DNA of 64,000 bases. It comes from Mariniphaga sp. (GTDB taxonomy: Bacteria; Bacteroidota; Bacteroidia; Bacteroidales; Prolixibacteraceae). The DNA is taken from the NCBI GenBank assembly GCA_025355585.1, contig JANXZJ010000193.1, forward strand, positions 1-64,000, read 5' to 3'. The notes under the pieces were generated by a model. It did not search any database. It was not told the DNA's origin and worked only from the letters and a program-made list of their open reading frames with translations. A program made the translations under genes and the position numbers. How positions within the stretch are numbered: the first letter of the stretch is position 1; each line of letters begins with the position of its first letter. Positions 1 to 64,000 of this stretch are shown one piece after another.

Positions 1-864
1 CCTAATGTTTGTATCATTTCGGAAGAGGTTGCTGCAAAGGAGCAAACCCTCGAACAAATTGTAAACGAAATTGCCGATATTGTTACCGAACGTGCACAGA
101 ATGGCGAAACATTTGGTGTTGCGCTTATTCCTGAAGGTTTGGTTGAGTTTATTCCTGAGATTAAAGTATTAATTGCAGAGTTGAACGAATTACTTTCGGA
201 AGGTGAAACAGCTGAGATCTTTCAGACGCTGGCTACGAATACTGAAAAACGGGATTTTGTAATTGCCAATCTTACCTACGAATCCTCAAAGGTTTATGCT
301 TCTCTTCCTACGCGTATTGCCCGTCAGTTGACGCTCGATCGTGATCCTCACGGAAATGTTCAGGTTTCACGCATTGAAACTGAACGTCTGCTGATCGAGA
401 TGGTTGAAAAACGTTTGACTGAATTGATTAAGAGTGGTATTAAGGTGAAATTCTCTTCTCAGAACCACTTCTTTGGATATGAAGGACGTTGTGCTGCACC
501 TTCAAATTTTGATGCCGATTATTGTTATTCATTGGGTTTTATTGCTTCTCTTTTGATCGGAAACGGGAAAACGGGCTATCTTGCTTCTGTTCGCAATACT
601 ACAGCTCCTGCTGCTGAATGGATTCCAGGAGGCGTGCCAATCACGATGATGTTGAACATGGAACGTCGTAGTGGAGAAATGAAACCGGTTATTCAAAAAG
701 CATTGGTTCAACTTGATGGAGCGCCATTCAAAGCTTTTGCAGAAAAACGCGAAGAGTGGGCGATTACAACTTCCTTTGTGTACCCGGGACCAATTCAATA
801 TTGGGGACCTTCAACCGTTTGTGATGCTCCGACAAAGACATTGCAACTTGAAAAAACAAAATAA
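1..864 (+). CDS. pfp: PPi-dependent 6-phosphofructokinase, 3' part
   Basis: C-terminal 287 residues of diphosphate--fructose-6-phosphate 1-phosphotransferase, which phosphorylates fructose 6-phosphate with pyrophosphate in cytosolic glycolysis (reversible). The reading frame is open from base 1, so the gene starts outside the window; the TTG at 139 is internal. Recognised from the segment PNVCIISEEVAAKEQTL at the window start, the PEGLVEFIP motif about residues 44-52 of the fragment, and the C-terminal GYEGRCAAPSNFDADYCY segment. These are typical of the long (about 550-residue) plant-beta-like bacterial PFP clade common in Bacteroidota. A strong hairpin terminator follows the stop, and the next gene is convergent. 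The family call is firm; allosteric behaviour cannot be judged from this fragment. Confidence 0.93.
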   Translation, partial: PNVCIISEEVAAKEQTLEQIVNEIADIVTERAQNGETFGVALIPEGLVEFIPEIKVLIAELNELLSEGETAEIFQTLATNTEKRDFVIANLTYESSKVYASLPTRIARQLTLDRDPHGNVQVSRIETERLLIEMVEKRLTELIKSGIKVKFSSQNHFFGYEGRCAAPSNFDADYCYSLGFIASLLIGNGKTGYLASVRNTTAPAAEWIPGGVPITMMLNMERRSGEMKPVIQKALVQLDGAPFKAFAEKREEWAITTSFVYPGPIQYWGPSTVCDAPTKTLQLEKTK

Positions 865-913
865 TTCTACAACCAGAAATAGTAACACTTCACAATTTCA
901 TAAATTATAAGAT

Positions 914-944
914 CCCCTTCTGTCAGTTGATGGAAGGGGTTTTC
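914..944 (+). terminator. Rho-independent terminator after pfp
   Basis: A 7-bp stem, CCCCTTC (914-920) with GAAGGGG (933-939), has a 12-base loop and is followed by TTTT. It lies 50 bases after the pfp stop and just before the end of the convergent rsmE gene. Confidence 0.8.
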
Positions 945-945
945 G

Positions 946-1647
946 TTATTGATTGATCAGATTGACAGTATGGCATGCAACCAAAGCTGCAGTTTCCGTT
1001 CTCAGGCGTGAATCACCAAGTGAAATTGGAATAAATCCTTCATTAATAGCTAATTCAACCTCTTCGTTTGAAAAATCACCTTCAGGACCTATCAAAATCA
1101 TTACATCTTTTCCCTTCACCACCACATCGCGTAACAGCACTTTTTCCCCTTCATTACAATGGGCAATAAAACGAAGTCCTTTGAAAGGCGTTTTTATAGT
1201 TTCCCTGAAAGTTTGCAGCGGACTTAAAACTGGTAAAAAAGCTTTTATCGATTGCTTAATGGCTGAGATCATAACTTTCTCCAACCTTTCGGGTTTAACA
1301 TCTTTCCTTTCGGAATAACGACTAATCAGCGGAATAACCGTGTCAATCCCTATTTCAGTCGCCTTCTCGAGAAACCACTCGTATCGATCGATATTTTTTG
1401 TGGGAGAAACAGCGATGGTCAGTTTGTAATCCTTTTTACCGTAATCATATTTCTTGTCAACAACTTGCAGCATACAAGCTTTGGGATGAGCATTGGTAAT
1501 TACTGCTTCGCAAAATAACCCTTTGCCGTCGATCAAAAAGAGTTTTTCACCTTCAGTTAGTCTAAGTACCCTGACACAGTGTTTGGATTCCTCTTCACTT
1601 AACCTATAAGTATCGCTTTGAATATCGGGTGTATAAAATAAATGCAT
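946..1647 (-). CDS. rsmE: 16S rRNA (uracil-1498-N3)-methyltransferase RsmE
   Basis: SPOUT-class methyltransferase that methylates N3 of U1498 in 16S rRNA using S-adenosylmethionine. About 233 residues. The start is placed at the internal ATG giving MHLFYTPDI, the usual N-terminus of Bacteroidota RsmE; the frame is open 11 codons further upstream, but that extension is not family-like. Visible features are the N-terminal PUA-like part with the HCVRVLRL segment, then the knotted SAM-binding part with ILIGPEGDFS (the family usually has GPEGG) and SLGDSRLRTETA near the C-terminus. Only about 80 bases separate it from the upstream acyl-CoA ligase gene on the same strand, so the two may be co-transcribed. 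Confidence 0.93.
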   Translation of the reverse strand: MHLFYTPDIQSDTYRLSEEESKHCVRVLRLTEGEKLFLIDGKGLFCEAVITNAHPKACMLQVVDKKYDYGKKDYKLTIAVSPTKNIDRYEWFLEKATEIGIDTVIPLISRYSERKDVKPERLEKVMISAIKQSIKAFLPVLSPLQTFRETIKTPFKGLRFIAHCNEGEKVLLRDVVVKGKDVMILIGPEGDFSNEEVELAINEGFIPISLGDSRLRTETAALVACHTVNLINQ

Positions 1648-1731
1648 TTTGATAGTTAAAGATGATAAACCATTGTCCAAAGATAACAGGGTAACAATAG
1701 AAATAAAGGAAACAGCCTTATATGTTATGGC

Positions 1732-3369
1732 TCATGAGTAAAGAAACCGCTTGATTTTTTGCGTGGGCGTTCTTTCAAATGGTTTGGTTTGAACAAGTAC
1801 AAGCTGAACCTGTGAAAATTTATTAACCCGTGAATTCACATATTTTTGAAGTTCTGCAAGCAACTCATCAAGTTTTGCATTGAATAGCTCCGCCTGATTG
1901 AGTATGGCATGGTATTGAGCTTCCAGTTCTTCCATATTAAGCAATACAAGGGCAACAAGTTTCCCCTTCCGTTCAACAACCAGTGATTCAATAACATTTT
2001 CGAAATCATTAATCACCGACTCGATCTCTTCGGGGAAGATATTTTCTCCGGAAGCACTCACAATCATATTTTTTAAACGTCCTTTAAATGCCAGGTATCC
2101 TTTCCCGTCAAAATGGCCGAGATCCCCGGTTTTAAACCAACCATCTTCAGTAAGGACCTCTTTGGTCAATTCAGGTTCTTTGTAATAACCTTTCATCACA
2201 TTGGGTCCTTTGGCCCAGACTTCACCCTGACCCGTTTTAGAATCTGGCTGATTGATCTTTAATTCGACACCGGGCATTGCAGGACCGATTGTACATAATC
2301 GTGTAAAACCTGCATCTGTACCCGCAATAAGAGGTGCGGTTTCGGTGAGACCATAGCCGATAGAGTAGGGGAATTTTGCTTCACGCAGAAACCTTTCGAC
2401 TTTCCCATCAAGTTTAGCTCCGCCTATTCCAAAAAAAAGCAATTCACCTCCAAAAGTTTTCATCAGTTTTTTGCCTGCAATCCGATTAAGTAATAATCTG
2501 ATTGGTGTAATGCCGTACAATATCCGAATAAATTTATTTTGATAGAATTTGGGCTTGATTTGTTTTGTGTAAATCTTCTCGATAATGAGTGGAACAGTGA
2601 AGATAATTGTTGGTTTTACTATTTGCAAAGCTGGGATTAAAACTGCCGGAGTCGGAAGTTTTTTGAGATAATGCACCGATGACCCGCACATAACCGGCAG
2701 AATCAGGCTAAGTGTGTTTTCGTAAGTGTGCGAAAGCGGCAACAACGACAGGAATCGGTCAGTAACTGACATAGAATGAATCAATCCGCCATGTTCTGCA
2801 TCCCAGACCAGGTTCTTATGGGTGAGCATAACACCTTTAGATTTACCTGTCGTGCCGGAGGTATAAATAATCGATGCCAGATCGTCTTCTTCAACTGTAA
2901 AGGAATAAATACTTTCGGGAGAAATATCTGCATCTGAAGCCGATGGACCTGAAATTTTCTCAAAACTTTCAATCCGGATAATCACTTTTGACGGATCAGC
3001 TTTGAACTGTTCAATCTTTGTTAAAAGATTTTCAGAAACAAATATCACTTTCGAGTCAGAGTGTTCAATGATATTGGAGATCTCAGTAACTGAAAAATCA
3101 GGAAGAATAGGTACCGCAATGGCACCGATGGTTGTTATTGCAAAATAGGAAATACCCCAATTGGGCATATTGGTACTCAGAATAACAACTTTATCTCCTT
3201 TAGAGATTCCTGTCTTAATGAGTTGAATAACAACAAGATTGATTTCATTCTCCAGTTGCGCGTACGTGCGATTGGCTTCACCTACAAAAACAAGCGACTG
3301 GCTCGTGCTGTATTTGACAAAACTGTTTCGGAGCATCGCAGGAATCGTATATTTGTTCAGTTGTCCCAT
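1732..3369 (-). CDS. Long-chain acyl-CoA ligase-like AMP-binding enzyme
   Basis: ANL-superfamily adenylate-forming enzyme of 545 residues, most like long-chain-fatty-acid--CoA ligases (fatty acid + ATP + CoA to acyl-CoA). Motifs in order: phosphate-binding loop YTSGTTGKSKGV (about residue 170), GYGLTETAPLI (about 340), FKTGDLGHFD (about 415) and GRLKNMIVSASGENIFPEEIE, the hinge and C-terminal domain (about 430-450). The C-terminus ends in RTPTQKIKRFLYS, carrying the lysine expected for the adenylation half-reaction. No signal peptide; probably cytosolic or membrane-associated. Chain-length preference cannot be read from the sequence. It starts 276 bases from the divergent DUF3784-like gene. 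Confidence 0.88.
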   Translation of the reverse strand: MGQLNKYTIPAMLRNSFVKYSTSQSLVFVGEANRTYAQLENEINLVVIQLIKTGISKGDKVVILSTNMPNWGISYFAITTIGAIAVPILPDFSVTEISNIIEHSDSKVIFVSENLLTKIEQFKADPSKVIIRIESFEKISGPSASDADISPESIYSFTVEEDDLASIIYTSGTTGKSKGVMLTHKNLVWDAEHGGLIHSMSVTDRFLSLLPLSHTYENTLSLILPVMCGSSVHYLKKLPTPAVLIPALQIVKPTIIFTVPLIIEKIYTKQIKPKFYQNKFIRILYGITPIRLLLNRIAGKKLMKTFGGELLFFGIGGAKLDGKVERFLREAKFPYSIGYGLTETAPLIAGTDAGFTRLCTIGPAMPGVELKINQPDSKTGQGEVWAKGPNVMKGYYKEPELTKEVLTEDGWFKTGDLGHFDGKGYLAFKGRLKNMIVSASGENIFPEEIESVINDFENVIESLVVERKGKLVALVLLNMEELEAQYHAILNQAELFNAKLDELLAELQKYVNSRVNKFSQVQLVLVQTKPFERTPTQKIKRFLYS

Positions 3370-3645
3370 CTCTTTTATTTACGAAGTCCGCAAAGATAAT
3401 TTTAACTTCCCAAAAAAATGGTAACTTCCCTTTGATCTGTAACTGTTATCAAACAGTTTTGACCCGATCTTGTTCGGAAATTCTTAAAATAGATCTACGT
3501 TTACAACTGATAAAGGGATAAATTTGGTGTTTCTTTCATCAATAAAATTAAATTGTTAACGACAAAACAAAAACAAATAGCAACCTTTACAACCGTATTA
3601 AAGCAGGTAATTTAAGTATTCATTCTCCTGATAAAATAGATAACA

Positions 3646-4362
3646 ATGACAGTAATGAACTTGAATTTGGGATTATTCTTTATCGGATTAGGATTTCTTG
3701 TAAAAGCAGTCCCTAACCTGATTGCAGGTTACAATACGATGAACAAAGAACAAAAAGCAAATGTCGACATTCAGGGATTATCAACTTTTATGCGAAATGT
3801 GTTCATTGTGATAGGTTTGGTAATAATTGCCGGAAATTTTCTGTTACGTTTATTGGAATTTCCAATGATTGCCAGTTCATTGACTTTTATAGTTCCATTT
3901 GTTGGAATTACATTCGTCATTGTAAAATCCCCAAAATTTGACCATAACAAACAATTTACCAGATCGAAGATGGTATATGTCGTGCTGTGATTTATTGTTT
4001 TATTTGTTGCGGGATTATTTTACTTTGGCACAACGCCTGCAAAAATTAAAATAACTGGAGAATCCATCCACATTACCGGGATATACGGCATTGAACTTAA
4101 AGGTAGAGATATTCAGGAAATTGCAATGTGTGAAAAATTACCTTCAATAATTAAACGGACGAATGGATTTAGTTTTGGTTCATCGAATAAGGGAAATTTT
4201 AAACTTGAAGAATTTGGCAAGTGCAAGCTTTTTCTTCAGTCAGAAAGCGGTCCCTATTTAATCTTAACTGAAAAGAGTGGAGAAAAAATCATCCTTAACC
4301 AAAAGAACAAGACTGAAACAGAACAGGTTTTCGAAAATATTAAAACGTTGATTAATAAATAA
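3646..4362 (+). pseudogene. DUF3784-like membrane protein with PH-like tail, interrupted by in-frame TGA
   Basis: The frame is open from ATG 3646 to TAA 4362 (239 codons) except for one TGA at 3988-3990 (codon 115). The first part has two hydrophobic segments and motifs such as LGLFFIGLGFLVKA and NLIAGYNTM, typical of DUF3784-type membrane proteins. The part after the TGA continues in the same frame with a third hydrophobic segment (FIVLFVAGLFYFG), then a beta-rich region ending GEKIILNQ...VFENIKTLI that resembles a bacterial PH domain. Both halves read as one protein, so this looks like a single nonsense change (for example TGG to TGA between VVL and FIV) or a base error. Other genes here use TGA as a normal stop, so recoding is unlikely. 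Confidence 0.75.
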
Positions 4363-4397
4363 CACGCTTTAAGTGGATTAATAAAAAAACAACAACA

Positions 4398-5150
4398 ATG
4401 AAAAAAGCAATTTTAATTCTACTATTACTTATTCCGGCATTGTCCTTTGCCCAGGTTGATAAACAATCTTTCTACAACCCTAATGATTATCCTGCGACAA
4501 AATATTCAGTCAAAATTGACACCTTTTCACTTAAAACTTTCAAAGTTGAATTGGTTCAGGTAAAGCTAAAAGCGGAACAACCTTCAGAAAATACAGCTTA
4601 TTGCAGGATTTGGCTAACGGTGAAAAGTGGCAATACGGTTGTTGACAAGTTATTTTTCCCGGAATGTCATGCCACTGGGGGATGTTCAGGAATTTTTGCT
4701 GATGGACAACCCAGCAAAGAATATATAATTCTGTCAAAATTCGGGGACAATTCAGGTCAACTGATTATCATTGATAATACCGGTAAAATTCAGACTTATC
4801 CTGGTGGTGGCTACTCTGTTTCTGATGATTTAAAATACCTGTTCACCGTTCATGAGTCCAATACAATCGGAGTTACAGTTTTTGATCTTTCGAAAAATAA
4901 AATGATTTATTTAATTGAACAGTTAAAGAGTGAACTCGCAGATTTTTACCAGGCAGGTAACAAATATTTTGTGGTTGAAATAGATGATGACGCTACAAAC
5001 GAAAACCAGACAAATATTTTCACTTTTGATTTTGCTATAGGATATATGATCAAATCGACTGTCAACGACCAGTATGTCGAAAAGGCAACACGACTTAAAG
5101 CGTATAACCGGTATAACTTTGCACCTTGTAATTGCGGACAAAAAAATTAA
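4398..5150 (+). CDS. Exported protein of unknown function, 250 aa
   Basis: Not recognised. A Sec signal peptide is clear (MKKAILILLLLIPALSFA, cleavage before Q), so the product is periplasmic or outer-membrane-facing. The mature part of about 230 residues looks beta-rich, with alternating segments such as GQLIIIDNTGKIQTYPGGGYSVSDDLKYLF that recall a beta-propeller or repeat of 'statement of state' strands. The C-terminus has CNCGQ. It starts 35 bases after the broken DUF3784-like gene and may share its transcript. No catalytic motif is visible. Confidence 0.7.
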   Translation: MKKAILILLLLIPALSFAQVDKQSFYNPNDYPATKYSVKIDTFSLKTFKVELVQVKLKAEQPSENTAYCRIWLTVKSGNTVVDKLFFPECHATGGCSGIFADGQPSKEYIILSKFGDNSGQLIIIDNTGKIQTYPGGGYSVSDDLKYLFTVHESNTIGVTVFDLSKNKMIYLIEQLKSELADFYQAGNKYFVVEIDDDATNENQTNIFTFDFAIGYMIKSTVNDQYVEKATRLKAYNRYNFAPCNCGQKN

Positions 5151-5264
5151 ATGCGGAAACGAAAATACAACCCCCACATTCTGCCGGTTAAAAAGCGAAA
5201 GCAATTCAGGGGAAAGTAAATAAGTAATACAGGTTCAACAGGTCATTTAAAAATTGTGGACGAA

Positions 5265-5783
5265 ATGGTTATTCAATATATTTTAGAAACTGAAAGACTG
5301 AGACTTCGGGAATTTACGACAGAAGATGCACAATTCATCGTTGAACTTGTAAATAGCCCTGGCTGGCTGGAATTTATCGGCGACAGAAATATAAAGTCAG
5401 AAGAACAGGCAACGATTTATCTCGAAAATGGACCAATCAGAAGCTATCGCGAAAATGGATTTGGTCTATCATTGGTTGAAACAAAAGACAATGGTTTAAA
5501 GATTGGAATGTGCGGGATCATTAAACGTGATCATTTAGATCATCCTGACATTGGTTTTGCCTTTTTGCCTCAATTTACAGGGAAGGGATACGCATTTGAA
5601 ATGGCCAGTGCAACCTTGACTTTTGCTTTAAATACGTTAAAGTTGCCGGTGATGAGTGCCATTACGCTTGCTAACAACGAAAGATCAATTAAGCTTTTAG
5701 AGAAAATAGGGTTGAAATTTATTAAACCATTTCATTTTCCAAACGACGAAGAAGAACTAATGTTATTCAGTAACCAGGAATAA
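5265..5783 (+). CDS. GNAT-family N-acetyltransferase (RimJ/RimL-like)
   Basis: About 172 residues. The ATG at 5265 gives MVIQYILETERLRLREF, the normal N-terminus of this group; a GTG nine bases upstream is possible but less likely. Features in order: the LETERLRLREFTTEDA start, a central strand with IGMCGIIKRDHLDHPDIGFAFLPQFTGKGYAFE containing the acetyl-CoA loop (Q/R-x-x-G-x-G/A variant, about residues 105-112), and the C-terminal LANNERSIKLLEKIGLKF motif of RimJ/RimL enzymes. It transfers acetyl from acetyl-CoA to an amine; the substrate (protein N-terminus, antibiotic or small amine) is unknown. Confidence 0.88.
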   Translation: MVIQYILETERLRLREFTTEDAQFIVELVNSPGWLEFIGDRNIKSEEQATIYLENGPIRSYRENGFGLSLVETKDNGLKIGMCGIIKRDHLDHPDIGFAFLPQFTGKGYAFEMASATLTFALNTLKLPVMSAITLANNERSIKLLEKIGLKFIKPFHFPNDEEELMLFSNQE

Positions 5784-6117
5784 TCAGATACACCTTCAAA
5801 GGACCATAAATCTGGTGTAATATATTGAAATGTTTGTGCTTTGACTTATGACAGGCTTTAAAATCCTTATGCCACATCAGCCGGCCCAAATAAATCCTTT
5901 CTTTAATGACTTGGATTATAAAAAATTATGTATGTTTACAGAGGTAACATACAGCTTCGTTTTGTCTGTCCGGAAACAACAGGTTCTATGGATGGAAGGT
6001 GATGAGTGCAAACGGATGGCACAATTTTACTGTATCAACCAACCGATTTATTAAATTGTAATTTCTTTTTAATCTTCAAATTAATAAAATATTGATATTT
6101 ACTTCAAAGCTTTAACC
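5784..6117. other. Intergenic stretch, no supported gene
   Basis: AT-rich spacer between the GNAT gene and the next exported-protein gene. An open frame of 68 codons at 5848-6054 has no family-like composition, so I do not call it a gene. No clear terminator or operator seen. Confidence 0.5.
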
Positions 6118-6783
6118 ATGAAAACCCTACTTGTTCTTTTTTTAATCATTTTTTCTTCAAGCCTTTACGGACAAACAGATTCAATTGAAAAAGCTGCAAT
6201 TACAGCTAAATTTTTATCCAAAGACCTGACGCAGGAAGCCCTTTCACAGATTGGCAGTAAGTGGAATATATTGATGAAGAAAATAAATAAATATCCTGAT
6301 CTGCCCTTGGATAAAGATGGAGTCGTTCATTATCAATATCTGAATGATTTCAAAAATATGAAAAAGGAAATCCTTTTCAACAGAATACTTGAATTCCTTA
6401 CAATCAATTATGGATTTTATCCGTCCAATTTGTATTCAAATTCGGCTGACGGCAGGATTATTTTTAATGGCAGTTTCAATATCGATGGTACCTATAGCGG
6501 AATTTACACAGCGGTTATTTCAATAAAAGATGAGAAATTGCGGATCGAATTTATTAATATAGGATTTCAGGCATTTTATGGTGCTCATGATTCAGGTGGT
6601 ACATGGTACCCCGATAGAACCACTAATTCCAGTATCAGCCAATTTTACCCCGTATTATTAAAAGATTCTTCACAATGGGTGGTTACTTTTAATTTGTTTA
6701 AAACTTCAAATGAATATTACAAAAATGAGGCAGAAAAACTCAGTAATTTTTTAACGACTTATGATTCAACTTATCTTTTTTAA
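6118..6783 (+). CDS. Exported protein with DUF4468-like fold
   Basis: 221 residues with a signal peptide (MKTLLVLFLIIFSSSLYG, then QTD). The central region carries the pattern of Bacteroidota DUF4468 (TBP-like fold) proteins. Its parts are a D-G-V-V-H-Y strand about residue 65, a 'K-K-E-I-L-F-N-R-I-L-E-F-L' helix, an I-I-F-N-G-S-F strand about 117, and paired strands 'YTAVISIKDEKLRIEFINIGF' near 140. The family has no known biochemical role. The assignment is by pattern only and moderately sure. Confidence 0.6.
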   Translation: MKTLLVLFLIIFSSSLYGQTDSIEKAAITAKFLSKDLTQEALSQIGSKWNILMKKINKYPDLPLDKDGVVHYQYLNDFKNMKKEILFNRILEFLTINYGFYPSNLYSNSADGRIIFNGSFNIDGTYSGIYTAVISIKDEKLRIEFINIGFQAFYGAHDSGGTWYPDRTTNSSISQFYPVLLKDSSQWVVTFNLFKTSNEYYKNEAEKLSNFLTTYDSTYLF

Positions 6784-6938
6784 TGCAACCCGGTAAGGTT
6801 TATATATTTGAACGAAAAATTTTATGTTCCTGTAATCAGTTTACTAAAAATGACAGGATTTATAATTTTTCAAAACCAGTTGTAATATTTCCCCGGTTTT
6901 AACGACCTATCGGTTATAAATCCCCAAAAATTTGAGCT

Positions 6939-7715
6939 ATGAAAAAGATTTACATTTTTATTTGTTTGTCGCTGGTGTTTATATCCATGGGATTCAGGAT
7001 CAATCCGGATACGCCATTAAAGGAGATGAAAAAAAGTATTGCGCTGGGTAAGGAAAAAGAAATAAAAACGGAAATTTCATTTACCGCCGGGGAACTTCAT
7101 ATCAACGCTTTATCAAATCAATTGATAGAAGGATCTTACCGGTATCGTCTCGACAAATGGAAGCCGGATATTTCCTATCGCGAAGAGAACCAAACCGGAA
7201 CTCTCAAAATCAAAACAATTGATGAAAGAGAAGGACGAAATTTTGATAACGAGGATAATTGTGAATGGGATATTTCATTGAATAAAAAAGTGTTGAATGA
7301 CCTGACCATTAAAATGATCGCAGGTAAAGGCAACATCGATTTGCAGGGTTGCAATTTAAAAAGATTCGGATTCAGATTAGCTGCCGGTGATATCAATATC
7401 AATCTTCGGAATACTTCAGTTCCTGATCTGGAATTTAATGCAGCAGTTGGATCAGCGGTGATCGATCTTTCGGGTAAATGGAACAATGATTTAAATGCAA
7501 CCATGAGTGGCGGCGTCGGAGAACTCACATTAAAACTCCCATCTCAGACCGGAATAAAATTAAATATACATGGTGGCCTGGGAGAAACTCATGCACCCGG
7601 TTTTAAGAAACAAAACAGTACCTATACGAATAGTTTGTTTGGTAAAACAAAGGAAACCATTTACATTAACTTCTCGGGCGGAATAGGAAATGTAAACGTT
7701 CAATTGGTTGATTGA
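6939..7715 (+). CDS. Exported toastrack/LiaF-like beta-helical protein
   Basis: 258 residues with an N-terminal signal peptide (MKKIYIFICLSLVFISMGF). The mature protein resembles the toastrack/LiaF-like fold: an N-terminal region with FTAGELHINAL, then regularly spaced glycine-rich strands (IAGKGNIDLQGCNL, LAAGDININL, AAVGSAVIDLSG, SGGVGELTLKLPS, HGGLGETHAPGF, SGGIGNVNVQL). Such domains occur in cell-envelope stress proteins and are often exported in Bacteroidota. No enzyme motif seen. The role is inferred only from the fold. Confidence 0.7.
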   Translation: MKKIYIFICLSLVFISMGFRINPDTPLKEMKKSIALGKEKEIKTEISFTAGELHINALSNQLIEGSYRYRLDKWKPDISYREENQTGTLKIKTIDEREGRNFDNEDNCEWDISLNKKVLNDLTIKMIAGKGNIDLQGCNLKRFGFRLAAGDININLRNTSVPDLEFNAAVGSAVIDLSGKWNNDLNATMSGGVGELTLKLPSQTGIKLNIHGGLGETHAPGFKKQNSTYTNSLFGKTKETIYINFSGGIGNVNVQLVD

Positions 7716-7786
7716 TTTGCTGATTTCCGGTTTATTGATACAAGGATGCGCAACTTTCACCGGGTTTTAATCATCCTAAGAATAAA

Positions 7787-8155
7787 ATGATAAAAGTGAA
7801 AGAAGGCGCATTTTATTTGGTTATTATTCTGGCACTTTTCGGTTGCAATAAAAGCAAGAACAATATTACCGGCGATCTGAACAATCAAGCGGGTGCAATC
7901 GAAATTCACCGCTGTTTTTGTTCCGCTTCGGCATACCGTTACCTGATTGTGACATACAATGGCAACGAACCAACCTATTACAACCCAATCAACCTCGCAG
8001 AGGACTATAAGGATCAGAATTACAGAATCACATTTAGCGCAGATCTGTTAAATGACAGCAGTATTGTTTATACAAATCTGGCAAATGACGCATTGGTCGA
8101 GGCATTTAAAGTAAGAAATGTAAAGCTGATTGCAATTGAAAAAACAGCCGAATGA
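7787..8155 (+). CDS. Small lipoprotein, 122 aa, unknown
   Basis: Not recognised. A lipoprotein signal peptide ends in the lipobox LFGC (Cys about residue 20), followed by NKSKNN, with no Asp at +2. The mature part is about 100 residues with IEIHRCFCSASAYRYLIVTYNG, two close cysteines and several beta-strand-like stretches. It lies 71 bases after the toastrack-like gene and 44 bases before another lipoprotein gene, so an operon of exported proteins is likely. Confidence 0.65.
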   Translation: MIKVKEGAFYLVIILALFGCNKSKNNITGDLNNQAGAIEIHRCFCSASAYRYLIVTYNGNEPTYYNPINLAEDYKDQNYRITFSADLLNDSSIVYTNLANDALVEAFKVRNVKLIAIEKTAE

Positions 8156-8199
8156 CTTTTTAAAATTAACTTTGACAACTGAAAAAAGGACCAAATCTT

Positions 8200-8997
8200 A
8201 TGACCAGGCAATTTCTAATCTTCCTGCTTTTTGCTTGCACACTTTCAGGTTGCGATAAAAGTACACTGACCTATTCAGCCGATCCCAATTACCCGACAGT
8301 TATTAAGAAATTGGATGCTTCAATACTCTCCGGATTAAAAACTTCTTACGCTCAAAGGAATAAATACCTGACATCGTCACTGAATGAATTTGGCTTTTGT
8401 CACTCCGATGAAATTAACAATTCAGTTGATACGCCGCCGCTTTTAAATATGCCAACGCAACCCGAAGCCATTGAGATTGTTAAAAGTTTTGTATCTCAAA
8501 ATTCAGCAGGTACAGGTATTAAAAACCCGGCAGCCATTACCTTTTCGGATGTGTTTTCAAGTTCTCCCTATTGGGATGGCGCCTCTTCACTGGTTCTGAA
8601 AACAGCAAACCAGCGCATCGATACAATCGAAGTGTTGTATACACAAATTATTTTTCACCTTAAAAGCCGCGAATTGGTATATTGTGCAGGCAACTGGTAT
8701 CCCAATGTTTATATTCCGAACAAATTCATTGTTGATCGCGACCAGGCAAAAGAATCACTGATCGATAAAATTGTATGGCACTCCACAATTGCAGGAATAC
8801 CTTACAGTGCCACAATTACAGCGGCAAGTTTAGCGGCATGCACAACCCGTTTAGTTATATTCCCATATACGGTTAACAACCAGATTCAACTTCGCGTTAC
8901 CTGGCAAATCAATATTCCGGGACCTGTTTACTATATAATCTTTGTAGACGTAATGACCGGTGAATTGATTAATGAACTACCTACAATCATTTCGTAA
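8200..8997 (+). CDS. Lipoprotein, 265 aa, unknown
   Basis: Not recognised. The signal peptide has lipobox LSGC (MTRQFLIFLLFACTLSGC). The mature region of about 245 residues has no catalytic motif I can identify. The segment TQPEAIEIVKSFVSQNSAGTG and the C-terminal YYIIFVDVMTGELINELPTII pattern resemble peptidase-propeptide-like (PepSY-type) strands, but weakly. It follows the smaller lipoprotein gene at 44 bases and is probably co-transcribed with it. Confidence 0.65.
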   Translation: MTRQFLIFLLFACTLSGCDKSTLTYSADPNYPTVIKKLDASILSGLKTSYAQRNKYLTSSLNEFGFCHSDEINNSVDTPPLLNMPTQPEAIEIVKSFVSQNSAGTGIKNPAAITFSDVFSSSPYWDGASSLVLKTANQRIDTIEVLYTQIIFHLKSRELVYCAGNWYPNVYIPNKFIVDRDQAKESLIDKIVWHSTIAGIPYSATITAASLAACTTRLVIFPYTVNNQIQLRVTWQINIPGPVYYIIFVDVMTGELINELPTIIS

Positions 8998-9056
8998 AAA
9001 CAGCTTCTGAAATCCCTTATAATTTGAAGGTTTCGTAAATTCTGAAAATTCGTTGT

Positions 9057-9119
9057 ATACCTGTTGAGAATACTCACGTATCAGCAGGAGAATGGTTTTG
9101 AATCATTCTCAAAAGGTAT
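9057..9119. repeat. Inverted repeat with a competing inner hairpin upstream of the VOC gene
   Basis: Arms ATACCTGTTGAGAAT (9057-9071) and ATTCTCAAAAGGTAT (9105-9119) pair at 14 of 15 positions across a 33-base loop. Inside, GAGAATG (9088-9094) can pair with CATTCTC (9104-9110), using the same 3' strand. The two structures exclude each other, as in an attenuator. The end is 21 bases before the VOC start codon. Function unproven. Confidence 0.45.
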
Positions 9120-9140
9120 TTATTCACAAAAGCAGAAGAT

Positions 9141-9608
9141 ATGGAAACATCATACATTTATCCGGGTGCCCACACATTAAACGCTGATATAACAATCAAG
9201 GGATGTGATGACGCAATTGAGTTCTATAAAAAAGTTTTTGGCGCAACAGAACGGGGGCGGATCATTACACCCGATGGCTCAATTGCACATGCTGAAATAG
9301 AGATTGAAGGCTCAATGCTGATGATGGCAGAAGAAAATCCATTCTGGACAAACAAAAGCCCAATAACACTTGGCGGAACCCCTGTTACACTTGCTTTGTA
9401 TGTGAGGGACGTTGATACCGTTTTTAATCAGGCACTCAATGCCGGTGCAAAGGAAATTATGCCGGTGAAAGATGAGTTTTATGGAGACAGAGCCGGGCAT
9501 GTGATTGATCCGTTTGGATATAAGTGGATGATTGTTACGCACAAAGAAGATGTAAGTTTTGAGGAGATGCAGAAGAGAGCCAATCTGATGTTTAGCATGA
9601 ATAAGTAA
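9141..9608 (+). CDS. VOC-family (glyoxalase/PhnB-like) protein
   Basis: 155 residues, a PhnB-like member of the vicinal oxygen chelate superfamily. Segments in order: a first beta-alpha-beta unit with KGCDDAIEFYKKVFGATERGR, HAEIEIEGSMLMMAEE, then the second unit with LALYVRDVDTVFNQALNAGAKEIMPVKDEFYGDRAGHVIDPFGYKWMI. The final 'YGDRAGHVIDPFGYKW' is characteristic of the group. Possible metal ligands are His54 (HAEIEI) and the His/Glu near the C-terminal strand, but activity is not predictable because many members have no known substrate. It is followed by a DoxX-family gene 69 bases on. Confidence 0.85.
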   Translation: METSYIYPGAHTLNADITIKGCDDAIEFYKKVFGATERGRIITPDGSIAHAEIEIEGSMLMMAEENPFWTNKSPITLGGTPVTLALYVRDVDTVFNQALNAGAKEIMPVKDEFYGDRAGHVIDPFGYKWMIVTHKEDVSFEEMQKRANLMFSMNK

Positions 9609-9677
9609 AAATAATCGGTTCATTCCACTCACACGCAAGACATCAACAAATATTTATAAACCCTAAATACAAATACA

Positions 9678-10055
9678 ATGAAGAAGAAGATTCTATTCGT
9701 AGTAAGTATACTGTTTGGACTGATGTTCATTAATGCCGGTCTGAATAAGTTTTTTAATTATATCCCCGCACCGACCAACTTGCCCGAGAAAATGATGAAA
9801 GTGATGGCCGCAATGGTGGAAATAACCTGGCTGATGCCGCTCCTTGCGAGTGCTGAAATTGTAGGCGGAATTCTTTTTATGATCCCTAAATTCAGGGCGC
9901 TTGGTGCGATCGTTATTTTTCCGGTAATGGTCGGCATACTTTTAACCCACCTGATTCTCGAACCGTCAGGACTTCCAATCGCATTGGTATTGCTGGCAAT
10001 CAACCTGTGGGTCATTTTCGAGAATCGTGAAAAGTATATGCCGATGATCAGATGA
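9678..10055 (+). CDS. DoxX-family membrane protein
   Basis: 125 residues with four predicted transmembrane segments (about 5-22, 49-68, 75-95 and 100-116). The motifs NAGLNKFFNYIP near the N-terminus and LASAEIVGGILFMIPKFRALGAIVIFPVMVGILLTH in the middle match small DoxX/DoxD-like inner-membrane proteins. Members are linked loosely to redox stress or thiosulfate:quinone chemistry; the specific role here is unknown. A strong hairpin follows at 10104. Confidence 0.8.
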   Translation: MKKKILFVVSILFGLMFINAGLNKFFNYIPAPTNLPEKMMKVMAAMVEITWLMPLLASAEIVGGILFMIPKFRALGAIVIFPVMVGILLTHLILEPSGLPIALVLLAINLWVIFENREKYMPMIR

Positions 10056-10103
10056 CGAAATAGAAAACAGTAACAACGATTGCGCATCCGCAATTCTCAT
10101 TTT

Positions 10104-10146
10104 GCAGACAGATTTGATTCGCTAAATCTGTCTGCAAATGTTTTTT
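10104..10146 (+). terminator. Hairpin terminator after the DoxX gene
   Basis: A perfect 12-bp stem, GCAGACAGATTT (10104-10115) with AAATCTGTCTGC (10124-10135), has an 8-base loop. AAATG then TTTTTT follow. The T-run is offset by five bases, so termination strength is uncertain. Confidence 0.65.
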
Positions 10147-10175
10147 ACTGCAGCACTACAAACACGGAACTTAGT

Positions 10176-10209
10176 TTTGCGAACCATCCACTTTTACTAA
10201 TATAGTTTG
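10176..10209 (+). promoter_or_regulatory. Possible Bacteroidota-type promoter
   Basis: TTTG at 10176-10179 and TATAGTTTG at 10201-10209 are separated by 21 bases, close to the Bacteroidota -33 TTTG / -7 TAnnTTTG pattern (the -7 box has one extra base). The start codon of the dehydrogenase-like gene is about 98 bases downstream. Confidence 0.35.
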
Positions 10210-10306
10210 CAATGAATTTTATTAATGGTTACTTTGAAAATAAAACAGAATAGACATAACTGGTTGCATCGGTTGAAATGTTGCAGGCAGTATTAAATCG
10301 ACATTA

Positions 10307-11212
10307 ATGAAATTTGATAAAATAACAATCATCGACAAGTGCGGACTCACAGATCCGGTTCTTGAGAAACTAACCAACCTTTCAACAAAGCCCGTTGAAA
10401 TATTCGATGACTTTCCAAAGACAGCGGAAGAAATCATAAAGCGTATTGGTGACGCTGATTGTATTTTGGTAAGCTGGCAGACCATTGTTGGTGCTGACAT
10501 TATAAAAGCCTCCAAATCGCTGAAATTTATTGGAATGTGCTGTAGTTTGTATGATGAGAAATCTGCAAATGTCGACATTGAAACTGCCAGAGGACTTGGA
10601 ATAGATGTAAAAGGGGTGAAAGATTATGGCGACGATGGAACGATCGAATTCATATTTGCCGAACTGATTTACCTGTTTAAAGGTCTTGGAAAACATAAAT
10701 GGCGCGATGAGCAGACAGAATTAAAGAATAAAAGCATCGGTATTATCGGACTTGGAACCCTCGGACAGATGGTTGCCAAAACTGCTTTGCATTTCGGTAT
10801 GCAGGCCTTCTATTTCAGCAGGACCAGAAAGCACCAGTTGGAAGACGAAAATCTTAAATACCTTCCACTTGAAGATTTACTAAAAACCTGCGATGTAGTC
10901 ACAACTCATTTACCCAAACATACAGTTTTAATTTCAGCGCCTGAATTCAAAATAAAGAAAAGAAATTCTGTCCTGGTAAGTACTTCTATCGGACTTAATT
11001 GCGATAAAGATGCTTTGGTGAACTGGTTGACGGAAGACAAAACATCCTATGCCATTTTTGATTCAGTTGGCGCTGGAATTCATGGGGATGAACTTCGTAA
11101 ATTGGATAATGTAATTCTCTCCGATCAATCTGCAGGCTTTACAACCGAAGCGAAAGAGCGCCTTTCTGAAAAGGTGCTGAATAACCTGACAAATTTTTTA
11201 ATGAAGAATTAA
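10307..11212 (+). CDS. D-2-hydroxyacid dehydrogenase-like protein lacking catalytic residues
   Basis: 301 residues with the layout of NAD-dependent D-isomer 2-hydroxyacid dehydrogenases. It has an N-terminal flavodoxin-like half, the dinucleotide-binding loop GIIGLGTLGQ about residues 143-152, and the returning C-terminal segment NVILSDQSAGFTTEA. The family's three catalytic residues are not where expected. The Arg of the usual N-x-[AS]-R-G is Ile228 (STSIG), the Glu of D-V-F-x-x-E-P is absent (FDSVGAG), and the His of T-P-H is Gln274 (SDQSAG). The protein may bind NAD without acting as a normal dehydrogenase, or have another activity. No partner gene is evident. Confidence 0.8.
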   Translation: MKFDKITIIDKCGLTDPVLEKLTNLSTKPVEIFDDFPKTAEEIIKRIGDADCILVSWQTIVGADIIKASKSLKFIGMCCSLYDEKSANVDIETARGLGIDVKGVKDYGDDGTIEFIFAELIYLFKGLGKHKWRDEQTELKNKSIGIIGLGTLGQMVAKTALHFGMQAFYFSRTRKHQLEDENLKYLPLEDLLKTCDVVTTHLPKHTVLISAPEFKIKKRNSVLVSTSIGLNCDKDALVNWLTEDKTSYAIFDSVGAGIHGDELRKLDNVILSDQSAGFTTEAKERLSEKVLNNLTNFLMKN

Positions 11213-11846
11213 AACCGCTTTCAACAACGTGTTTATTTTATTTGTGAACACCATTCTCCACTTTGTTACAAACGAGTCTGGGAATAGACTTCACAAAGCT
11301 ATATTTAACACGGAGTTTCAAAGAGAAAGCGAGGAGCGATGCAAAGTTGGCAAGTTGACACTAAACCCTCTGCGGTACGCTGCGCTTTTTCCTTTGCGGT
11401 ACTTTGCGTTAATATTTTATAGCATTGTGACAGCCTCCGTCTCCCCCTCGTTTGCAGCGAGGGGTTTGTTGTTTAGAGTTTGTAACTCGTCCTCAAATTT
11501 AAGAGTTCAGAATCGGCATTTTTATCTTTATAAACGATTTGCAGAACAGTACTCCTTGCCACCAAATCTCCAAAGCACCAAATTTCACCAAAAGCAATTA
11601 TTTAATGTTTTTACATTGGTGGACTTTGGTGTTTTTGTGTATGGATGGCATTTTTTGATTTTCAGACTTTCCAGATTTGATTCGAATTTATCTTATATAC
11701 AACAAGTCTGCCTTTTTTGAGTTTGCAACTTGCGGTCCAAATTCCAAATAATTCCAAAAGTTGAAGTTCAACAAGAATATTGCGCATCGGTAAAGTCTTA
11801 AACAGGGCAAAATTTTAGTAAATTGAAAGATAAAAACTTCAACAAA
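11213..11846. other. Intergenic region with hairpins and low-complexity repeats
   Basis: No supported gene; a 163-codon open frame here is composed of repeat-like sequence. A perfect hairpin is present: CCCCTCG (11444-11450) / CGAGGGG (11458-11464), 7-base loop, then TTTGTTGTTT. Degenerate echoing motifs occur: CCTCTGCGGTACGCTGCG, then CTTTGCGGTACTTTGCG around 11370-11410. Forms of CCAAAG and CACCAA around 11570-11600 meet their inverse near 11621-11636. The region has the look of decayed intergenic repeats next to the module that follows. Confidence 0.5.
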
Positions 11847-11862
11847 CCCGGTAAACACTGGT
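11847..11862 (+). promoter_or_regulatory. Shared 16-base element, copy 1
   Basis: CCCGGTAAACACTGGT lies 142 bases before the start codon of the 248-residue protein. The identical 16 bases occur at 33353-33368, 148 bases before the paralogous gene. The core CCGGT-AAAC-ACTGG is an imperfect inverted repeat that could be an operator, or a small RNA stem with one G-U pair. In this copy it lies upstream of a promoter-like sequence, which favours a DNA site or a module end. Confidence 0.7.
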
Positions 11863-11895
11863 GTTGAATCGATATGAGAAATATATTCAGAAATA

Positions 11896-11929
11896 TTTGA
11901 GATTTAAATTTTTATTTTTTGTATATTTA
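11896..11929 (+). promoter_or_regulatory. Possible promoter of the module protein gene, copy 1
   Basis: TTTG (11896-11899) and TATATTTA (11922-11929) are 22 bases apart, close to the Bacteroidota -33/-7 pattern except for the last base. The start codon lies about 75 bases downstream. Confidence 0.35.
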
Positions 11930-12003
11930 GCTATTCCCAATAGATGTTTTTCGCACATAAATGTTTTGGTTTTTATTGTTAATTAAAAACGAATAATTAA
12001 ATT

Positions 12004-12750
12004 ATGCCAAAAAATTTAGCATCAGGACCGGGCACAAATGTGACCAACCTAAAAACTATGATTGCTGCTATTTTGGGTTATGGAGATCGTTACAACCCAA
12101 TCAATGCACTCATTTCACTGATGGCTTTACAAGCCCTTTATCTTCTTGGCCTTAGCGCCGTAAATTCGGTAGATGCCGTACAACCTGCAAATACAAATGC
12201 GAAAAACGCACGTACCGATGCTTTCGATTTATTAGACAAGCTCACAACCCGCATTGGAAATGCTTTTAAGTCAATTGTAGCCAATGAACCGGCCCGCGAA
12301 CATGTCCGTTCAATGATTCTTGTGATTAAACGTGGCAGGGTTAATCTTAAAAAAGAACAGCCACCTGTTACTGATCCAACTGCCGAACCGACAAATGGCA
12401 AAGAAAATGCTTCTCATAAATCGGGATATGACAAGCAACTTGAAAATTTCAACAAGTTGATTTATTACTTAGCTAGCTTTCCAGCCTACGTTCCAAATGA
12501 AGCTGATTTAACTGTTGAAAGTCTGACTGCCTTTTACAATGAACTGAATGCAAAAAATCAGCTTGTTATCGATACCCAGACAGAACTCGATAAAGCACGC
12601 ATCATTCGTAAAAATGTGCTTGATCATCCTGAATCCGGTTTGGTTGTTTTGGCGAAGGCTTCCAAAAACTATGTATCGTCTGTTTATGGTGCCAGAAGTC
12701 TTGAATATAGGCAGTTAACGAAGCTGAGATTTAAAACTTATAAAAGTTAA
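12004..12750 (+). CDS. Repeat-array-associated helical protein, copy 1 (unknown family)
   Basis: 248 residues with no signal peptide and no recognised domain. Predicted mostly alpha-helical: an N-terminal helical half (about 1-110), a charged, Pro/Lys-rich linker (about 112-140), and a C-terminal helical half. It is a clear paralogue of the gene at 33516. Shared positions include N-V-x-N (12-15), the A-R-x-x-A-F segment about 68-73, KL-x-TRI-x-N about 79-87, LENF-x-KLI about 145-153, Y-x-PNE about 161-166, L-x-KAR, GLV-x-LA and GA-x-S-x-EY-x-Q-x-x-KL at the C-terminus. It sits in the same arrangement as its paralogue: 16-base element, gene, hairpin terminator, 21-bp repeat array. The conserved layout implies the protein acts on or with the repeats, but no biochemical role can be assigned. 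Confidence 0.85.
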   Translation: MPKNLASGPGTNVTNLKTMIAAILGYGDRYNPINALISLMALQALYLLGLSAVNSVDAVQPANTNAKNARTDAFDLLDKLTTRIGNAFKSIVANEPAREHVRSMILVIKRGRVNLKKEQPPVTDPTAEPTNGKENASHKSGYDKQLENFNKLIYYLASFPAYVPNEADLTVESLTAFYNELNAKNQLVIDTQTELDKARIIRKNVLDHPESGLVVLAKASKNYVSSVYGARSLEYRQLTKLRFKTYKS

Positions 12751-12804
12751 TCGTAATCGGCCATAATCGATGGCCTGCAGAAAACATCTTTTTAGGAACA
12801 TATT

Positions 12805-12840
12805 TACTGCGTTTCCTCAATGGCAAACGCAGTATTTATT
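12805..12840 (+). terminator. Hairpin terminator between module gene and repeat array, copy 1
   Basis: A perfect 10-bp stem, TACTGCGTTT (12805-12814) with AAACGCAGTA (12825-12834), has a 10-base loop and is followed by TTTATTTT. The stem core ACTGCG/CGCAGT is shared with the hairpin at 34318. A smaller perfect hairpin, GGCCAT (12759-12764) / ATGGCC (12770-12775), lies just after the stop codon. Confidence 0.85.
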
Positions 12841-12920
12841 TTAGATGAGTTCATTCCTAAAAAATGGATGTATATTCCAATAAAAAAGCTTCACATTTTT
12901 GAAATGTCAACTTCAACTAT

Positions 12921-13256
12921 GCACAAGTCATTGGACATTTTGCACAAGTCATTGGATATTTTGCGGAAGGCACTGGACATTTTGCACAAGGCATTGGATA
13001 TTTTGCGGAAGGCACTGGACGTTTTGCGGAAGGCACTGGATATTTTGCGGAAGGCACTGGACATTTTGCACAAGTCATTGGATATTTTGCGGAAGGCACT
13101 GGACATTTTGCGGAAGACAACTTCAACTATGCACAAGTCACTTAATATTTTGCGGAAGACATTGGCGATTTTGCGGAAGACAACTTCAACTATGCACAAG
13201 CCGTTGCGCATTTAGCGGAAGGCAACTTCAACTATGAAGAAGTCGTGTCACATTAT
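12921..13256. repeat. 21-bp tandem repeat array 1, 16 units
   Basis: Sixteen head-to-tail units of exactly 21 bp. Two unit classes differ at a few fixed places. One begins GCACAAGTCATT, the other GCGGAAGGCACT; both continue GGACATTTT or GGATATTTT. Unit 4 mixes the classes (GCACAAGGCATT). Units 10, 13 and 15 carry the alternative tail CAACTTCAACTAT, which also stands immediately before unit 1. The last units are diverged. There are no spacers, so this is not CRISPR. In one frame the units encode the heptad H/R-K-S/A-L-D-I-L, in which half the variable positions are silent. The array starts 87 bases after the terminator stem. Confidence 0.95.
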
Positions 13257-13707
13257 CAGGAAAATTGTAATATCTATGTTTTTGACATAATACGATTTGA
13301 TGGTATTAACTATGAAAGAATTCAAATGGATGAAAAAAATCCCTGAAGGGCTTTTCGGGGCGCTTCAGGGAGGTCAATTATTCAAACTTTCAATTTGTTT
13401 CTTATCAAGCCGCTTGAAGGGTTTACAACCGCTTCAAGGGCACTCCTTTTCACTTTTTTCTCTTTGACTCGTCCTGATTTTTCTTTACAGATTTTGTGTT
13501 GATACTGTCTTACCTTTTATTTGCGGCGCATATGTTGTTTTCATTTCATCAAACATTTGTAGTTGCGCCTTTTTTTTATCCTGCTTCTTTATCCCGGGGA
13601 TGCGTTCGCTTTGGTCACTTACCCCAGGCTACCAATATTTCACCAGGCTGTGGTGATAACTTTTTCTCATCTTCGCCCTTTCTTTCCCTCTCTTTTTTCT
13701 CTCCCTC
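13257..13707. other. Spacer after repeat array 1 with two similar hairpins
   Basis: No supported gene. Hairpin one is CCCTGAAG (13341-13348) / CTTCAGGG (13363-13370). Hairpin two is CTTGAAG (13413-13419) / CTTCAAG (13432-13438). Both are built on related TGAAGGG/CTTCA words. The last 60 bases before the end of buk are almost pure pyrimidine on the plus strand (about 13664-13710). Open frames here are products of this skewed composition. Confidence 0.55.
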
Positions 13708-14802
13708 TTAGTTTCCCGTTTTATCGTAGACGATTGCTTCAACCTCGCCACGTGCAACCATCAAAGCATTCATCGCCAAAGCTTTTAATTCATCCTGACC
13801 CGGATAAACCAAAACCGGAGCGATAAATTCAACGCGTTCGCGGATCATCGCCATCATATTTTTATCGTAAGCAATACCACCGGTAATTAAAATACCATCT
13901 ATTTTTCCCTTTAAAACAGTAGCCATTTCACCGATCGATTTCGAAACCTGGTAAGCCATTGCCTCAAGGTAAAATGCTGCCTTTTTATCTCCTTCGTTGA
14001 CAGCTATTTCAACTTCACGGGCATCGTTCGTTCCAAGATATGCTACGAGACCTCCCTGACCATTGACCATTGACCGCATTTCTTCCTCTGAATATTTCCC
14101 GCTAAAACACATACCTATCAATCCTCCCACAGGAAGTGTACCGCTGCGTTCCGGAGAAAAAGGACCTTCACCATCAAGTCCGTTATTCACATCAATTACT
14201 CTCCCGTTGTGGTGCGCACCTACGGTAATCCCACCACCAAGGTGAACAACAATCAGGTCAAGTTCTTCGTACAACCTTCCGATCTTGGATGCATGCTGAC
14301 GCGCCACCGCTTTCTGATTCAGCGCATGAAAGATCGATAACCTTTTAAACAAAGGGTGACCTGAGACCCTGGCAATGTCATCCATCTCATCGGTAACCAC
14401 AGGATCAGCAATCAAAGCAATGGTTCCGGGATACATTTGAGCAATTTCATAAGCAATCAAAGAACCCAGGTTCGAAGCATGTTCCCCCATCACACCGGTA
14501 CGGCAATGTTCAACCATCAGTTCATTGATAAGGTATACGCCCGATTTCAGCGGATAAGTTAGTCCGCCTCTTCCAATAACAATACTTAGGGTCTCAAGAT
14601 CAACGCGATCATGATCCAGTTCGCGCAGGATGACCCCTTTTCTGAATTCATATTGCTCGCCGATTGTTTTATAAGGGGCTAAATCAGCAACCGAATGATG
14701 AAGTGTCTTTAGTAAAGTGCAGACCGTATTGTCGTAAATGGCAATTTTCGTGGATGTTGATCCCGGATTAATAACCAGGATCCGGGTTTGTTTTGTGTTC
14801 AT
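13708..14802 (-). CDS. buk: Butyrate kinase
   Basis: Acetokinase-family enzyme of 364 residues that converts butyryl phosphate + ADP to butyrate + ATP, the last step of the Ptb-Buk route. The N-terminus has the ATP-binding signature ILVINPGSTSTKIAIYD (about 8-24). Further motifs are HALNQKAVARQHA, VVHLGGGITVGAHHNGRVIDVNNGLDGEGPFSPERSG (about 190-225) and GILITGGIAYDKNM (about 305). It lies 169 bases downstream of ptb on the same strand, so together they form a butyrate-producing (or branched-chain acyl phosphate) module. The related branched-chain carboxylate kinases cannot be excluded. Confidence 0.93.
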   Translation of the reverse strand: MNTKQTRILVINPGSTSTKIAIYDNTVCTLLKTLHHSVADLAPYKTIGEQYEFRKGVILRELDHDRVDLETLSIVIGRGGLTYPLKSGVYLINELMVEHCRTGVMGEHASNLGSLIAYEIAQMYPGTIALIADPVVTDEMDDIARVSGHPLFKRLSIFHALNQKAVARQHASKIGRLYEELDLIVVHLGGGITVGAHHNGRVIDVNNGLDGEGPFSPERSGTLPVGGLIGMCFSGKYSEEEMRSMVNGQGGLVAYLGTNDAREVEIAVNEGDKKAAFYLEAMAYQVSKSIGEMATVLKGKIDGILITGGIAYDKNMMAMIRERVEFIAPVLVYPGQDELKALAMNALMVARGEVEAIVYDKTGN

Positions 14803-14842
14803 GTGATGTTATATTTCAGATTGTTAATTTTTAAAACAAAAA

Positions 14843-14877
14843 TTAAAGGTTAAAGGATAAAGATTAAAGGATAAAGT
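14843..14877. repeat. 7-bp tandem repeat in the ptb-buk spacer
   Basis: Five consecutive 7-base units: TTAAAGG, TTAAAGG, ATAAAGA, TTAAAGG, ATAAAGT. It is followed (about 14897-14970) by a pyrimidine-rich tract of echoing words such as GTCGCCCT, TCACC and TCTCCC. Function unknown; it may be neutral slippage. Confidence 0.7.
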
Positions 14878-14971
14878 AAAATCATCGGGTTATTTCCTGT
14901 CGCCCTGTCACCTTTTCACCACTTCTCCCTTTCTCCCCGTCGCCCTATCGCACCCTTCTCTCCCTCTCCAT

Positions 14972-15877
14972 TTAGTTCGCCATTACTGCCGCCAACGCAA
15001 TCGAAAGCAGTTTTACGCGTGAACTATCGCCACGTGATGCAAGAACAACAGGAACCCGGGCTCCAACCATGACGGCTGCCGATTCAGACCTTGACAATTT
15101 GGTATTCACTTTATAAAAGACATTCCCCGATTCGATATTTGGAAACAACAAACAGTCGGCATCGCCTGCCACCGGCGATATTAATCCTTTGATAATTGCC
15201 GATTCACTATCGATTGCCACATCCAGCGCGAGCGGACCATCGACAATGCAACCTGTAATCTGACCCCTGTCATTCATTTTAGAAAGCAGCGCAGCATCGG
15301 TTGTTGCGACAATCGAAGGGAGAACCTGCTCACTTACTGCAATGACGGCGATTTTGGGAAGATCAATTCCCAAATGTTGAGCCACATCAACCATATATTT
15401 AATAATCTGAATTTTCTGGTTCAAATCCGGTAATGGAATTATGGCTACGTCACCTACAATCAATAATTTGTGATAGTATTCATTTTCAACAAGCGTTACA
15501 TGGCTCACAACTTTACCCTGATTGGTAATCCCGTTCTCTTTATTGAGAATTGCCCGCATAAACTTGTCGGTAGGGATTAACCCTTTCATCAGGATATCAC
15601 CTTCACCCCGGTTAATCATATCAGCAGCAATCCGGGCGGCAAGATCGTCAATAGGTTGATGAATAACAGTAAAAAGGTTGATGTTGATCCCTGATTCATG
15701 GCAAACAGAACTAATGATTGCTTCGTCACCAATCAGAACTGCTTTAACCAGGTTTCGCTTCACAGCATCTCCAACGGCAGAAATTGTATGTTCATCATTG
15801 GCACAAACCACGATCATGGTTTTAAGCACTTTCTCTTTTAACAGATCAAAGAGTTCGATTAGATTCCTGATGGCCAT
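14972..15877 (-). CDS. ptb: Phosphate butyryltransferase
   Basis: About 301 residues. The start is taken at the ATG giving MAIRNLIELFDLLKE; an upstream ATG adds 22 residues with no family resemblance. It converts butyryl-CoA + phosphate to butyryl phosphate + CoA, feeding butyrate kinase encoded next. Visible family features are MIVVCANDEHTISAVGDAV near the N-terminus, GDILMKGLIPTDKFMRAILN about residues 90-110, the HVTLVE segment, VIAVSEQVLPSIVATTDAALLS, and DGPLALDVAIDSESA in the last third. Branched-chain or acetyl substrates are possible for this family, but the pairing with buk supports butyryl/isobutyryl use. Confidence 0.92.
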   Translation of the reverse strand: MAIRNLIELFDLLKEKVLKTMIVVCANDEHTISAVGDAVKRNLVKAVLIGDEAIISSVCHESGININLFTVIHQPIDDLAARIAADMINRGEGDILMKGLIPTDKFMRAILNKENGITNQGKVVSHVTLVENEYYHKLLIVGDVAIIPLPDLNQKIQIIKYMVDVAQHLGIDLPKIAVIAVSEQVLPSIVATTDAALLSKMNDRGQITGCIVDGPLALDVAIDSESAIIKGLISPVAGDADCLLFPNIESGNVFYKVNTKLSRSESAAVMVGARVPVVLASRGDSSRVKLLSIALAAVMAN

Positions 15878-16215
15878 AAGTAGTGTTTTAAGGTAATGCG
15901 ATTGTGCAAAATTAGTGTTTGAATGAATGTCGAAATATGACAAAAAACAGGTGTATATCAGACATTTATAAAGAATATAAATTCAGTTGAAAAAACTGAC
16001 AGATTGACACAAATTGTATTACTTGCAAATCAATCTCCTATAAAATGATTCGAAAAATCCAATTTATTTTTATTGACTTACAATTTATACCGGGTATAAT
16101 TGCAAAAAGCAGTTAGAAAATCGATTAAATACTTTTGAATGATAACATTCAAAATTTAGATTTGTTGTGATACGTTCAGGCATTAGACGTAATTGCAACA
16201 TTCAATAGTTACTAC
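15878..16215. other. AT-rich intergenic region upstream of ptb
   Basis: Nothing gene-like is seen on either strand. It should hold the ptb promoter (minus strand), but no convincing TTTG/TAnnTTTG pair was found. Confidence 0.5.
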
Positions 16216-16251
16216 AACAAAAAAACCGAAGCTGATCAGTCAGCTTCGGTT
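16216..16251 (-). terminator. Rho-independent terminator of the fasciclin gene
   Basis: A perfect 12-bp stem, AACCGAAGCTGA (16224-16235) with TCAGCTTCGGTT (16240-16251), has the loop TCAG. On the minus strand it is followed by a run of seven T. Confidence 0.92.
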
Positions 16252-16275
16252 CATTAATAAAATACAATTCAGTTT

Positions 16276-16791
16276 CTACTTTGGCATCACCACCGTATCG
16301 ATCACATGAACAACACCGTTTGTAGCTTTTAAATCAGTAGCGATAACAGTTGCAGTACCACCCTTTTCATCTGTAAGGATTACATTTGCACCCTTTAGTG
16401 AGGCCATCAGCTTTCCACCATTGACAGTTGTAAGCACAGCTTTTCCTTTACCTGTCTTAATTGCTGCAATTACAGCTGCGGCATCAAGTTTTCCGGCTAC
16501 CACATGGTAGGTAAGAATTGATGCAAGTATTGCCTTGTTTTCGGGTTTGAGAAGGTTATCTACAGTTCCGGCCGGCAACTTGGCGAATGCACTGTTTGTG
16601 GGTGCAAAAACCGTAAATGGACCTTTACTTTGAAGTGTGGCCACAAGATCGGCCGCTTTAACTGCTGCAACAAGGGTTGTATGATCTTTTGATCCTGCTG
16701 CTACTCCTACGATATCTCCTTCTGCTTTTGCACCAACGGATGCAATTACAAGAACAAAAACAAAAACTGGTAATAAAAATGAATTTTTCAT
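16276..16791 (-). CDS. Secreted fasciclin-domain protein
   Basis: 171 residues: signal peptide (MKNSFLLPVFVFVLVIASVGAKA) then one fasciclin/FAS1 domain filling the rest. Hallmarks are HTTLVAAVKAADLVATLQSKGPFTVFAPTNSAFAKLP (about 36-75, the H1 box FTVFAPTNSAF), ILTYHVV (about 93-99, YH motif) and TNGVVHVIDTVVMPK (H2 box) at the end. FAS1 proteins mediate adhesion or matrix contact; the bacterial role is not fixed. It has its own terminator and appears monocistronic. Confidence 0.92.
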   Translation of the reverse strand: MKNSFLLPVFVFVLVIASVGAKAEGDIVGVAAGSKDHTTLVAAVKAADLVATLQSKGPFTVFAPTNSAFAKLPAGTVDNLLKPENKAILASILTYHVVAGKLDAAAVIAAIKTGKGKAVLTTVNGGKLMASLKGANVILTDEKGGTATVIATDLKATNGVVHVIDTVVMPK

Positions 16792-16967
16792 CGCATGTTT
16801 ACTTTAAATTAATAATATTTGTACAACAACGATGACAACACAATGTTCTGAATATTAAGATTTATAAATATTAATTAACTATTCTGTTTAAATAATATCT
16901 AAAATACTTAAACACTATAAACATCAAATACAAGGACTTAAATTGTGCGAGAAACAAATATTTTTCT

Positions 16968-17013
16968 CGAAAAAAAAAGTATCAAAAGTGAAATTTCACC
17001 CTTGATACTTTTT
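16968..17013 (-). terminator. Rho-independent terminator of the Spy/CpxP-like gene
   Basis: The stem AAAAAGTATCAA (16974-16985) / TTGATACTTTTT (17002-17013) is extended inside by GTGAAATTTCAC. On the minus strand it is followed by a run of T. Confidence 0.88.
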
Positions 17014-17041
17014 AAAATCTTAAATCAGTATAAGAAACGGA

Positions 17042-17425
17042 CTACCTGTTCTGCATTCTTTTGGCGCGTTCTTCGGCTTGTTTCTTGCGATATACAACCA
17101 GTTTCTCCGCTTGTGCAGGAGTTATAACTGCACTGATTTTTTTGTCAGTTTCTGCCTGCATTTTGGTTCTCTCTTCACGCATTTTATCGCGGTCCATTTC
17201 ACCACCTGCTTCGCGCATTTTTGCAAATGCTTCCGACTGTTTCTTTTGAGCTTCTGTAACAATAGGAGTTACTTTGGCAACCTGATCTTTTGTTAGTCCT
17301 AATTCGGTAGTCAGACCATCGATTTCTCTTTGAAGTCTGGCAGCTGGATCACCACCACCTGGCTGTGCAAAACCTGAACCCATCGTCATAATCGCAACGA
17401 ACAAAACCAATAATAATTTTTTCAT
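17042..17425 (-). CDS. Small periplasmic Spy/CpxP-like (LTXXQ-type) protein
   Basis: 127 residues: signal peptide (MKKLLLVLFVAIMTMGSGFA) followed by an all-helical, charged mature part. The pattern LTTELGLTKDQVAKVTPIV (about 38-56) followed by long Glu/Lys/Arg-rich helices and VITPAQAEKLVVYRKKQAEER matches the two-helix 'LTxxQ' proteins related to Spy/CpxP and to Bacteroidota DUF4890. Likely a periplasmic chaperone-like or metal/stress-related protein; evidence is by pattern only. Confidence 0.75.
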   Translation of the reverse strand: MKKLLLVLFVAIMTMGSGFAQPGGGDPAARLQREIDGLTTELGLTKDQVAKVTPIVTEAQKKQSEAFAKMREAGGEMDRDKMREERTKMQAETDKKISAVITPAQAEKLVVYRKKQAEERAKRMQNR

Positions 17426-17528
17426 AATATAAAATTTTAAATTTCGGTGGTTAGACTATACGAATGCTTGTTGGTTTAACCGTAATATTATTTTTTTTCA
17501 AAAATATTTAACCCGAAATTCGGCAGCC

Positions 17529-18362
17529 TCAGGAATTTAACCGGATACCATCTGTCCCGATTGTAATCAGGCGTTTTTTGTATAAAGAACCGACAGCCTG
17601 TTTAAAAGTCTTCTTGCTGATTCCAAATACGCGGTACACCTCTTCTGCTTCACTTTTGTCTGAAACGGGAATAAATCCACCCGCCTTTTTCAACTCATCA
17701 AGAATCATTTGGGTAATCGGATCTACCTTTACATATCCAAGCGGCTGAAGTGAAAGGTCGATTTTATTATCTGTTCTTACCTTTTTTATATATCCCTTCA
17801 TCTTAATACCCTTGGCAAGCTGCTCGAAAACTTCGTTTTCATAAAGAATTCCCCAATGAAGGTTATTCACAATCGCTTTATAACCAAGTTCAGTTTCACT
17901 TTCAATAACAAGATCAACCTCTTGTCCTGTCACATACTCAGGCACAGTCTTGTCTAAAAACTTATTCAGCTTTGCAGAAGCAACAATCCGTTTGCTCTCC
18001 TCATCAACATGAATATAAACAAGGTACGATCGACCTTCAATCATTGTAACCTTTTGTTCCCGAAAGGGGACGAGTAAATCTTTCATGATTCCCCAGTCGA
18101 GGAAAGTGCCGATCTTATTGACTGACTTCACGCGAAGCATTGCAAATTCACCCACCTGCGCATAAGGTTTTTCAGTGGTTGCAATGGGCCTGTCTTCCGA
18201 ATCAAGGTAAAGAAATACATCGACAAGATCGCCGGGCTGACAGTTTTTGGGAACATATCTGATCGGCATCAATATTTCACCTTCGCTCTCTCCATCGAGA
18301 TAAACCCCGAAATCGACCTCCTTAAGTACCTTAAGGGTATTGTATTTACCTATATTAACCAC
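17529..18362 (-). CDS. cvfB: CvfB-like S1-domain RNA-binding protein
   Basis: 277 residues matching the CvfB/YitL layout: three tandem S1-like OB-fold domains (about 1-65, 68-130, 145-205), then a C-terminal winged-helix domain (about 215-275). Marker segments are LKVLKEVDFGVYLDGE, AMLRVKSVNKIGTFLDWGIMKDLLVPFREQ, GYKAIVNNLHWGILYENEVF, and FGISKKTFKQAVGSLYKKRLITIGTDGI in the winged helix. CvfB binds RNA and affects virulence-factor expression in Staphylococcus; in Bacteroidota it is a conserved cytosolic protein of unclear target. Confidence 0.9.
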   Translation of the reverse strand: MVNIGKYNTLKVLKEVDFGVYLDGESEGEILMPIRYVPKNCQPGDLVDVFLYLDSEDRPIATTEKPYAQVGEFAMLRVKSVNKIGTFLDWGIMKDLLVPFREQKVTMIEGRSYLVYIHVDEESKRIVASAKLNKFLDKTVPEYVTGQEVDLVIESETELGYKAIVNNLHWGILYENEVFEQLAKGIKMKGYIKKVRTDNKIDLSLQPLGYVKVDPITQMILDELKKAGGFIPVSDKSEAEEVYRVFGISKKTFKQAVGSLYKKRLITIGTDGIRLNS

Positions 18363-18550
18363 TTCGCTTTATTTTAGATTGCAAAGGTAGAACAAAAAAC
18401 TGTTCCACTAGCAATTTGTCAATTTCGCTATACAGTAAATAGCAGATTACTTATATTAAAAACATCTGTTGAATACGAAGAAAATCAATACATTTAAAAC
18501 CTGATTACCAGGGAAAAATTTAAAATTATATATCTAATTATTAATACAAT

Positions 18551-19405
18551 ATGAGAATGAAGTTTGCACGCGCAATTATGATGATGTCATTAATAATCTT
18601 CCTGTGCAGTTGGGGAGAAAAGGGACATCAGAAAATAAACGGATCTGCCCCGCAATTTTTTCCTGCAGGGCTCAGTAATTTTAAAGGTTGGTCTGAAAAG
18701 CTCGCCGCGCATGGTTCGGATGCCGACGACCGCAAAAAAGATGATCGTACAGAAGGGGTAAAGCATTACATCGATATTGATGCCTACAAGGATTTTGTTG
18801 AAACGCACAAGATAGTTGAGGATAAAGACGCTGCATTTCTGCTTTATGGAAAGAAATTCATTATGAAAAACGGTACACTTCCATGGGTCACCGATTCCAC
18901 CTACCATGTATTGGTTCAGCAATTCAAAGCAAACGATTGGACAAAAGTAGTATTAACAGCTGCCGATCTTGGACATTACGTGGGTGACGGATATATGCCG
19001 CTCCATCTTACGCTTAATTACGATGGCAAACTTACCGGGCAAACCGGTATTCACAGTCGTTACGAATCGAAAATGATCAACAAGTATATTGATGAAATAA
19101 CTGTTAAGCGATCACGTAACCGGAAAATTAAAGATGTAAACCGTTACATTTTCGATTATATGTACAGCAATTACCAGTATAAAGACTCTCTGTTAAATGC
19201 GGATAAGGTTGCCTACGAAAAAGCAAATCACGAATATTCCGATCTTTACTACCAGACTCTTTGGAATCAGACACAAGGATTTACGAAGAAACTAATTGCC
19301 GGTTCGTCAAAATCGCTTGCGGAATTAATCAGAATGGCATGGATCGAAGCCGGAAGACCAAGTTTACCGCGTAACATTATCTTTCCGGAAGCACCTCAGA
19401 ATTAA
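18551..19405 (+). CDS. Secreted zinc-dependent phospholipase C / P1-nuclease-like protein
   Basis: 284 residues with a signal sequence ending before WGEKGHQKI. In the P1-nuclease/phospholipase C superfamily the mature protein begins with the zinc-binding Trp and this WGxxGH motif. Further putative zinc ligands are an Asp in GSDADDRK (about 54-61), His in VKHYIDID, the ADLGHYVGD motif (about 138-148), PLH, and the late GIHSRYES with H-x-x-x-E. This set fits three-zinc hydrolases cleaving phosphodiesters. Whether the substrate is nucleic acid or phospholipid is not clear. Alternative start at the third codon. Followed by a strong terminator. Confidence 0.8.
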   Translation: MRMKFARAIMMMSLIIFLCSWGEKGHQKINGSAPQFFPAGLSNFKGWSEKLAAHGSDADDRKKDDRTEGVKHYIDIDAYKDFVETHKIVEDKDAAFLLYGKKFIMKNGTLPWVTDSTYHVLVQQFKANDWTKVVLTAADLGHYVGDGYMPLHLTLNYDGKLTGQTGIHSRYESKMINKYIDEITVKRSRNRKIKDVNRYIFDYMYSNYQYKDSLLNADKVAYEKANHEYSDLYYQTLWNQTQGFTKKLIAGSSKSLAELIRMAWIEAGRPSLPRNIIFPEAPQN

Positions 19406-19446
19406 AGTTGATCAGGAAAGAACCAAAACCTGTATATCACAAATAC

Positions 19447-19497
19447 AAAAAGCAGATCTCCATGGAAATAAAATTAATCCATGGAAATCTGCTTTTT
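19447..19497. terminator. Bidirectional hairpin terminator
   Basis: The stem AAAAAGCAGATCTCCATGG (19447-19465) pairs with CCATGGAAATCTGCTTTTT (19479-19497), with one G-U mismatch and a 13-base loop. The T-run on the plus strand and A-run at the 5' side allow termination in both directions, serving the plus-strand nuclease-like gene and the convergent gene at 19539. Confidence 0.88.
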
Positions 19498-19538
19498 AAA
19501 TCCGTGTGATTCTTCTTAAATCCGTGTAATCCTCGTAT

Positions 19539-19871
19539 TTAGAAATAATCGGGTGCAGTTTTCTTGGCTGTAGCAGCGGCAGTAGTAAAATATTTATCCA
19601 GATGGGTCAGCAACATCTCGATAAAATAGCCATGATAAGCGCTGTAAAGTGATGCAGTCATCGGAGCATCGTTAGTACCAAGAATACCAAACCTCAGTTC
19701 ATCTTCTCCCACTTCAGGACGAAGCCAAGCCCTGTTGATCCATTTGTCTGGCGTATGTGTAAAATCGCCTGACGAATCATACGACCACAACTCGGCTTTC
19801 TTATCATCGACAGCCCTCTTAATTTCATTCAATAACCCCTCAGGGTTTTCAGTTTTAACAATTATTGCCAT
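19539..19871 (-). CDS. Conserved hypothetical protein, 110 aa
   Basis: Not assigned to a named family. Soluble, without signal peptide or membrane segment. The composition is ordinary (ELWSYDSSGDFTHTPDKWINRAWLRPEV in the middle, then LRFGILGT and a helical YHGYFIEMLLTHLDKYF). It lies 26 bases upstream of nothing on its own strand except the terminator. The uppP gene is just upstream on the same strand (spacing 26 bases), suggesting co-transcription with uppP. Confidence 0.65.
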   Translation of the reverse strand: MAIIVKTENPEGLLNEIKRAVDDKKAELWSYDSSGDFTHTPDKWINRAWLRPEVGEDELRFGILGTNDAPMTASLYSAYHGYFIEMLLTHLDKYFTTAAATAKKTAPDYF

Positions 19872-19897
19872 AGTATCCTAAATATTAAAATTAATTT

Positions 19898-20692
19898 TTA
19901 AAGTACACTCAAATCATAACCCAATAAACTCATGATGATAATTGCTAATCCAACTACAATCCTGTAATATCCAAAAGCTTTAAACCCGTATTTGGTAAGA
20001 AAGGCAATGAAGAATTTAATTGCAGCCATTGCCACTAAAAATGCCACCACATTACCGATCAGCAATGCCGTTAAATTGTCAGTTAACATGGTTGCAGCCT
20101 GGGGATCCATTACAAGCTTCAGTAATTTGTAGCCCGAAGCAGCTGCCATCGTCGGTACCGCCAGGAAAAACGAAAATTCCGCCGCATTCTTCCGTGTCAG
20201 TTTGGTTGACATTCCGCCTACAATGGTTGCCATTGAACGCGAAACTCCGGGGATCATCGCAATACATTGAAAGAAACCTATCTTTAAAGATCGTTTCCAG
20301 TCCATCTCCTGGTCTTTGTCAGGATAATTGAACCATTTGTCGACAAACAACATAAACACACCGCCTATTACGAGCATTACGGCAACGACAATTACATTTT
20401 CGAGTAAACTATCAATCTTCTCGCTTAATAAAAAGCCAATAATCAAAGCAGGAAAAACAGCGATCAGTAGTTTCCAGTAAAAATCCCAGGTTTGAAAAAA
20501 ACGTTTCCAATAAAGAACGATCACCGATAATATGGCGCCGAACTGGATATTGACAGTAAAAACCTTCACGAATTCAGTGCTTTCCATCGCCAGTATTTTT
20601 TGGGCAATAATCATATGCCCTGTCGATGAAACCGGGAGAAACTCGGTCAGTCCCTCAACAATAGAAATTATAATATTCTGAAATAAAGTCAT
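19898..20692 (-). CDS. uppP: Undecaprenyl-diphosphatase UppP (BacA)
   Basis: 264 residues from the ATG giving [28 protein letters not shown], the canonical N-terminus; 28 upstream codons are open but not family-like. An integral membrane enzyme that dephosphorylates undecaprenyl diphosphate to recycle the peptidoglycan lipid carrier; overproduction gives bacitracin resistance. Signatures: [14 protein letters not shown] (about 13-26) with catalytic Glu and the Ser/Thr box, and [23 protein letters not shown] (about 150-172) with the PGxSRS motif. About eight transmembrane segments. Confidence 0.95.
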
Positions 20693-21045
20693 CTGCAACA
20701 GTATTATTAAAACGTTGAACTTAATTTTCCGGAGATGCAAACTTAATAACCTTTTTGCATTTATAAAGCATTCCACTACCTTCTTAACCGATAAAATGCT
20801 GTAAAATAAAATGTGATAACGATTTTTTGATTCTTAAACCTGCGATATCATAAGGGCAAATGCAATATCACCGGCAATAATCCCCCAATTACAATAAAAT
20901 CAAACCAAAGAAGGATTAAATAATTTAAAATTTAAACATGGATGGATGAAGATGCATGTGTTTATCTGTTCGGCCTTTCTGCTTTAGAATTTATTCACTT
21001 CCTTTATGATTGGAAATTAAAGCACATTATTCAATAATTTATTCA
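20693..21045. other. Intergenic region between uppP and a divergent small membrane protein gene
   Basis: AT-rich; no gene, hairpin or clear promoter pair recognised. A TTG at 21010 could extend the downstream frame by 12 codons, but the ATG at 21046 is the better start. Confidence 0.45.
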
Positions 21046-21510
21046 ATGATTTTAAAATACAAATCCTCAAAAACGATTCAGAATCAATCCGATTTTAAGA
21101 GTGATTCCACCAGGATCATCTCGAATCTGAAAATCCTGTTGCATGAATTAAATACAAAAACCGAAGTATTTGGAAATAAAATTGTTTTCGGACAGATGTT
21201 AAAGGAACATGTAAGCGGTGCGGGTTCCGGCCCGGGTACAATAATGCCACTTCGTGAAGGTGAGATTCAATTGTTCTGGGCGGAAGCTGATAAAACAAAA
21301 GTCACATGGGAAATCAAACTTAACTCCCTCTTATTCTTCACATTTCTGCTTGGCGCGATTGCGGGCGTTCTTTCCTATGTGTTTCTCGACACAAAATTGA
21401 TTGGTTCAATAATAATACTGTTCGCGGCCTGGGTTTCCTCATTTCTTATCTGGCGGCAGTATGCCATTTTTGAAATGAATGATCTGATCCAAACCAGTAG
21501 CCTGATGTGA
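21046..21510 (+). CDS. Small membrane protein, 154 aa, unknown
   Basis: Not recognised. From ATG 21046 the N-terminal 85 residues are soluble and mixed alpha/beta (GQMLKEHVSGAGSGPGTIMPLREGEIQLFWAEADKTKVTWEIKL). Two transmembrane helices follow (about 94-114 and 118-136, the second containing IIILFAAWVSSFLIW), and a short tail. The soluble region may face the cytoplasm. No neighbour gives a functional clue. Confidence 0.6.
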   Translation: MILKYKSSKTIQNQSDFKSDSTRIISNLKILLHELNTKTEVFGNKIVFGQMLKEHVSGAGSGPGTIMPLREGEIQLFWAEADKTKVTWEIKLNSLLFFTFLLGAIAGVLSYVFLDTKLIGSIIILFAAWVSSFLIWRQYAIFEMNDLIQTSSLM

Positions 21511-21576
21511 TTTCACATGCCTATTCATAACTTTACCTGATCAAAATTGCATTTGCCTATTTTAAAAGTAACGAAG

Positions 21577-21746
21577 ATGTCATTAAAAAAAGGAAAGTCA
21601 AAGAAAGTAATCGGTTCGAATATAGAGGAATTGCTACATAAGTTCAGGGAGACAGAAATCATTGGTACAAGTCACCCGGAGTTGTTTGAAATGGCACAAA
21701 ACAAGCAGTCGCCATTGCCTACTCGGAAGCAAAGAAGAAAAAATAA
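21577..21746 (+). pseudogene. Small basic DUF6496-like protein gene with -1 frameshift
   Basis: ATG 21577 starts MSLKKGKSKKVIGSNIEELL, typical of a family of 50-70-residue basic proteins ending in a KQAVAIA...SEAKKK helix. After codon 41 (MAQ) the frame is lost. Shifting by one base at the AAAA run (21698-21701) restores K-Q-A-V-A-I-A-Y-S-E-A-K-K-K-K and a stop at 21744-21746. One missing A in that run explains everything. Without the shift the frame reads into the neighbouring convergent gene and gives a nonsense tail to 21834. Restored length is 56 residues. The function of the family is unknown. Confidence 0.75.
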
Positions 21747-21748
21747 TT

Positions 21749-24220
21749 TTAATTCCTTCCCGGTAACTCTATTTTCTGTTCATGAAGAAAAATCTTTCCT
21801 TCAGGCGAAATTCCTTCGATGCGAACTGCGATAGTATGAACTGAAGGAGGAGCATAAAACCGGAAAGAGGCGGTGCTGGTCGAATCAATCACCATGTCAG
21901 GTTTCCAGAAGATAGATGCATATTTTTCATAATCGGATGAGGTAGGAGGAATGACATATTTAGGTTCAAAATATTTTACAGGAGGCGCATAACCGTTTAC
22001 TGCTATTCGCTTTATATTCGTTGGATCAGCGATATTTCCAAAAAGAGGCGTTGTCCGTGATTTTATCGAAATCGTACCTTCAGAGCCTCCCATCCCCTGG
22101 CCAAATCCGCTTTTATTAACAGCAACAGCCTCTACTAATTCGATCGGAAATTCGAGAATATCACGGGGATTCCTTACCTTAATTCCATCTATCATCATAA
22201 TGGGTTCACTTGCATTGTGACTGATAGACTTTGTACCTCTGCCCATGTTAAAATGAGATTCTCCATCGATCTTTTCCACCCTGATAAAAAAATGGATTTC
22301 AAGTAACATCTGCATATCACTAAACTGTCTGTAATTTTCTTTTGTGAGCGTCAGGGTATGATCCATTAATCCGACAAAAGGATTATCTGCAAACGGGCTT
22401 TTCTTCTGCGATTTAATTGTCACCTCTTTCAACAGGATTGTTTCCTTTGTAAGTTGTGGAAGATCATCAATGATCTCTTTCGATTTATTGGCCAATGTAA
22501 AAAGTAGTGGTCGGAAATCGGGAATACCCATAAAAGATTCGGGAATGCTCATCTGAAGGACACGGTTCATATTTTGACCTTTGTTATTTGAAGCCGATGC
22601 AATAACCCATGTTGAGTCGGAAAGATATAACCGGTCAAATTTATACTTCCCTTCAATATCAGCCTTAGACCATAGAACCAGGTTATTCTTTGGGGAGATC
22701 AAAGTGATCTGACTCTTTTGTTCCGGTTTGTTCCTAAGCCAGTTTTTAACCTGCCCTTCAACTGTAAAACCATTTTCGAAACGGTAAACGAAATTGGGTA
22801 CTGTATCTTTTAAAATAATTGGCCAGTCATATTGACGCCATCCCTGTGTTAAGAGCAGGTTGTCAATGGCAACAGCGTGTTCAAAATCATTTTTTTCAAA
22901 ATAGCTGTTTGGGTTTTCGATGTTCCCGCGAAGAGCAGGACGTAATACCGATTCGGCTAGAAGGCTTTTATTGAAACTGTTCAGGTGGCTCTCTCCCGGA
23001 AGAATGGAGATGCTTAGTTTTGCCTGTTGTGGCTTGTTAAGTGAATCTGTAATGAATACATTCAGGTTCAACGAATCATGGGCGAGTTGAGTTGCTTTAA
23101 CCGACAAGGTCCCACTGGCTGTGGTATCCTGGTTATAAAAGATTCGTTCTGCTACCGGCACTAAATTTTCGTCAAAGACAGTTGCACTGACAATACCACT
23201 GCTCAGATTTTTTTTAATGACCTTCAGCTGTATGGCATTCTCTTTCGAAAAGTCGAAGCGAAAGGCATTGAATAACTGTCCGTTGGCATGTAATACAAGG
23301 AAGTAATGTTTGTTCAGCTGATGTGTCGTTTCATTGGTTAGTACTTTGATCCAAACTGCATCATTCCTGTAAGGATATACATGAATAATTACACCCGCAG
23401 GTGCTGCTTTCGGCAATTGCAATTCGCGTATGGTTCCATCGGGCAGCGTTACTTTAGCAATGTATTGTCCGCTTGTTGCCTGTGGAATAATGAATTTATC
23501 CATCCCGGTTTCATTTGTCGAAAACGAAGTTATTTCCTGGTTGTCACCAGTATATACCTTTCCTGTAATTCTCACTCCTTTACCATTCGGGTCGATGGCT
23601 TTAAGTCCGAATACATTATTTGCTCCCTCAAGAAACTTCCCGCTTTCGGGCAGAAACTGAATATCGTAATCAGGCAGGGTATCAGGTGATGTAATCAGTT
23701 CTTTTTGTCCCTTCTGATCAACAGATTTAATAAAGTGCTTCACGATAAGTTCGTCGCTGAACACTTTTTCGTGGCCAAGGATGGTTATAAACGTATTAAA
23801 ATCGTTTTCAGGGTAGAAGTTCCGCATCCAGTTGGTATATGTTCTGAAACAATAGGAACCGGGTGCCAGTGTGTCGGAAAGATGAATAAAGTGATTGGTG
23901 GTACCCACTTCCACAAAGAGAATCTTACGGGAGAGCAATACCTTTTCGGGCGACCATAGCTCGACATAAAGTTTTGTTGTAGCAGGGTTCAGATGTTTGT
24001 CCGACGGGTTTAATATATAGTTTGCAAACCATACATCATCTCCCTGAACATAGGCTGATTTATTAAAATGAGTATACACCCATTCGCAATTCTGAAGGAA
24101 GTAGTTCTTGTAAGGGACAAACAGTTTATCAGCAAGCAACGAATCATTTAGCGTATTCTGAGCAATAGAAACACAGTTAATGAAGGTCAATAGTGCAACA
24201 AAGAGCAGATTTCGGTTCAT
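21749..24220 (-). CDS. Large exported MG2-like / TonB-plug domain protein
   Basis: 823 residues with a signal peptide (MNRNLLFVALLTFINCVSIA). The N-terminal part has WVYTHFNKSAYVQGDDVWFANYI and LYVELWSPEKVLLSRKILFV, the macroglobulin MG2-type strand pattern seen in Bacteroidota envelope proteins. Several beta-sandwich repeats follow. The C-terminal third has a TonB-receptor plug-like segment with EPIMMIDGIKVRNPRDILEFP and VEAVAVNKSGFGQGMGGSEGTISIKSR. No outer-membrane barrel follows, so this is not a complete receptor. Such proteins are common in Bacteroidota without an established role; a surface or periplasmic binding function is inferred. Confidence 0.8.
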   Translation of the reverse strand: MNRNLLFVALLTFINCVSIAQNTLNDSLLADKLFVPYKNYFLQNCEWVYTHFNKSAYVQGDDVWFANYILNPSDKHLNPATTKLYVELWSPEKVLLSRKILFVEVGTTNHFIHLSDTLAPGSYCFRTYTNWMRNFYPENDFNTFITILGHEKVFSDELIVKHFIKSVDQKGQKELITSPDTLPDYDIQFLPESGKFLEGANNVFGLKAIDPNGKGVRITGKVYTGDNQEITSFSTNETGMDKFIIPQATSGQYIAKVTLPDGTIRELQLPKAAPAGVIIHVYPYRNDAVWIKVLTNETTHQLNKHYFLVLHANGQLFNAFRFDFSKENAIQLKVIKKNLSSGIVSATVFDENLVPVAERIFYNQDTTASGTLSVKATQLAHDSLNLNVFITDSLNKPQQAKLSISILPGESHLNSFNKSLLAESVLRPALRGNIENPNSYFEKNDFEHAVAIDNLLLTQGWRQYDWPIILKDTVPNFVYRFENGFTVEGQVKNWLRNKPEQKSQITLISPKNNLVLWSKADIEGKYKFDRLYLSDSTWVIASASNNKGQNMNRVLQMSIPESFMGIPDFRPLLFTLANKSKEIIDDLPQLTKETILLKEVTIKSQKKSPFADNPFVGLMDHTLTLTKENYRQFSDMQMLLEIHFFIRVEKIDGESHFNMGRGTKSISHNASEPIMMIDGIKVRNPRDILEFPIELVEAVAVNKSGFGQGMGGSEGTISIKSRTTPLFGNIADPTNIKRIAVNGYAPPVKYFEPKYVIPPTSSDYEKYASIFWKPDMVIDSTSTASFRFYAPPSVHTIAVRIEGISPEGKIFLHEQKIELPGRN

Positions 24221-24395
24221 AACAGTTAGTGCCGCTTTTAGTAAGAAACGATTGTTAAAATGAAAAAGTGCCAGATTTCACACGGTTTTCATAATCATTC
24301 GTGTTAATAATTCTCAAAGTTAAATCTTTATTTAAATTATTTGTAAATTTATGCCACTGGAAAAGGTCATTTTTTTCAAACTAAAAGTAATCAAC

Positions 24396-25625
24396 ATGAA
24401 AAAGTCGAATCGATTGTTTTTTGCTATGGCAGGCTTTCTGGTTCTTGCCATGACCACAAATGTATTTTCGCAGGATTGGCCTCAATGGATGGGAACCAAC
24501 CGCGACGGTAAAGTTACAGGCTTCCTTGCCCCAAAAACCTGGCCGGCCCAACTAACGACCCAATGGAAAGTAACAGTAGGATTGGGTGATGCTTCACCTG
24601 TATTGGCCGGGGGAAAACTCTATTCATTTGCACGTCTGGATTCGAATGAAGTCATCACTTGCCTTGATGTTACAACCGGACAGAAAGTCTGGGTGAATAA
24701 TTTCCCTGCACTTGCCATCACGGGTCCTGCAAGTTCACAACATCCGGGCCCAAGAAGTACACCTGTTGTCGGCGAAGGAAAGATTGTTACTTTAGGTGTT
24801 GGGGGAGTTCTCTCCTGTCTGAATGCCGCCACCGGAGCTTTGGAATGGCGAAATGAAGGGTTCATTAATGATTTACCTGCTTTCTTCACGAGCCTGTCAC
24901 CAATGATTTATAAAGGAAACTGCATCGTTCACCTTGGTGGAAAAGAGAAAGGCGAGATCATCGCATTTGATCTGAAAACCGGCAAACAGAAATGGTTATC
25001 AGCCAGTGACGGTCCTTCGTATGCATCTCTTGCCATGATGACCGTAAATGGTAAAAAGCAAATTGTTGACTTAACATCAAAAAACCTTGTGGGTATTGAT
25101 CCGGAGAATGGAAAGCTTTTATGGTCTTTCCCGGTACCATGCGAAAACAGGTTTTATAATTCAGCCAGTCCTGTAATCGATGGACAAACAGTTATTATTA
25201 CTGGTCAGGGACAGGGAACGAAAGCCATTAAGATTCAAAAACAAGGAGATGTTTTCGTTGCCACCGAGGTTTGGAAGAATGCAGAACTTGGTACAAAATG
25301 GAACACACCTGTGCTGAAAGATGGTTTTCTTTATGGTCTCTCGGACGGACGGAAATTATTTTGCATGAACGCTGCAACCGGGAAGACAGCCTGGATTGAT
25401 GCCAAACTGCACAACGATTTCGGAACCATTGTCGATGCGGGATCTGTAATCATCGCTTTACCACAAACTTCCAACCTGGTTGTGTTCAAACCCGACGAAA
25501 AAGCATATACTGAAGTTACAACGATTAAAGTGGCCGATACACCGACTTATACTTACCCCATCATCGCCGGCAATAAGCTGTTTGTTAAGGATAAGGAGTC
25601 GTTGTCGCTGTTGATCCTGCAATAG
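24396..25625 (+). CDS. PQQ-type beta-propeller repeat protein
   Basis: 409 residues from the ATG giving MKKSNRLFFAMAGFLVLAMTTNVFS (signal peptide); 15 upstream codons are open but precede the signal sequence. The mature protein is a WD40/PQQ-like beta-propeller. Repeated strands carry the W-x-x-x-x-G and 'L-D-x-x-T-G-x-x-x-W' pattern (CLDVTTGQKVWVNNF, CLNAATGALEWRN, AFDLKTGKQKWLS, GIDPENGKLLWSF, CMNAATGKTAWID). It resembles outer-membrane-protein-assembly or alcohol-dehydrogenase-like quinoprotein domains, but without obvious catalytic residues. Likely periplasmic scaffold or binding protein. Followed by a strong terminator. Confidence 0.88.
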   Translation: MKKSNRLFFAMAGFLVLAMTTNVFSQDWPQWMGTNRDGKVTGFLAPKTWPAQLTTQWKVTVGLGDASPVLAGGKLYSFARLDSNEVITCLDVTTGQKVWVNNFPALAITGPASSQHPGPRSTPVVGEGKIVTLGVGGVLSCLNAATGALEWRNEGFINDLPAFFTSLSPMIYKGNCIVHLGGKEKGEIIAFDLKTGKQKWLSASDGPSYASLAMMTVNGKKQIVDLTSKNLVGIDPENGKLLWSFPVPCENRFYNSASPVIDGQTVIITGQGQGTKAIKIQKQGDVFVATEVWKNAELGTKWNTPVLKDGFLYGLSDGRKLFCMNAATGKTAWIDAKLHNDFGTIVDAGSVIIALPQTSNLVVFKPDEKAYTEVTTIKVADTPTYTYPIIAGNKLFVKDKESLSLLILQ

Positions 25626-25661
25626 ACGATATTTTGCTTGACTTCTTCAGAAAATAAAGGA

Positions 25662-25722
25662 AGAGAGGTTGTTTCAAAACGGTGGAAATGCGTGAACCGT
25701 GCCTGAAACAACTTCTCTTTGT
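25662..25722 (+). terminator. Long hairpin terminator after the propeller gene
   Basis: The stem AGAGAGGTTGTTTCA (25662-25676) pairs with TGAAACAACTTCTCT (25704-25718) with one G-U pair. An inner ACGGT/ACCGT stem lies between. Followed by TTTGTATT. Confidence 0.85.
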
Positions 25723-25754
25723 ATTAAAAACGAACCTGCCTTGTACTAAAACCT

Positions 25755-26456
25755 ATGATTAAAAGTTTTTTTGAATACCTGAAAAACCCTGTTACGAATG
25801 AAAATTCTGATTTATTTACCTTCAGAATTTATTTCAAACTAATCGGGATGTATTACCTGTTTCTGATTATTTCCTCCATTTTCTTGAAAATCACTATATC
25901 ATTTGATTTATTACCTGAATATTCTGTACCAAAAATAGATTCGTTCGCCCAATCAGGCTCGATCATCCTTTTCCTGTACGTAGTAATATTTGGCCCGCTC
26001 CTCGAAGAATTACTCTTCCGGTTGAATCTGAAAATAACGAAGCTGAACATCTCCGCATTTTTAACAGGCCTGTTAGTGTTGATTATTCAGGTGTCATTTT
26101 TCCGGAAGTTTCATTTTTTTATCTACCTGTCAATTATCCCCATTTTCGCATTGATTTACTACGCCATCAACCAATTTCATTTTCCAATTGACAAAATTGA
26201 CAATTTCGTAAAATCGAAATTCAGGTATGTCTTTCACTTTTCTGCCATTGTCTTCGGAATGATTCATTTGACCAACTATGCTACCATCTATTGGTGGATG
26301 ATTGTTCTGATTCCTTTTTTAACTGCCCCGTACATCGTAATGGGATATGTGTTTGGCTATGTGAGAATGAAGTATGGTTTTGCAAATGGCTTGTTAATGC
26401 ATTCAACCATAAATTTCATCAGCGTACTTCTTACGATGCCTATGCATTGGTTTTGA
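25755..26456 (+). CDS. CPBP-family intramembrane glutamic metalloprotease
   Basis: 233 residues with about seven transmembrane helices. The three motifs of the CPBP (CaaX protease and bacteriocin-processing) family are in order: E-E-L-L-F-R-L (EExxxR, about 83-88), F-G-M-I-H-L-T-N (FxxxH, about 172-176) and G-L-L-M-H-S-T-I-N-F (HxxxN, about 215-223). In bacteria these membrane proteases act on prenylated or bacteriocin-type substrates, or in self-immunity; the substrate here is unknown. The next gene is 80 bases downstream on the same strand. Confidence 0.88.
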   Translation: MIKSFFEYLKNPVTNENSDLFTFRIYFKLIGMYYLFLIISSIFLKITISFDLLPEYSVPKIDSFAQSGSIILFLYVVIFGPLLEELLFRLNLKITKLNISAFLTGLLVLIIQVSFFRKFHFFIYLSIIPIFALIYYAINQFHFPIDKIDNFVKSKFRYVFHFSAIVFGMIHLTNYATIYWWMIVLIPFLTAPYIVMGYVFGYVRMKYGFANGLLMHSTINFISVLLTMPMHWF

Positions 26457-26536
26457 TTTTTTCAATAAAATCACAAAGTTTATTCAGGGTATCGATCGGG
26501 TCATCTGTCCTAACAAAAACCTCAAAAATTAATCGC

Positions 26537-27139
26537 ATGGACCGATCACTCTTTCTCAAACGTATGGCCGGAGTTGGCTGTTGCGCTGCTATGGTTTCAA
26601 CACTAATAAGTACTGCTTATGCAGGAACATCTTCTCCTTCAACAACCAGGTCTTTTATACCGGGTGCTGCTCCTGATGACAAATCAGATGAATTGGCAAA
26701 TACCAAAATGGAGCGCGACTTTATCCTGAACTGGGTCAATGATTTGATGGATACAATGGATAAGGTTCTGGACGAAGAAACCTATATTAAGTTGATTGAA
26801 GGTTGTGGCCGTGGATGTTATAACCGTCACCAGTTTAAAAAGGATATTTCAATTGCCGCTCAGGGAGATCTTGATAAACTATTGATTGCCTATAAAAAGA
26901 ATTTCGAGGTATGGAAAGAGAATGATACTGTTCATATTCGGTATGGTGAGAAATCTCCCGGGTGTTATTGTCCCGTATTAAAGAATCAGGCATATAACAC
27001 AAAGGGGCTGCATTGTAATTGTACCAAAGCAACACACCAGGCAATCTTCGAAAATGCATTGGGAAGACCATTTAAGGTTGATATTCTCGAATCAATCAGG
27101 CGCGGAGGTCAGACCTGTCATTTTTTGGTGCATATTTAA
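26537..27139 (+). CDS. Exported cysteine-rich protein, unknown
   Basis: 200 residues from ATG 26537; the frame is open further upstream but overlaps the CPBP gene. The N-terminus (MDRSLFLKRMAGVGCCAAM) looks like a signal or membrane sequence resembling, but not matching, a twin-arginine motif. The mature part contains C-G-R-G-C-Y (about 100), S-P-G-C-Y-C-P-V (about 148), H-C-N-C-T-K (about 163), and a C-terminal E-S-I-R-R-G-G-Q-T-C-H-F. The C-terminus recalls the V4R-like/thiazoline carboxylate hydrolase ending E-x-x-x-x-G-x-x-x-C-x-F. Several cysteines suggest metal binding or disulfides. Not recognised further. Confidence 0.7.
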   Translation: MDRSLFLKRMAGVGCCAAMVSTLISTAYAGTSSPSTTRSFIPGAAPDDKSDELANTKMERDFILNWVNDLMDTMDKVLDEETYIKLIEGCGRGCYNRHQFKKDISIAAQGDLDKLLIAYKKNFEVWKENDTVHIRYGEKSPGCYCPVLKNQAYNTKGLHCNCTKATHQAIFENALGRPFKVDILESIRRGGQTCHFLVHI

Positions 27140-27163
27140 AAGTAAAGGTCATTCTTTACCCTG

Positions 27164-27195
27164 AAGGGGTTATAGATGAATAACCCTTTGTTTTC
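27164..27195 (+). terminator. Hairpin terminator after the cysteine-rich protein gene
   Basis: AAGGGGTTAT (27164-27173) pairs with ATAACCCTTT (27180-27189) with one G-U pair and a 6-base loop, then GTTTTCC. Confidence 0.65.
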
Positions 27196-27291
27196 CATCA
27201 GGACAAGCGCCTCTTCGACCGAGTGATTTTGCCTCCGGATACTTTGAATACATATCTACCGTCAGGTTATTCGCCAGACATGGCACACAAT

Positions 27292-27322
27292 AAAAAGACT
27301 GCCCGAACCAGGCAGTCTTTTT
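27292..27322 (-). terminator. Rho-independent terminator of susD
   Basis: A perfect 12-bp stem, AAAAAGACTGCC (27292-27303) with GGCAGTCTTTTT (27311-27322), has a 7-base loop. It ends in T on both strands. It lies 20 bases beyond the susD stop. Confidence 0.92.
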
Positions 27323-27341
27323 ATAGAACATCATCCAAAGA

Positions 27342-29312
27342 TCAATAATATCCCGGGTTTTGCATCTCTGCCATTGGAGGCTGAGGAGACAAACGGTCGG
27401 TATATGTATTCGGAATTGGCCTGAGTTTGTGGAAATCTTTAACAGCAAAAGCATCAGGATTATAAAGTTTTGCACGGGCAATCAATGTACCTGTACGCGC
27501 TAAATCTTCCCAGCGATTTAATTCGCCGTATAATTCACGGGCACGCTCTTCAAGCATCCAGTCTACAAAAGCATCAAATCCTGCACCTGAAGGTAATAGC
27601 GGGTTTACAACATCAGCCTGTGTTACCAGCATACTGGCCACTGTTGGTGTTGTTACATTGGCTCCTCCGTCAAGTGTGAAAATCTGCTTCGGTTTTTGTT
27701 CTCCATTAGCATATGCTGCACGTGTACGAACGATATTAATGTACTTAAGTGCATTTGTCCAGTCACCTTTACGGCCATAAGCTTCACCTGCGATCAGGTA
27801 AGTATCGGCTAAACGCATACGATGAAAGTTACGGGAACCAGCCTGGTAGTTGATATCAGGTCTTTGATCGTCGAGCCATTTAATCAATGTCGGGAAGTTA
27901 TTTACATCGTTTTTATCCACTGGGATAAGCAAATAAGGAGACTTTGCGATATCAGTCAGCATCTGACGGTAAGCAGCATCATTCAGCTTTGTTTGCTTTG
28001 GGGTGGTCGTTGTATAATAACTTAGTGCGCCATAATATTTCGAAGAGATATAGATGGCGGTATCACCCGTTTTGAATTTTGGCTTGCCTACAAGTTCTGC
28101 AGGTGTTGTATAAATAACATCTGTTTTTACTTCAGCGTTTGTAACAGGATCGATGTAATAGTATTTATCTTTCCAAACGTTTGTAGCAGCTGTGGTTGCA
28201 TTATTTGAAATATAATTCCATTTAAAGGTTTTATAAAAACGTGAATCGTTCAAATGATCCCAAAGTTTAGTGACCACCCTAGGATTGACACGTGTGCGTT
28301 TAAATGGGCGACCGTTGGGCTGATCACGGATCATACCTGCTTTTATATCATACTGCATTAAAAAATACAGGTGTAATTGATTTCCTCCGTCTGCAGTTGA
28401 GCTTCCTGCACCACTAAACAGGGCGTCTTTTGTGTACTCAACATCCCAGATAATTTCTTTGGAAACCTTTTGATTGTTCTGATCAAAAATACTCGAATAA
28501 TTGTTTTCCAACGAAAACTTACCTGAATCAATTACCTTCACAGCGTAAAAGGCTGCACTGTCCATGTCGGTTGCTTTACCGCCACGTTCTGCAAGATCGG
28601 CACTGCCGCGTGTCAGGTAAACCTTCGCCAATAAATGACTGGCAGACCATTTCGTAGCACGACCTCTATCGGTTTGTTGATAAACATCCGGCAAAACAGC
28701 GTAGGCGGCAACAAGATCCGAAATGATCTGATTATAAACGTCCTTCACAGGAGATCTTTTAAAATCTGTAATTACTTCAGTAATGTTACCCTTGATAACG
28801 AGCGGGACTGCACCATAATGCTGAACCAGATCGAAGTAATAAAAAGCACGCAGGAATTGAAGCTCTGCAGTCCGTTGTGTTTTCTGATCGGCTGTCATAT
28901 CTGGAACATCCGGCATAAACATCAACGCTGTATTGGCGCGGGTAATTGCCTTGTAATTGTTGTTCCAGAATTTATTTATCACATCCTGACTTGGGTTTAA
29001 AGAACTCTGGTATTTGTTGAATGGATCTTTGTTCCCCCCGTCAGCACCTTCCCAGGTAAAATCGGTCCCATATTCAGTCAGACAGAAATAGGCTTCCATA
29101 TTTCCGCCTGATGTGCTGTTACCTGCCTGGTTATATGAACCGCAGTACCAGCGCATGGCCTGATAAACACCGGTTACAGCAGCTTCCATCCCAACCTTTG
29201 TTTTGGGATAATCATAACCTACCTGTGTATATTTTTCTTCCTTCAGGTAATTATTGCAGGCAGTAGCCGCAAATAAAACCAGGATTAATATAAAATAGTA
29301 TATTCTTTTCAT
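27342..29312 (-). CDS. SusD/RagB-family outer-membrane glycan-binding lipoprotein
   Basis: 656 residues. Lipoprotein signal peptide with lipobox ATAC (Cys about residue 19). The SusD fold is shown by the N-terminal EEKYTQVGYDYPKTKVGMEAAVTGVYQAMRWY, the middle RTAELQFLRAFYYFDLVQHYGAVPLVI, and the C-terminal LEERARELYGELNRWEDLARTGTLIARA plus NPGY end. The family captures glycans or peptides at the cell surface and delivers them to the partner SusC transporter encoded immediately upstream (34-base spacing). The ligand is not readable; the nearby GH20 enzyme suggests an N-acetylhexosamine-containing glycan. Confidence 0.95.
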   Translation of the reverse strand: MKRIYYFILILVLFAATACNNYLKEEKYTQVGYDYPKTKVGMEAAVTGVYQAMRWYCGSYNQAGNSTSGGNMEAYFCLTEYGTDFTWEGADGGNKDPFNKYQSSLNPSQDVINKFWNNNYKAITRANTALMFMPDVPDMTADQKTQRTAELQFLRAFYYFDLVQHYGAVPLVIKGNITEVITDFKRSPVKDVYNQIISDLVAAYAVLPDVYQQTDRGRATKWSASHLLAKVYLTRGSADLAERGGKATDMDSAAFYAVKVIDSGKFSLENNYSSIFDQNNQKVSKEIIWDVEYTKDALFSGAGSSTADGGNQLHLYFLMQYDIKAGMIRDQPNGRPFKRTRVNPRVVTKLWDHLNDSRFYKTFKWNYISNNATTAATNVWKDKYYYIDPVTNAEVKTDVIYTTPAELVGKPKFKTGDTAIYISSKYYGALSYYTTTTPKQTKLNDAAYRQMLTDIAKSPYLLIPVDKNDVNNFPTLIKWLDDQRPDINYQAGSRNFHRMRLADTYLIAGEAYGRKGDWTNALKYINIVRTRAAYANGEQKPKQIFTLDGGANVTTPTVASMLVTQADVVNPLLPSGAGFDAFVDWMLEERARELYGELNRWEDLARTGTLIARAKLYNPDAFAVKDFHKLRPIPNTYTDRLSPQPPMAEMQNPGYY

Positions 29313-29346
29313 ATCGCTTTGTATAATTTACGTTTTAAGAGTCAGA

Positions 29347-32300
29347 TTACAAACTCATATTAATACCGAACATAAATGTACGAGGTGCCGGAACATTGAA
29401 ATTCGCACCGCTTTCAGGGTCTGTACCCGGGAATTTGGTAATGCAAAATCCATTCTGTACAGATACATACAATCTCAACTTTGTAATACCAACTTTTTTA
29501 ATCAAAAATTTTGGTAGAGTATAACCCAACGTTACATCACTTAAGCGTATAAATGAAGCTTCAAAATAATTCAAGGAACTCCTGTAGGCCGGATTTTCTA
29601 TTCCATTGTTCGGCCTTGGTGCCTCATTACTTCCGTTACTTGCAGTTGCATTCCCGGCAGCATCGTATGCTGTTACTCTCCAGTAATTTACTTTAATACT
29701 GTTGTACCGGCCATTAAAACTCAAACCGCGGTCATAGTTCAGCATATTACCGTAAGAACCATTCAACGAGAAATTGAAATCAAAGTCCTTATAGTTGATA
29801 TAGTTCGCAATATTGGCAGTAAATGTCGGACGTGGTGTTCCGATGATCACACGGTCAGCCTCAGTGATTTTATAGTCACCATTCGTATCCTGGATTTTAA
29901 TATCACCAGGTTTGAATGCTGTACCATATTTTGCCATCTCTGTTTCTTCGCCCAATTGCCATATTCCCAAAGCTTTATAGTCAAAGTAAACCGATAATGG
30001 TTGTCCGATAAACCAGCCGTTACCAACATCGTCTTTTGTTCCACCGTATAACTGAACAATTTCCTCTTTATTTCTTGCAAAGATAAAATCGGTACTCCAG
30101 CTAAAATCTTTTTTCTTGATGTTCTGGGTGTTGATTGTAACCTCAATCCCTTTGTTACGGGTTTTACCAATGTTATAAACCACACTGTTGAATCCCGATG
30201 TTTGAGGAAGTTGCCTGTCCATCAGCAAATTGGAAGTATTCTGCAGATAAACGTCGACAATACCGTTGATGCGACCATTAAAGAGTCCGAAATCAACACC
30301 GGCGTTCCATGCTTTGGTTGTTTCCCATCCAAGGTTCGGATTAGGCATTTCGTTCTGGTAAAATGCCATCACATTGTTACTTCCATAATTATATCGCGCA
30401 TAGTCGAGATTACCACCTGTTTTGTAAGGGTCAATGGCCGTATTGGCTGTAACACCATATCCAACCCTGAATTTTAAAGCGCTGATAACGGTGATGTTTT
30501 TCATAAACGATTCTTCACTGGCACGCCATGCAAAAGCAGCAGATGGGAACATTACCCATTTATTGCCTTCTGCCAGACGTGATGAACCATCATCACGAAT
30601 AGAAGCGGTCAGTAAATAACGGTCGTTGAAGCTGTAATTAAGACGTCCCATAAATGAAGCAAGCTGCCATTTTGTGTAATTACTGCTCACACTCGAAATG
30701 GTTGGCGCACTTCCGACATTGTACCACAACTGTGTTTCATAAGGAAGGTTCAATACATTGATCCTGTAAGACTCATATTTTTCCTGTTGAACAGATTGCA
30801 GCATTGTTACACCAAAAGTATGTTTCTTGATGGTCTTGTTCCAATATAAAAGGTTTTCCCATGTAAACATCGTACGTGTATCACCACCATTTTCTGCACG
30901 GGCAATACCGCCCTGACGGTCAGAACTGCGCGATCCATAAAAACGCTGGTCATAGTACGGACCAACATCGAGTCCAAAGTTTGAACGGAATTTAAAGTCA
31001 AATGGCAATTTTATTTCAGCATAGTAACTACCCATAAACCTGTCTTTGCGATATTTGACCTTCGCATTGTCAATATCAAGCAATGGATTCCATATCTGAG
31101 GATCATTTCCCGGACGGTTGAACATGACGCCATTTGCGTCATAAATATTTGCAAGAGGTGAAAGCCTGATCACATCATTGAATGCATTTGGACCATCGTT
31201 GCGATCGAAATGCGAGAATTGTGTCTGACCTCCGATTGTTACTCTGTCAGTAAGGTTCCAGTCAAAATTTACACGGGCTGAATAGCGTGAATAATCCTGT
31301 GTTTTAAGTAATCCCTTCTGATCGAAATAAGTTGCCGAAGCCATTACTTTCAATTTTTCAGTACCGCCACGGATACTGACTTCATGATTCGTGATTGTTC
31401 CTGTGCGCATTGCCTTGCCCAGCCAATCAGTCGTCTGTAAACGGTCGCCATGCCATGAACCATCCGGATCATATGCACCTTGCATCTTAAAAGCAATACC
31501 CGTCGGGTCGTTTTCCTGGCCAACAGGTATCATCAGTTTATCGGTATCAAAAGTTGGAACAACAGGTAATTTTCCTGCCTTACGATAAGCTTCACGTATA
31601 AAATCAACCCATTCAGGACCATTAAAAACGTCAACCATGTTTGCCGCTTGCTGAACGCCGTAATAACTGTTGTAATCAACAACAGCTTTACCCTCTTTCC
31701 CTTTTTTGGTTGTAATCAATACAACGCCGTTGGCGCCACGTGCACCATAAATAGCAGTTGCAGAAGCATCTTTCAAAATGTCGATGGTTTCGATATCCGA
31801 CTGGCTGATTTCACTTAATCCAACAACCAATGGCATACCATCCACAACATAAAGGGGATCATTGGTAGCCTTTAAAGAACGGTTACCACGAATCATCACA
31901 GTTGCATCGGCACCCGGCTTGGATTCTTTCTGTTGAATTACAACACCGGCCGCTTTTCCCTGTAATGCCTGAGCGGCACTAAAACTGGCCTTTTCCATGA
32001 GCTTTGCATTACTGACAGACGAAACCGAACCGGTTAAATCTTTTTTCTTCACTGTACCATATCCAACAACGACAACCTGTTCAACGTTTAAGTTCTCTTC
32101 TTCAAGAACAACGTTTAACTGGGTTTTTCCGTCTAATTTAACCTCCTGGGGGATAAATCCCACAAAAGAGAAAACCAGAACAGAATTGGCGTTGGGTACT
32201 TCAATGCTAAACGCACCATTTGAACTCGTTATCATTCCAACAGTCGTCCCTTTTACAACAACGTTAACTCCCGGTATGGCCTGACCATCCGTTTTGGAAG

Positions 32301-32466
32301 TAACTGTTCCTGTAACTTTAATACCTGCATTGGCCATCAATAGTTCGGGCGAACCATTGGTTCCGGGATGGACTTTAGCAGTAACCTGAAGAAATCCCAA
32401 GAGGATAAAAAGAAAGGTCATCTTCATAATTAGTGCGGTTTTTTTCTTAAATAATTTTTTTTCCAT
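29347..32466 (-). CDS. SusC/RagA-family TonB-linked outer-membrane transporter
   Basis: 1,039 residues from the ATG giving MEKKLFKKKTALIMKM; 22 further codons are open upstream. Domains in order: signal peptide, a carboxypeptidase-like domain (GIKVTGTVTSKTDGQAIPGVNVVVKGTTVGMITS, about 45-78), the TonB box and plug (VVVVGYGTVKKKDLTGSVSSV about 125-145, then YVVDGMPLVVG and ATAIYGARGANGVVLITTKKG), then a large 22-strand barrel to the C-terminal NVPAPRTFMFGINMSL. It imports the glycan captured by SusD using TonB energy. No anti-sigma/sigma, hybrid two-component or SusR regulator gene is adjacent. Confidence 0.96.
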   Translation of the reverse strand: MEKKLFKKKTALIMKMTFLFILLGFLQVTAKVHPGTNGSPELLMANAGIKVTGTVTSKTDGQAIPGVNVVVKGTTVGMITSSNGAFSIEVPNANSVLVFSFVGFIPQEVKLDGKTQLNVVLEEENLNVEQVVVVGYGTVKKKDLTGSVSSVSNAKLMEKASFSAAQALQGKAAGVVIQQKESKPGADATVMIRGNRSLKATNDPLYVVDGMPLVVGLSEISQSDIETIDILKDASATAIYGARGANGVVLITTKKGKEGKAVVDYNSYYGVQQAANMVDVFNGPEWVDFIREAYRKAGKLPVVPTFDTDKLMIPVGQENDPTGIAFKMQGAYDPDGSWHGDRLQTTDWLGKAMRTGTITNHEVSIRGGTEKLKVMASATYFDQKGLLKTQDYSRYSARVNFDWNLTDRVTIGGQTQFSHFDRNDGPNAFNDVIRLSPLANIYDANGVMFNRPGNDPQIWNPLLDIDNAKVKYRKDRFMGSYYAEIKLPFDFKFRSNFGLDVGPYYDQRFYGSRSSDRQGGIARAENGGDTRTMFTWENLLYWNKTIKKHTFGVTMLQSVQQEKYESYRINVLNLPYETQLWYNVGSAPTISSVSSNYTKWQLASFMGRLNYSFNDRYLLTASIRDDGSSRLAEGNKWVMFPSAAFAWRASEESFMKNITVISALKFRVGYGVTANTAIDPYKTGGNLDYARYNYGSNNVMAFYQNEMPNPNLGWETTKAWNAGVDFGLFNGRINGIVDVYLQNTSNLLMDRQLPQTSGFNSVVYNIGKTRNKGIEVTINTQNIKKKDFSWSTDFIFARNKEEIVQLYGGTKDDVGNGWFIGQPLSVYFDYKALGIWQLGEETEMAKYGTAFKPGDIKIQDTNGDYKITEADRVIIGTPRPTFTANIANYINYKDFDFNFSLNGSYGNMLNYDRGLSFNGRYNSIKVNYWRVTAYDAAGNATASNGSNEAPRPNNGIENPAYRSSLNYFEASFIRLSDVTLGYTLPKFLIKKVGITKLRLYVSVQNGFCITKFPGTDPESGANFNVPAPRTFMFGINMSL

Positions 32467-33352
32467 AATTTTGCAACGTTTAAATAGTTCTACAATACAA
32501 TGCTTTAGGTCTAAAGCAGACCACTGCAACAATAAAAAAATCTTTCAGTTATTCGGCAAACATCGCCGTATATTCATTTTTTTTCGATTCTATTTTCTGT
32601 AGAAAAATGTGTATCTCTTTTGAGCTCCTCCTTTCTTTTGCTAATTATTACTGTTCGTTTTTTGGTTATTCGATTGTTTTTTAAAGTCTTGAAATAGATG
32701 TTATCACTACTACATCCGCTCGTTTGCGCACACGGATATCGAACAAAACTTTCTTAACCGGGTTACAATTCTTTTAATTTTATGCTGTGTAGTTGAAATA
32801 TTTTTTTATTCCTAAATCAATTCAGTTATTCTTTCAAAAGTTTACTATTTCTGAAAACTTCAATTTGTCAGTTCTGCGTATCTTTTGGTGATCTAATGTA
32901 GCTGTTAATGTTTTGTTAATCAGTGTTATTCTACTTAAGGAGTTGTACGGTCGGTAAATTTTAACCCATAAATACATTTTTTAACACTGCAAATATATTG
33001 AAATAATTCAATTAAGTATCAGGCCCCTTTTTTTTCTTAAAATTGTTGGTTTATGAAAGAGGAAACAGATTTGATGTTGAAATTGTTTTTGATTCCTGAT
33101 CCTGTTTGCACAGTATCGAACAATTGGCAGATTTTGAACAATGGTTGTTTGTGTTGAGTCTTCATTCCTTCTTCAGATTTAAGATTTTAAAGCAGTCCTT
33201 TTTATCTTTCAGACACCAAATACATTCAAAATAATATTCGCCAAATCTGAAATAACCGAAAAAAATAATGACTGACAATAATCTTTTACACCTCCTCATT
33301 TTATAAACCTCGCATGAACATTGAACACTTAAAAATAAAAATTATCAATTAT
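32467..33352. other. Long AT-rich intergenic region upstream of susC
   Basis: Almost 900 bases without a supported gene on either strand. It should contain the susC promoter (minus strand). A CAAATATA at 32988-32995 is a possible -7 box on the minus strand, but I find no matching -33. Small open frames here are AT-composition noise. Confidence 0.45.
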
Positions 33353-33368
33353 CCCGGTAAACACTGGT
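33353..33368 (+). promoter_or_regulatory. Shared 16-base element, copy 2
   Basis: CCCGGTAAACACTGGT is identical to 11847-11862 and lies 148 bases before the start codon of the paralogous gene. The flanking bases differ apart from a nearby TGAA. No good -33/-7 pair was found between it and the gene; TAATTTTA at 33457-33464 is the best -7 candidate. Confidence 0.7.
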
Positions 33369-33515
33369 TATGAAGATATATTTTAAAATTATCTATCATT
33401 ATTTTACTTTTTTCTGAAACTTTTTTCGTTGGAACCAGTATGAATAGAATACAGACTAATTTTACGCAAACAGGTATTTTATTTCTTCATTAATTAATCA
33501 ATAAATTTTAAAGTT

Positions 33516-34259
33516 ATGGCAAGTCGTTCAGAAATGGGCCATGCAAAAAATGTGGCCAACTTTAATGTTTTAATTGCTTTCATTCTGAGTTATCTTGATG
33601 TTTTCAAACCTTCGAGAGCCGCTATTGAGTATGCATCGCTTCAGGTTGTTGCAGAAAATGCAAAAAATTCAATGGAAAATGTAAATGATGCCTCTTCAGC
33701 AAACAATGGTGCCAAAGCAGCGCGTGTAGTGGCCTTTAGGCCATTTAGTAAGCTGATCACCAGGATAATCAATTCCGTCCGATCGACAGATACCTCAAAG
33801 GAAGTCGATAACCAGGTTCGTACATTGGTACGAAAACTTCGCGGTACAAGGGCTACTCCAAAGAAATCGGAAGAAGAAAAGAAAGTACTTGCTGCCGCAG
33901 GTACCGAAGTGGTTGAAATATCAGCATCGCAAATGGGTTTCGATGATCGCCTGGAAAATTTCGATAAGCTGATCAGACTGTTAGCTGGTATTTCTCTTTA
34001 TGCACCGAACGAAACAGAATTAAAACTCTCGGAACTCTCCGCCTACAACGATCAGTTAAACATGCTGAATAAAGAGGTTGTTCGAACCGAATTAAGCTTG
34101 GGAAAGGCCCGGAATTTAAGACAGGAAGTACTCTATAAGGATAAGACAGGGCTTGTCGATCTGGCATTAGACACCAAAAGTTATATTCGGTCGCTGTTCG
34201 GCGCAACAAGCAAGGAATACAAACAAATATCAAAATTAAAATTCATTATTGTAAAGTAA
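33516..34259 (+). CDS. Repeat-array-associated helical protein, copy 2 (unknown family)
   Basis: 247 residues, paralogue of the protein at 12004, with no signal peptide and no recognised domain. Helical throughout by composition. A strongly basic stretch sits in the middle (VRTLVRKLRGTRATPKK, about 106-122), followed by a conserved DDRLENFDKLIRLLA core (about 145-160), Y-A-P-N-E, SLGKARNLR, and a C-terminal SLFGATSKEYKQISKLKF. The basic patch would suit nucleic-acid contact, but that is inference. It lies in the divergent gap between susC and the GH20 gene, unrelated in function to both. It is followed by the shared-core hairpin and an array of 21-bp repeats. Confidence 0.85.
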   Translation: MASRSEMGHAKNVANFNVLIAFILSYLDVFKPSRAAIEYASLQVVAENAKNSMENVNDASSANNGAKAARVVAFRPFSKLITRIINSVRSTDTSKEVDNQVRTLVRKLRGTRATPKKSEEEKKVLAAAGTEVVEISASQMGFDDRLENFDKLIRLLAGISLYAPNETELKLSELSAYNDQLNMLNKEVVRTELSLGKARNLRQEVLYKDKTGLVDLALDTKSYIRSLFGATSKEYKQISKLKFIIVK

Positions 34260-34317
34260 TGATAAAGCATTAAGGTTCAGTTTTTTCTGTAAATTCGAGG
34301 CGCGCTTTATATATCTC

Positions 34318-34357
34318 AACTGCGGTTATCTTTTTGATAATCGCAGTTTTATTTTTT
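34318..34357 (+). terminator. Hairpin terminator between module gene and repeat array, copy 2
   Basis: A 13-bp stem, AACTGCGGTTATC (34318-34330) with GATAATCGCAGTT (34336-34348), has one G-U pair and the loop TTTTT; TTATTTTTT follows. It shares the ACTGCG/CGCAGT core and the position (59 bases after the stop) with the hairpin at 12805. Confidence 0.9.
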
Positions 34358-34383
34358 CCCCCATTGATTTTGAGTCGATGTCC

Positions 34384-34593
34384 TGCACTTTGTGTTTTGC
34401 TTTCTGCACTTTGTGTTTTTGCTCCTGCACTTTGTGTTTTTGCTCCTGCACTTTGTTTTTTTGCTCCTGCACTTTGTTTTTTTGCTCCTGCACTTTGTTT
34501 TTTTGCTCCTGCACTTTGTTTTTTTGCTCTTGCACTTTGTTTTTTTGCTCCTGCACTTTGTTTTTTTGCTTCTGCAACTTATTATTTAAGAAC
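34384..34593. repeat. 21-bp tandem repeat array 2, about 10 units
   Basis: Nine well-preserved units of 21 bp and one decayed unit. Each unit begins TGCACTTTGT; units 2-9 continue with a T-rich block and end GCTCC, GCTCT or GCTTC. Units 2 and 3 have GTGTTTTTGC; units 4-9 have GTTTTTTTGC, so identical units are adjacent as expected from recent tandem duplication. On the minus strand one frame encodes the heptad K-V-Q-E-Q-K-N. There are no spacers. The array starts 36 bases after the terminator stem. Confidence 0.95.
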
Positions 34594-34610
34594 TTCAGGG
34601 ACATGCCAAC

Positions 34611-34644
34611 AAAAAAAACGGACATCTTTTCAGACAGCCGTTTT
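34611..34644 (-). terminator. Terminator of the GH20 gene
   Basis: AAACGG (34616-34621) and CCGTTT (34638-34643) form the base of a hairpin. On the minus strand it is followed by a run of eight T. It lies between array 2 and the GH20 stop. Confidence 0.6.
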
Positions 34645-34688
34645 ATATTCATTTATTTTCTTCAGATAACCGAAGAAAATCATCCGTT

Positions 34689-36248
34689 TTATTGTGCGAC
34701 ACCTGCCGACCAGGGCACCAGTTTTGAAGGATAATAATCGATCTGCATCGCTTTGAAACGTTCACCCTGTGAGCCAAGTCTTACTTTATACTCATCCCAG
34801 CTGCGACCTGCTGGAGCGCTCCATCCAATTTCGGCATAACCGGGAAGGCGCGGGAAAAACATGTATTCGATCTCTTTCATATTGGTGATCGTTTCGGACC
34901 ACAATGGCGCTTCAACACCAAGAATGTTTTCTTTTCCGATTCCGGGAACGAGGGTTGCGGGATCCCAGTTGTAACCCTTGTCAACTTCGATGTAACCGGC
35001 CCAATGCAATCCAAGTTTTGTAGTTGCGTCGTACTGCATATCGAGATATGCATTCGCAGCAGGCGACATAACCACTTTCGCTCCTTGTTTTACACCCTTT
35101 GATGCATTTTCGGCTTTCGCCCAGAATTGAACAAACGTATTGGGTTTCAATGTTGAAAGTGCAATTTCGTCCCATCCTATTATTTGTTTACCGGTTTTAC
35201 TGACGATGTCCTGAACCTTGTTAACGAATGGAATGTAATCTTCGAGTTTCGTAACATGCGATTCATCACCGCCAATATGAAGGTACGGACCGGGAGTTAT
35301 TGCGGCAAGTTCACCAAAAACATCGGCAACAAACTGATAAGTAATCGCTTTCTTGGTGCACAAGGTACTGAATCCAACTTTGGTACCCGTATACAATTGG
35401 GTAGCCTTGCCATTGCAGTTTAATTCGGGATACGAGGCAAGCGCCGCATTCGTATGTCCCGGCATATCGATTTCAGGAATGATCATGATGTATCGCTCTG
35501 CGGCATATTTCACGATATCAGCATATTGTTCCTGTGTGTAGAAACCACCTTTCTCTCCTCCAACCTGGGTACTGCCACCTATTGTGGTAAGCTTCGGCCA
35601 TTTTTTAATCTCAATGCGCCATCCCTGGTCGTCAGCAAGATGAAGGTGCATCACATTCATCTTGTAGGCAGCAATCAGATCGATGCTCCTTTTCACATCT
35701 TCAACCTGGAAGAAGTGACGTGCCACATCAAGCATTACACCACGATACGCATACTCCGGATAGTCTCTAATGGTTCCTGCTGGCAGTTCCCAGGGGCCCT
35801 GCTGTTTCGAAGCCATCTCAATATTGGAAGGAAACAGCTGACGGATGGTCTGAATACCATTAAATAACCCGGCTGGTTTGTTGGCAGTGAGGGTTACAAC
35901 TTCTGAATTGATCGTTAACAGGTAACCTTCATTTCCAAGTTGTGCATCAGCGGAAAGCGCAAGGTAAATATTCCCGGCATAGTGATCACCTGTGGCAGTC
36001 TTCACTTCAATACCCAACCCTGTTGCAGGATTAAGCTTGTCGGCAAGGTACTTACCAATCATTTTAACTTCAGGAGATTCGACGGTTACAAAAATGGCAC
36101 TCTTATCTGTAAGACTAAAGGTACCCTTTGCAGGAATTACGGATACTGGTTTCGGAATTAAACTCACATCCGAAAGTACAGCCGGTTTCATTGCCATCGC
36201 CATCGTTTGCAGGGTTATAAAACTAAACATCAGAATTGATCTTAACAT
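34689..36248 (-). CDS. Beta-N-acetylhexosaminidase, GH20
   Basis: 519 residues with a signal peptide (MLRSILMFSFITLQTMAMA), so periplasmic or surface. An N-terminal GH20b-like domain (about 28-150, with SLIPKPVSVIPAKGTF and ANKPAGLFNGIQTIRQLFP) is followed by the catalytic barrel, starting YRGVMLDVARHFFQVEDVKRSID. The catalytic pair is the D-E of HIGGDES at about residues 325-326, with substrate assistance from the acetamido group. WSETITN and PRLPGYAEIGWS close the active site. It removes terminal GlcNAc/GalNAc from glycans. It lies beyond the module gene from susC and is co-directional with the lipoprotein and helicase genes upstream. Confidence 0.94.
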   Translation of the reverse strand: MLRSILMFSFITLQTMAMAMKPAVLSDVSLIPKPVSVIPAKGTFSLTDKSAIFVTVESPEVKMIGKYLADKLNPATGLGIEVKTATGDHYAGNIYLALSADAQLGNEGYLLTINSEVVTLTANKPAGLFNGIQTIRQLFPSNIEMASKQQGPWELPAGTIRDYPEYAYRGVMLDVARHFFQVEDVKRSIDLIAAYKMNVMHLHLADDQGWRIEIKKWPKLTTIGGSTQVGGEKGGFYTQEQYADIVKYAAERYIMIIPEIDMPGHTNAALASYPELNCNGKATQLYTGTKVGFSTLCTKKAITYQFVADVFGELAAITPGPYLHIGGDESHVTKLEDYIPFVNKVQDIVSKTGKQIIGWDEIALSTLKPNTFVQFWAKAENASKGVKQGAKVVMSPAANAYLDMQYDATTKLGLHWAGYIEVDKGYNWDPATLVPGIGKENILGVEAPLWSETITNMKEIEYMFFPRLPGYAEIGWSAPAGRSWDEYKVRLGSQGERFKAMQIDYYPSKLVPWSAGVAQ

Positions 36249-36292
36249 GATTTTTCTTTTTTAGATTGATATTTTAACAATTATAAACGACA

Positions 36293-37429
36293 TCAGAATT
36301 GCTGGTAAAACGATTTAAGAAATGGAGTTACCTGGTTAAAGATAGGTTTTGTAAATTCGATAAACAGATCCTGTGGTCCCGGAGGAAGTGATGGTTTACG
36401 CTTACAAATGGCATATTGTTCGTCATTCAGCGCCCTTTCATCACCGTTAAATGAGCCCCATTCGATGGCCCAAACAAACTGCCCCGGAAATTTTCGTTGT
36501 GAAACAATACTGTTTTTCGAAAGATCAACAATGGTAACATCCAATATACCATTGGAAATCAACTCCCTTCGGTAAACCGTTATTCTGGCCTTAACGGTAT
36601 TGTAAGCTTTCATTTTCTTACCGTCCGGAAGGGTCACAGTTCCTACTTCAACACTATCGCGTTTGACTTCGCGTACTGATTCCTTATCATAGGACTGACC
36701 GATTACAAAATCATCAAAACTCATTTTCAGTAATTGGTCAGGATTTTTGAGTCTTGCATTCGCGGCAGCTTCGGGGGTGTAGTATTCAACGAATTCATTG
36801 GGCCGGTAACGCATCAGGTTCTCAATGATCTGATTCAGAAAAAAGTCTGAAGAAAGCTGATACTTGCGCGATACTGCAATCTGCTCTACAATTACTTTTA
36901 ACGTTGCATTGTATTTGGCGTCATCCATCCGACGTTTGACATCCTTGTAACCCGGCATAAACCGATCCGTCTTTTGATAATTAAAATAAGCGTCTTTCCA
37001 TGAAAGGCGCGTGTTGATTTTTTCGTTCAGCAAACCGGCTTCGTACTGTTCTTCAGCTGCTAATTTGCGCGCCTGGGCTAATTCACTTGTATAATAATTC
37101 ACTTTAGGGAAGAGATTCAACGCAGCAGGGCAACGGTTGATTTCATCCGATAAGCGGTTCATATTTTCATAATATCCAACAATTTCTGAATATTTGAAAG
37201 GACTGTTTGTACTTAATGCAAAGTCTATCTTTCCCTGGAACCAGGTGAGCGACATGGGATAACTGTCCTTAACAGCCTGAAGCGCTTTCTCGGAATTGGG
37301 ATTACTCCGCAGGCGATTCACCGCCTGAATGGTGGCATTGTAATAATCGCCGCGCTCAAACGCTTTTTTGCCGGAAGAGCATGATAATAGTAACAAACAG
37401 ATAATAAATGAGTTTAATAGTAGTCGCAT
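36293..37429 (-). CDS. Lipoprotein with TPR-like N-terminus, unknown
   Basis: 378 residues, lipobox LLSC near residue 17 (MRLLLNSFIICLLLLSC, then SSGKKAFERGDYY). The N-terminal third looks like tetratricopeptide-type helical repeats (KAFERGDYYNATIQAVNRLRSNPNSEKALQAV). The middle has YEAGLLNEKINTRLSWKDAYFNYQKTDRFMPGY, and the C-terminal half is beta-rich with ITVYRRELISNGILDVTIVDLSKNSIV. I do not recognise a named family. It lies 41 bases downstream of the helicase gene and 44 bases upstream of the GH20 gene, so all three may be one transcript. Confidence 0.7.
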   Translation of the reverse strand: MRLLLNSFIICLLLLSCSSGKKAFERGDYYNATIQAVNRLRSNPNSEKALQAVKDSYPMSLTWFQGKIDFALSTNSPFKYSEIVGYYENMNRLSDEINRCPAALNLFPKVNYYTSELAQARKLAAEEQYEAGLLNEKINTRLSWKDAYFNYQKTDRFMPGYKDVKRRMDDAKYNATLKVIVEQIAVSRKYQLSSDFFLNQIIENLMRYRPNEFVEYYTPEAAANARLKNPDQLLKMSFDDFVIGQSYDKESVREVKRDSVEVGTVTLPDGKKMKAYNTVKARITVYRRELISNGILDVTIVDLSKNSIVSQRKFPGQFVWAIEWGSFNGDERALNDEQYAICKRKPSLPPGPQDLFIEFTKPIFNQVTPFLKSFYQQF

Positions 37430-37470
37430 CTTTTTTCACTTCGGTTAATAAAGGCTATAAAAGTATTTAT

Positions 37471-39975
37471 TTATGCCGTTATTTGCTTTGTCTGCATCAA
37501 ATAAATCCAGACAAACCGCAATTCGGAAAAACTTACATTATCTCCAAGTGCCGCTTTGGCCGGTCCCGAACCAAGGGTTGGATTTTTAATATACCAGGCG
37601 GAAATAATTGCTGCTTTTTTAGGATCCACCAACCTGTCAAGTCCAAGTTCTCCGGTTCCGACGTAATAAGAAAGATGCGCTTCTATGGTTGATGCTACAA
37701 ATCCCCGCTCTTTGGCGATTGTATCAATCGATTTACCGTTTTTAAACAGCTCGAAAGAAACAAGCTTTGTATCTGTTTTGGGAACTTTAGCCGATATCTC
37801 AGGTTCAATATCCGGCTGTATATCCGGGATTTTCATATTTGTACGGATCCGGTATTCAATGATGATCGCCAGAATTTCTTTTCCAAACTGGCTGACTTTT
37901 TTTGCGCCAAAGCCTTTCACCTTCCTGAGATCAGCTGTCGATGCAGGTAACTGGCTGATCAATTCAATCAAAACCTTATAGGGCAATATCATATAGGTAT
38001 CAACATTCAGTTCGTCGGCCTTCTGATTACACCATGCTCTCAGTTTCTTATAAAGCTCGGGATGTTTCATATTACTATCAGGTGAAAAAGCGGAAGCTTT
38101 ATTCTTCACCTTTTTATCCGAAGGATCGATTGAAGCTTTCGCACGGATCTCCATGTACTGTTTTACCTTGAAACCATCCAGACAACCTTTCAGACAGGAA
38201 TGCTTAATCGTTACTTCCTCATTCAGTTTCCCGACTGCATCATTCACCGATTTTCTGACGCTCTTATTATCGATCACAATTTCGATGCTTTTGAGTTTCT
38301 CAATCGCTGTTGATTCAAGTTTTTCCGTAAAATAGTGACATGCTTTTTTAATCCGTTCCTGCAAAGGAATATTCTCCTCAATATGATGATTAGCTGCCAC
38401 TAACTGAGATAGCTGACCTTTAAATTTCTCTGAAACCTCGGCCAGATCATGTCTCAAATCAGTACTCATCAGCACAAAGATCTCTTTTAAAGCAGGAAGA
38501 ATGCTCTCCTGATGTTCATTCATCAGTTTAACGCAGTACATCAATCGCCGAAGCAACGGTTGAAAATCAACAAGTTCAAGCATTAACGAATGTTGAAAAG
38601 TGAGCTTTGCTTTCTCCAATAGCTCAGGTCCGGGGGGATTCTGCTCAATCTCACGATTGAAGACCGAGACCATTGCATCGCTTTTAATACACTGATTTGA
38701 AATCGGCGTACTTAAAACCATCCCTTCCATTGTTTTGCAACGGCTAAGCGCCACATAAACCTGTCCATGTGCAAAGGCGGCCTTGGCATCAATGATTGCC
38801 TTTTCGAAAGTTAAACCCTGGCTCTTATGAATCGTGATGGCCCATGCGAGCTTTAATGGGATCTGGCTAAAAGTACCAAGGATCGATTCTTTAATCTCTT
38901 TGGTCTCGTCATCAATCGTATATTTTGTATTCTGCCATTCCGCCTGTCCAACTGCAATATCTTCCTCATCACCAGGGCAACGCACATATATTACGTCGTC
39001 GTCAATATTCACGACAGAACCAATTTTACCATTGTAGAAAAGCTTTTGCCTTGAAATATCGTTCTTCACAAACATCACCTGCGCACCTTTCTTCAGGCTT
39101 AACTCAAAATCATTCGGATACGAAAATTCAGGAAATTCACCTTCGACTTTTGCGGTGAATCTGTGAACCCTGACCGGCAATTTCTCAAGTTTCGAATCAT
39201 TAATACTATGCGACTGGTAATTATGCGTCGTCAGGGTGATATAACCATCTCCATCTTTGGTAACAAACCCCGGTAAATATCTTTTATTCAATTCATCGAG
39301 CGTTTGCTGATCGGCACTGTTATCGCGGATTTTATTCAGTAACCGAATAAAAACTTCGTCACGCTGACGAAAAATATGGGTCAGTTCAATACTCACATAA
39401 TCCGTTTTTTTCAAGGCTTTGCTGCTGAAGAAGAATACAGTATCATAGAATGGTTTCAACAGATTCCAATCATCATCTTTCACAACGGGAGCCAACTGTT
39501 GTAAATCACCAATCATCAGTAATTGTACACCGCCAAATGGTTTGAAACGATCTTTATAACGTCGCAGAACACTGTCAATTCCATCGAGCAGATCGGCACG
39601 AACCATGCTTATTTCGTCAATAACGAGCAGGTCCAGGCTCTTTATAATGGCAATTTTCTCCCGGTTAAACTTTTGAAAGCTTTCCGGTGAGGTATTGCTT
39701 TCATTCCCGGCAGATGTATTTCCGGTAATTTCGGGTGACAGAAAAGGACCGAATGGCATTTGAAAAAAAGAGTGAATAGTAACTCCTCCGGCATTGATTG
39801 CGGCCACACCTGTAGGGGCAACAACGACCATTCGTTTGGGTGAATTTAGTTTAAGCTGGTGCAAAAAAGTTGTTTTCCCTGTACCGGCTTTCCCTGTGAG
39901 GAAGATATGCTTCCCCGTATACTGCACAAAATCAAAAGCCAGCTGCAATTGATCGTTACTGATAAATTCTGTCAT
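37471..39975 (-). CDS. PIF1-like helicase with HRDC and helix-turn-helix domains
   Basis: 834 residues. The N-terminal superfamily 1 helicase/AAA core has Walker A GKAGTGKTTFL (about 28-38), VVVAPTGVAAINAGGVTIHSFF, Walker B-like LLVIDEISMVRADLLDGID (about 118), GDLQQLAPV (about 158), and the late ITIHKSQGLTFEKAIID and VYVALSRCKTMEGMVLS motifs of PIF1/RecD-like 5'-3' helicases. The C-terminal third adds an HRDC domain (about 650-720, PASTADLRKVKGFGAKKVSQFGKEIL) and a final helix-turn-helix segment (about 750-800, GKSIDTIAKERGFVASTIEAHLS). The tail resembles the RecQ-associated region, so the protein likely handles DNA structures in repair or replication. Confidence 0.88.
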   Translation of the reverse strand: MTEFISNDQLQLAFDFVQYTGKHIFLTGKAGTGKTTFLHQLKLNSPKRMVVVAPTGVAAINAGGVTIHSFFQMPFGPFLSPEITGNTSAGNESNTSPESFQKFNREKIAIIKSLDLLVIDEISMVRADLLDGIDSVLRRYKDRFKPFGGVQLLMIGDLQQLAPVVKDDDWNLLKPFYDTVFFFSSKALKKTDYVSIELTHIFRQRDEVFIRLLNKIRDNSADQQTLDELNKRYLPGFVTKDGDGYITLTTHNYQSHSINDSKLEKLPVRVHRFTAKVEGEFPEFSYPNDFELSLKKGAQVMFVKNDISRQKLFYNGKIGSVVNIDDDVIYVRCPGDEEDIAVGQAEWQNTKYTIDDETKEIKESILGTFSQIPLKLAWAITIHKSQGLTFEKAIIDAKAAFAHGQVYVALSRCKTMEGMVLSTPISNQCIKSDAMVSVFNREIEQNPPGPELLEKAKLTFQHSLMLELVDFQPLLRRLMYCVKLMNEHQESILPALKEIFVLMSTDLRHDLAEVSEKFKGQLSQLVAANHHIEENIPLQERIKKACHYFTEKLESTAIEKLKSIEIVIDNKSVRKSVNDAVGKLNEEVTIKHSCLKGCLDGFKVKQYMEIRAKASIDPSDKKVKNKASAFSPDSNMKHPELYKKLRAWCNQKADELNVDTYMILPYKVLIELISQLPASTADLRKVKGFGAKKVSQFGKEILAIIIEYRIRTNMKIPDIQPDIEPEISAKVPKTDTKLVSFELFKNGKSIDTIAKERGFVASTIEAHLSYYVGTGELGLDRLVDPKKAAIISAWYIKNPTLGSGPAKAALGDNVSFSELRFVWIYLMQTKQITA

Positions 39976-40020
39976 TTCAACGCCAAATTATTTTAGATAA
40001 AGTTACCAAAATTTAAGGTG

Positions 40021-40056
40021 AAAAAAAGTCCGGCCCCCAAAAACAGAGAGCCGGAC
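40021..40056 (-). terminator. Rho-independent terminator of the rhamnose operon
   Basis: The stem GTCCGGC (40028-40034) / GCCGGAC (40050-40056) is followed on the minus strand by seven T. It lies 31 bases beyond the rhaA stop. Confidence 0.9.
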
Positions 40057-40086
40057 CAACAAAATATTTACTAATCTAAAAAAAAC

Positions 40087-41352
40087 CTATCTATTAATCA
40101 AAACCGTCTCTTCGTAGTTTTGTATTTCAGCAATATAGTCAATGCCGGACGGCACATTGTTGTCAAGACAATATTTATCGTAAACGGCTCCGAACAACAT
40201 CGTTTTCATTCCTTCGAGGTAAGCAAGTCTTTCGAAGCTCTTTCCGCTCTCCTCGTATTTTTTGATGATGGCCAGAGGTTCAAGTAATGCCATCAGGAAT
40301 GCCTGTTGTGCAGCTCTTGTACCTACAACATAAGCCCCGATCCTGTTTAAACTTCCATCGAAATAGTCGAGACCGATATTTACACGATCCATTGCCTTGC
40401 AACGTATGACCTCCTGCGCAATCAGCATGATCTCGTCGTTTAATGTCACTACATGATCGCTGTCCCATCTTACGCCGCGGGTGACGTGCAATAAAAGTTC
40501 GTCTACATAAAGAAGACATGAAGAGATTTTATCGCCAATTTGTTCTGTCGGATGGAAATGGCCATTGTCGAGGCATAGCAGCTTATTGTTTTTCATTGCA
40601 TAGCCCATGTAGAACTCATGTGAGCCAACAACCATTGCCTCAGAACCAATTCCGAAAAGTTTGCATTCAACGGCGTCCTTCAGGTATTCTTTTGGATAAG
40701 TGACTTCGAAGATTTCGTCGAGCGATTTTGTAAGAATTGCACGATGACCACCACGATCAACCGGCATATCTTTTGAACCATCAGGAATCCAGATATTATT
40801 GACGCATGGTGTTCCTAACTGTTTTCCCATTTCAGCAGCAATGACGCGGCACTTTTTAACATGCTCAACCCAGAATTTACGGATTGTTTCATCTTTACTC
40901 GACAAAGTAAAACCATCGTCTGCTTTTGGGTGCGAGAAACAAGTAGGATTGAAGTCAAGACCAATACCATGTTTCTTCGCCCAGTCAATCCAACTCTGAA
41001 AGTGTTTAACTCCGATCTGGTCGCGGTCGACAAATTGTCCTTCAAAATCACCATAAATGGCGTGAAGATTCAAACGCTGTTTACCAGGCAATAGTGACAT
41101 CACCTTTTCGAGATCCATTTTCATTTCAGCAATCGAACGCGCTTTGCCGGGATAATTACCAGTTACCTGTATTCCTCCGCCACCTAATGTTGAATCAGGT
41201 TTTTCGAATCCGCCAACATCGTCGGTTTGCCAGCAATGCAGACTGATTTTCACATCTTTCATCTTTGCTATGGCGTCGTCGGTATCGACACCTAATGTAG
41301 CATACTGCTCTTTTGCAAGTTCATAAGCCCGCTGAACAAACTCTTTTTTCAT
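40087..41352 (-). CDS. rhaA: L-rhamnose isomerase
   Basis: 421 residues, converting L-rhamnose to L-rhamnulose (EC 5.3.1.14) in a Mn-dependent TIM barrel. Family signatures include VKISLHCWQTDDVGGFE (about 29-45), GGGGIQVTGNYPGKA, RLNLHAIYGDFEG, GLDFNPTCFSHPKADDGFTLSS, DGSKDMPVDR, GIGSEAMVVGSHEFYMGYA, LCLDNGHFHPTE and VRWDSDHVVTLND. These contain the metal-binding Glu, Asp and His residues of the barrel. It is last in the rhaT-rhaM-rhaA operon. Rhamnulokinase and rhamnulose-1-phosphate aldolase are not in this window. Confidence 0.97.
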   Translation of the reverse strand: MKKEFVQRAYELAKEQYATLGVDTDDAIAKMKDVKISLHCWQTDDVGGFEKPDSTLGGGGIQVTGNYPGKARSIAEMKMDLEKVMSLLPGKQRLNLHAIYGDFEGQFVDRDQIGVKHFQSWIDWAKKHGIGLDFNPTCFSHPKADDGFTLSSKDETIRKFWVEHVKKCRVIAAEMGKQLGTPCVNNIWIPDGSKDMPVDRGGHRAILTKSLDEIFEVTYPKEYLKDAVECKLFGIGSEAMVVGSHEFYMGYAMKNNKLLCLDNGHFHPTEQIGDKISSCLLYVDELLLHVTRGVRWDSDHVVTLNDEIMLIAQEVIRCKAMDRVNIGLDYFDGSLNRIGAYVVGTRAAQQAFLMALLEPLAIIKKYEESGKSFERLAYLEGMKTMLFGAVYDKYCLDNNVPSGIDYIAEIQNYEETVLINR

Positions 41353-41463
41353 GATATTTTCAATTTAATTTTATTTCGTTTTAAAAGCAACTGGAATCTG
41401 GTTGTTGGCAACTGGCTCTTTTCGGTTTTTAGCCTTGGCTCTTTTTAATTGTCTAATTCCTTT

Positions 41464-41778
41464 TTATTCCAAATAAAATACCTCTTCAAGCGGAATAGTT
41501 ACCGGCGATTTGTCAGGATTTGTTTCCATGATATCTGCCATGTAAGCCCACCATTTTTGAACAACCGGATTATTCCCTAAATCTTGCGATGAACCTTCGC
41601 CGCTTACTTTCTGAACCGCAAATAAAGTATTGCTCTCCTCATCCAAAAAAATTGAGTAGTCGTAAACTCCCGTCGAACGAATCAACTCAGATAACTCCGG
41701 CCAGATTTCATCATGTCTTTTCCTGTACTCTTCTTTGAAACCAGGTTTAAGCTTCATTTTAAAGGCAAATCTTTCCAT
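41464..41778 (-). CDS. rhaM: L-rhamnose mutarotase
   Basis: 104 residues from the ATG giving [29 protein letters not shown], the family's normal start and length; 14 upstream codons are open and overlap the rhaT end. It interconverts alpha and beta L-rhamnose. Key features: the catalytic His in RHDEIWP (about 22), the [14 protein letters not shown] strand, and the WW-type end ([16 protein letters not shown]) typical of RhaM. It sits between rhaT and rhaA, with 10 bases to rhaT. Confidence 0.95.
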
Positions 41779-41788
41779 CTCAGAATTG

Positions 41789-42862
41789 TTACAATGAATT
41801 TCCAATACCAACAATTGCAACAGACAATAGAATTACAGAGATTCCTATTACGAATGTCCTAAAGGTCCTTTTTGAGACGCCCCTCCATTCCTTATTGTAT
41901 AAACCCCACATATTTGCAGTCAATATAATGGTCGACATATGCAGAATCCATGAGCTTGCACCGTTCCCAAGTTTACTCTCACCCATTCCATAAAAGAAGA
42001 ATTGCATAAACCACACGGTACCTGCAAGGGCAGCAAAGAAGTAGTTGTTGAGTAATGGTGTTTTTTTGTTCGTATAATCACCAAATGTTTTATTTCTGAA
42101 ATTAAGGATCATACACCAAATCAGATTGGTTGTTAACCCGCCCCAAAGTAAAATGATATAAGTAACATTGTTCTGAAATAGAAATTCTCCCTGGTTCGGA
42201 TTGATGCTTTTCCATGCTTCATTGGCAACGATGGCCATTGGCTTTCCTGCTTCGATGCCGTAATTAAAAAATGCACTCAGGATACCTGAAATTACGGCGA
42301 TGATTAAGCCTTTTATCAAACTGAATTCCTCAACACTTGCCTGACTGGCCTCCGCAGTAATCTCTTTTTCCTTCATCATACCAGCCTTACCTGATATGGC
42401 GATACCTGTCAGACAAATAACCACTCCCAGCAGAACAAGTTGCCCTCCGGGATTTGATAGCATATGTATAAAAGAAATTTTCCCGGCTGTGGGGATGATG
42501 GAATAATAAATAGGAGGAACCAATGCCCCAAATGCTGAGCAAAAACCAAGAATTACCGAATTTCCAAGTGACATTCCCAAATAACGTACGCCAAGACCGT
42601 AAGTTAATCCACCTATTCCCCAGATCAATCCCATTACAAAAGTGATCGTCAGAACATCGAATGAAGCAGCGCTGATAATATCTGCAAATCCGGGAATTGT
42701 TATCCAGGCAGCAATCGGGGGAACGATCAGCCACGAAAACAATCCTCCTATGATCCAGTAGCTTTCCCATGCCCAATTCTTTACCTTCTTAAAAGGCATG
42801 TAAAAACTTCCGGAAGCGAATCCGCCAATCGAATGAAATAAAATCCCTAATAATGCTTGCAT
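41789..42862 (-). CDS. rhaT: L-rhamnose/proton symporter
   Basis: 357 residues, about ten transmembrane segments, RhaT family of the drug/metabolite transporter superfamily. Characteristic N-terminus [35 protein letters not shown], then [23 protein letters not shown] and a long cytoplasmic loop (about 165-185). It carries out proton-coupled uptake of L-rhamnose across the inner membrane. First gene of the operon; its promoter must lie in the 337-base divergent gap with the zinc dehydrogenase gene. Confidence 0.95.
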
Positions 42863-43199
42863 AATGGTGTATTAATTTGGTTTTATGATCTTTGTGCCAG
42901 TCCTTACTTCTGAAAATGTATTGAAATAGTTAGTTTATGAAATGATACCAAATAAATCCTGTTAGCCTGATCATAATGGTTCCATCGCCACAACAAAGAT
43001 ATCTTGAAATTCAGAGCCGTCAATATACAAAATGATTCATGATTTACACTAATTGCATCCAATTTCTATTGAAACTAAATCAGCAAGAATTACTTTCCTC
43101 CGCTAAATGATTGCATGGGTGTCAAAGCTTTTCTAAATGTCTATATTTGCCATTGATAACAGATATTGAAAACACTATTCACCTAAAGATATTGGCATT
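42863..43199. promoter_or_regulatory. Divergent promoter region of the rhamnose operon and dehydrogenase gene
   Basis: Intergenic gap of 337 bases between divergently transcribed genes. TATATTTG at 43142-43149 fits the Bacteroidota -7 box TAnnTTTG for the plus-strand gene, 51 bases before its start codon. No TTTG was found at the usual distance. No operator repeat was recognised for a rhamnose regulator. Confidence 0.45.
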
Positions 43200-44237
43200 A
43201 TGAAGGCAATGGTACTTACCGGAATCAGACAGATGGAAATGCAGAATGTGAAGATGCCTGTCATCATGAAAGAAACTGATGTGTTGATTAAAATGAAGGT
43301 AGTAGGGGTTTGTGGATCAGATGTTCATTACTACACATCAGGTAAGATTGGAAGTCAGGTTGTGCAGTATCCTTTTCCCGTCGGGCACGAGGGAGCAGGT
43401 GAAGTGATGGACATCGGAACCAAAGTAACAAAGGTTAAACGCGGTGACCGGATAGCCATCGAACCGGCCATGCCTTGTGGCGAATGTGATCAATGCATTG
43501 CCGGTCGTCCACATACATGCCGGAAACTTCGTTTTTTAGGTTGCCCTGGTCAAGCTGACGGCTGTTTAAGTGAATATATTGTAATGCCGGAAACCAGTTG
43601 TTTCCTGATAAGTGATCATATGACTTATACGGAAGCAGCAATTAGTGAACCACTTGCTATTGGCGTTTATGCCGTAAATCAATCCATTCCTATGACAGGT
43701 GCCACTATAGGGATCCTCGGTTTCGGACCGATCGGGATGAGTGTTCTTTTACCTGCAATTGCAAAAGGTGCAGAGAAAATATATGTTACTGATTTGATTG
43801 ACGAAAGACTCCATATTGCAAAAACTTGTGGCGCCACCTGGATTGGAAATGCATCAAACGTGGATGTGGTAAATGAAATTAAAGATATTGAACCATTACT
43901 GCTTGATGTTATTTTTGAGTGCTGTGGCAAACAGGAAGCAATGGACCAGGCTATTGAAATGCTTAAGCCGGGTGGCAAATTAATGATCATCGGCATACCT
44001 GAATTCGATCACTGGAGCTTCAGTGTTGATTTATTGCGTCGTAAAGAGATAACTATTCAAAGTATCCGGAGGCAAAATCATTCTGTCGAAGAGGCGCTTA
44101 CCTTAATGGAAAATAAAGATGTAAATGTTGATAAAATGCCAACTCACCGTTTCAGTTTTGACAATACAAAAGATGCCTTTGACCTTGTGACTGCCTATGG
44201 GGATGGCGTTATGAAGGCAATGATTGATTTCGATTAA
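43200..44237 (+). CDS. Zinc-dependent medium-chain alcohol/polyol dehydrogenase
   Basis: 345 residues, MDR superfamily. The N-terminal GroES-like domain has catalytic zinc ligands Cys38 (GVCGSDVH), His/Glu in GHEGAGEV (about 62-69), and the structural zinc cysteines in CGECDQCIAGRPHTC (about 96-110). The NAD(P)-binding domain has GILGFGPIGMSVLLPA (about 170). The overall pattern resembles sorbitol/L-iditol and related polyol or sugar dehydrogenases. It is divergent from the rhamnose operon, so a role in a sugar-derived alcohol is possible but unproven. Confidence 0.88.
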   Translation: MKAMVLTGIRQMEMQNVKMPVIMKETDVLIKMKVVGVCGSDVHYYTSGKIGSQVVQYPFPVGHEGAGEVMDIGTKVTKVKRGDRIAIEPAMPCGECDQCIAGRPHTCRKLRFLGCPGQADGCLSEYIVMPETSCFLISDHMTYTEAAISEPLAIGVYAVNQSIPMTGATIGILGFGPIGMSVLLPAIAKGAEKIYVTDLIDERLHIAKTCGATWIGNASNVDVVNEIKDIEPLLLDVIFECCGKQEAMDQAIEMLKPGGKLMIIGIPEFDHWSFSVDLLRRKEITIQSIRRQNHSVEEALTLMENKDVNVDKMPTHRFSFDNTKDAFDLVTAYGDGVMKAMIDFD

Positions 44238-44508
44238 TACTGATTTAGTTACTTCACAAAAGTTTCGTTTTGCGGTGCGTACAGCGGTATGCTGTTATTT
44301 TACCACTCGTAGATGCACCTTTACTGTTTTTTGCATTTTATCCCCGGGTGGCGTCGTCTCAGCCTTTTCCTTGGAACGATTGCAACCCCTTTAAGAGCCG
44401 CTGGCCAATAAGATAAAAAAGAGAAACTGTTCAAGAGAGAAATCCAATGAATAAAAAAATAATTTGTTCTTTCAAGCTCACTTTTTACATCATGTTACAC
44501 TTTGAATA

Positions 44509-44832
44509 TCAAAGTAACAGTCGTCCACTCTCATAAAAAAGTAAGGAAGAACTTTTTTTGCATCCGCCAATAATTTCTTTTGCCCCATGATCAGATATTA
44601 TCTTCAGAGAATAGCTAAGAGAGAGTTCTGTATTATTTTCATAGTAGTAGGTCTTTCGTGCACGACTATATTGTATGGGCATTCCCATTTCCTGTAGTTC
44701 TTCAATATACCTGTAAAAGTGGCTTTCACTTATACCTAACTCATCTGCAAATTCTTTGGGGGAACCTGTATTTGCCGATTTAATCATCCGGTTAATCTTC
44801 TTAATTCTTTCCAATTGGTAAATCATCTTCAT
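44509..44832 (-). CDS. HTH DNA-binding protein, exporter operon
   Basis: 107 residues. The N-terminal half is a winged/HTH domain: LERIKKINRMIKSANTGSPKEFADELGISESHFYRYIEELQEMGMPIQYSRARKTYYYEN, with the recognition helix about 35-52. It is like the small DeoR/HTH_11-type regulators that accompany Bacteroidota peptide-export loci. The C-terminal half is short and of unclear function (KEIIGGCKKSSSLLFYESGRLLL). Its start is two bases after the ABC exporter stop, so it is the last gene of the HlyD-ABC-HTH operon and may control it. The start could also be the third codon (Met3). Confidence 0.82.
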   Translation of the reverse strand: MKMIYQLERIKKINRMIKSANTGSPKEFADELGISESHFYRYIEELQEMGMPIQYSRARKTYYYENNTELSLSYSLKIISDHGAKEIIGGCKKSSSLLFYESGRLLL

Positions 44833-44834
44833 AA

Positions 44835-47030
44835 TTATTCAATATTTAAGTTAGTTACTAAATCAGGTTGGCGCATATTACTGAATTTTGGAAGTTGTTT
44901 TTGCCACATCTCATAATATTTTCCTTTGGATTCCCATAATTTCGTATGTGTTCCCTCTTCAATTAATCGTCCGTTTTCAATTAACGCTATTTTATCTGCA
45001 TTTTCAACGGTACTGAGTCGGTGAGCAATAATGACTACTGTTTTTCCTTCAGTTTTCATGTGGTTAATTGCTTGCTGAACAAAGTATTCTGATTCTGAAT
45101 CAAGCGAAGAGGTGGCTTCATCCAAAACAAGTATTTCAGGGTTGCGGTAGAGTGCCCTTGCAATTGCAATGCGCTGCTTCTGTCCGCCCGAAAGAGTTGC
45201 GCCATTCTCACCTATGTAGGTGTTAAGTCCTGCCGGCATTTTCTCGATAAAGCCCAGCATTCCCAATGACTTGCATATTTCAATGATGCGTTCGATATTT
45301 GGATGGAATTCGCCAACTGCAATATTATCGACAATATTTCCAGCAAACAGATCGAGCTTTTGTGGAATAATTCCGATAATACTTCGCATACTGTCAGAAG
45401 TAATATGTGCAATATTATAACCTCCAACAGTAATTGAGCCGCCACTTAGCGGATAGAGCTTTTGTATCAGTGCTACAAGTGTAGTTTTGCCGGAGCCACT
45501 TTCGCCGATAATAGCCGTAATTTGCCCCTTTTTAACAACGAAATTAAATTTATCGAAAACCTCAGTTCGGGTTCCGTAGCTAAAGGAAATATTACTGAAG
45601 ATGATTTCTCCAGCTTTATCGGGTGATAAATTCATTTTATTCTCTTCTTCTTCGCATTCGAGATCCATGATCTCAAAAAGCCGGTCAGCAGCTATTAATG
45701 CATTTTGTATCGCTTTGTTCATCCCTATAAGACTCGCCGCAGGGGATGTAAAATACCCAAGTATGGCATAAAAAGAAAGCAACTCTCCAGGTGTAATTGT
45801 ATTGTCAATTACAAAGTAACAGCCAACCCAAAGTAATATAATGGTGTAAATACGACTAAGAAATTCTGTGCCTGTGCCGGACATAATAGCGTTAAGACCA
45901 GATTTGTATACGGTCCGGAGTAGTTTGACAAAACGAATTTCGGTTTTAAGGTTCGAATACGATTCAAGTCCAAATTCCTTTATTGTTCGTACTGAATTCA
46001 ATGATTCAACCAATTGACTCTCCAATTCAGCTGAATTTTCCATTAGTTTTCGTTCGCGTTTTTTGTTCACCAGATTGGTAAAGTAGTAAACAATAACATA
46101 AAATGGAATGATCGTCAATATAATCATCGCGAGCTTCCAACTATATAAAAACATTAGTCCAAACGAAAAAAATACAATAAAAATATTGACCAACAATGAT
46201 ATCGCCGTATCATTAATAAAAGCCCTGATTTTTACGGCATCGTTGATTCTTGAAATAATTTCACCTACCCGCATTGTATCGAAAAAGCGCTGAGGTAGTG
46301 TAAGAAGATGTTTATAATAACCTAAAATCAACCGTAAATCGATTTTTTGCCCTGTCCTCATTATAAATACACTCTTTGCCGTGCCAATGAAGAGCTGGAC
46401 CAATAAAATGGCGATCATTACAACACTTAAGAGACTGAGCAGTTTTAAGTTGTGATCAACCAGCACATAGTCAGTTATTTTCTGAATATAGATCGATGTT
46501 GAAAGTCCGAGAACAGTATACATAACAGCGCCAATCAGCGATTGCATCAATATACTTCTATGCGGTTTCAACAAAAAAACGAAACGTTGAATGTTCGAGA
46601 TTTTCTCATTTCGTGGAACAAAATCGTTTCCAGGTGCCAATAATATCAATACCCCGCTCCACATATCGGCAAATTCTTTTAGTGTCAGCTTGTGCATTAA
46701 ACCGTCTGCCGGATCCATATAAACTGCATTTCCATCTTTTACACGGTAGAGCACAATATAATGCTGAAGAATTTTCTTTATCGTAACATGGGCTATGGCA
46801 GGAAGAGGAATATTGGGCAATGCTTCAATATTTCCCTTAACGCCTTTGGCAGAGAACCCCATTTTCTCCGCGGCTTTCACTAACCCCCATGCATTTGTCC
46901 CTTTTTGATCCGTTCCGGCTATTTGCCTTATTCTCGATACAGGAATTCCAAGGTTATAATGCGCCCCAATTGAAGCCAGGCAAGTAGCTCCACAATCGGT
47001 GATATCGTGTTGTTTGATTTTAACGTTCAT
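44835..47030 (-). CDS. C39-peptidase-containing ABC exporter (bacteriocin type)
   Basis: 731 residues from the ATG giving MNVKIKQHDITDCGATCLASI; 14 upstream codons are open but overlap HlyD. The N-terminal C39 papain-like peptidase has Gln7, Cys13, His90 and Asp106 as expected, so it should cut double-glycine leader peptides. Then come six transmembrane helices (about 155-430) and an ATPase domain with Walker A GESGSGKTT, signature LSGGQKQR and Walker B ILVLDEATSSLD. It exports and matures peptide bacteriocins or signals. The start overlaps the HlyD stop by 11 bases. No double-glycine precursor gene was found nearby. Confidence 0.94.
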   Translation of the reverse strand: MNVKIKQHDITDCGATCLASIGAHYNLGIPVSRIRQIAGTDQKGTNAWGLVKAAEKMGFSAKGVKGNIEALPNIPLPAIAHVTIKKILQHYIVLYRVKDGNAVYMDPADGLMHKLTLKEFADMWSGVLILLAPGNDFVPRNEKISNIQRFVFLLKPHRSILMQSLIGAVMYTVLGLSTSIYIQKITDYVLVDHNLKLLSLLSVVMIAILLVQLFIGTAKSVFIMRTGQKIDLRLILGYYKHLLTLPQRFFDTMRVGEIISRINDAVKIRAFINDTAISLLVNIFIVFFSFGLMFLYSWKLAMIILTIIPFYVIVYYFTNLVNKKRERKLMENSAELESQLVESLNSVRTIKEFGLESYSNLKTEIRFVKLLRTVYKSGLNAIMSGTGTEFLSRIYTIILLWVGCYFVIDNTITPGELLSFYAILGYFTSPAASLIGMNKAIQNALIAADRLFEIMDLECEEEENKMNLSPDKAGEIIFSNISFSYGTRTEVFDKFNFVVKKGQITAIIGESGSGKTTLVALIQKLYPLSGGSITVGGYNIAHITSDSMRSIIGIIPQKLDLFAGNIVDNIAVGEFHPNIERIIEICKSLGMLGFIEKMPAGLNTYIGENGATLSGGQKQRIAIARALYRNPEILVLDEATSSLDSESEYFVQQAINHMKTEGKTVVIIAHRLSTVENADKIALIENGRLIEEGTHTKLWESKGKYYEMWQKQLPKFSNMRQPDLVTNLNIE

Positions 47031-48177
47031 TTTCAGTGATTTTAGGATTAAGCCAGTTGTCGGTTTTATCATAGAGTAACTGGAACAGACTACGTTCTGT
47101 TATCATAAATCTGCCGGTTAAGGTCATGCCTTTCTTCAAATATCCTTTATAACCGTTTTTTAATGAAAGATAGCTTTGATCGAGGCTACACTTTACTTTG
47201 AAAAACGCGTGTTCATTTATAATTATTGTATTATTGGATATTTCAGAAACTTTACCCGAACCAATTCCCCATTGATTATAATTGAATGAATGAAACTGAA
47301 ACCGGACATCCATAGCCCGATGGATCAGACCTATATTTGAGGGATTAACATAGCATTCTACCAATAATTCATCATCAGGTGATATCCTTGCAATTTGTTG
47401 ATTAGGAACTATAAAGTTGCCTTCTTTGATGCCGGAATAAGCGGTAATTGTGCCCGAAATAGGAGCCGTAAGGATATATTGTTTTTTCTCTTTTTGTAAT
47501 TGCACTATATTTGATTTCAAACCCTCAATTTTCAACTTGAGCTCCGAATATTTTGTCTGCCATATCAATTTTTGTTGCTCACAAATGTTGTTATAACAGC
47601 TTATCTGATATTCGCGATTGTTCTTTTTTTCTTCATATTCCATTTTTGGAATAACTTTTTTCTCATATAATGTTGTCGCAAGGATAAACTCCTTATCGAC
47701 CTGAGACATTTTTACTTTTTGCTCCTGAAGCTTTCCCTGAAAGCCAGTAAATTCTTGTCTAAATAAGGTAGAAACTAAAGGTGAATTATCACTTTTGAGT
47801 AATATAGCAAGGTCTTTCAGATGAATGGATTCTTCAATTAATTGTAGAATGTGGTAATTGATCTGTTCATCTATCTTTTGTGTACTGATCACCACCAGTG
47901 TGTCAGCTTGTTTAACCGAAGCATCGTCATAAATATTCACATATACAACTTCTCCATAAACAGCCGACTGAAGAATATTATCGTCATATCGAGAACGGAT
48001 TATTCCATTATTTTGTATGGTAATATCGATCTTGATGATTGGGAGTAAAAGCAATAGAAGTATAATTATCACCAGTAAGATAAGGTATATTAACCTGCTT
48101 GTAGTTTGTTGCTTGAAGTAAAAATTTTCAGCACTGTTCTGGATGACTTCTACTGGGAAAAGCTGTTTCATTGTCAA
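47020..48177 (-). CDS. HlyD-family membrane fusion (periplasmic adaptor) protein
   Basis: 385 residues, partner of the C39 ABC exporter. A short cytoplasmic N-terminus (QLFPVEVIQNSAENFYFKQQ) is followed by one transmembrane helix (about 31-50). Then comes the barrel/lipoyl region GIIRSRYDDNILQSAVYGEVVYVNIYDDASVKQADTLVVI, a long coiled coil (about 100-240), and the returning ILTAPISGTITAYSGIKEGNFIVPNQQIARISPDDELLVECYV. It spans the periplasm to link the ABC protein to an outer-membrane channel, which is not encoded here. Met1 or Met3 may be the start. Confidence 0.92.
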   Translation of the reverse strand: MTMKQLFPVEVIQNSAENFYFKQQTTSRLIYLILLVIIILLLLLLPIIKIDITIQNNGIIRSRYDDNILQSAVYGEVVYVNIYDDASVKQADTLVVISTQKIDEQINYHILQLIEESIHLKDLAILLKSDNSPLVSTLFRQEFTGFQGKLQEQKVKMSQVDKEFILATTLYEKKVIPKMEYEEKKNNREYQISCYNNICEQQKLIWQTKYSELKLKIEGLKSNIVQLQKEKKQYILTAPISGTITAYSGIKEGNFIVPNQQIARISPDDELLVECYVNPSNIGLIHRAMDVRFQFHSFNYNQWGIGSGKVSEISNNTIIINEHAFFKVKCSLDQSYLSLKNGYKGYLKKGMTLTGRFMITERSLFQLLYDKTDNWLNPKITENER

Positions 48178-49112
48178 ATATAAAATAGAATTATTTTTTG
48201 TTTTACTAAGAAATTCAAAACATCAAATAATCTCGTAAAGAATTCCTGATGAATAACTTGAAAAATGGAATCTTTATATTGCCAAATTTTTAATCCGGAA
48301 ATGTCGAAATTATTTTTAAGTCGTTAGTTCCGTTTTCAATCACTAAAATGCTATAGATTTCTATCAATATCAAATGTCTAATTATTGTTATGAACATTTA
48401 ATAATTTACTCTCAATAAATAATGAATGCTTATTTGTTTTACAATACATCTTTGCTTTAAAGTTACAAAAAATCAAAATTAAAAGCAAATAAATAATACT
48501 CGTAATTTAACTGAGTAGACTTATTATCAGAATATATAATTAACATGAGTCAGCTTTATCAATCAATAGCTCACATTTCTATTGGCATAGGAAAGTATTT
48601 GAAGTATTTAGCAATATGGAGATAAATACAATTAAATATACTATGATATTTATATGAACTGAAAGTAGTGGAGCGAAATAACCTTATTAGGTAATAGAGT
48701 GATAACAAAAATGCATTATGAAAGAGGATTCCGTGGATTAAAAAGATTAAGAAAACAAATAGCTTTTATTCCGAGGACCAAAAAATGACGATTAAGATTT
48801 TTTGTCTGATTATTCTTCTTCGTAATAGCAGCTTTGCATGACTTTGCAGAAAGGTTCTTGCAAAGTTTCCTCGGTTTTATAACCGAACATCAAAACAGAT
48901 AACTTTTTAGAAAACATACGATAAAAAGACCAGTTCACATACTCGAAAAAATATACCATCGCTAAGTTTTATTTTGGGCGCTTTTGAAAAACTGTATAAG
49001 AGATCAAATTCTCATCTTTTGCATTTATTTAAATTCTCATCTTTAAATTCAATTACCATACAATTGGAATTCATACTATAAAACTTAATTTTGACAATCA
49101 AATTTACACACA
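48178..49112. other. Gene-poor AT-rich region next to the exporter operon
   Basis: 935 bases with no confident gene. Two tiny plus-strand frames are visible: 26 codons at 48545-48625 (MSQLYQSIAHISIGIGKYLK...) and 25 codons at 48711-48788 (MHYERGFRGLKRLRKQIAFI...). The second is strongly basic; neither has a double-glycine leader. Hairpins: ACTTTGCA (48841-48848) / TGCAAAGT (48859-48866) and TCGGTT (48871-48876) / AACCGA (48881-48886). No clear promoter for the exporter operon recognised. Confidence 0.4.
49006..49044. repeat. 14-bp direct repeat upstream of the CE15-like esterase gene
   Basis: AAATTCTCATCTTT occurs at 49006-49019 and again, identical, at 49031-49044 (25-bp period), 69 bases before the start codon. 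Possible regulator binding sites on one helix face (25 bp is close to but not exactly two turns plus), or simple duplication. Confidence 0.6.
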
Positions 49113-50378
49113 ATGCAAAAATTAGTGACTTTTCTGTTTTTTCTGGTGCTGCCATGGATTTCCAATGCCCAGCAGTTTGTTGCAAATTACGATGAGGCAA
49201 AAGTGCCGGTCTTTACTTTGCCCGATGTGCTTGTTTTTAACAATGGCACCTTGGTTAAAACTAAAAAGGATTGGGACAGGCGGAGAAATGAGATCTACAC
49301 GATTTTTGAAAAAGAGGTTTTTGGTGTTGTTCCTGAATGGAAGGGAAATGTAAAATCGACCATCGTTTCGCAAAAAGCAGATGCGTTTGGCGGGATTGCA
49401 AAACGGAAGGAAGTCAGGCTTGACTTTATGAACGGAGACCGAAAGGTATCGGTGATGGTACTGATCTATTTACCCCAGAATTCAAAAAACGCGCCTGTTT
49501 TCCTGAGTTATAATTTTGACGGGAATCATACCACCACGTTGGAACCGGATGTTTTAATGCCTGATTCGTGGGTTGCCAACAATAAAACATTTGGTATTGA
49601 GGATAACCGGGCCAATGAAAAGGGAAGGGGAGCGGCTGTTTCGAGATGGCCCATCATAGAAATTGTATCACGCGGTTTTGGCGTGGCAACTGTTTATTAC
49701 GGAGATATTGATCCCGATTTTGATGATGGTTTTAAAAACGGAATCCAAAAGCTTTTCGATTCGAAAAGAGATAGTACCTCGTGGGGATCGATTGCCGCAT
49801 GGTCGTGGGGATTGTCGCGTGTAATGGATTATATTGAAACAGATAAGGATATGAATGCCGAAAGGGTGATCATGATGGGTCATTCACGTCTAGGCAAGAC
49901 CTCGCTATGGGCAGGAGCTTCTGATGAACGTTTTGCGATGGTGGTTTCCAATAACTCAGGATGTGGCGGAGCTGCCCTTTCGAGACGGAAATTTGGTGAA
50001 ACGGTCGGCAGGATCAATACCGCTTTTCCACATTGGTTTTGTGATAATTATAAAAAGTACAATCTGAAAGAGGAGTTGATGCCTGTCGATCAGCACGAGT
50101 TGCTTGCATTGATAGCACCCAGGCCGGTTTATGTGGCAAGTGCGGCCGAAGATTTATGGGCAGATCCGAAGGGTGAATTTTTATCGTGCGTATTTGCATC
50201 TCCCGTGTATGAGCTTTTAGGAATGAAAGGACTTCCTTCGAACGTGATGCCGGCATTAAGCAGTCCGCTGGCGGGTACAATTGCCTATCATATACGTCCT
50301 GGCAAACATGATGTCACACCATATGACTGGCAGTGTTACATGGATTTTGCAGCAGATTACTTTAAGTTGAAAAAGTAA
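49113..50378 (+). CDS. Glucuronoyl methylesterase-like (CE15) secreted esterase
   Basis: 421 residues with a signal peptide (MQKLVTFLFFLVLPWISNA). An alpha/beta hydrolase of the CE15 type, which cleaves ester links between 4-O-methyl-glucuronic acid of xylan and lignin alcohols. The nucleophile elbow is GHSRLGKTSLWAG with Ser about 257, where classic CE15 has G-C-S-R-x-G-K. SGCGGAALSRRKFGE follows, then the E/D-rich VYVASAAEDLWADPKGEF and the catalytic His in GKHDVTPYDW about 399. The set matches the CE15 subgroup common in Bacteroidota. Substrate is inferred from the family; related acyl or sugar esters are possible. Confidence 0.85.
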   Translation: MQKLVTFLFFLVLPWISNAQQFVANYDEAKVPVFTLPDVLVFNNGTLVKTKKDWDRRRNEIYTIFEKEVFGVVPEWKGNVKSTIVSQKADAFGGIAKRKEVRLDFMNGDRKVSVMVLIYLPQNSKNAPVFLSYNFDGNHTTTLEPDVLMPDSWVANNKTFGIEDNRANEKGRGAAVSRWPIIEIVSRGFGVATVYYGDIDPDFDDGFKNGIQKLFDSKRDSTSWGSIAAWSWGLSRVMDYIETDKDMNAERVIMMGHSRLGKTSLWAGASDERFAMVVSNNSGCGGAALSRRKFGETVGRINTAFPHWFCDNYKKYNLKEELMPVDQHELLALIAPRPVYVASAAEDLWADPKGEFLSCVFASPVYELLGMKGLPSNVMPALSSPLAGTIAYHIRPGKHDVTPYDWQCYMDFAADYFKLKK

Positions 50379-50409
50379 ATGTTCTGTGTATAATTATCAT
50401 AAACTGATT

Positions 50410-50823
50410 TTAAAGTGATGCCCAGATGCGTGCAAGTGAAAAGCCTGGCGCATTAATATTCAGATCGAGAAAATAGCCAAATGGCGTTTGTTCTGTCGTA
50501 TAATTTCCGTTCTGCAGACGTTTCTGAGCGAGGTCAAACAGCACCCTGGTATATTCAACCGAAGCCTTTGAATCAGCAAGATGAGCGAAGGAGTGTAAAA
50601 CGATTGTATTCGTATTGTTTTTACGTGCCGTCCATTTCAGGTGGTTGACCAGCTTCTTTTCCCTGCCGGCGATATCTTTCTCCTCGTCTTCCTCTTCCAC
50701 CTGGATAAATGCAACAATGCAGTCGTTATAAGTTTTACCATGGTTAACCTCTTCAACTTCTGCAAGCGTTTTTGTTGCAGGAAGATAGGAAAATGCTGTA
50801 CAATAAATTGCAAGTACCTTCAT
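50410..50823 (-). CDS. Stand-alone archaeal-type threonyl-tRNA editing domain protein
   Basis: 137 residues matching the tRNA-Thr editing domain that forms the N-terminus of archaeal threonyl-tRNA synthetase. That domain hydrolyses Ser-tRNA(Thr) and is structurally like D-aminoacyl-tRNA deacylase. Visible markers: MKVLAIYCTAFSYLPATKTL at the N-terminus, LHSFAHLADSKASVEYTRVLFD (about 80-105) and QTPFGYFLDLNINAPGFSLARIW at the end, close to the archaeal PFG-W-F pattern. It has no catalytic synthetase domain. In bacteria it may clear mischarged tRNA in trans or have a different deacylase role. Confidence 0.78.
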   Translation of the reverse strand: MKVLAIYCTAFSYLPATKTLAEVEEVNHGKTYNDCIVAFIQVEEEDEEKDIAGREKKLVNHLKWTARKNNTNTIVLHSFAHLADSKASVEYTRVLFDLAQKRLQNGNYTTEQTPFGYFLDLNINAPGFSLARIWASL

Positions 50824-50904
50824 TTGAAATCTTTAATTTAAAGTGCAAAGTAGTCAAATTACTGAAATATTGTCAAGTAAAGTAAATATTTGAAGGGGAT
50901 CAAC

Positions 50905-50912
50905 TATCTTTG
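50905..50912 (+). promoter_or_regulatory. Possible -7 box of the protease gene
   Basis: TATCTTTG at 50905-50912 fits TAnnTTTG and places transcription start about 15 bases before the ATG at 50932. A TTTG at the expected -33 distance was not found. Confidence 0.4.
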
Positions 50913-50931
50913 TGCGAAATTTGAAAAATCA

Positions 50932-53124
50932 ATGATTTTACGATACTTCCCGATTTTAGTGCTATTATCAGGATTGGCATTAAACAGTTCTGGTCAATTG
51001 TCATTTGGAGGAATTCCTGCATCCTTTAGCCAATTAAAAAAAGCTGTTTATACAATTCCGGTTATTGATATGGAACCGGTTGATAATGATCAATTGTTGA
51101 TAGCTGAAAAAGCAGATCAGAAAAATCTGAAAGCATTCTTTTTTGCAAAAAGTTTTAAGGTGGATATCTCCCCGGCATCGTCAGGAAGATGGGAAGTGAA
51201 TGGAGATATGAAGATCTGGCGGGTGGGAATCCGTTCGAAAGGTGCCTGGTCTATCAACTTGATTTTCGATGAGATGATTATTCCGCAGGATGCTTCTTTA
51301 TTTATCTATTCGAAAGATCAAAAAAAGGTTTTAGGAGCTTTTACTTCGGCTAACGAACAATCATCCGGTTATTTTTCAACCTATCCGGTTTCGGGCGATG
51401 AAATTGTGGTGGAATACAACGAACCTGTTAAATCCATTTATACGGGTGAGTTGCATATCTCATCCGTAAATCATGATTATAAGAATGCTTTTGGAACGCG
51501 GCCTTTGGGCGAAGCCGGACTTTGTAATATGGATGTTTATTGTCCGGATGCAGTTCCATATGCTGTAGAAAAACAGGCTGTTGTGAGTTTAATTGTTGCC
51601 GGAAGAGAACTTTGTACGGGGACATTGGTGAATAATACCAGCCAGAACAAGACACCTTATCTTTTAACTGCAGGACACTGCATTGCAAACGCGACCGATG
51701 CTCAGCAAACTGTATTTTGTTTTAATTACGAAAGTCCTTCGTGTGGTAATGGTGGAAGTAGTGTGAACGGATATGCCGATCAGACCCTTTCAGGTTCCAT
51801 TTTAAAATCCCGGTCTGATTCACTCGACTTTGCACTTGTTCAACTAGAAACATTGCCTCCTGCTGAATACCGTCCTTATTATGCCGGATGGAACAGAGCG
51901 GTTGTTATACCTACTTCAACTTTTGCAATACATCATCCAAAAGGAGATGTAAAAAAAGTATGCAAGGATAACAATCCGCCGACAATTGGCAGCTACAACG
52001 CTGATTTCACACCCAATAGTTTTTGGGTAATCGGGAAATGGGAAGTTGGAACAACAGAAACAGGTTCCTCAGGATGTGGGTTGTTCAATCAGAATAAATT
52101 AATAGTCGGATCATTAACGGGAGGTACAGCTACATGTGATACACCCACGAATGATTTGTTCGCCATGTTTAATAAACAATGGGATTTTTATAAAACCAGT
52201 GACAGACAGTTAAAGATATGGCTTGACCCAACAGGCACAGGCGCTACGGAAGTTGCAGGGTTAAATCCATTTGATATCAGCAATTCATGTGCCCAATTTA
52301 CAAATAGTGTAGTTGGCGAGACTTATACTGTACAAAATGTATCAAATTCTTCAGGTGGATATAAGTCTGGTCATAATATATTGAAAATAAGCAGTTATGC
52401 AGAGCGTTTCAGTAAGACTGATAAGACACTGCTCTCTTCTGTTTCGATTGGGGTTGCAAAGCTTTCTTCAGTTCTGTTCAATGCGAAAAGTAAGATCACA
52501 CTAAAGGTTTACCAGGAAGATGTGGCAAGTGGACTTCCCGGAAGCGAACTGATAACGATGGATTTGCCATATACTTTATTGAGTGAGAATAAGATGAATT
52601 ACATCGAACTTGTAAGTCCGATTGTGATTAACAAAAATTTCTTTGTCGGCTTCAATATTGACTATTCAAACGTTACAGATACTTTTGCTGTTTATCATAC
52701 ACCCGACCGACTGGCATTTGATAAAAATGATTCTTTTGCCAAATATAATGGAAGTTGGAAACCATTTTATTGGATACCTGAACTTGGAATTTCAACGTCA
52801 CTTATGATTATTGCCAATGGTTGTCAGAACACTTTGGCGACAGATGGCACTCCGGTTGGTGGAGAAGGACAGAAATTTGAGGTTTTATACCCGCAAACGG
52901 CCATTACAAACTATATTTTGCTTCATAATAAGGGTACTGAAGAATATGGTGTAATCAGCTTGTATGACATTCTTGGTCGTAAGTTTTACTCAGAAGAAGC
53001 GATGCTTACGTCTACCCCCAAAATGATTGCGGTCGGACAATACCAATCCGGTGTTTACTTCCTGTCTGTTGAGACTATAAATGCGCGGCAGGTGATCAAA
53101 ATCAAGGTAAGTAATACCAAATAA
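50932..53124 (+). CDS. Secreted trypsin-fold serine protease with T9SS sorting domain
   Basis: 730 residues from ATG 50932, which starts a signal peptide (MILRYFPILVLLSGLALNSSG); a TTG 14 codons upstream is unlikely. The N-terminal propeptide-like region (about 25-195) is followed by a chymotrypsin-fold protease resembling lysyl endopeptidase: His249 (TAGHC), Asp299 (LDFALVQLE) and Ser380 (GSSGCG). A beta-sandwich region follows. The last 80 residues form a type IX secretion sorting domain (VISLYDILGRKFYS...SGVYFLSVET...QVIKIKV). It is exported across the outer membrane and attached or released there. Confidence 0.9.
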   Translation: MILRYFPILVLLSGLALNSSGQLSFGGIPASFSQLKKAVYTIPVIDMEPVDNDQLLIAEKADQKNLKAFFFAKSFKVDISPASSGRWEVNGDMKIWRVGIRSKGAWSINLIFDEMIIPQDASLFIYSKDQKKVLGAFTSANEQSSGYFSTYPVSGDEIVVEYNEPVKSIYTGELHISSVNHDYKNAFGTRPLGEAGLCNMDVYCPDAVPYAVEKQAVVSLIVAGRELCTGTLVNNTSQNKTPYLLTAGHCIANATDAQQTVFCFNYESPSCGNGGSSVNGYADQTLSGSILKSRSDSLDFALVQLETLPPAEYRPYYAGWNRAVVIPTSTFAIHHPKGDVKKVCKDNNPPTIGSYNADFTPNSFWVIGKWEVGTTETGSSGCGLFNQNKLIVGSLTGGTATCDTPTNDLFAMFNKQWDFYKTSDRQLKIWLDPTGTGATEVAGLNPFDISNSCAQFTNSVVGETYTVQNVSNSSGGYKSGHNILKISSYAERFSKTDKTLLSSVSIGVAKLSSVLFNAKSKITLKVYQEDVASGLPGSELITMDLPYTLLSENKMNYIELVSPIVINKNFFVGFNIDYSNVTDTFAVYHTPDRLAFDKNDSFAKYNGSWKPFYWIPELGISTSLMIIANGCQNTLATDGTPVGGEGQKFEVLYPQTAITNYILLHNKGTEEYGVISLYDILGRKFYSEEAMLTSTPKMIAVGQYQSGVYFLSVETINARQVIKIKVSNTK

Positions 53125-53161
53125 TTGATCTTGTTAAACTAACTTTGGACAAATTTTTAGG

Positions 53162-54310
53162 ATGTCCAGAATTACCTTCTTTTTTATGGCTTTTTTGTTT
53201 TGGGGAGTGGTATGTTGTGCTCCAGGCAAGAAGAAATCAAATGATCATTCAAATGAAGATCGTAATTTGCCGGTTAGTTATGCCAACGGCTTTACGATCA
53301 GTGATCATGGGAATTACCGAAAAATAACTGTTATAGATCCGTGGCAGCAATCATCAGGGATTAGTTTCGAGTATTATCTTGTTGACCGTGATAGGGATAT
53401 CCCCGCAGTGCTTGCCGGAAAGGAAGTGATTAGAACACCTGTAAGACGTGTGATCTGTCTCTCAACCTCACACATTGGTTTTTTGAGTGCCCTCCACGAA
53501 ATTCCTTCACTGAAAGCCCTTTCGGGTGCCGGTTTTGTTTCTGATCCTGAAGTACAAAAGGCAGTTGCTTCGAAAACTGTTTTTGATGTTGGTTACGATC
53601 AGGGTATCAATTATGAATTGATTCTTAGTCTTAAACCTGATCTTATAATGGCTTATGGAGTAGGAGGGGAGGTGACAGGATTTATTAATAAGCTCCGCGA
53701 CCTGGGACTGAATGTGATTCTAAACGGGGAGTACCTCGAGGAAAATTCGCTGGCCAAAGCTGAATGGATAAAATTCGTTGGTGCATTTTACAACAAGGAT
53801 CAGGAAGCAGCGGACTATTTTTCCAGAATCGAAAAAAACTACAAAGACATTAAACAAAAGGTAGCAGCGGTTAAAAATCATCCTGTTGTTTTGACAGGTT
53901 TGCCTTATAAAGATGCATGGTGGATGGCCGGCGGTCATTCGAACCTTGCTTCATTGATCAGTGATGCAGGGGGAGAATTCCTTTGGCATGAGAACACTTC
54001 GCGTGAGGCTTTTGTCGTTTCGCTCGAAGAGGTTGTGATACGGTCTGCCAAAGCCGATTTCTGGATTAATTGCGGTACTGTAAATACACTTAATGAACTT
54101 CTTTCAACTGACAGCCGATTTACCGTCTTTCCGCAGGTTCGAAAAAAGGCTATATTTAACAACAATTTGCAGGTTGGCCCGGGTGGCGGGAACGATTACT
54201 GGGAACGAGGTGTGGTAAGACCTGATTTGATTTTGTCAGATTTGGTGAAAATCTTTCATCCGGAATGTGATAGTAGCAAAGTTTTTAATTTCTATAAAAA
54301 AATAGAATAG
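53162..54310 (+). CDS. Metal-chelate/B12-type ABC substrate-binding lipoprotein
   Basis: 382 residues. The lipoprotein signal ends with CC (WGVVCC about residues 15-20). The periplasmic-binding-protein class III fold (BtuF/FecB-like) has two lobes joined by a long helix: VICLSTSHIGFLSALHEIPSLKALSGAG, then ELILSLKPDLIMAYG, NVILNGEYLEENSLAKAEWIKFVGAFY, and VVLTGLPYKDAWWMAGGHSN. It precedes the permease and ATPase genes by 3 bases and forms an uptake operon with them for a siderophore, haem or cobalamin-like compound. The ligand is not assignable from sequence. Confidence 0.88.
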   Translation: MSRITFFFMAFLFWGVVCCAPGKKKSNDHSNEDRNLPVSYANGFTISDHGNYRKITVIDPWQQSSGISFEYYLVDRDRDIPAVLAGKEVIRTPVRRVICLSTSHIGFLSALHEIPSLKALSGAGFVSDPEVQKAVASKTVFDVGYDQGINYELILSLKPDLIMAYGVGGEVTGFINKLRDLGLNVILNGEYLEENSLAKAEWIKFVGAFYNKDQEAADYFSRIEKNYKDIKQKVAAVKNHPVVLTGLPYKDAWWMAGGHSNLASLISDAGGEFLWHENTSREAFVVSLEEVVIRSAKADFWINCGTVNTLNELLSTDSRFTVFPQVRKKAIFNNNLQVGPGGGNDYWERGVVRPDLILSDLVKIFHPECDSSKVFNFYKKIE

Positions 54311-54312
54311 TA

Positions 54313-55368
54313 GTGGCAGAAACAGTTATAAATAAGAATAATAATAACCGGGCTTTTCGGATACTGTTGCTATTGTCACTCCTTGTTCCACTGTTTTTTC
54401 TTGCCGATCTTTTGGTAGGCTCGTATTATATTTCGATCCCCGAAATTCTGAAGGCAATCTTTCGTTCCGAAAATGCGGATGCACAAATTGTATTAATCAT
54501 TAACCAGTTTCGTATTCCAAAGGCATTTACAGCAATTTTGGCTGGTGCTGCCTTGTCGGTTGCCGGATTGCAAATGCAAACTGTCTTTCGTAATCCTTTG
54601 GCAGGACCTTACATTTTAGGAGTAAGTTCCGGAGCAAGCCTGGGTGTTGCCTTACTAGTTCTTGGCACGGGCGGCTTGCTGGGCGGAGGTATCGTTTCGG
54701 CCGTCAGTTCATGGGGCATTGTTGCCGCGGCATGGATTGGTTCGGGCCTGGTACTGCTCGTGATTGTGATGATTTCTGCCCGCATTAAGGACATCATGAC
54801 CATCCTGATTCTTGGAATATTGATTTCGAGTGCCATATCTTCAGTTGTAAATATCCTTCAGTATTTCAGCAACGAATCAACGTTGAAGTCATTTGTTGTC
54901 TGGACAATGGGAAGTCTGGGAAGTGTTACAAATATCCAGTTATCGGTTTTATTCCCGTCTGTTCTGATCGGAATAATGATCGCTTTCTTCTCGTCAAAAT
55001 TTCTTGACGCCTTTTTATTGGGCGAAAATTATGCCCGGAGTATGGGGATGAACGTCCGGTTTGCCCGTTTGATGGTTTTCCTTTCAACATGCATTCTGGC
55101 AGGAAGTATCACCGCTTTTTGCGGGCCAATCGGGTTTATAGGGATTGCAGTTCCCCACATTGCGCGGATGCTTTTGCAAACGGCAAAACATCGTCTGCTG
55201 GTTCCCGGTACGATTTTAATCGGGGCATTGATGATGCTCGTGAGCGATATCATCTCGCAGCTTCCGGGTTCCGAAAGCACATTACCTGTCAATTCGGTGA
55301 CCGCCTTGCTCGGAATTCCGATTGTAATCTGGATCATTATTCGTAACAAAAACAGCGGGATGATATGA
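54313..55368 (+). CDS. FecCD/BtuC-family ABC permease
   Basis: 351 residues, GTG start at 54313. About ten transmembrane helices with family motifs RIPKAFTAILAGAALSVAGLQMQTVFRNPLAGPYILGVSSGASLG (about 60-105) and the cytoplasmic coupling region near FCGPIGFIGIAVPHIARML (about 270). It forms the inner-membrane channel of the importer whose binding protein precedes it and whose ATPase overlaps it by four bases (ATGA, stop/start at 55365). Confidence 0.95.
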   Translation: MAETVINKNNNNRAFRILLLLSLLVPLFFLADLLVGSYYISIPEILKAIFRSENADAQIVLIINQFRIPKAFTAILAGAALSVAGLQMQTVFRNPLAGPYILGVSSGASLGVALLVLGTGGLLGGGIVSAVSSWGIVAAAWIGSGLVLLVIVMISARIKDIMTILILGILISSAISSVVNILQYFSNESTLKSFVVWTMGSLGSVTNIQLSVLFPSVLIGIMIAFFSSKFLDAFLLGENYARSMGMNVRFARLMVFLSTCILAGSITAFCGPIGFIGIAVPHIARMLLQTAKHRLLVPGTILIGALMMLVSDIISQLPGSESTLPVNSVTALLGIPIVIWIIIRNKNSGMI

Positions 55369-56375
55369 TCGGGGAAGAGAAAATCATCGCATTAAATAAT
55401 GCCACGATTGGTTACAAGGCGAAAACCCATTCGGTGAATGTGGTGAAAGCTGGTATTTCGGTCTATGCGCTCAAAGGCGAACTTGTTGCGCTGATTGGCG
55501 GTAATGGCGTCGGCAAAAGTACCCTTTTAAGGACAATTGCCGGGTTTCAGCCTTCAATGGGAGGTGATGTATTGATCAGGGGAAAACAGGTGAATGCTTA
55601 CCGCGAAAAGGAACTGGCGCTGATCATGAGTTTTGTCTCGACTGAAATTATCCGTGTACCGAATCTCTCTGTATTTGATCTTGTTTCATTGGGTCGTTAT
55701 CCGCACACCAACTGGTTCGGAAAATTACTTGACGAAGATCGCGATATTGTCGAAGAGGCAATCAAATCTGTCGGATTGAAAGGATATGAAAACCGCATGG
55801 TGAATTATATTTCGGATGGCGAGCGACAAAAAGCGATGATCGCCAGAACGTTGGCCCAGAATACCGATGTGATAGTATTGGACGAACCTACGGCATTTCT
55901 TGACTTGTCGAATAAATACGAGATTGTACATATTTTGCACGAATTGGCAAGCGAAAAAGGGAAAACGATTCTGTTTTCGACGCACGACCTCACCACTGCC
56001 ATTGCAGAGTCTGACCGTATGTGGGTCATGCTGAACGAATCCGTTGAACAGGGTTCGCCCGAAGATTTAATTCTAAATGGCGATTTTGCTTCGCTGTTTC
56101 ATAGCGAGCACCTCTTTTTCGATCAGGAGAAAGGTGATTTCCGGATAAAAAAATTGACCAAGCGAAAAGCAATTGTTGCTGGGAAGGGTATTGCTGTAGA
56201 TTGGACGGTGAAGGCTCTTGAAAGAAACGGGTTTGAAATAATTGATTCTGAAAGCGCCGGAGATGTGATTGTGATAATTGATGTTGCGTATCCTGAATGG
56301 ACGGTTATGCACCAGGAACAAACTGCTAAATTTGATTCACTTCTTTCGGTTTGCAGATATTTGAATAGGATGTAA
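55365..56375 (+). CDS. ABC transporter ATPase with C-terminal extension
   Basis: 336 residues. ATPase domain: Walker A GGNGVGKST (about 45-53), signature ISDGERQKAMIARTLA, Walker B VIVLDEPTAFLD, H-loop STHD. It drives the upstream permease. A normal FecE/BtuD-type ATPase is about 255-265 residues; here about 75 extra residues follow (FRIKKLTKRKAIVAGKGIAVDW...ERNGFEIIDSESAGDVIVIIDVA). This tail has a Rossmann-like glycine start and could be a small regulatory domain of unknown type. Confidence 0.92.
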   Translation: MIGEEKIIALNNATIGYKAKTHSVNVVKAGISVYALKGELVALIGGNGVGKSTLLRTIAGFQPSMGGDVLIRGKQVNAYREKELALIMSFVSTEIIRVPNLSVFDLVSLGRYPHTNWFGKLLDEDRDIVEEAIKSVGLKGYENRMVNYISDGERQKAMIARTLAQNTDVIVLDEPTAFLDLSNKYEIVHILHELASEKGKTILFSTHDLTTAIAESDRMWVMLNESVEQGSPEDLILNGDFASLFHSEHLFFDQEKGDFRIKKLTKRKAIVAGKGIAVDWTVKALERNGFEIIDSESAGDVIVIIDVAYPEWTVMHQEQTAKFDSLLSVCRYLNRM

Positions 56376-56392
56376 AATAAATTTAGGAATGA

Positions 56393-56665
56393 TCAAAACA
56401 GATCGGAATGGGTTCCGGTACCAATAAGAGTGATTATTTTTTGATCATCATTTTTGATCCAAATCAGAAGCCAATCTGGTTTTATGTGACATTTCCAATA
56501 TCCTTGAAGTTTGCCCGATAAGATATGTGGATTATGATTTGGCGGTACGTTTCCGGTTTCTGTAAGCGAAGTCAATATCTTGTCAAGCAAAGGAATGTCG
56601 TATTTTCGCTTTGTACATTGCTAGTAATTTCGTAGGAACCTATTGGTGAAGGTTACTTCATACAT
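56393..56665 (-). pseudogene. YafQ-type RelE-superfamily toxin, interrupted by in-frame TAG
   Basis: The frame starts at ATG 56665-56663, four bases after the antitoxin stop, and runs to 56393 (91 codons), with one TAG at 56623-56621 (codon 15). Around it the sequence reads MYEVTFTNRFLRNY-stop-QCTKRKYDIPLLDKIL, matching the YafQ start M-x-x-x-x-T-x-x-F-x-x-D-x-K-x-x-x-K-R. The rest is intact: NHNPHILSGKLQGYWKCHIKPDWLLIWI and the end GTGTHSDLF with the catalytic His. YafQ is an mRNA-cleaving toxin acting on ribosomes. The TAG (from CAG or AAG by one base) should abolish it. The TTG at 56590 could restart translation without the N-terminus. Confidence 0.8.
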
Positions 56666-56669
56666 AAGC

Positions 56670-56867
56670 CTATTTTTTAAGCTTCTCGAGTAAATCAGCT
56701 ATGTTTTTTGTGCGGGTCACTTTGCCTAAACGTGCTTCTTCCATTGATTTTAATAATGAGGTATTAGGTATTTTTTCGTCTATAATTTTAGCATACCGTT
56801 GGGTTCTCAGAAACTCAATCATTCTTTTGGCATCTGTCGTTTTATCGTTAATGATGATGGTTATCAT
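56670..56867 (-). CDS. Antitoxin of the YafQ-type toxin
   Basis: 65 residues: an N-terminal short strand (MITIIIND) and helical remainder with KIPNTSLLKSMEEARLGKVTRTKNIADLLEKLKK. It precedes the toxin frame by four bases in the usual antitoxin-toxin order. The C-terminal part carries a 'S-M-E-E-A-R-x-G' segment typical of small Bacteroidota antitoxins that accompany YafQ/RelE. It has no clear DNA-binding motif of its own at this length. Since the partner toxin is broken, it may be an orphan antitoxin. Confidence 0.72.
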   Translation of the reverse strand: MITIIINDKTTDAKRMIEFLRTQRYAKIIDEKIPNTSLLKSMEEARLGKVTRTKNIADLLEKLKK

Positions 56868-56965
56868 ATCTAATTTTTTTTACAAATATATAAAACCTGT
56901 TTGAAATATATTCCAATGTTCTTTATCACATCACGGGTTTGCAATCAGTTAAATGGTTAGTAACA

Positions 56966-57002
56966 AACAAAAACGGAGCAACATCTTTTTGACATTGCTC
57001 CG
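56966..57002 (-). terminator. Rho-independent terminator of grpE-dnaJ
   Basis: CGGAGCAA (56974-56981) pairs with TTGCTCCG (56995-57002). On the minus strand, TTTTTGTTTG follows. Confidence 0.88.
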
Positions 57003-57028
57003 CTGATAAAATATTTCGGATGCTCCCG

Positions 57029-58177
57029 TTATTCGAACATATCTTTTACCTTATCGAAGAAACCTTTGTCCTGATTTCCTTCCGGAGAAATAAAATTGGG
57101 TGAAACCTGCAGTTTTTCAAGCGTTTTACGTTCTTCAGCCGTTAATTTTTGAGGAACCCAGGCATGGATCTTCACCAATAAATCGCCTTTACCATAACCA
57201 TTTACGTCGGGTAAACCTTTTCCGCGAAGGCGGAGAATCTTTTCGGGTTGTGTTCCGGATTCAATTTTCACTTTCACTTTTCCGTCGATCGTAGGGATCT
57301 CGGTTGTGACACCCAATGAAATATCGGGGAATGAAAGGTAGAGGTTATAGATCAGATCGTTTTCATCGCGTGTAAGTTCAGGATGTTCTTCTTCCGAAAT
57401 AAGGATCAGAAGATCGCCTGGCATTCCTCCGCGACGTGCTCCGTTTCCTTTGCCTTCCAGCGACAGCTGCATCCCTTCGGCTACTCCGGCAGGAATCTTC
57501 ACCGTGATTACCTCTTCACCCTGAATGATTCCTTCTCCATAACAGGTGTCGCATTTGTGAGAGATGATTTTACCGTCACCACCGCATGTTGGACAGGTTG
57601 ACGTGGTTTGCATTTGTCCCAGGAACGTATTGCTTAAACGGGTTACTTGGCCTGATCCGCGACAGGTTGAACAGGTTGTAAACCCGCTACTTCCTTTGGC
57701 GCCACTTCCATGACAGGTTGTACAGGTTACATATTTTTTTACCTTGAGTTTTTTCTCAGCTCCATGAGCAATTTCGCTTAGATCGAGGCTCACTTTAACG
57801 CGTAAGTTTGAACCGCGATTGACACGTTGGCTCCTTCCACCTGAGCTAAATCCTCCTCCAAAGCCACCAAAACCGCCGCCTCCAAAGATATCGCCGAACA
57901 TTGAGAAGATATCGTCCATCGAACGACCACCACCGCCAAATCCGCCCTGATTACCCAATCCGGCATGGCCATACTGGTCATATCGTTGTTTTTTTTCAGC
58001 ACTGCTCAATACTTCGTAAGCTTCTGCTGCCTCCTTAAAATTTTCTTCCGATTGCTTATCTCCCGGATTCTTATCGGGATGGTACTGCATGGCTTTTTTT
58101 CTGTAAGCCTTTTTTATTTCATCAGCGCTTGCACTTTTGCTTACACCTAAAACTTCGTAGTAATCTCTTTTAGCCAT
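57029..58177 (-). CDS. dnaJ: Chaperone DnaJ
   Basis: 382 residues, complete type I DnaJ. J-domain with HPD (YHPDKNPG, about 33-40). A Gly/Phe-rich region follows (about 75-120). Four zinc-finger CxxCxGxG motifs come next: [24 protein letters not shown] and CDTCYGEG (about 150-210). A C-terminal peptide-binding and dimerisation region ends the protein. It is a co-chaperone that delivers clients to DnaK and stimulates its ATPase. It lies 35 bases downstream of grpE, but dnaK is not in the window. Confidence 0.97.
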
Positions 58178-58212
58178 TTTCAGTTTATTGTGAGGTTTTA
58201 ACCTGTTTTTAA

Positions 58213-58872
58213 TTATTCGCCCACCACAACTTTGGCAAACCTTATAACCTTATCATTCAGATAATATCCTTTTTGAATCACATCAATTATCTTGCCTTTC
58301 AATTCTTCCGAAGGAGCAGGTATTTTTGTCAGTGCTTCATGCAAATCAGTATCAAAGGATTTTCCTACTGCTTCAATTTCGGTGATACCGTTTTGCTTGT
58401 TAAATTCTTTGAATTTATTATATATCAATAATATACCTTCCTTCGTGGCTTCAAAATCCATTCCTTGTTCAATGGAGTGCATGGCTCTTTCGAAGTCATC
58501 GGTTACCGGCAAAATACTCAACATAACCGATTCGGCTGCCGTTTTTGTCAGTTCCATTCGTTCTCTTAACGTCCGTTTACGATAGTTGTCAAATTCAGCT
58601 GATAAGCGAAGGTATTTGTCATTCATTTCCTTGTTGGCACTTTCCAGTTCAGCTATTTTAGCTTCCAATAGTTGTTTTTCATCAAGTACAGGTAACTCTT
58701 CAATTGGCAGCTCCAGTACTTCTTCATCGGATGCGATTGCTCCATCCTGCTCAATAGGTTTTTGATTATCAGTATTTAAATCAACAACCTTGTTTTTTTC
58801 AACTTTTGTGGTTTCTTTATGATCCTTCTTCTTCATCTGCGAATTCTTATCTTTAAAAAAATTGAATTTCAT
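58213..58872 (-). CDS. grpE: Nucleotide exchange factor GrpE
   Basis: 219 residues: charged N-terminal tail, long coiled coil (about 65-110), then [73 protein letters not shown] and [47 protein letters not shown], the canonical GrpE C-terminal beta-wing. It releases ADP from DnaK. Met13 is an alternative start, as the first 12 residues are not conserved in the family. It forms an operon with dnaJ. Confidence 0.94.
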
Positions 58873-59079
58873 TTTTGTATAAAGGTTCCCGACTGCGAGT
58901 TTCGGGGACGTTTTACCTTTATTACGCCCTTGTTAAATTATTTACAAAATCTCTTTGATGAGTGTTCAAAAATTTTGCCAATTGTCAATTCATAGACAAA
59001 ATGGCACAATGTAGGGTGCTTTGCTGTCAATAGGTGCCAGATCAATTGATAATCCTCAATTAATCAGACTGAATAATTT

Positions 59080-59604
59080 CTATCTTTTCAATGATTCCAG
59101 CTTTTCATCAAGCGCTGTACCCCTGAGGTTCGTAGCAAGGATTATTCCTTTACCATCAATCAGGAAGCTGGAAGGTATGGACCGTATCTGATACTGGTTG
59201 ATGTAATCAGCAGTACTACCAGGTTTGCAAACATGGTTTTCCCAGGTCAAATGATCGGCTTGTATTGCTTTTTTCCATGCATCTACATCCTTATCGAAAG
59301 AGACACTAAAAACAGTAAATCCCTTTCCACCAACAAATGAGGCATCTTTAAATTTTGAATAGGCTGCCACGACAGATGGATTCTCATTTCTGCATGGACG
59401 ACACCATGAAGCCCAGAAATCGATCAGTACAACTTTACCTGCAAGGGATGATAATTTCACTTGCTGACCTGTAACCGAGTTTTCGATAATTTCAGGTGCT
59501 TTGTCGCCAACCTGAATACCAGTCCGTATAAGTGATTGACCATTGGCCAGAATTGCTGATAACACAAAAGTTACTGCGACGATTGAAGTTTTTAAATATC
59601 TCAT
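59080..59604 (-). CDS. TlpA-like periplasmic thioredoxin-fold protein
   Basis: 174 residues: signal peptide (MRYLKTSIVAVTFVLSAILANG), then a thioredoxin domain with VLIDFWASWCRPCRNENP (catalytic CxxC, about 70-73) and the cis-Pro segment IRSIPSSFLIDGKGII. It belongs to the AhpC/TSA-TlpA type exported reductases of Bacteroidota that keep periplasmic thiols reduced or help cytochrome maturation. It lies just downstream of murA on the same strand (20-base spacing), but no functional link is implied. Confidence 0.9.
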   Translation of the reverse strand: MRYLKTSIVAVTFVLSAILANGQSLIRTGIQVGDKAPEIIENSVTGQQVKLSSLAGKVVLIDFWASWCRPCRNENPSVVAAYSKFKDASFVGGKGFTVFSVSFDKDVDAWKKAIQADHLTWENHVCKPGSTADYINQYQIRSIPSSFLIDGKGIILATNLRGTALDEKLESLKR

Positions 59605-59623
59605 AATTTATAATTTGCGAAAT

Positions 59624-60928
59624 TTATTCACGCGTGATTTTAGCTCCGATCGCGTTAAGCCGGAGGTCTATATTTTCGTATCCACGGTCAATTTGTTCGA
59701 TGTGGTCGATTGTCGATTTTCCTGTGGCAGAAAGTGCAGCAATTAATAAAGCTACTCCGGCTCTGATATCGGGTGAACTCATTCTCATCCCTCTAAGATT
59801 GTGCGATTTATCAAGGCCAATCACTGTTGCACGGTGTGGGTCACACAATATGATTTTTGCACCCATTTCGATGAGACGGTCCACAAAAAACAAACGGCTT
59901 TCGAACATCTTCTGGTGAATTAACACACTTCCGCGGGCTTGTGTTGCGATAACAAGGAAAATACTTAATAAATCGGGGGTTAATCCGGGCCAGGGCGCAT
60001 CTGCAACCGTAAGAATCGAACCATCAATGAACGATTCAATCTCATAGTGCTCCTGTATTGGAATATGCAGGTCGTCTCCCTTACGGATCATATTAATGCC
60101 GAATCGACGAAAAGATTCTGGAATGATTCCCAACTGATCGTATCCTACATTTTTAATCGTAATATCTGAAGCCGTCATTGCAGCAAGTCCGATAAAACTT
60201 CCAACTTCAATCATATCGGGTAACAATACATGAGCGCAACCTGTTAATGAGGTTACCCCTTTGATTGTTAAAAGATTGGAACCTACTCCCTGAATGTTTG
60301 CCCCCATGCAGATCAGCATTTTACACAACTGTTGCAGATACGGTTCGCAGGCAGCGTTGTAGATGGTAGTTGTTCCGACAGCAAGTGTTGCAGCCATCAC
60401 AAGATTGGCAGTCCCTGTTACCGAGGCTTCATCAAGCAGCATGTAGCAACCTGTCAGTTGTTTTGCTTCAACACGATAAGAAGATTCAGTATTGTCGTAA
60501 GTAAATCGGGCTCCAAGTGCTTCGAAACCACGAAAATGGGTATCGAGTCTTCTTCTTCCGATTTTATCTCCGCCAGGTTGGGGGATTATGCAGACGCCAT
60601 ATCGGGTAAGCAACGGACCGATGATCATCAACGAGCCACGCAGACTCCCTGCCTGCGAAAAAAACAGCGGGGATTTAAGCTGATCAATGTCGATTTCATC
60701 GGCTTGAAATGAGAAGGTTGCTTTGGATATCCGCTCAATTTTTGATCCCAGATTAATGAGGATTTCGATGAGTTTCAATACATCACTAATCTCGGGAATA
60801 TTTGAGATTGTGATTTTATGCGAAGTGAGTAACGTGGCACAAATCACCTGCAATGCCTCATTTTTAGCTCCTTGCGGTGATAATTCTCCATGGAGGCGGC
60901 TACCACCTTCAATAATAAACCTTGCCAT
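59624..60928 (-). CDS. murA: UDP-N-acetylglucosamine 1-carboxyvinyltransferase MurA
   Basis: 434 residues; transfers enolpyruvyl from PEP to UDP-GlcNAc, the first step of peptidoglycan synthesis. QGAKNEAL with Lys22 is present. The catalytic-loop position that is Cys115 in E. coli (P-G-G-C-x-I-G) is Asp121 here (PGGDKIG). In mycobacteria and some other groups this Cys-to-Asp change makes MurA insensitive to fosfomycin. The other conserved segments are there: RRRLDTHFRGFEALGA, ASVTGTANLVMAATLAVGTT, PDMIEVGSFIGLAAMTA and DIRAGVALLIAALSATGKSTI. It is downstream of the DUF4290 gene by 17 bases. Confidence 0.95.
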   Translation of the reverse strand: MARFIIEGGSRLHGELSPQGAKNEALQVICATLLTSHKITISNIPEISDVLKLIEILINLGSKIERISKATFSFQADEIDIDQLKSPLFFSQAGSLRGSLMIIGPLLTRYGVCIIPQPGGDKIGRRRLDTHFRGFEALGARFTYDNTESSYRVEAKQLTGCYMLLDEASVTGTANLVMAATLAVGTTTIYNAACEPYLQQLCKMLICMGANIQGVGSNLLTIKGVTSLTGCAHVLLPDMIEVGSFIGLAAMTASDITIKNVGYDQLGIIPESFRRFGINMIRKGDDLHIPIQEHYEIESFIDGSILTVADAPWPGLTPDLLSIFLVIATQARGSVLIHQKMFESRLFFVDRLIEMGAKIILCDPHRATVIGLDKSHNLRGMRMSSPDIRAGVALLIAALSATGKSTIDHIEQIDRGYENIDLRLNAIGAKITRE

Positions 60929-60945
60929 TTCTACTTCTTATATGC

Positions 60946-61590
60946 CTATTTACGTTTACGGGACTGATTCGACATGTTCGATTGATTCGATGACATGTTC
61001 GTTATTTTGCCTTTTTTTGGTTGAGGTTTGAAAATGTCGTTGACTTCCTGAAGGTGCATATCCGGCTTTGGAATAAGTTTACCGTACGAAAGATCGGCCA
61101 TATCCTTTAATATTTTTGAATCTTCAACCGCATCCTTGTTCCAAACCAGGTATGATTTTTTCATTTGGTTGGCAAGCATCTCAGTATTTACTGCTTTGGC
61201 CGGATTGTCATCTTCAAGTCGGGCAGTCGCTGCAATATAGGTTTCCATGATCTTTCCATAATGACGGTATTTTATATCGCTCTGACCATAAGGTATTAAC
61301 CTTGGCTTCTCAATAAATGTTTCCGGTTTTGGCGGATCGTAAGGGTAATCAATATCCAACTTGAAATCGGACATAATAGCGATATGATCCCAAAGTTTGT
61401 GTTTGAATTCGTTGATATCGCGAAGGTAAGGATACATCATACCCATCACGTCAATTACTGCCTTAACAGCAAGTATCCGCTCTTCGCGGTTTTCGATCTG
61501 CATGATATGATCAACCATTTTATGAATACTTCTTCCGTATTCGGGAAGTTTCATTTTCTTGCGCTGGGTATTATAATCGCGTTCTATCAT
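60946..61590 (-). CDS. DUF4290 protein
   Basis: 214 residues. The N-terminus Y-N-T-Q-R-x-K-M-x-L-P-E-Y-G-R-S-I-x-K-M-V is the hallmark of DUF4290, a cytosolic Bacteroidota-specific family of unknown role commonly found beside murA. Helical middle (LRDINEFKHKLWDHIAIMSDFKLDIDYPYDPP), then a low-complexity, basic, Asn/Ser-rich tail (NMSSNQSNMSNQSRKRK). Directly upstream of murA in the same operon. Confidence 0.88.
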   Translation of the reverse strand: MIERDYNTQRKKMKLPEYGRSIHKMVDHIMQIENREERILAVKAVIDVMGMMYPYLRDINEFKHKLWDHIAIMSDFKLDIDYPYDPPKPETFIEKPRLIPYGQSDIKYRHYGKIMETYIAATARLEDDNPAKAVNTEMLANQMKKSYLVWNKDAVEDSKILKDMADLSYGKLIPKPDMHLQEVNDIFKPQPKKGKITNMSSNQSNMSNQSRKRK

Positions 61591-61694
61591 TGTGCTTTAA
61601 TTAATTATCGTGTGGGACCGGCATTGCAGATCAATGTATTTTTCAATCTGCAAAGCTAATCGTTTTTAATTGTTATTTCAAATCTATGGTAACA

Positions 61695-64000
61695 TTACTC
61701 TGCTTGATCGGAGATCTTTAGTTTCGCAAATTTAAGAAGCAGGTTCTTTTCTCCGGCATTGGGAAAAAATACCTTCGCTTTCATATCCGGCATTTTACCT
61801 TCAATATTAAGCACTTTTCCACGTCCAAACCGTTCGTGTTCTACAAACATTCCAAGCTTAATTTTATCGGGGCTGTCGCTTACAAATGGTTCAGAACCTG
61901 AAGGAAGCACACTTTTGGCGATTTGCATTCGCTGTCCCTGTAGTTCAGGTCTTCGGGGTAATGTGTATTTTGTTTCATCTCTTTGAAGATGCCGGTTACT
62001 GTTGTCATCCCGAAGCTCCTGGTTTCGGAATTGCGGAATCGAACGGCTGTTTTGAACATCGAGGAACTGATGATCTATTTCGCCTATGAAACGGCTTGGA
62101 TTGCAGAATTCGGGTTTTCCCCAGCGAAATCGTTGCTGTGCAAACGAAAGCCATGCCTGGTTTTCGGAACGGGTAAGCGCCACATAAAAAAGCCGGCGTT
62201 CCTCTTCCAATTCCGATAAAGTCAGTGTTCCTGAGAATCCCGACGGGAAAAGATTTTCTTCCAGTCCTACGATAAATACATTCTTAAACTCAAGTCCTTT
62301 TGAAGAATGAACCGTCATAAGTGTTACCTTATCTGTATCGCCTTCCTTGTCGTTGTCCTGATCGGTCAATAGCGCCACATCTTCCATAAATATCTGTAAA
62401 CCATCGGGTCGTCCCTCTTCTTTGGCTGCAATTGAAAAGTCCTGGATGGCATTTAGTAACTCCTGTGTGTTTTCGTACCGACTAAGATTTTCGGGTGATT
62501 TATCCTGGTACAATTCCGAAAGGATTCCCGACTCGGAGGCTATTTTATTGGCCATTTCGTACGCCTCAGTGGTGGCAAACTGATTCGAGAATTTGCTGAT
62601 CAGTTGGGTGAACACACTGATCTTCTTTATCACTCCGACATTTAATCCGGCCAACAACATCTTTTCGGGATAGGTTGCAACTTCCCATATACTGCAACCT
62701 GAAATCCCTGCTGCATCTTCAAGTTTATTAAGGGTGGTGGCTCCGATCCCCCTTGCCGGATAATTGATGATCCGTTTAAATGACTCATCATCTTTCGAAT
62801 TGATAATCAATCTGAAATAGGAGAGGATATCTTTGATCTCTTTACGCTGGTAAAATGATAATCCGCCATAGATTTTATAAGGGATGTTTCGTTTCCGCAG
62901 AATCTCTTCAAATACACGCGATTGCGCATTGGTCCTGTAAAGAATTGCAAAATCAGAGAAGTTGTCGTGATCCTGCATCCGGTGGTCGAATATCTCGTTT
63001 GCGACAAGGTATCCCTCGTCGTGTTCGTTTGTTGCTGTAAGTACTTTAATCCGTTCGCCTTTGGCATTTTCGCTGAAGACTGTTTTTTGCAACTGGTGCT
63101 TATTCTTTGCAATCAGACTATTGGCTGCATCAACTATCACCTGGGTTGAACGGTAATTTTGTTCAAGCTTGTACGTGGCAAATCCGGGATAATCGTTTTT
63201 GAAGTTGAGGATATTCTCGATTCTGGCTCCCCTGAAAGAATAAATGCTTTGTGCATCGTCACCAACTACGCAGATGTTTTGATGCGTTTCGGCAAGTCTT
63301 TTGACAATCAGGTATTGCGAAAAATTGGTATCCTGGTACTCATCAACAAGTATATACAGAAATGTCTGTTGATATTTGGCAAGAATATCAGGATGATTTT
63401 TGAATAAAATATTTGTAATCAACAGGAGGTCATCAAAATCCATTGCTCCGGCGTTTTTGCACCTTTTCGTATATTCGAGGTAGATTTCACTCGTTCGCGG
63501 AATCCGTGCTGCCTGATCTGCCTCCCGCTGCTGGGCATTCTGATGATAAGCGACCGGAGTAATCAGGTTATTTTTTGCAGTCGAAATGCGGTTAAGAATA
63601 ACACCCGGTTTATAAGTGGCATCTTCGAGATTGAGACTTTTGATGACTGATTTTATAAGGCTCTTTGAATCCTGTGTATCGTAAATGGTAAAAGTGGTTG
63701 GATAACCGATGGTTGCAGCTTCGGCCCTTAATATTCTTGAGAAAATGGCATGGAATGTTCCCATCCAAAGGTGCCTCGAAACGTTATTCCCAACTTCTGA
63801 TGCTATCCGCTCTTTCATTTCGCGGGCTGCCTTATTTGTAAAGGTAAGGGCAAGGATGGCCGATGGTTCTATTCCCTTCTTTAACAGATGTGCAATGCGA
63901 TAGGTGAGTACGCGCGTTTTTCCGGAACCTGCCCCTGCAATTACAAGTGAAGCTCCTTCTGTATTGATCACAGCTTCGCGTTGCGCGCTGTTCAGACTTT
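61695..64000 (-). CDS. pcrA: UvrD/PcrA-type ATP-dependent DNA helicase, C-terminal portion
   Basis: The gene is cut by the window end: the frame is still open at 64000 with SLNSAQREAVINTEG, which carries the Q motif (LN-x-x-Q-x-x-A-V). Downstream: Walker A AGAGSGKTRVLTYRI, LALTFTNKAAREMKERI (motif Ia), LVDEYQDTNFSQ (motif II), VVGDDAQSIYSFRGA (motif III), LEQNYRSTQ (motif IV), TLMTVHSSKGLEF (motif V) and FYVALTRSE (motif VI). A C-terminal tail includes HERFGRGKVLNIEG, typical of PcrA/UvrD. It is a 3'-5' helicase in nucleotide-excision and replication repair. Confidence 0.94.
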   Translation of the reverse strand, partial: SLNSAQREAVINTEGASLVIAGAGSGKTRVLTYRIAHLLKKGIEPSAILALTFTNKAAREMKERIASEVGNNVSRHLWMGTFHAIFSRILRAEAATIGYPTTFTIYDTQDSKSLIKSVIKSLNLEDATYKPGVILNRISTAKNNLITPVAYHQNAQQREADQAARIPRTSEIYLEYTKRCKNAGAMDFDDLLLITNILFKNHPDILAKYQQTFLYILVDEYQDTNFSQYLIVKRLAETHQNICVVGDDAQSIYSFRGARIENILNFKNDYPGFATYKLEQNYRSTQVIVDAANSLIAKNKHQLQKTVFSENAKGERIKVLTATNEHDEGYLVANEIFDHRMQDHDNFSDFAILYRTNAQSRVFEEILRKRNIPYKIYGGLSFYQRKEIKDILSYFRLIINSKDDESFKRIINYPARGIGATTLNKLEDAAGISGCSIWEVATYPEKMLLAGLNVGVIKKISVFTQLISKFSNQFATTEAYEMANKIASESGILSELYQDKSPENLSRYENTQELLNAIQDFSIAAKEEGRPDGLQIFMEDVALLTDQDNDKEGDTDKVTLMTVHSSKGLEFKNVFIVGLEENLFPSGFSGTLTLSELEEERRLFYVALTRSENQAWLSFAQQRFRWGKPEFCNPSRFIGEIDHQFLDVQNSRSIPQFRNQELRDDNSNRHLQRDETKYTLPRRPELQGQRMQIAKSVLPSGSEPFVSDSPDKIKLGMFVEHERFGRGKVLNIEGKMPDMKAKVFFPNAGEKNLLLKFAKLKISDQAE

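Follow-up and report, generated by a model that had tools for sequence, protein, structure and literature searches.

The 64,000-nt stretch of Mariniphaga sp. DNA that we analysed (hereafter the window) contains two modules with the same order of parts, in which a 16-base element is followed by a protein gene, a hairpin and a tandem array with a period of 21 bp (Table 1). Both modules lie where a sequence-only reading of this DNA had placed them, and most of their described details hold. The two proteins are homologous, with 36% identity over 236 aa (E = 2e-46), the hairpins start at the distances past the stop codon that had been given and both contain ACTGCG/CGCAGT, and TRF recovers the 21-bp period of both arrays and, at score 50, no further period-21 array in the window. 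The spacing between element and start codon is also present in both modules, but our recount gives 141 nt for copy 1 and 147 nt for copy 2 where 142 and 148 had been reported. A third copy of the gene is found elsewhere in the window's own genome (G000), at C81:5109-5849, with a 42/21-bp array 119–316 nt past its stop codon; the 16-base element is absent from the 300 nt 5′ of this copy. At the corresponding locus of the close relative G008, the flanking kinase is 91% identical at the protein level, and in place of the copy-1 segment there are about 200 bp of unrelated sequence.

Table 1. Features of the two modules, with positions numbered from the first nucleotide of the window.
Feature	Positions	Strand	Remarks
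Segment without same-place counterpart in G008	11540..13314	+	insertion here or loss there
16-base element, copy 1	11847..11862	+	identical to copy 2; confined to the window's two copies
Copy 1 protein	12004..12750	+	248 aa, pI 9.5, internally duplicated, helical
Hairpin, copy 1	12806..12833	+	T-rich 3′ side, terminator-like; starts 55 nt past stop
Array 1	12920..13224	+	period 21, super-periods 42/63
16-base element, copy 2	33353..33368	+	identical to copy 1
Copy 2 protein	33516..34259	+	247 aa, pI 9.6
Hairpin, copy 2	34318..34348	+	terminator-like; starts 59 nt past stop
Array 2	34381..34576	+	period 21, 9.3 copies, 94% matches

The two proteins belong to an unnamed family that is all-helical, internally duplicated and basic. 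Pfam, PHROGs and NCBIfam gave no meaningful match for the window proteins, and 38 members of the family gave only scattered weak matches in Pfam and PADLOC. The AlphaFold model (mean pLDDT 86.8, pTM 0.74) is helical throughout, with predicted helices at residues 9–29, 39–91 and 95–110 and, beyond a low-confidence linker at 113–139, at 140–157, 171–207 and 213–228, and the N- and C-terminal halves are homologous to one another (hhalign 96%, E = 1.3e-9). The pI has a median of 9.4 and exceeds 8.5 in 92% of the 38 members. Invariant residues are N12, P32, R70, P164, L174, R202, G212 and K221, with E166 as the only nearly invariant acidic residue, and they include neither an acidic nor an HUH triad. 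A PDB sequence search and Foldseek searches of the pdb and viral collections returned no match at E ≤ 0.001, and in the structure searches no DNA-binding fold stood out and no clear relative could be named. Within Bacteroidota, where we searched, the family was found in 16 of 61 near relatives, with up to 10 matches per genome (one of these cut by a contig end), in 39 of 393 genomes from the order and in 10 of 395 drawn across the phylum; all three counts include G000. Viral contigs searched with the copy 1 protein (P0001) and plasmids and phages searched by tblastn with copy 2 (P0002) held no relative. A profile search identified one distant relative, of 30% identity, on a 26.7-kb contig from a viral collection (L253, match 5001-5711), and here too a period-21 array lies 3′ of the gene (0.62, 0.61 and 0.58 at lags 21, 42 and 63).

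This arrangement is general to the family. We examined 118 near-full-length homologues, all distinct and covering 180 or more model positions. In 93 of them the 900 nt past the stop codon contain a period-21 array, against 13 when the 5′ side is tested in the same way; for other ORFs of 200 aa or more the test is positive in 20 of 360, or in 45 of 650 once the array-rich genome G620 is added. In the comparison that the sequence-only reading had proposed, arrays thus follow homologues more often than they follow other genes, and the tie between gene and array is real: the alternative that it had named, a coincidence of local duplication with homologues elsewhere mostly lacking an array, is ruled out by the 93 homologues with a 3′ array. 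A lag test over 450 nt, applied to the 113 homologues with at least 300 nt of downstream sequence, gave 21, 42 or 63 as the top downstream lag for 89 genes (87 under a strict criterion), with mean identities of 0.43, 0.44 and 0.41 at these lags against a median of 0.27. The same top lags were seen in 15 of 114 stretches on the upstream side and, as a control, past 58 of 386 other ORFs (115 of 678 with G620), a control rate of 15% without and 17% with G620 that is not zero because lags 21, 42 and 63 are raised in coding DNA too. Among loci fetched after the prediction had been made, 22 of 35 passed. The homologues lacking an array (25 of 118 in the 900-nt test; 24 of 113 fail the 450-nt test) include the well conserved proteins L009, L014 and L024. 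Many of the genomes are fragmented drafts, and a contig end truncates any array that it meets. In L025 and L071 the array lies more than 450 nt away, and in L057 (locus L129) there is one 5′ of the gene. In L009, another ORF begins within 300 nt past the stop codon, and its start presumably resembles an AbiH-type abortive-infection protein.

The 16-base element, which had been put forward as part of the layout, fails the test that the array passes. It accompanies 2 of the 118 homologues, and its core CCGGTAA 5 of them (0.48 expected), so we reject it as part of the general layout; its seven exact matches in viral contigs are, by our own estimate, not above chance for a 16-mer in a collection as large as this. 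The terminator-like hairpin is common, though not universal, between stop codon and array, being present in 50 of 93 modules as compared with 2 of 93 shuffled spacers. Separately, loci L016, L046, L047, L049 and L050 share an upstream motif rich in TATCCG/CCGGATATAA, tandemly repeated with a period of 10–20 in L016, which may be an operator of this subgroup.

Across 41 loci the arrays keep their phase, with mean identities of 0.42 (lag 21), 0.46 (lag 42) and 0.42 (lag 63) over a background of about 0.265, and the arrays of L001-L051 additionally show a weak 7-nt sub-period (lags 7, 14, 28, 35, 49 and 56). A test of 33 arrays gave no codon-position signal (Fisher p = 0.98; a single array, L044, has p = 0.035). 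RNA-fold scores for 30 arrays, taking every third array, also show no signal (z = −0.09 sense and −0.28 antisense), and a search of the window against Rfam returned nothing at the gathering score; these last two results lead us to discard structured RNA as an account of the arrays. Conserved array columns cluster (lag-1 z = 5.3 over 35 arrays), as they do in binding-site cores; we also searched the arrays for a bipartite conserved core with its parts one turn apart, and saw none. When array units are compared on the same strand, their similarity follows protein identity (Mantel r = 0.46, p = 0.001), the opposite strand giving r = 0.06 (p = 0.06), in 60 arrays that passed a length filter after L023, L030, L051, L064, L074, L075 and L087 had been dropped as duplicates or fragments. 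Units are recognisably related above 50% protein identity and hardly so below it. The earlier description of the unit sequences as unrelated is therefore right for distant pairs but does not extend to closely related proteins, whose units are related. Because it rests on pairs above 50% identity, the co-variation of protein and array seen in these comparisons would also be predicted by joint descent of the module. Unit number also varies between close relatives, from about 9 in L003 to 18 in L043. In blastn comparisons of 12 locus pairs, homology in L003/L043 and L021/L029 starts 91–135 nt 5′ of the ATG and ends near the array end, in others, such as L001/L004 and L002/L003, it stops at or soon past the stop codon, in L006/L007 and L028/L030 it runs past the array, and in further pairs it reaches a contig end or covers a fragment, so that the ends of the module are not sharply defined. 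A repeat of another kind lies at L149:3824-4222 (G000:C10), where dense 15/48-bp repeats rich in TGTTGC look like a low-complexity coding repeat.

Arrays also occur away from any gene of the family. Array 1 has a gene-less relative of 76–82% identity at G000:C122:26888-27399, the array of the third copy has one at C6 of the same genome, and array 2 has no relative elsewhere in the G000 assembly, which is 84% complete. No gene remnant was found in the 14–15 kb surrounding the C122 and C6 arrays, and the gene-less arrays sit in mixed intergenic settings. In a search of 61 genomes, only G000 has the C122 unit family, save for a match of 28 nt in G058, whereas G000 and G017 both have the C6 unit family and G014 gives a weak match to it; clear matches to the two families are thus confined to the genomes in which the cognate gene is present (G000 and G017). 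G017 contains a module that shares 89% DNA identity with L003, as well as a gene-less stretch of about three units at C98. In G014, a gene-less array at C81 is 69% identical to the array of that genome's own module L007 and 75% identical to those of L005 and L006, with no family match in the 1.8 kb examined. Gene-less arrays were accordingly seen in three genomes, each of which also carries a module of the same unit family. The C122 array can be read as a 186-aa frame that runs from an ATG to a stop codon just past the array (L163:7857-8417), which is probably a by-product of the period of 21, although it may encode a peptide.

A mirror image of this layout is found in DUF6261 (PF19775), an uncharacterised Bacteroidota family of about 245 aa that is predicted to be all-helical. 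Three of seven small array-side ORFs of G620, chosen by eye, match this family above the cut-off, whereas two array-side ORFs of G000 do not, and G000 has 10 DUF6261 genes. Our set comprised 21 genes, from 18 fetched loci and the three G620 matches, of which 18 entered the lag test; for L167, L174 and L176 no fitting ATG-started ORF had been picked, and these three were omitted. Upstream of 16 of the 18 genes the highest-scoring lag is 41 or 42 (13 of 15 once the three genes that arrays had led us to are set aside), and downstream this is so for none. TRF detects a 41–42-bp array in 11 of the 18 fetched loci, always 5′ of the gene; of the three omitted loci, L176 carries an array of 41 bp 5′ of the gene, and TRF finds none in L167 and L174. 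DUF6261 resembles the window family in its length, in its multiple copies, in the tandem array beside the gene and in a short-long-short helix order that occurs twice (predicted helices 13–30, 38–59 + 62–88 and 94–110, then 118–135, 146–169 + 171–203 and 206–229), a topology that we compared by helix order without superposition. It differs in that its arrays have a period of 41–42 bp and lie 5′, rather than 21 bp and 3′, and in that most of its members are not basic (median pI 6.1; 14 of 18 at 8.5 or less). Comparison of the two family profiles gave E = 7e-4 and a probability of 26% over 100 columns, and PF19775 was matched neither by the window proteins (E up to 1) nor among the 25 families listed, of 31 in all, for the 38 members. 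In a comparison with S23/Avd four-helix-bundle proteins, the DUF6261 model aligns with 2rld (Z 8.7, rmsd 3.2, 99 aligned) and with the DGR protein Avd, 8ub7 (Z 7.7, rmsd 3.8, 98 aligned), values that helical bundles reach through their common arrangement. From the shared helix order and the weak profile match, DUF6261 is probably a distant relative of the window family with a mirrored layout. The sequence-only reading knew of no named system built in this way, which agrees with the searches that we made, except that DUF6261, named though uncharacterised, has the mirror-image layout. In the excerpts covered by a non-exhaustive literature search, nothing was found on the window family or its arrays, and DUF6261 was mentioned in one paper, apparently on an unrelated subject.

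We propose that each protein recognises its own helically phased array, both in cis and in trans, a reading to which we assign a probability of about 0.5. The module would then pair an array with the gene of the small, basic, helical protein that recognises it. A 21-bp unit corresponds to two turns of B-DNA, so that successive units would face the same way and copies of the protein could sit in a row along the same side of the helix, where several of them may form a nucleoprotein assembly. Paralogues would have diverged along with their arrays into largely separate protein-array pairs, the gene-less arrays would be further sites of the same protein, and DUF6261 may work likewise, with 41–42-bp units (four turns) placed 5′ of the gene. 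Whereas the earlier suggestion left it open whether the protein or its locus generates, maintains or uses the arrays, use fits best with the co-variation, the arrays in trans and the basic protein. Concerning purpose, we infer a role in local chromosome organisation or tethering, in a centromere- or iteron-like manner, and favour this over control of the module's own gene, given that the arrays of this family are on the 3′ side and about half of them stand behind a terminator-like hairpin. In iteron and partition systems (parS/parC with ParB/ParR), a small protein recognises a helix-phased tandem array and is often encoded beside it. The window family shares the small protein beside a helix-phased tandem array, with recognition as the inferred part of the comparison, and differs in being chromosomal in the genomes searched and in having up to 10 paralogues, of which distant ones have different units; the window proteins do not match Rep, ParB or ParR in Pfam, PHROGs or NCBIfam (E up to 1). 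A wider version of the proposal, about which we are doubtful, is that DUF6261 and the duplicated family together form a dispersed addressing system, in which roughly a dozen pairs per genome would have private arrays, phased at two or four helical turns, that each protein recognises in cis and in trans and whose copies it would help to seed.

If the module were instead a selfish or homing pair that spreads as a unit, its protein, alone or with a host enzyme, would seed or expand the arrays in trans, much as has been proposed for RAYT proteins and REP sequences. REP/RAYT loci have a gene flanked by its own repeat and further gene-less copies in the genome, and the window family is similar in having a gene beside its repeat and gene-less copies elsewhere; it departs from them in its long tandem arrays, where REPs are short palindromes, and in that the window proteins have no transposase match in Pfam, PHROGs or NCBIfam. 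Spread as a unit would account for the number of matches per genome, the presence of gene-less arrays alongside a cognate gene, the differing unit numbers of close relatives, the copy-1 segment that G008 lacks at the same locus, and the related modules in different flanks, of which two of the 12 compared pairs have homology that begins shortly 5′ of the ATG and ends near the array end. The other pairs do not show such borders, since their homology stops before the array, passes it, meets a contig end or represents a fragment, no target-site duplication was identified, the invariant residues hold no triad of the two kinds mentioned above, and the plasmids and phages searched with copy 2 are free of the family. 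We regard this reading as unlikely. A regulatory role, with the arrays serving as tandem operators for their own gene or for neighbours, would suit the 5′ arrays of DUF6261, but the arrays of the window family are on the 3′ side and the gene-less ones occur in mixed intergenic settings, which makes it a rather improbable explanation. We give still less credence to passive minisatellites or arrays that encode heptad-repeat peptides. Arrays near 21/42 bp abound in G620, and a period of 21, being divisible by 3, leaves several reading frames open in many arrays, while the C122 array reads as a 186-aa frame; against this stand the enrichment on one side of one gene family, the fixed 21-bp phase, the missing codon-position signal and the 41-bp DUF6261 arrays, which cannot keep frame. 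On the last two grounds we reject coding arrays.

The arrays could also act at the RNA level. Their transcript, either processed to short RNAs or serving as a repeat RNA, would then be bound by the basic protein, in a manner similar to CRISPR or to TIGR-Tas, which has a Nop-domain protein and arrays that are transcribed and processed to 36-nt RNAs. TIGR loci are described as consisting of one protein gene and an adjacent array, up- or downstream of it, in which 8–12-nt repeats that differ between loci alternate with 9-nt spacers (PMC12045711). The window family likewise pairs one protein gene with an adjacent array that varies by locus, and lengths of 21 and 42 nt would fit the arithmetic of that design. 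Conserved-plus-variable blocks (p < 0.05) are present in 14 of 85 arrays, and in 3 of the 85 a 9-nt block is about random in its variability. Neither window array (L001, L002) belongs to these three, and TIGR-like hypervariable 9-nt spacers or comparable blocks are absent from the other 82; the window units are alike over all 21 nt and, unlike CRISPR repeats, contiguous and without spacers. Nop families were matched neither by the window proteins (E up to 1) nor among the 25 Pfam families listed, of 31 in all, for the 38 members, the structure-search lists show no Nop either, although such a domain may have escaped them, and none of the ten window genes scanned around the modules belongs to a cas family. 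Given also the 50 of 93 arrays placed behind a terminator-like hairpin and the lack of a fold signal, we consider an RNA-level function quite unlikely.

Our results suggest a protein-plus-array system on bacterial chromosomes that is undescribed as far as our literature search shows, and they give an unnamed family and an orphan Pfam family a common, testable genetic partner. Were the proposed binding true, Bacteroidota would possess naturally diversified small proteins with separate tandem DNA targets, which would be informative on the co-evolution of protein-DNA specificity and useful as DNA tags. It might also be relevant to chromosome organisation in Bacteroidota, to our knowledge little studied, and would explain a class of intergenic minisatellites.

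Arrays of similar period were also observed beside other genes. G620 is a single contig of 4.3 Mb, and the 400 kb that we sampled from it (L096-L115) contain 26 merged arrays with periods near 21/42/63 and some of 20/22/41/43, most of them beside ORFs that, judged by eye, are unlike the window family or DUF6261. Two such ORFs, of 161 and 163 aa with lysine-rich ends (L103:19010-19492 and L110:13724-14212), adjoin arrays of period 21–22 and match no Pfam family above the cut-off. The same holds in Pfam for two ORFs of G000, of 239 aa (L137:3713-4432, array 4671-4832) and 228 aa (L147:51-737, array 1196-1542), which have their array 5′ of the gene and are possibly members of further array-linked families.
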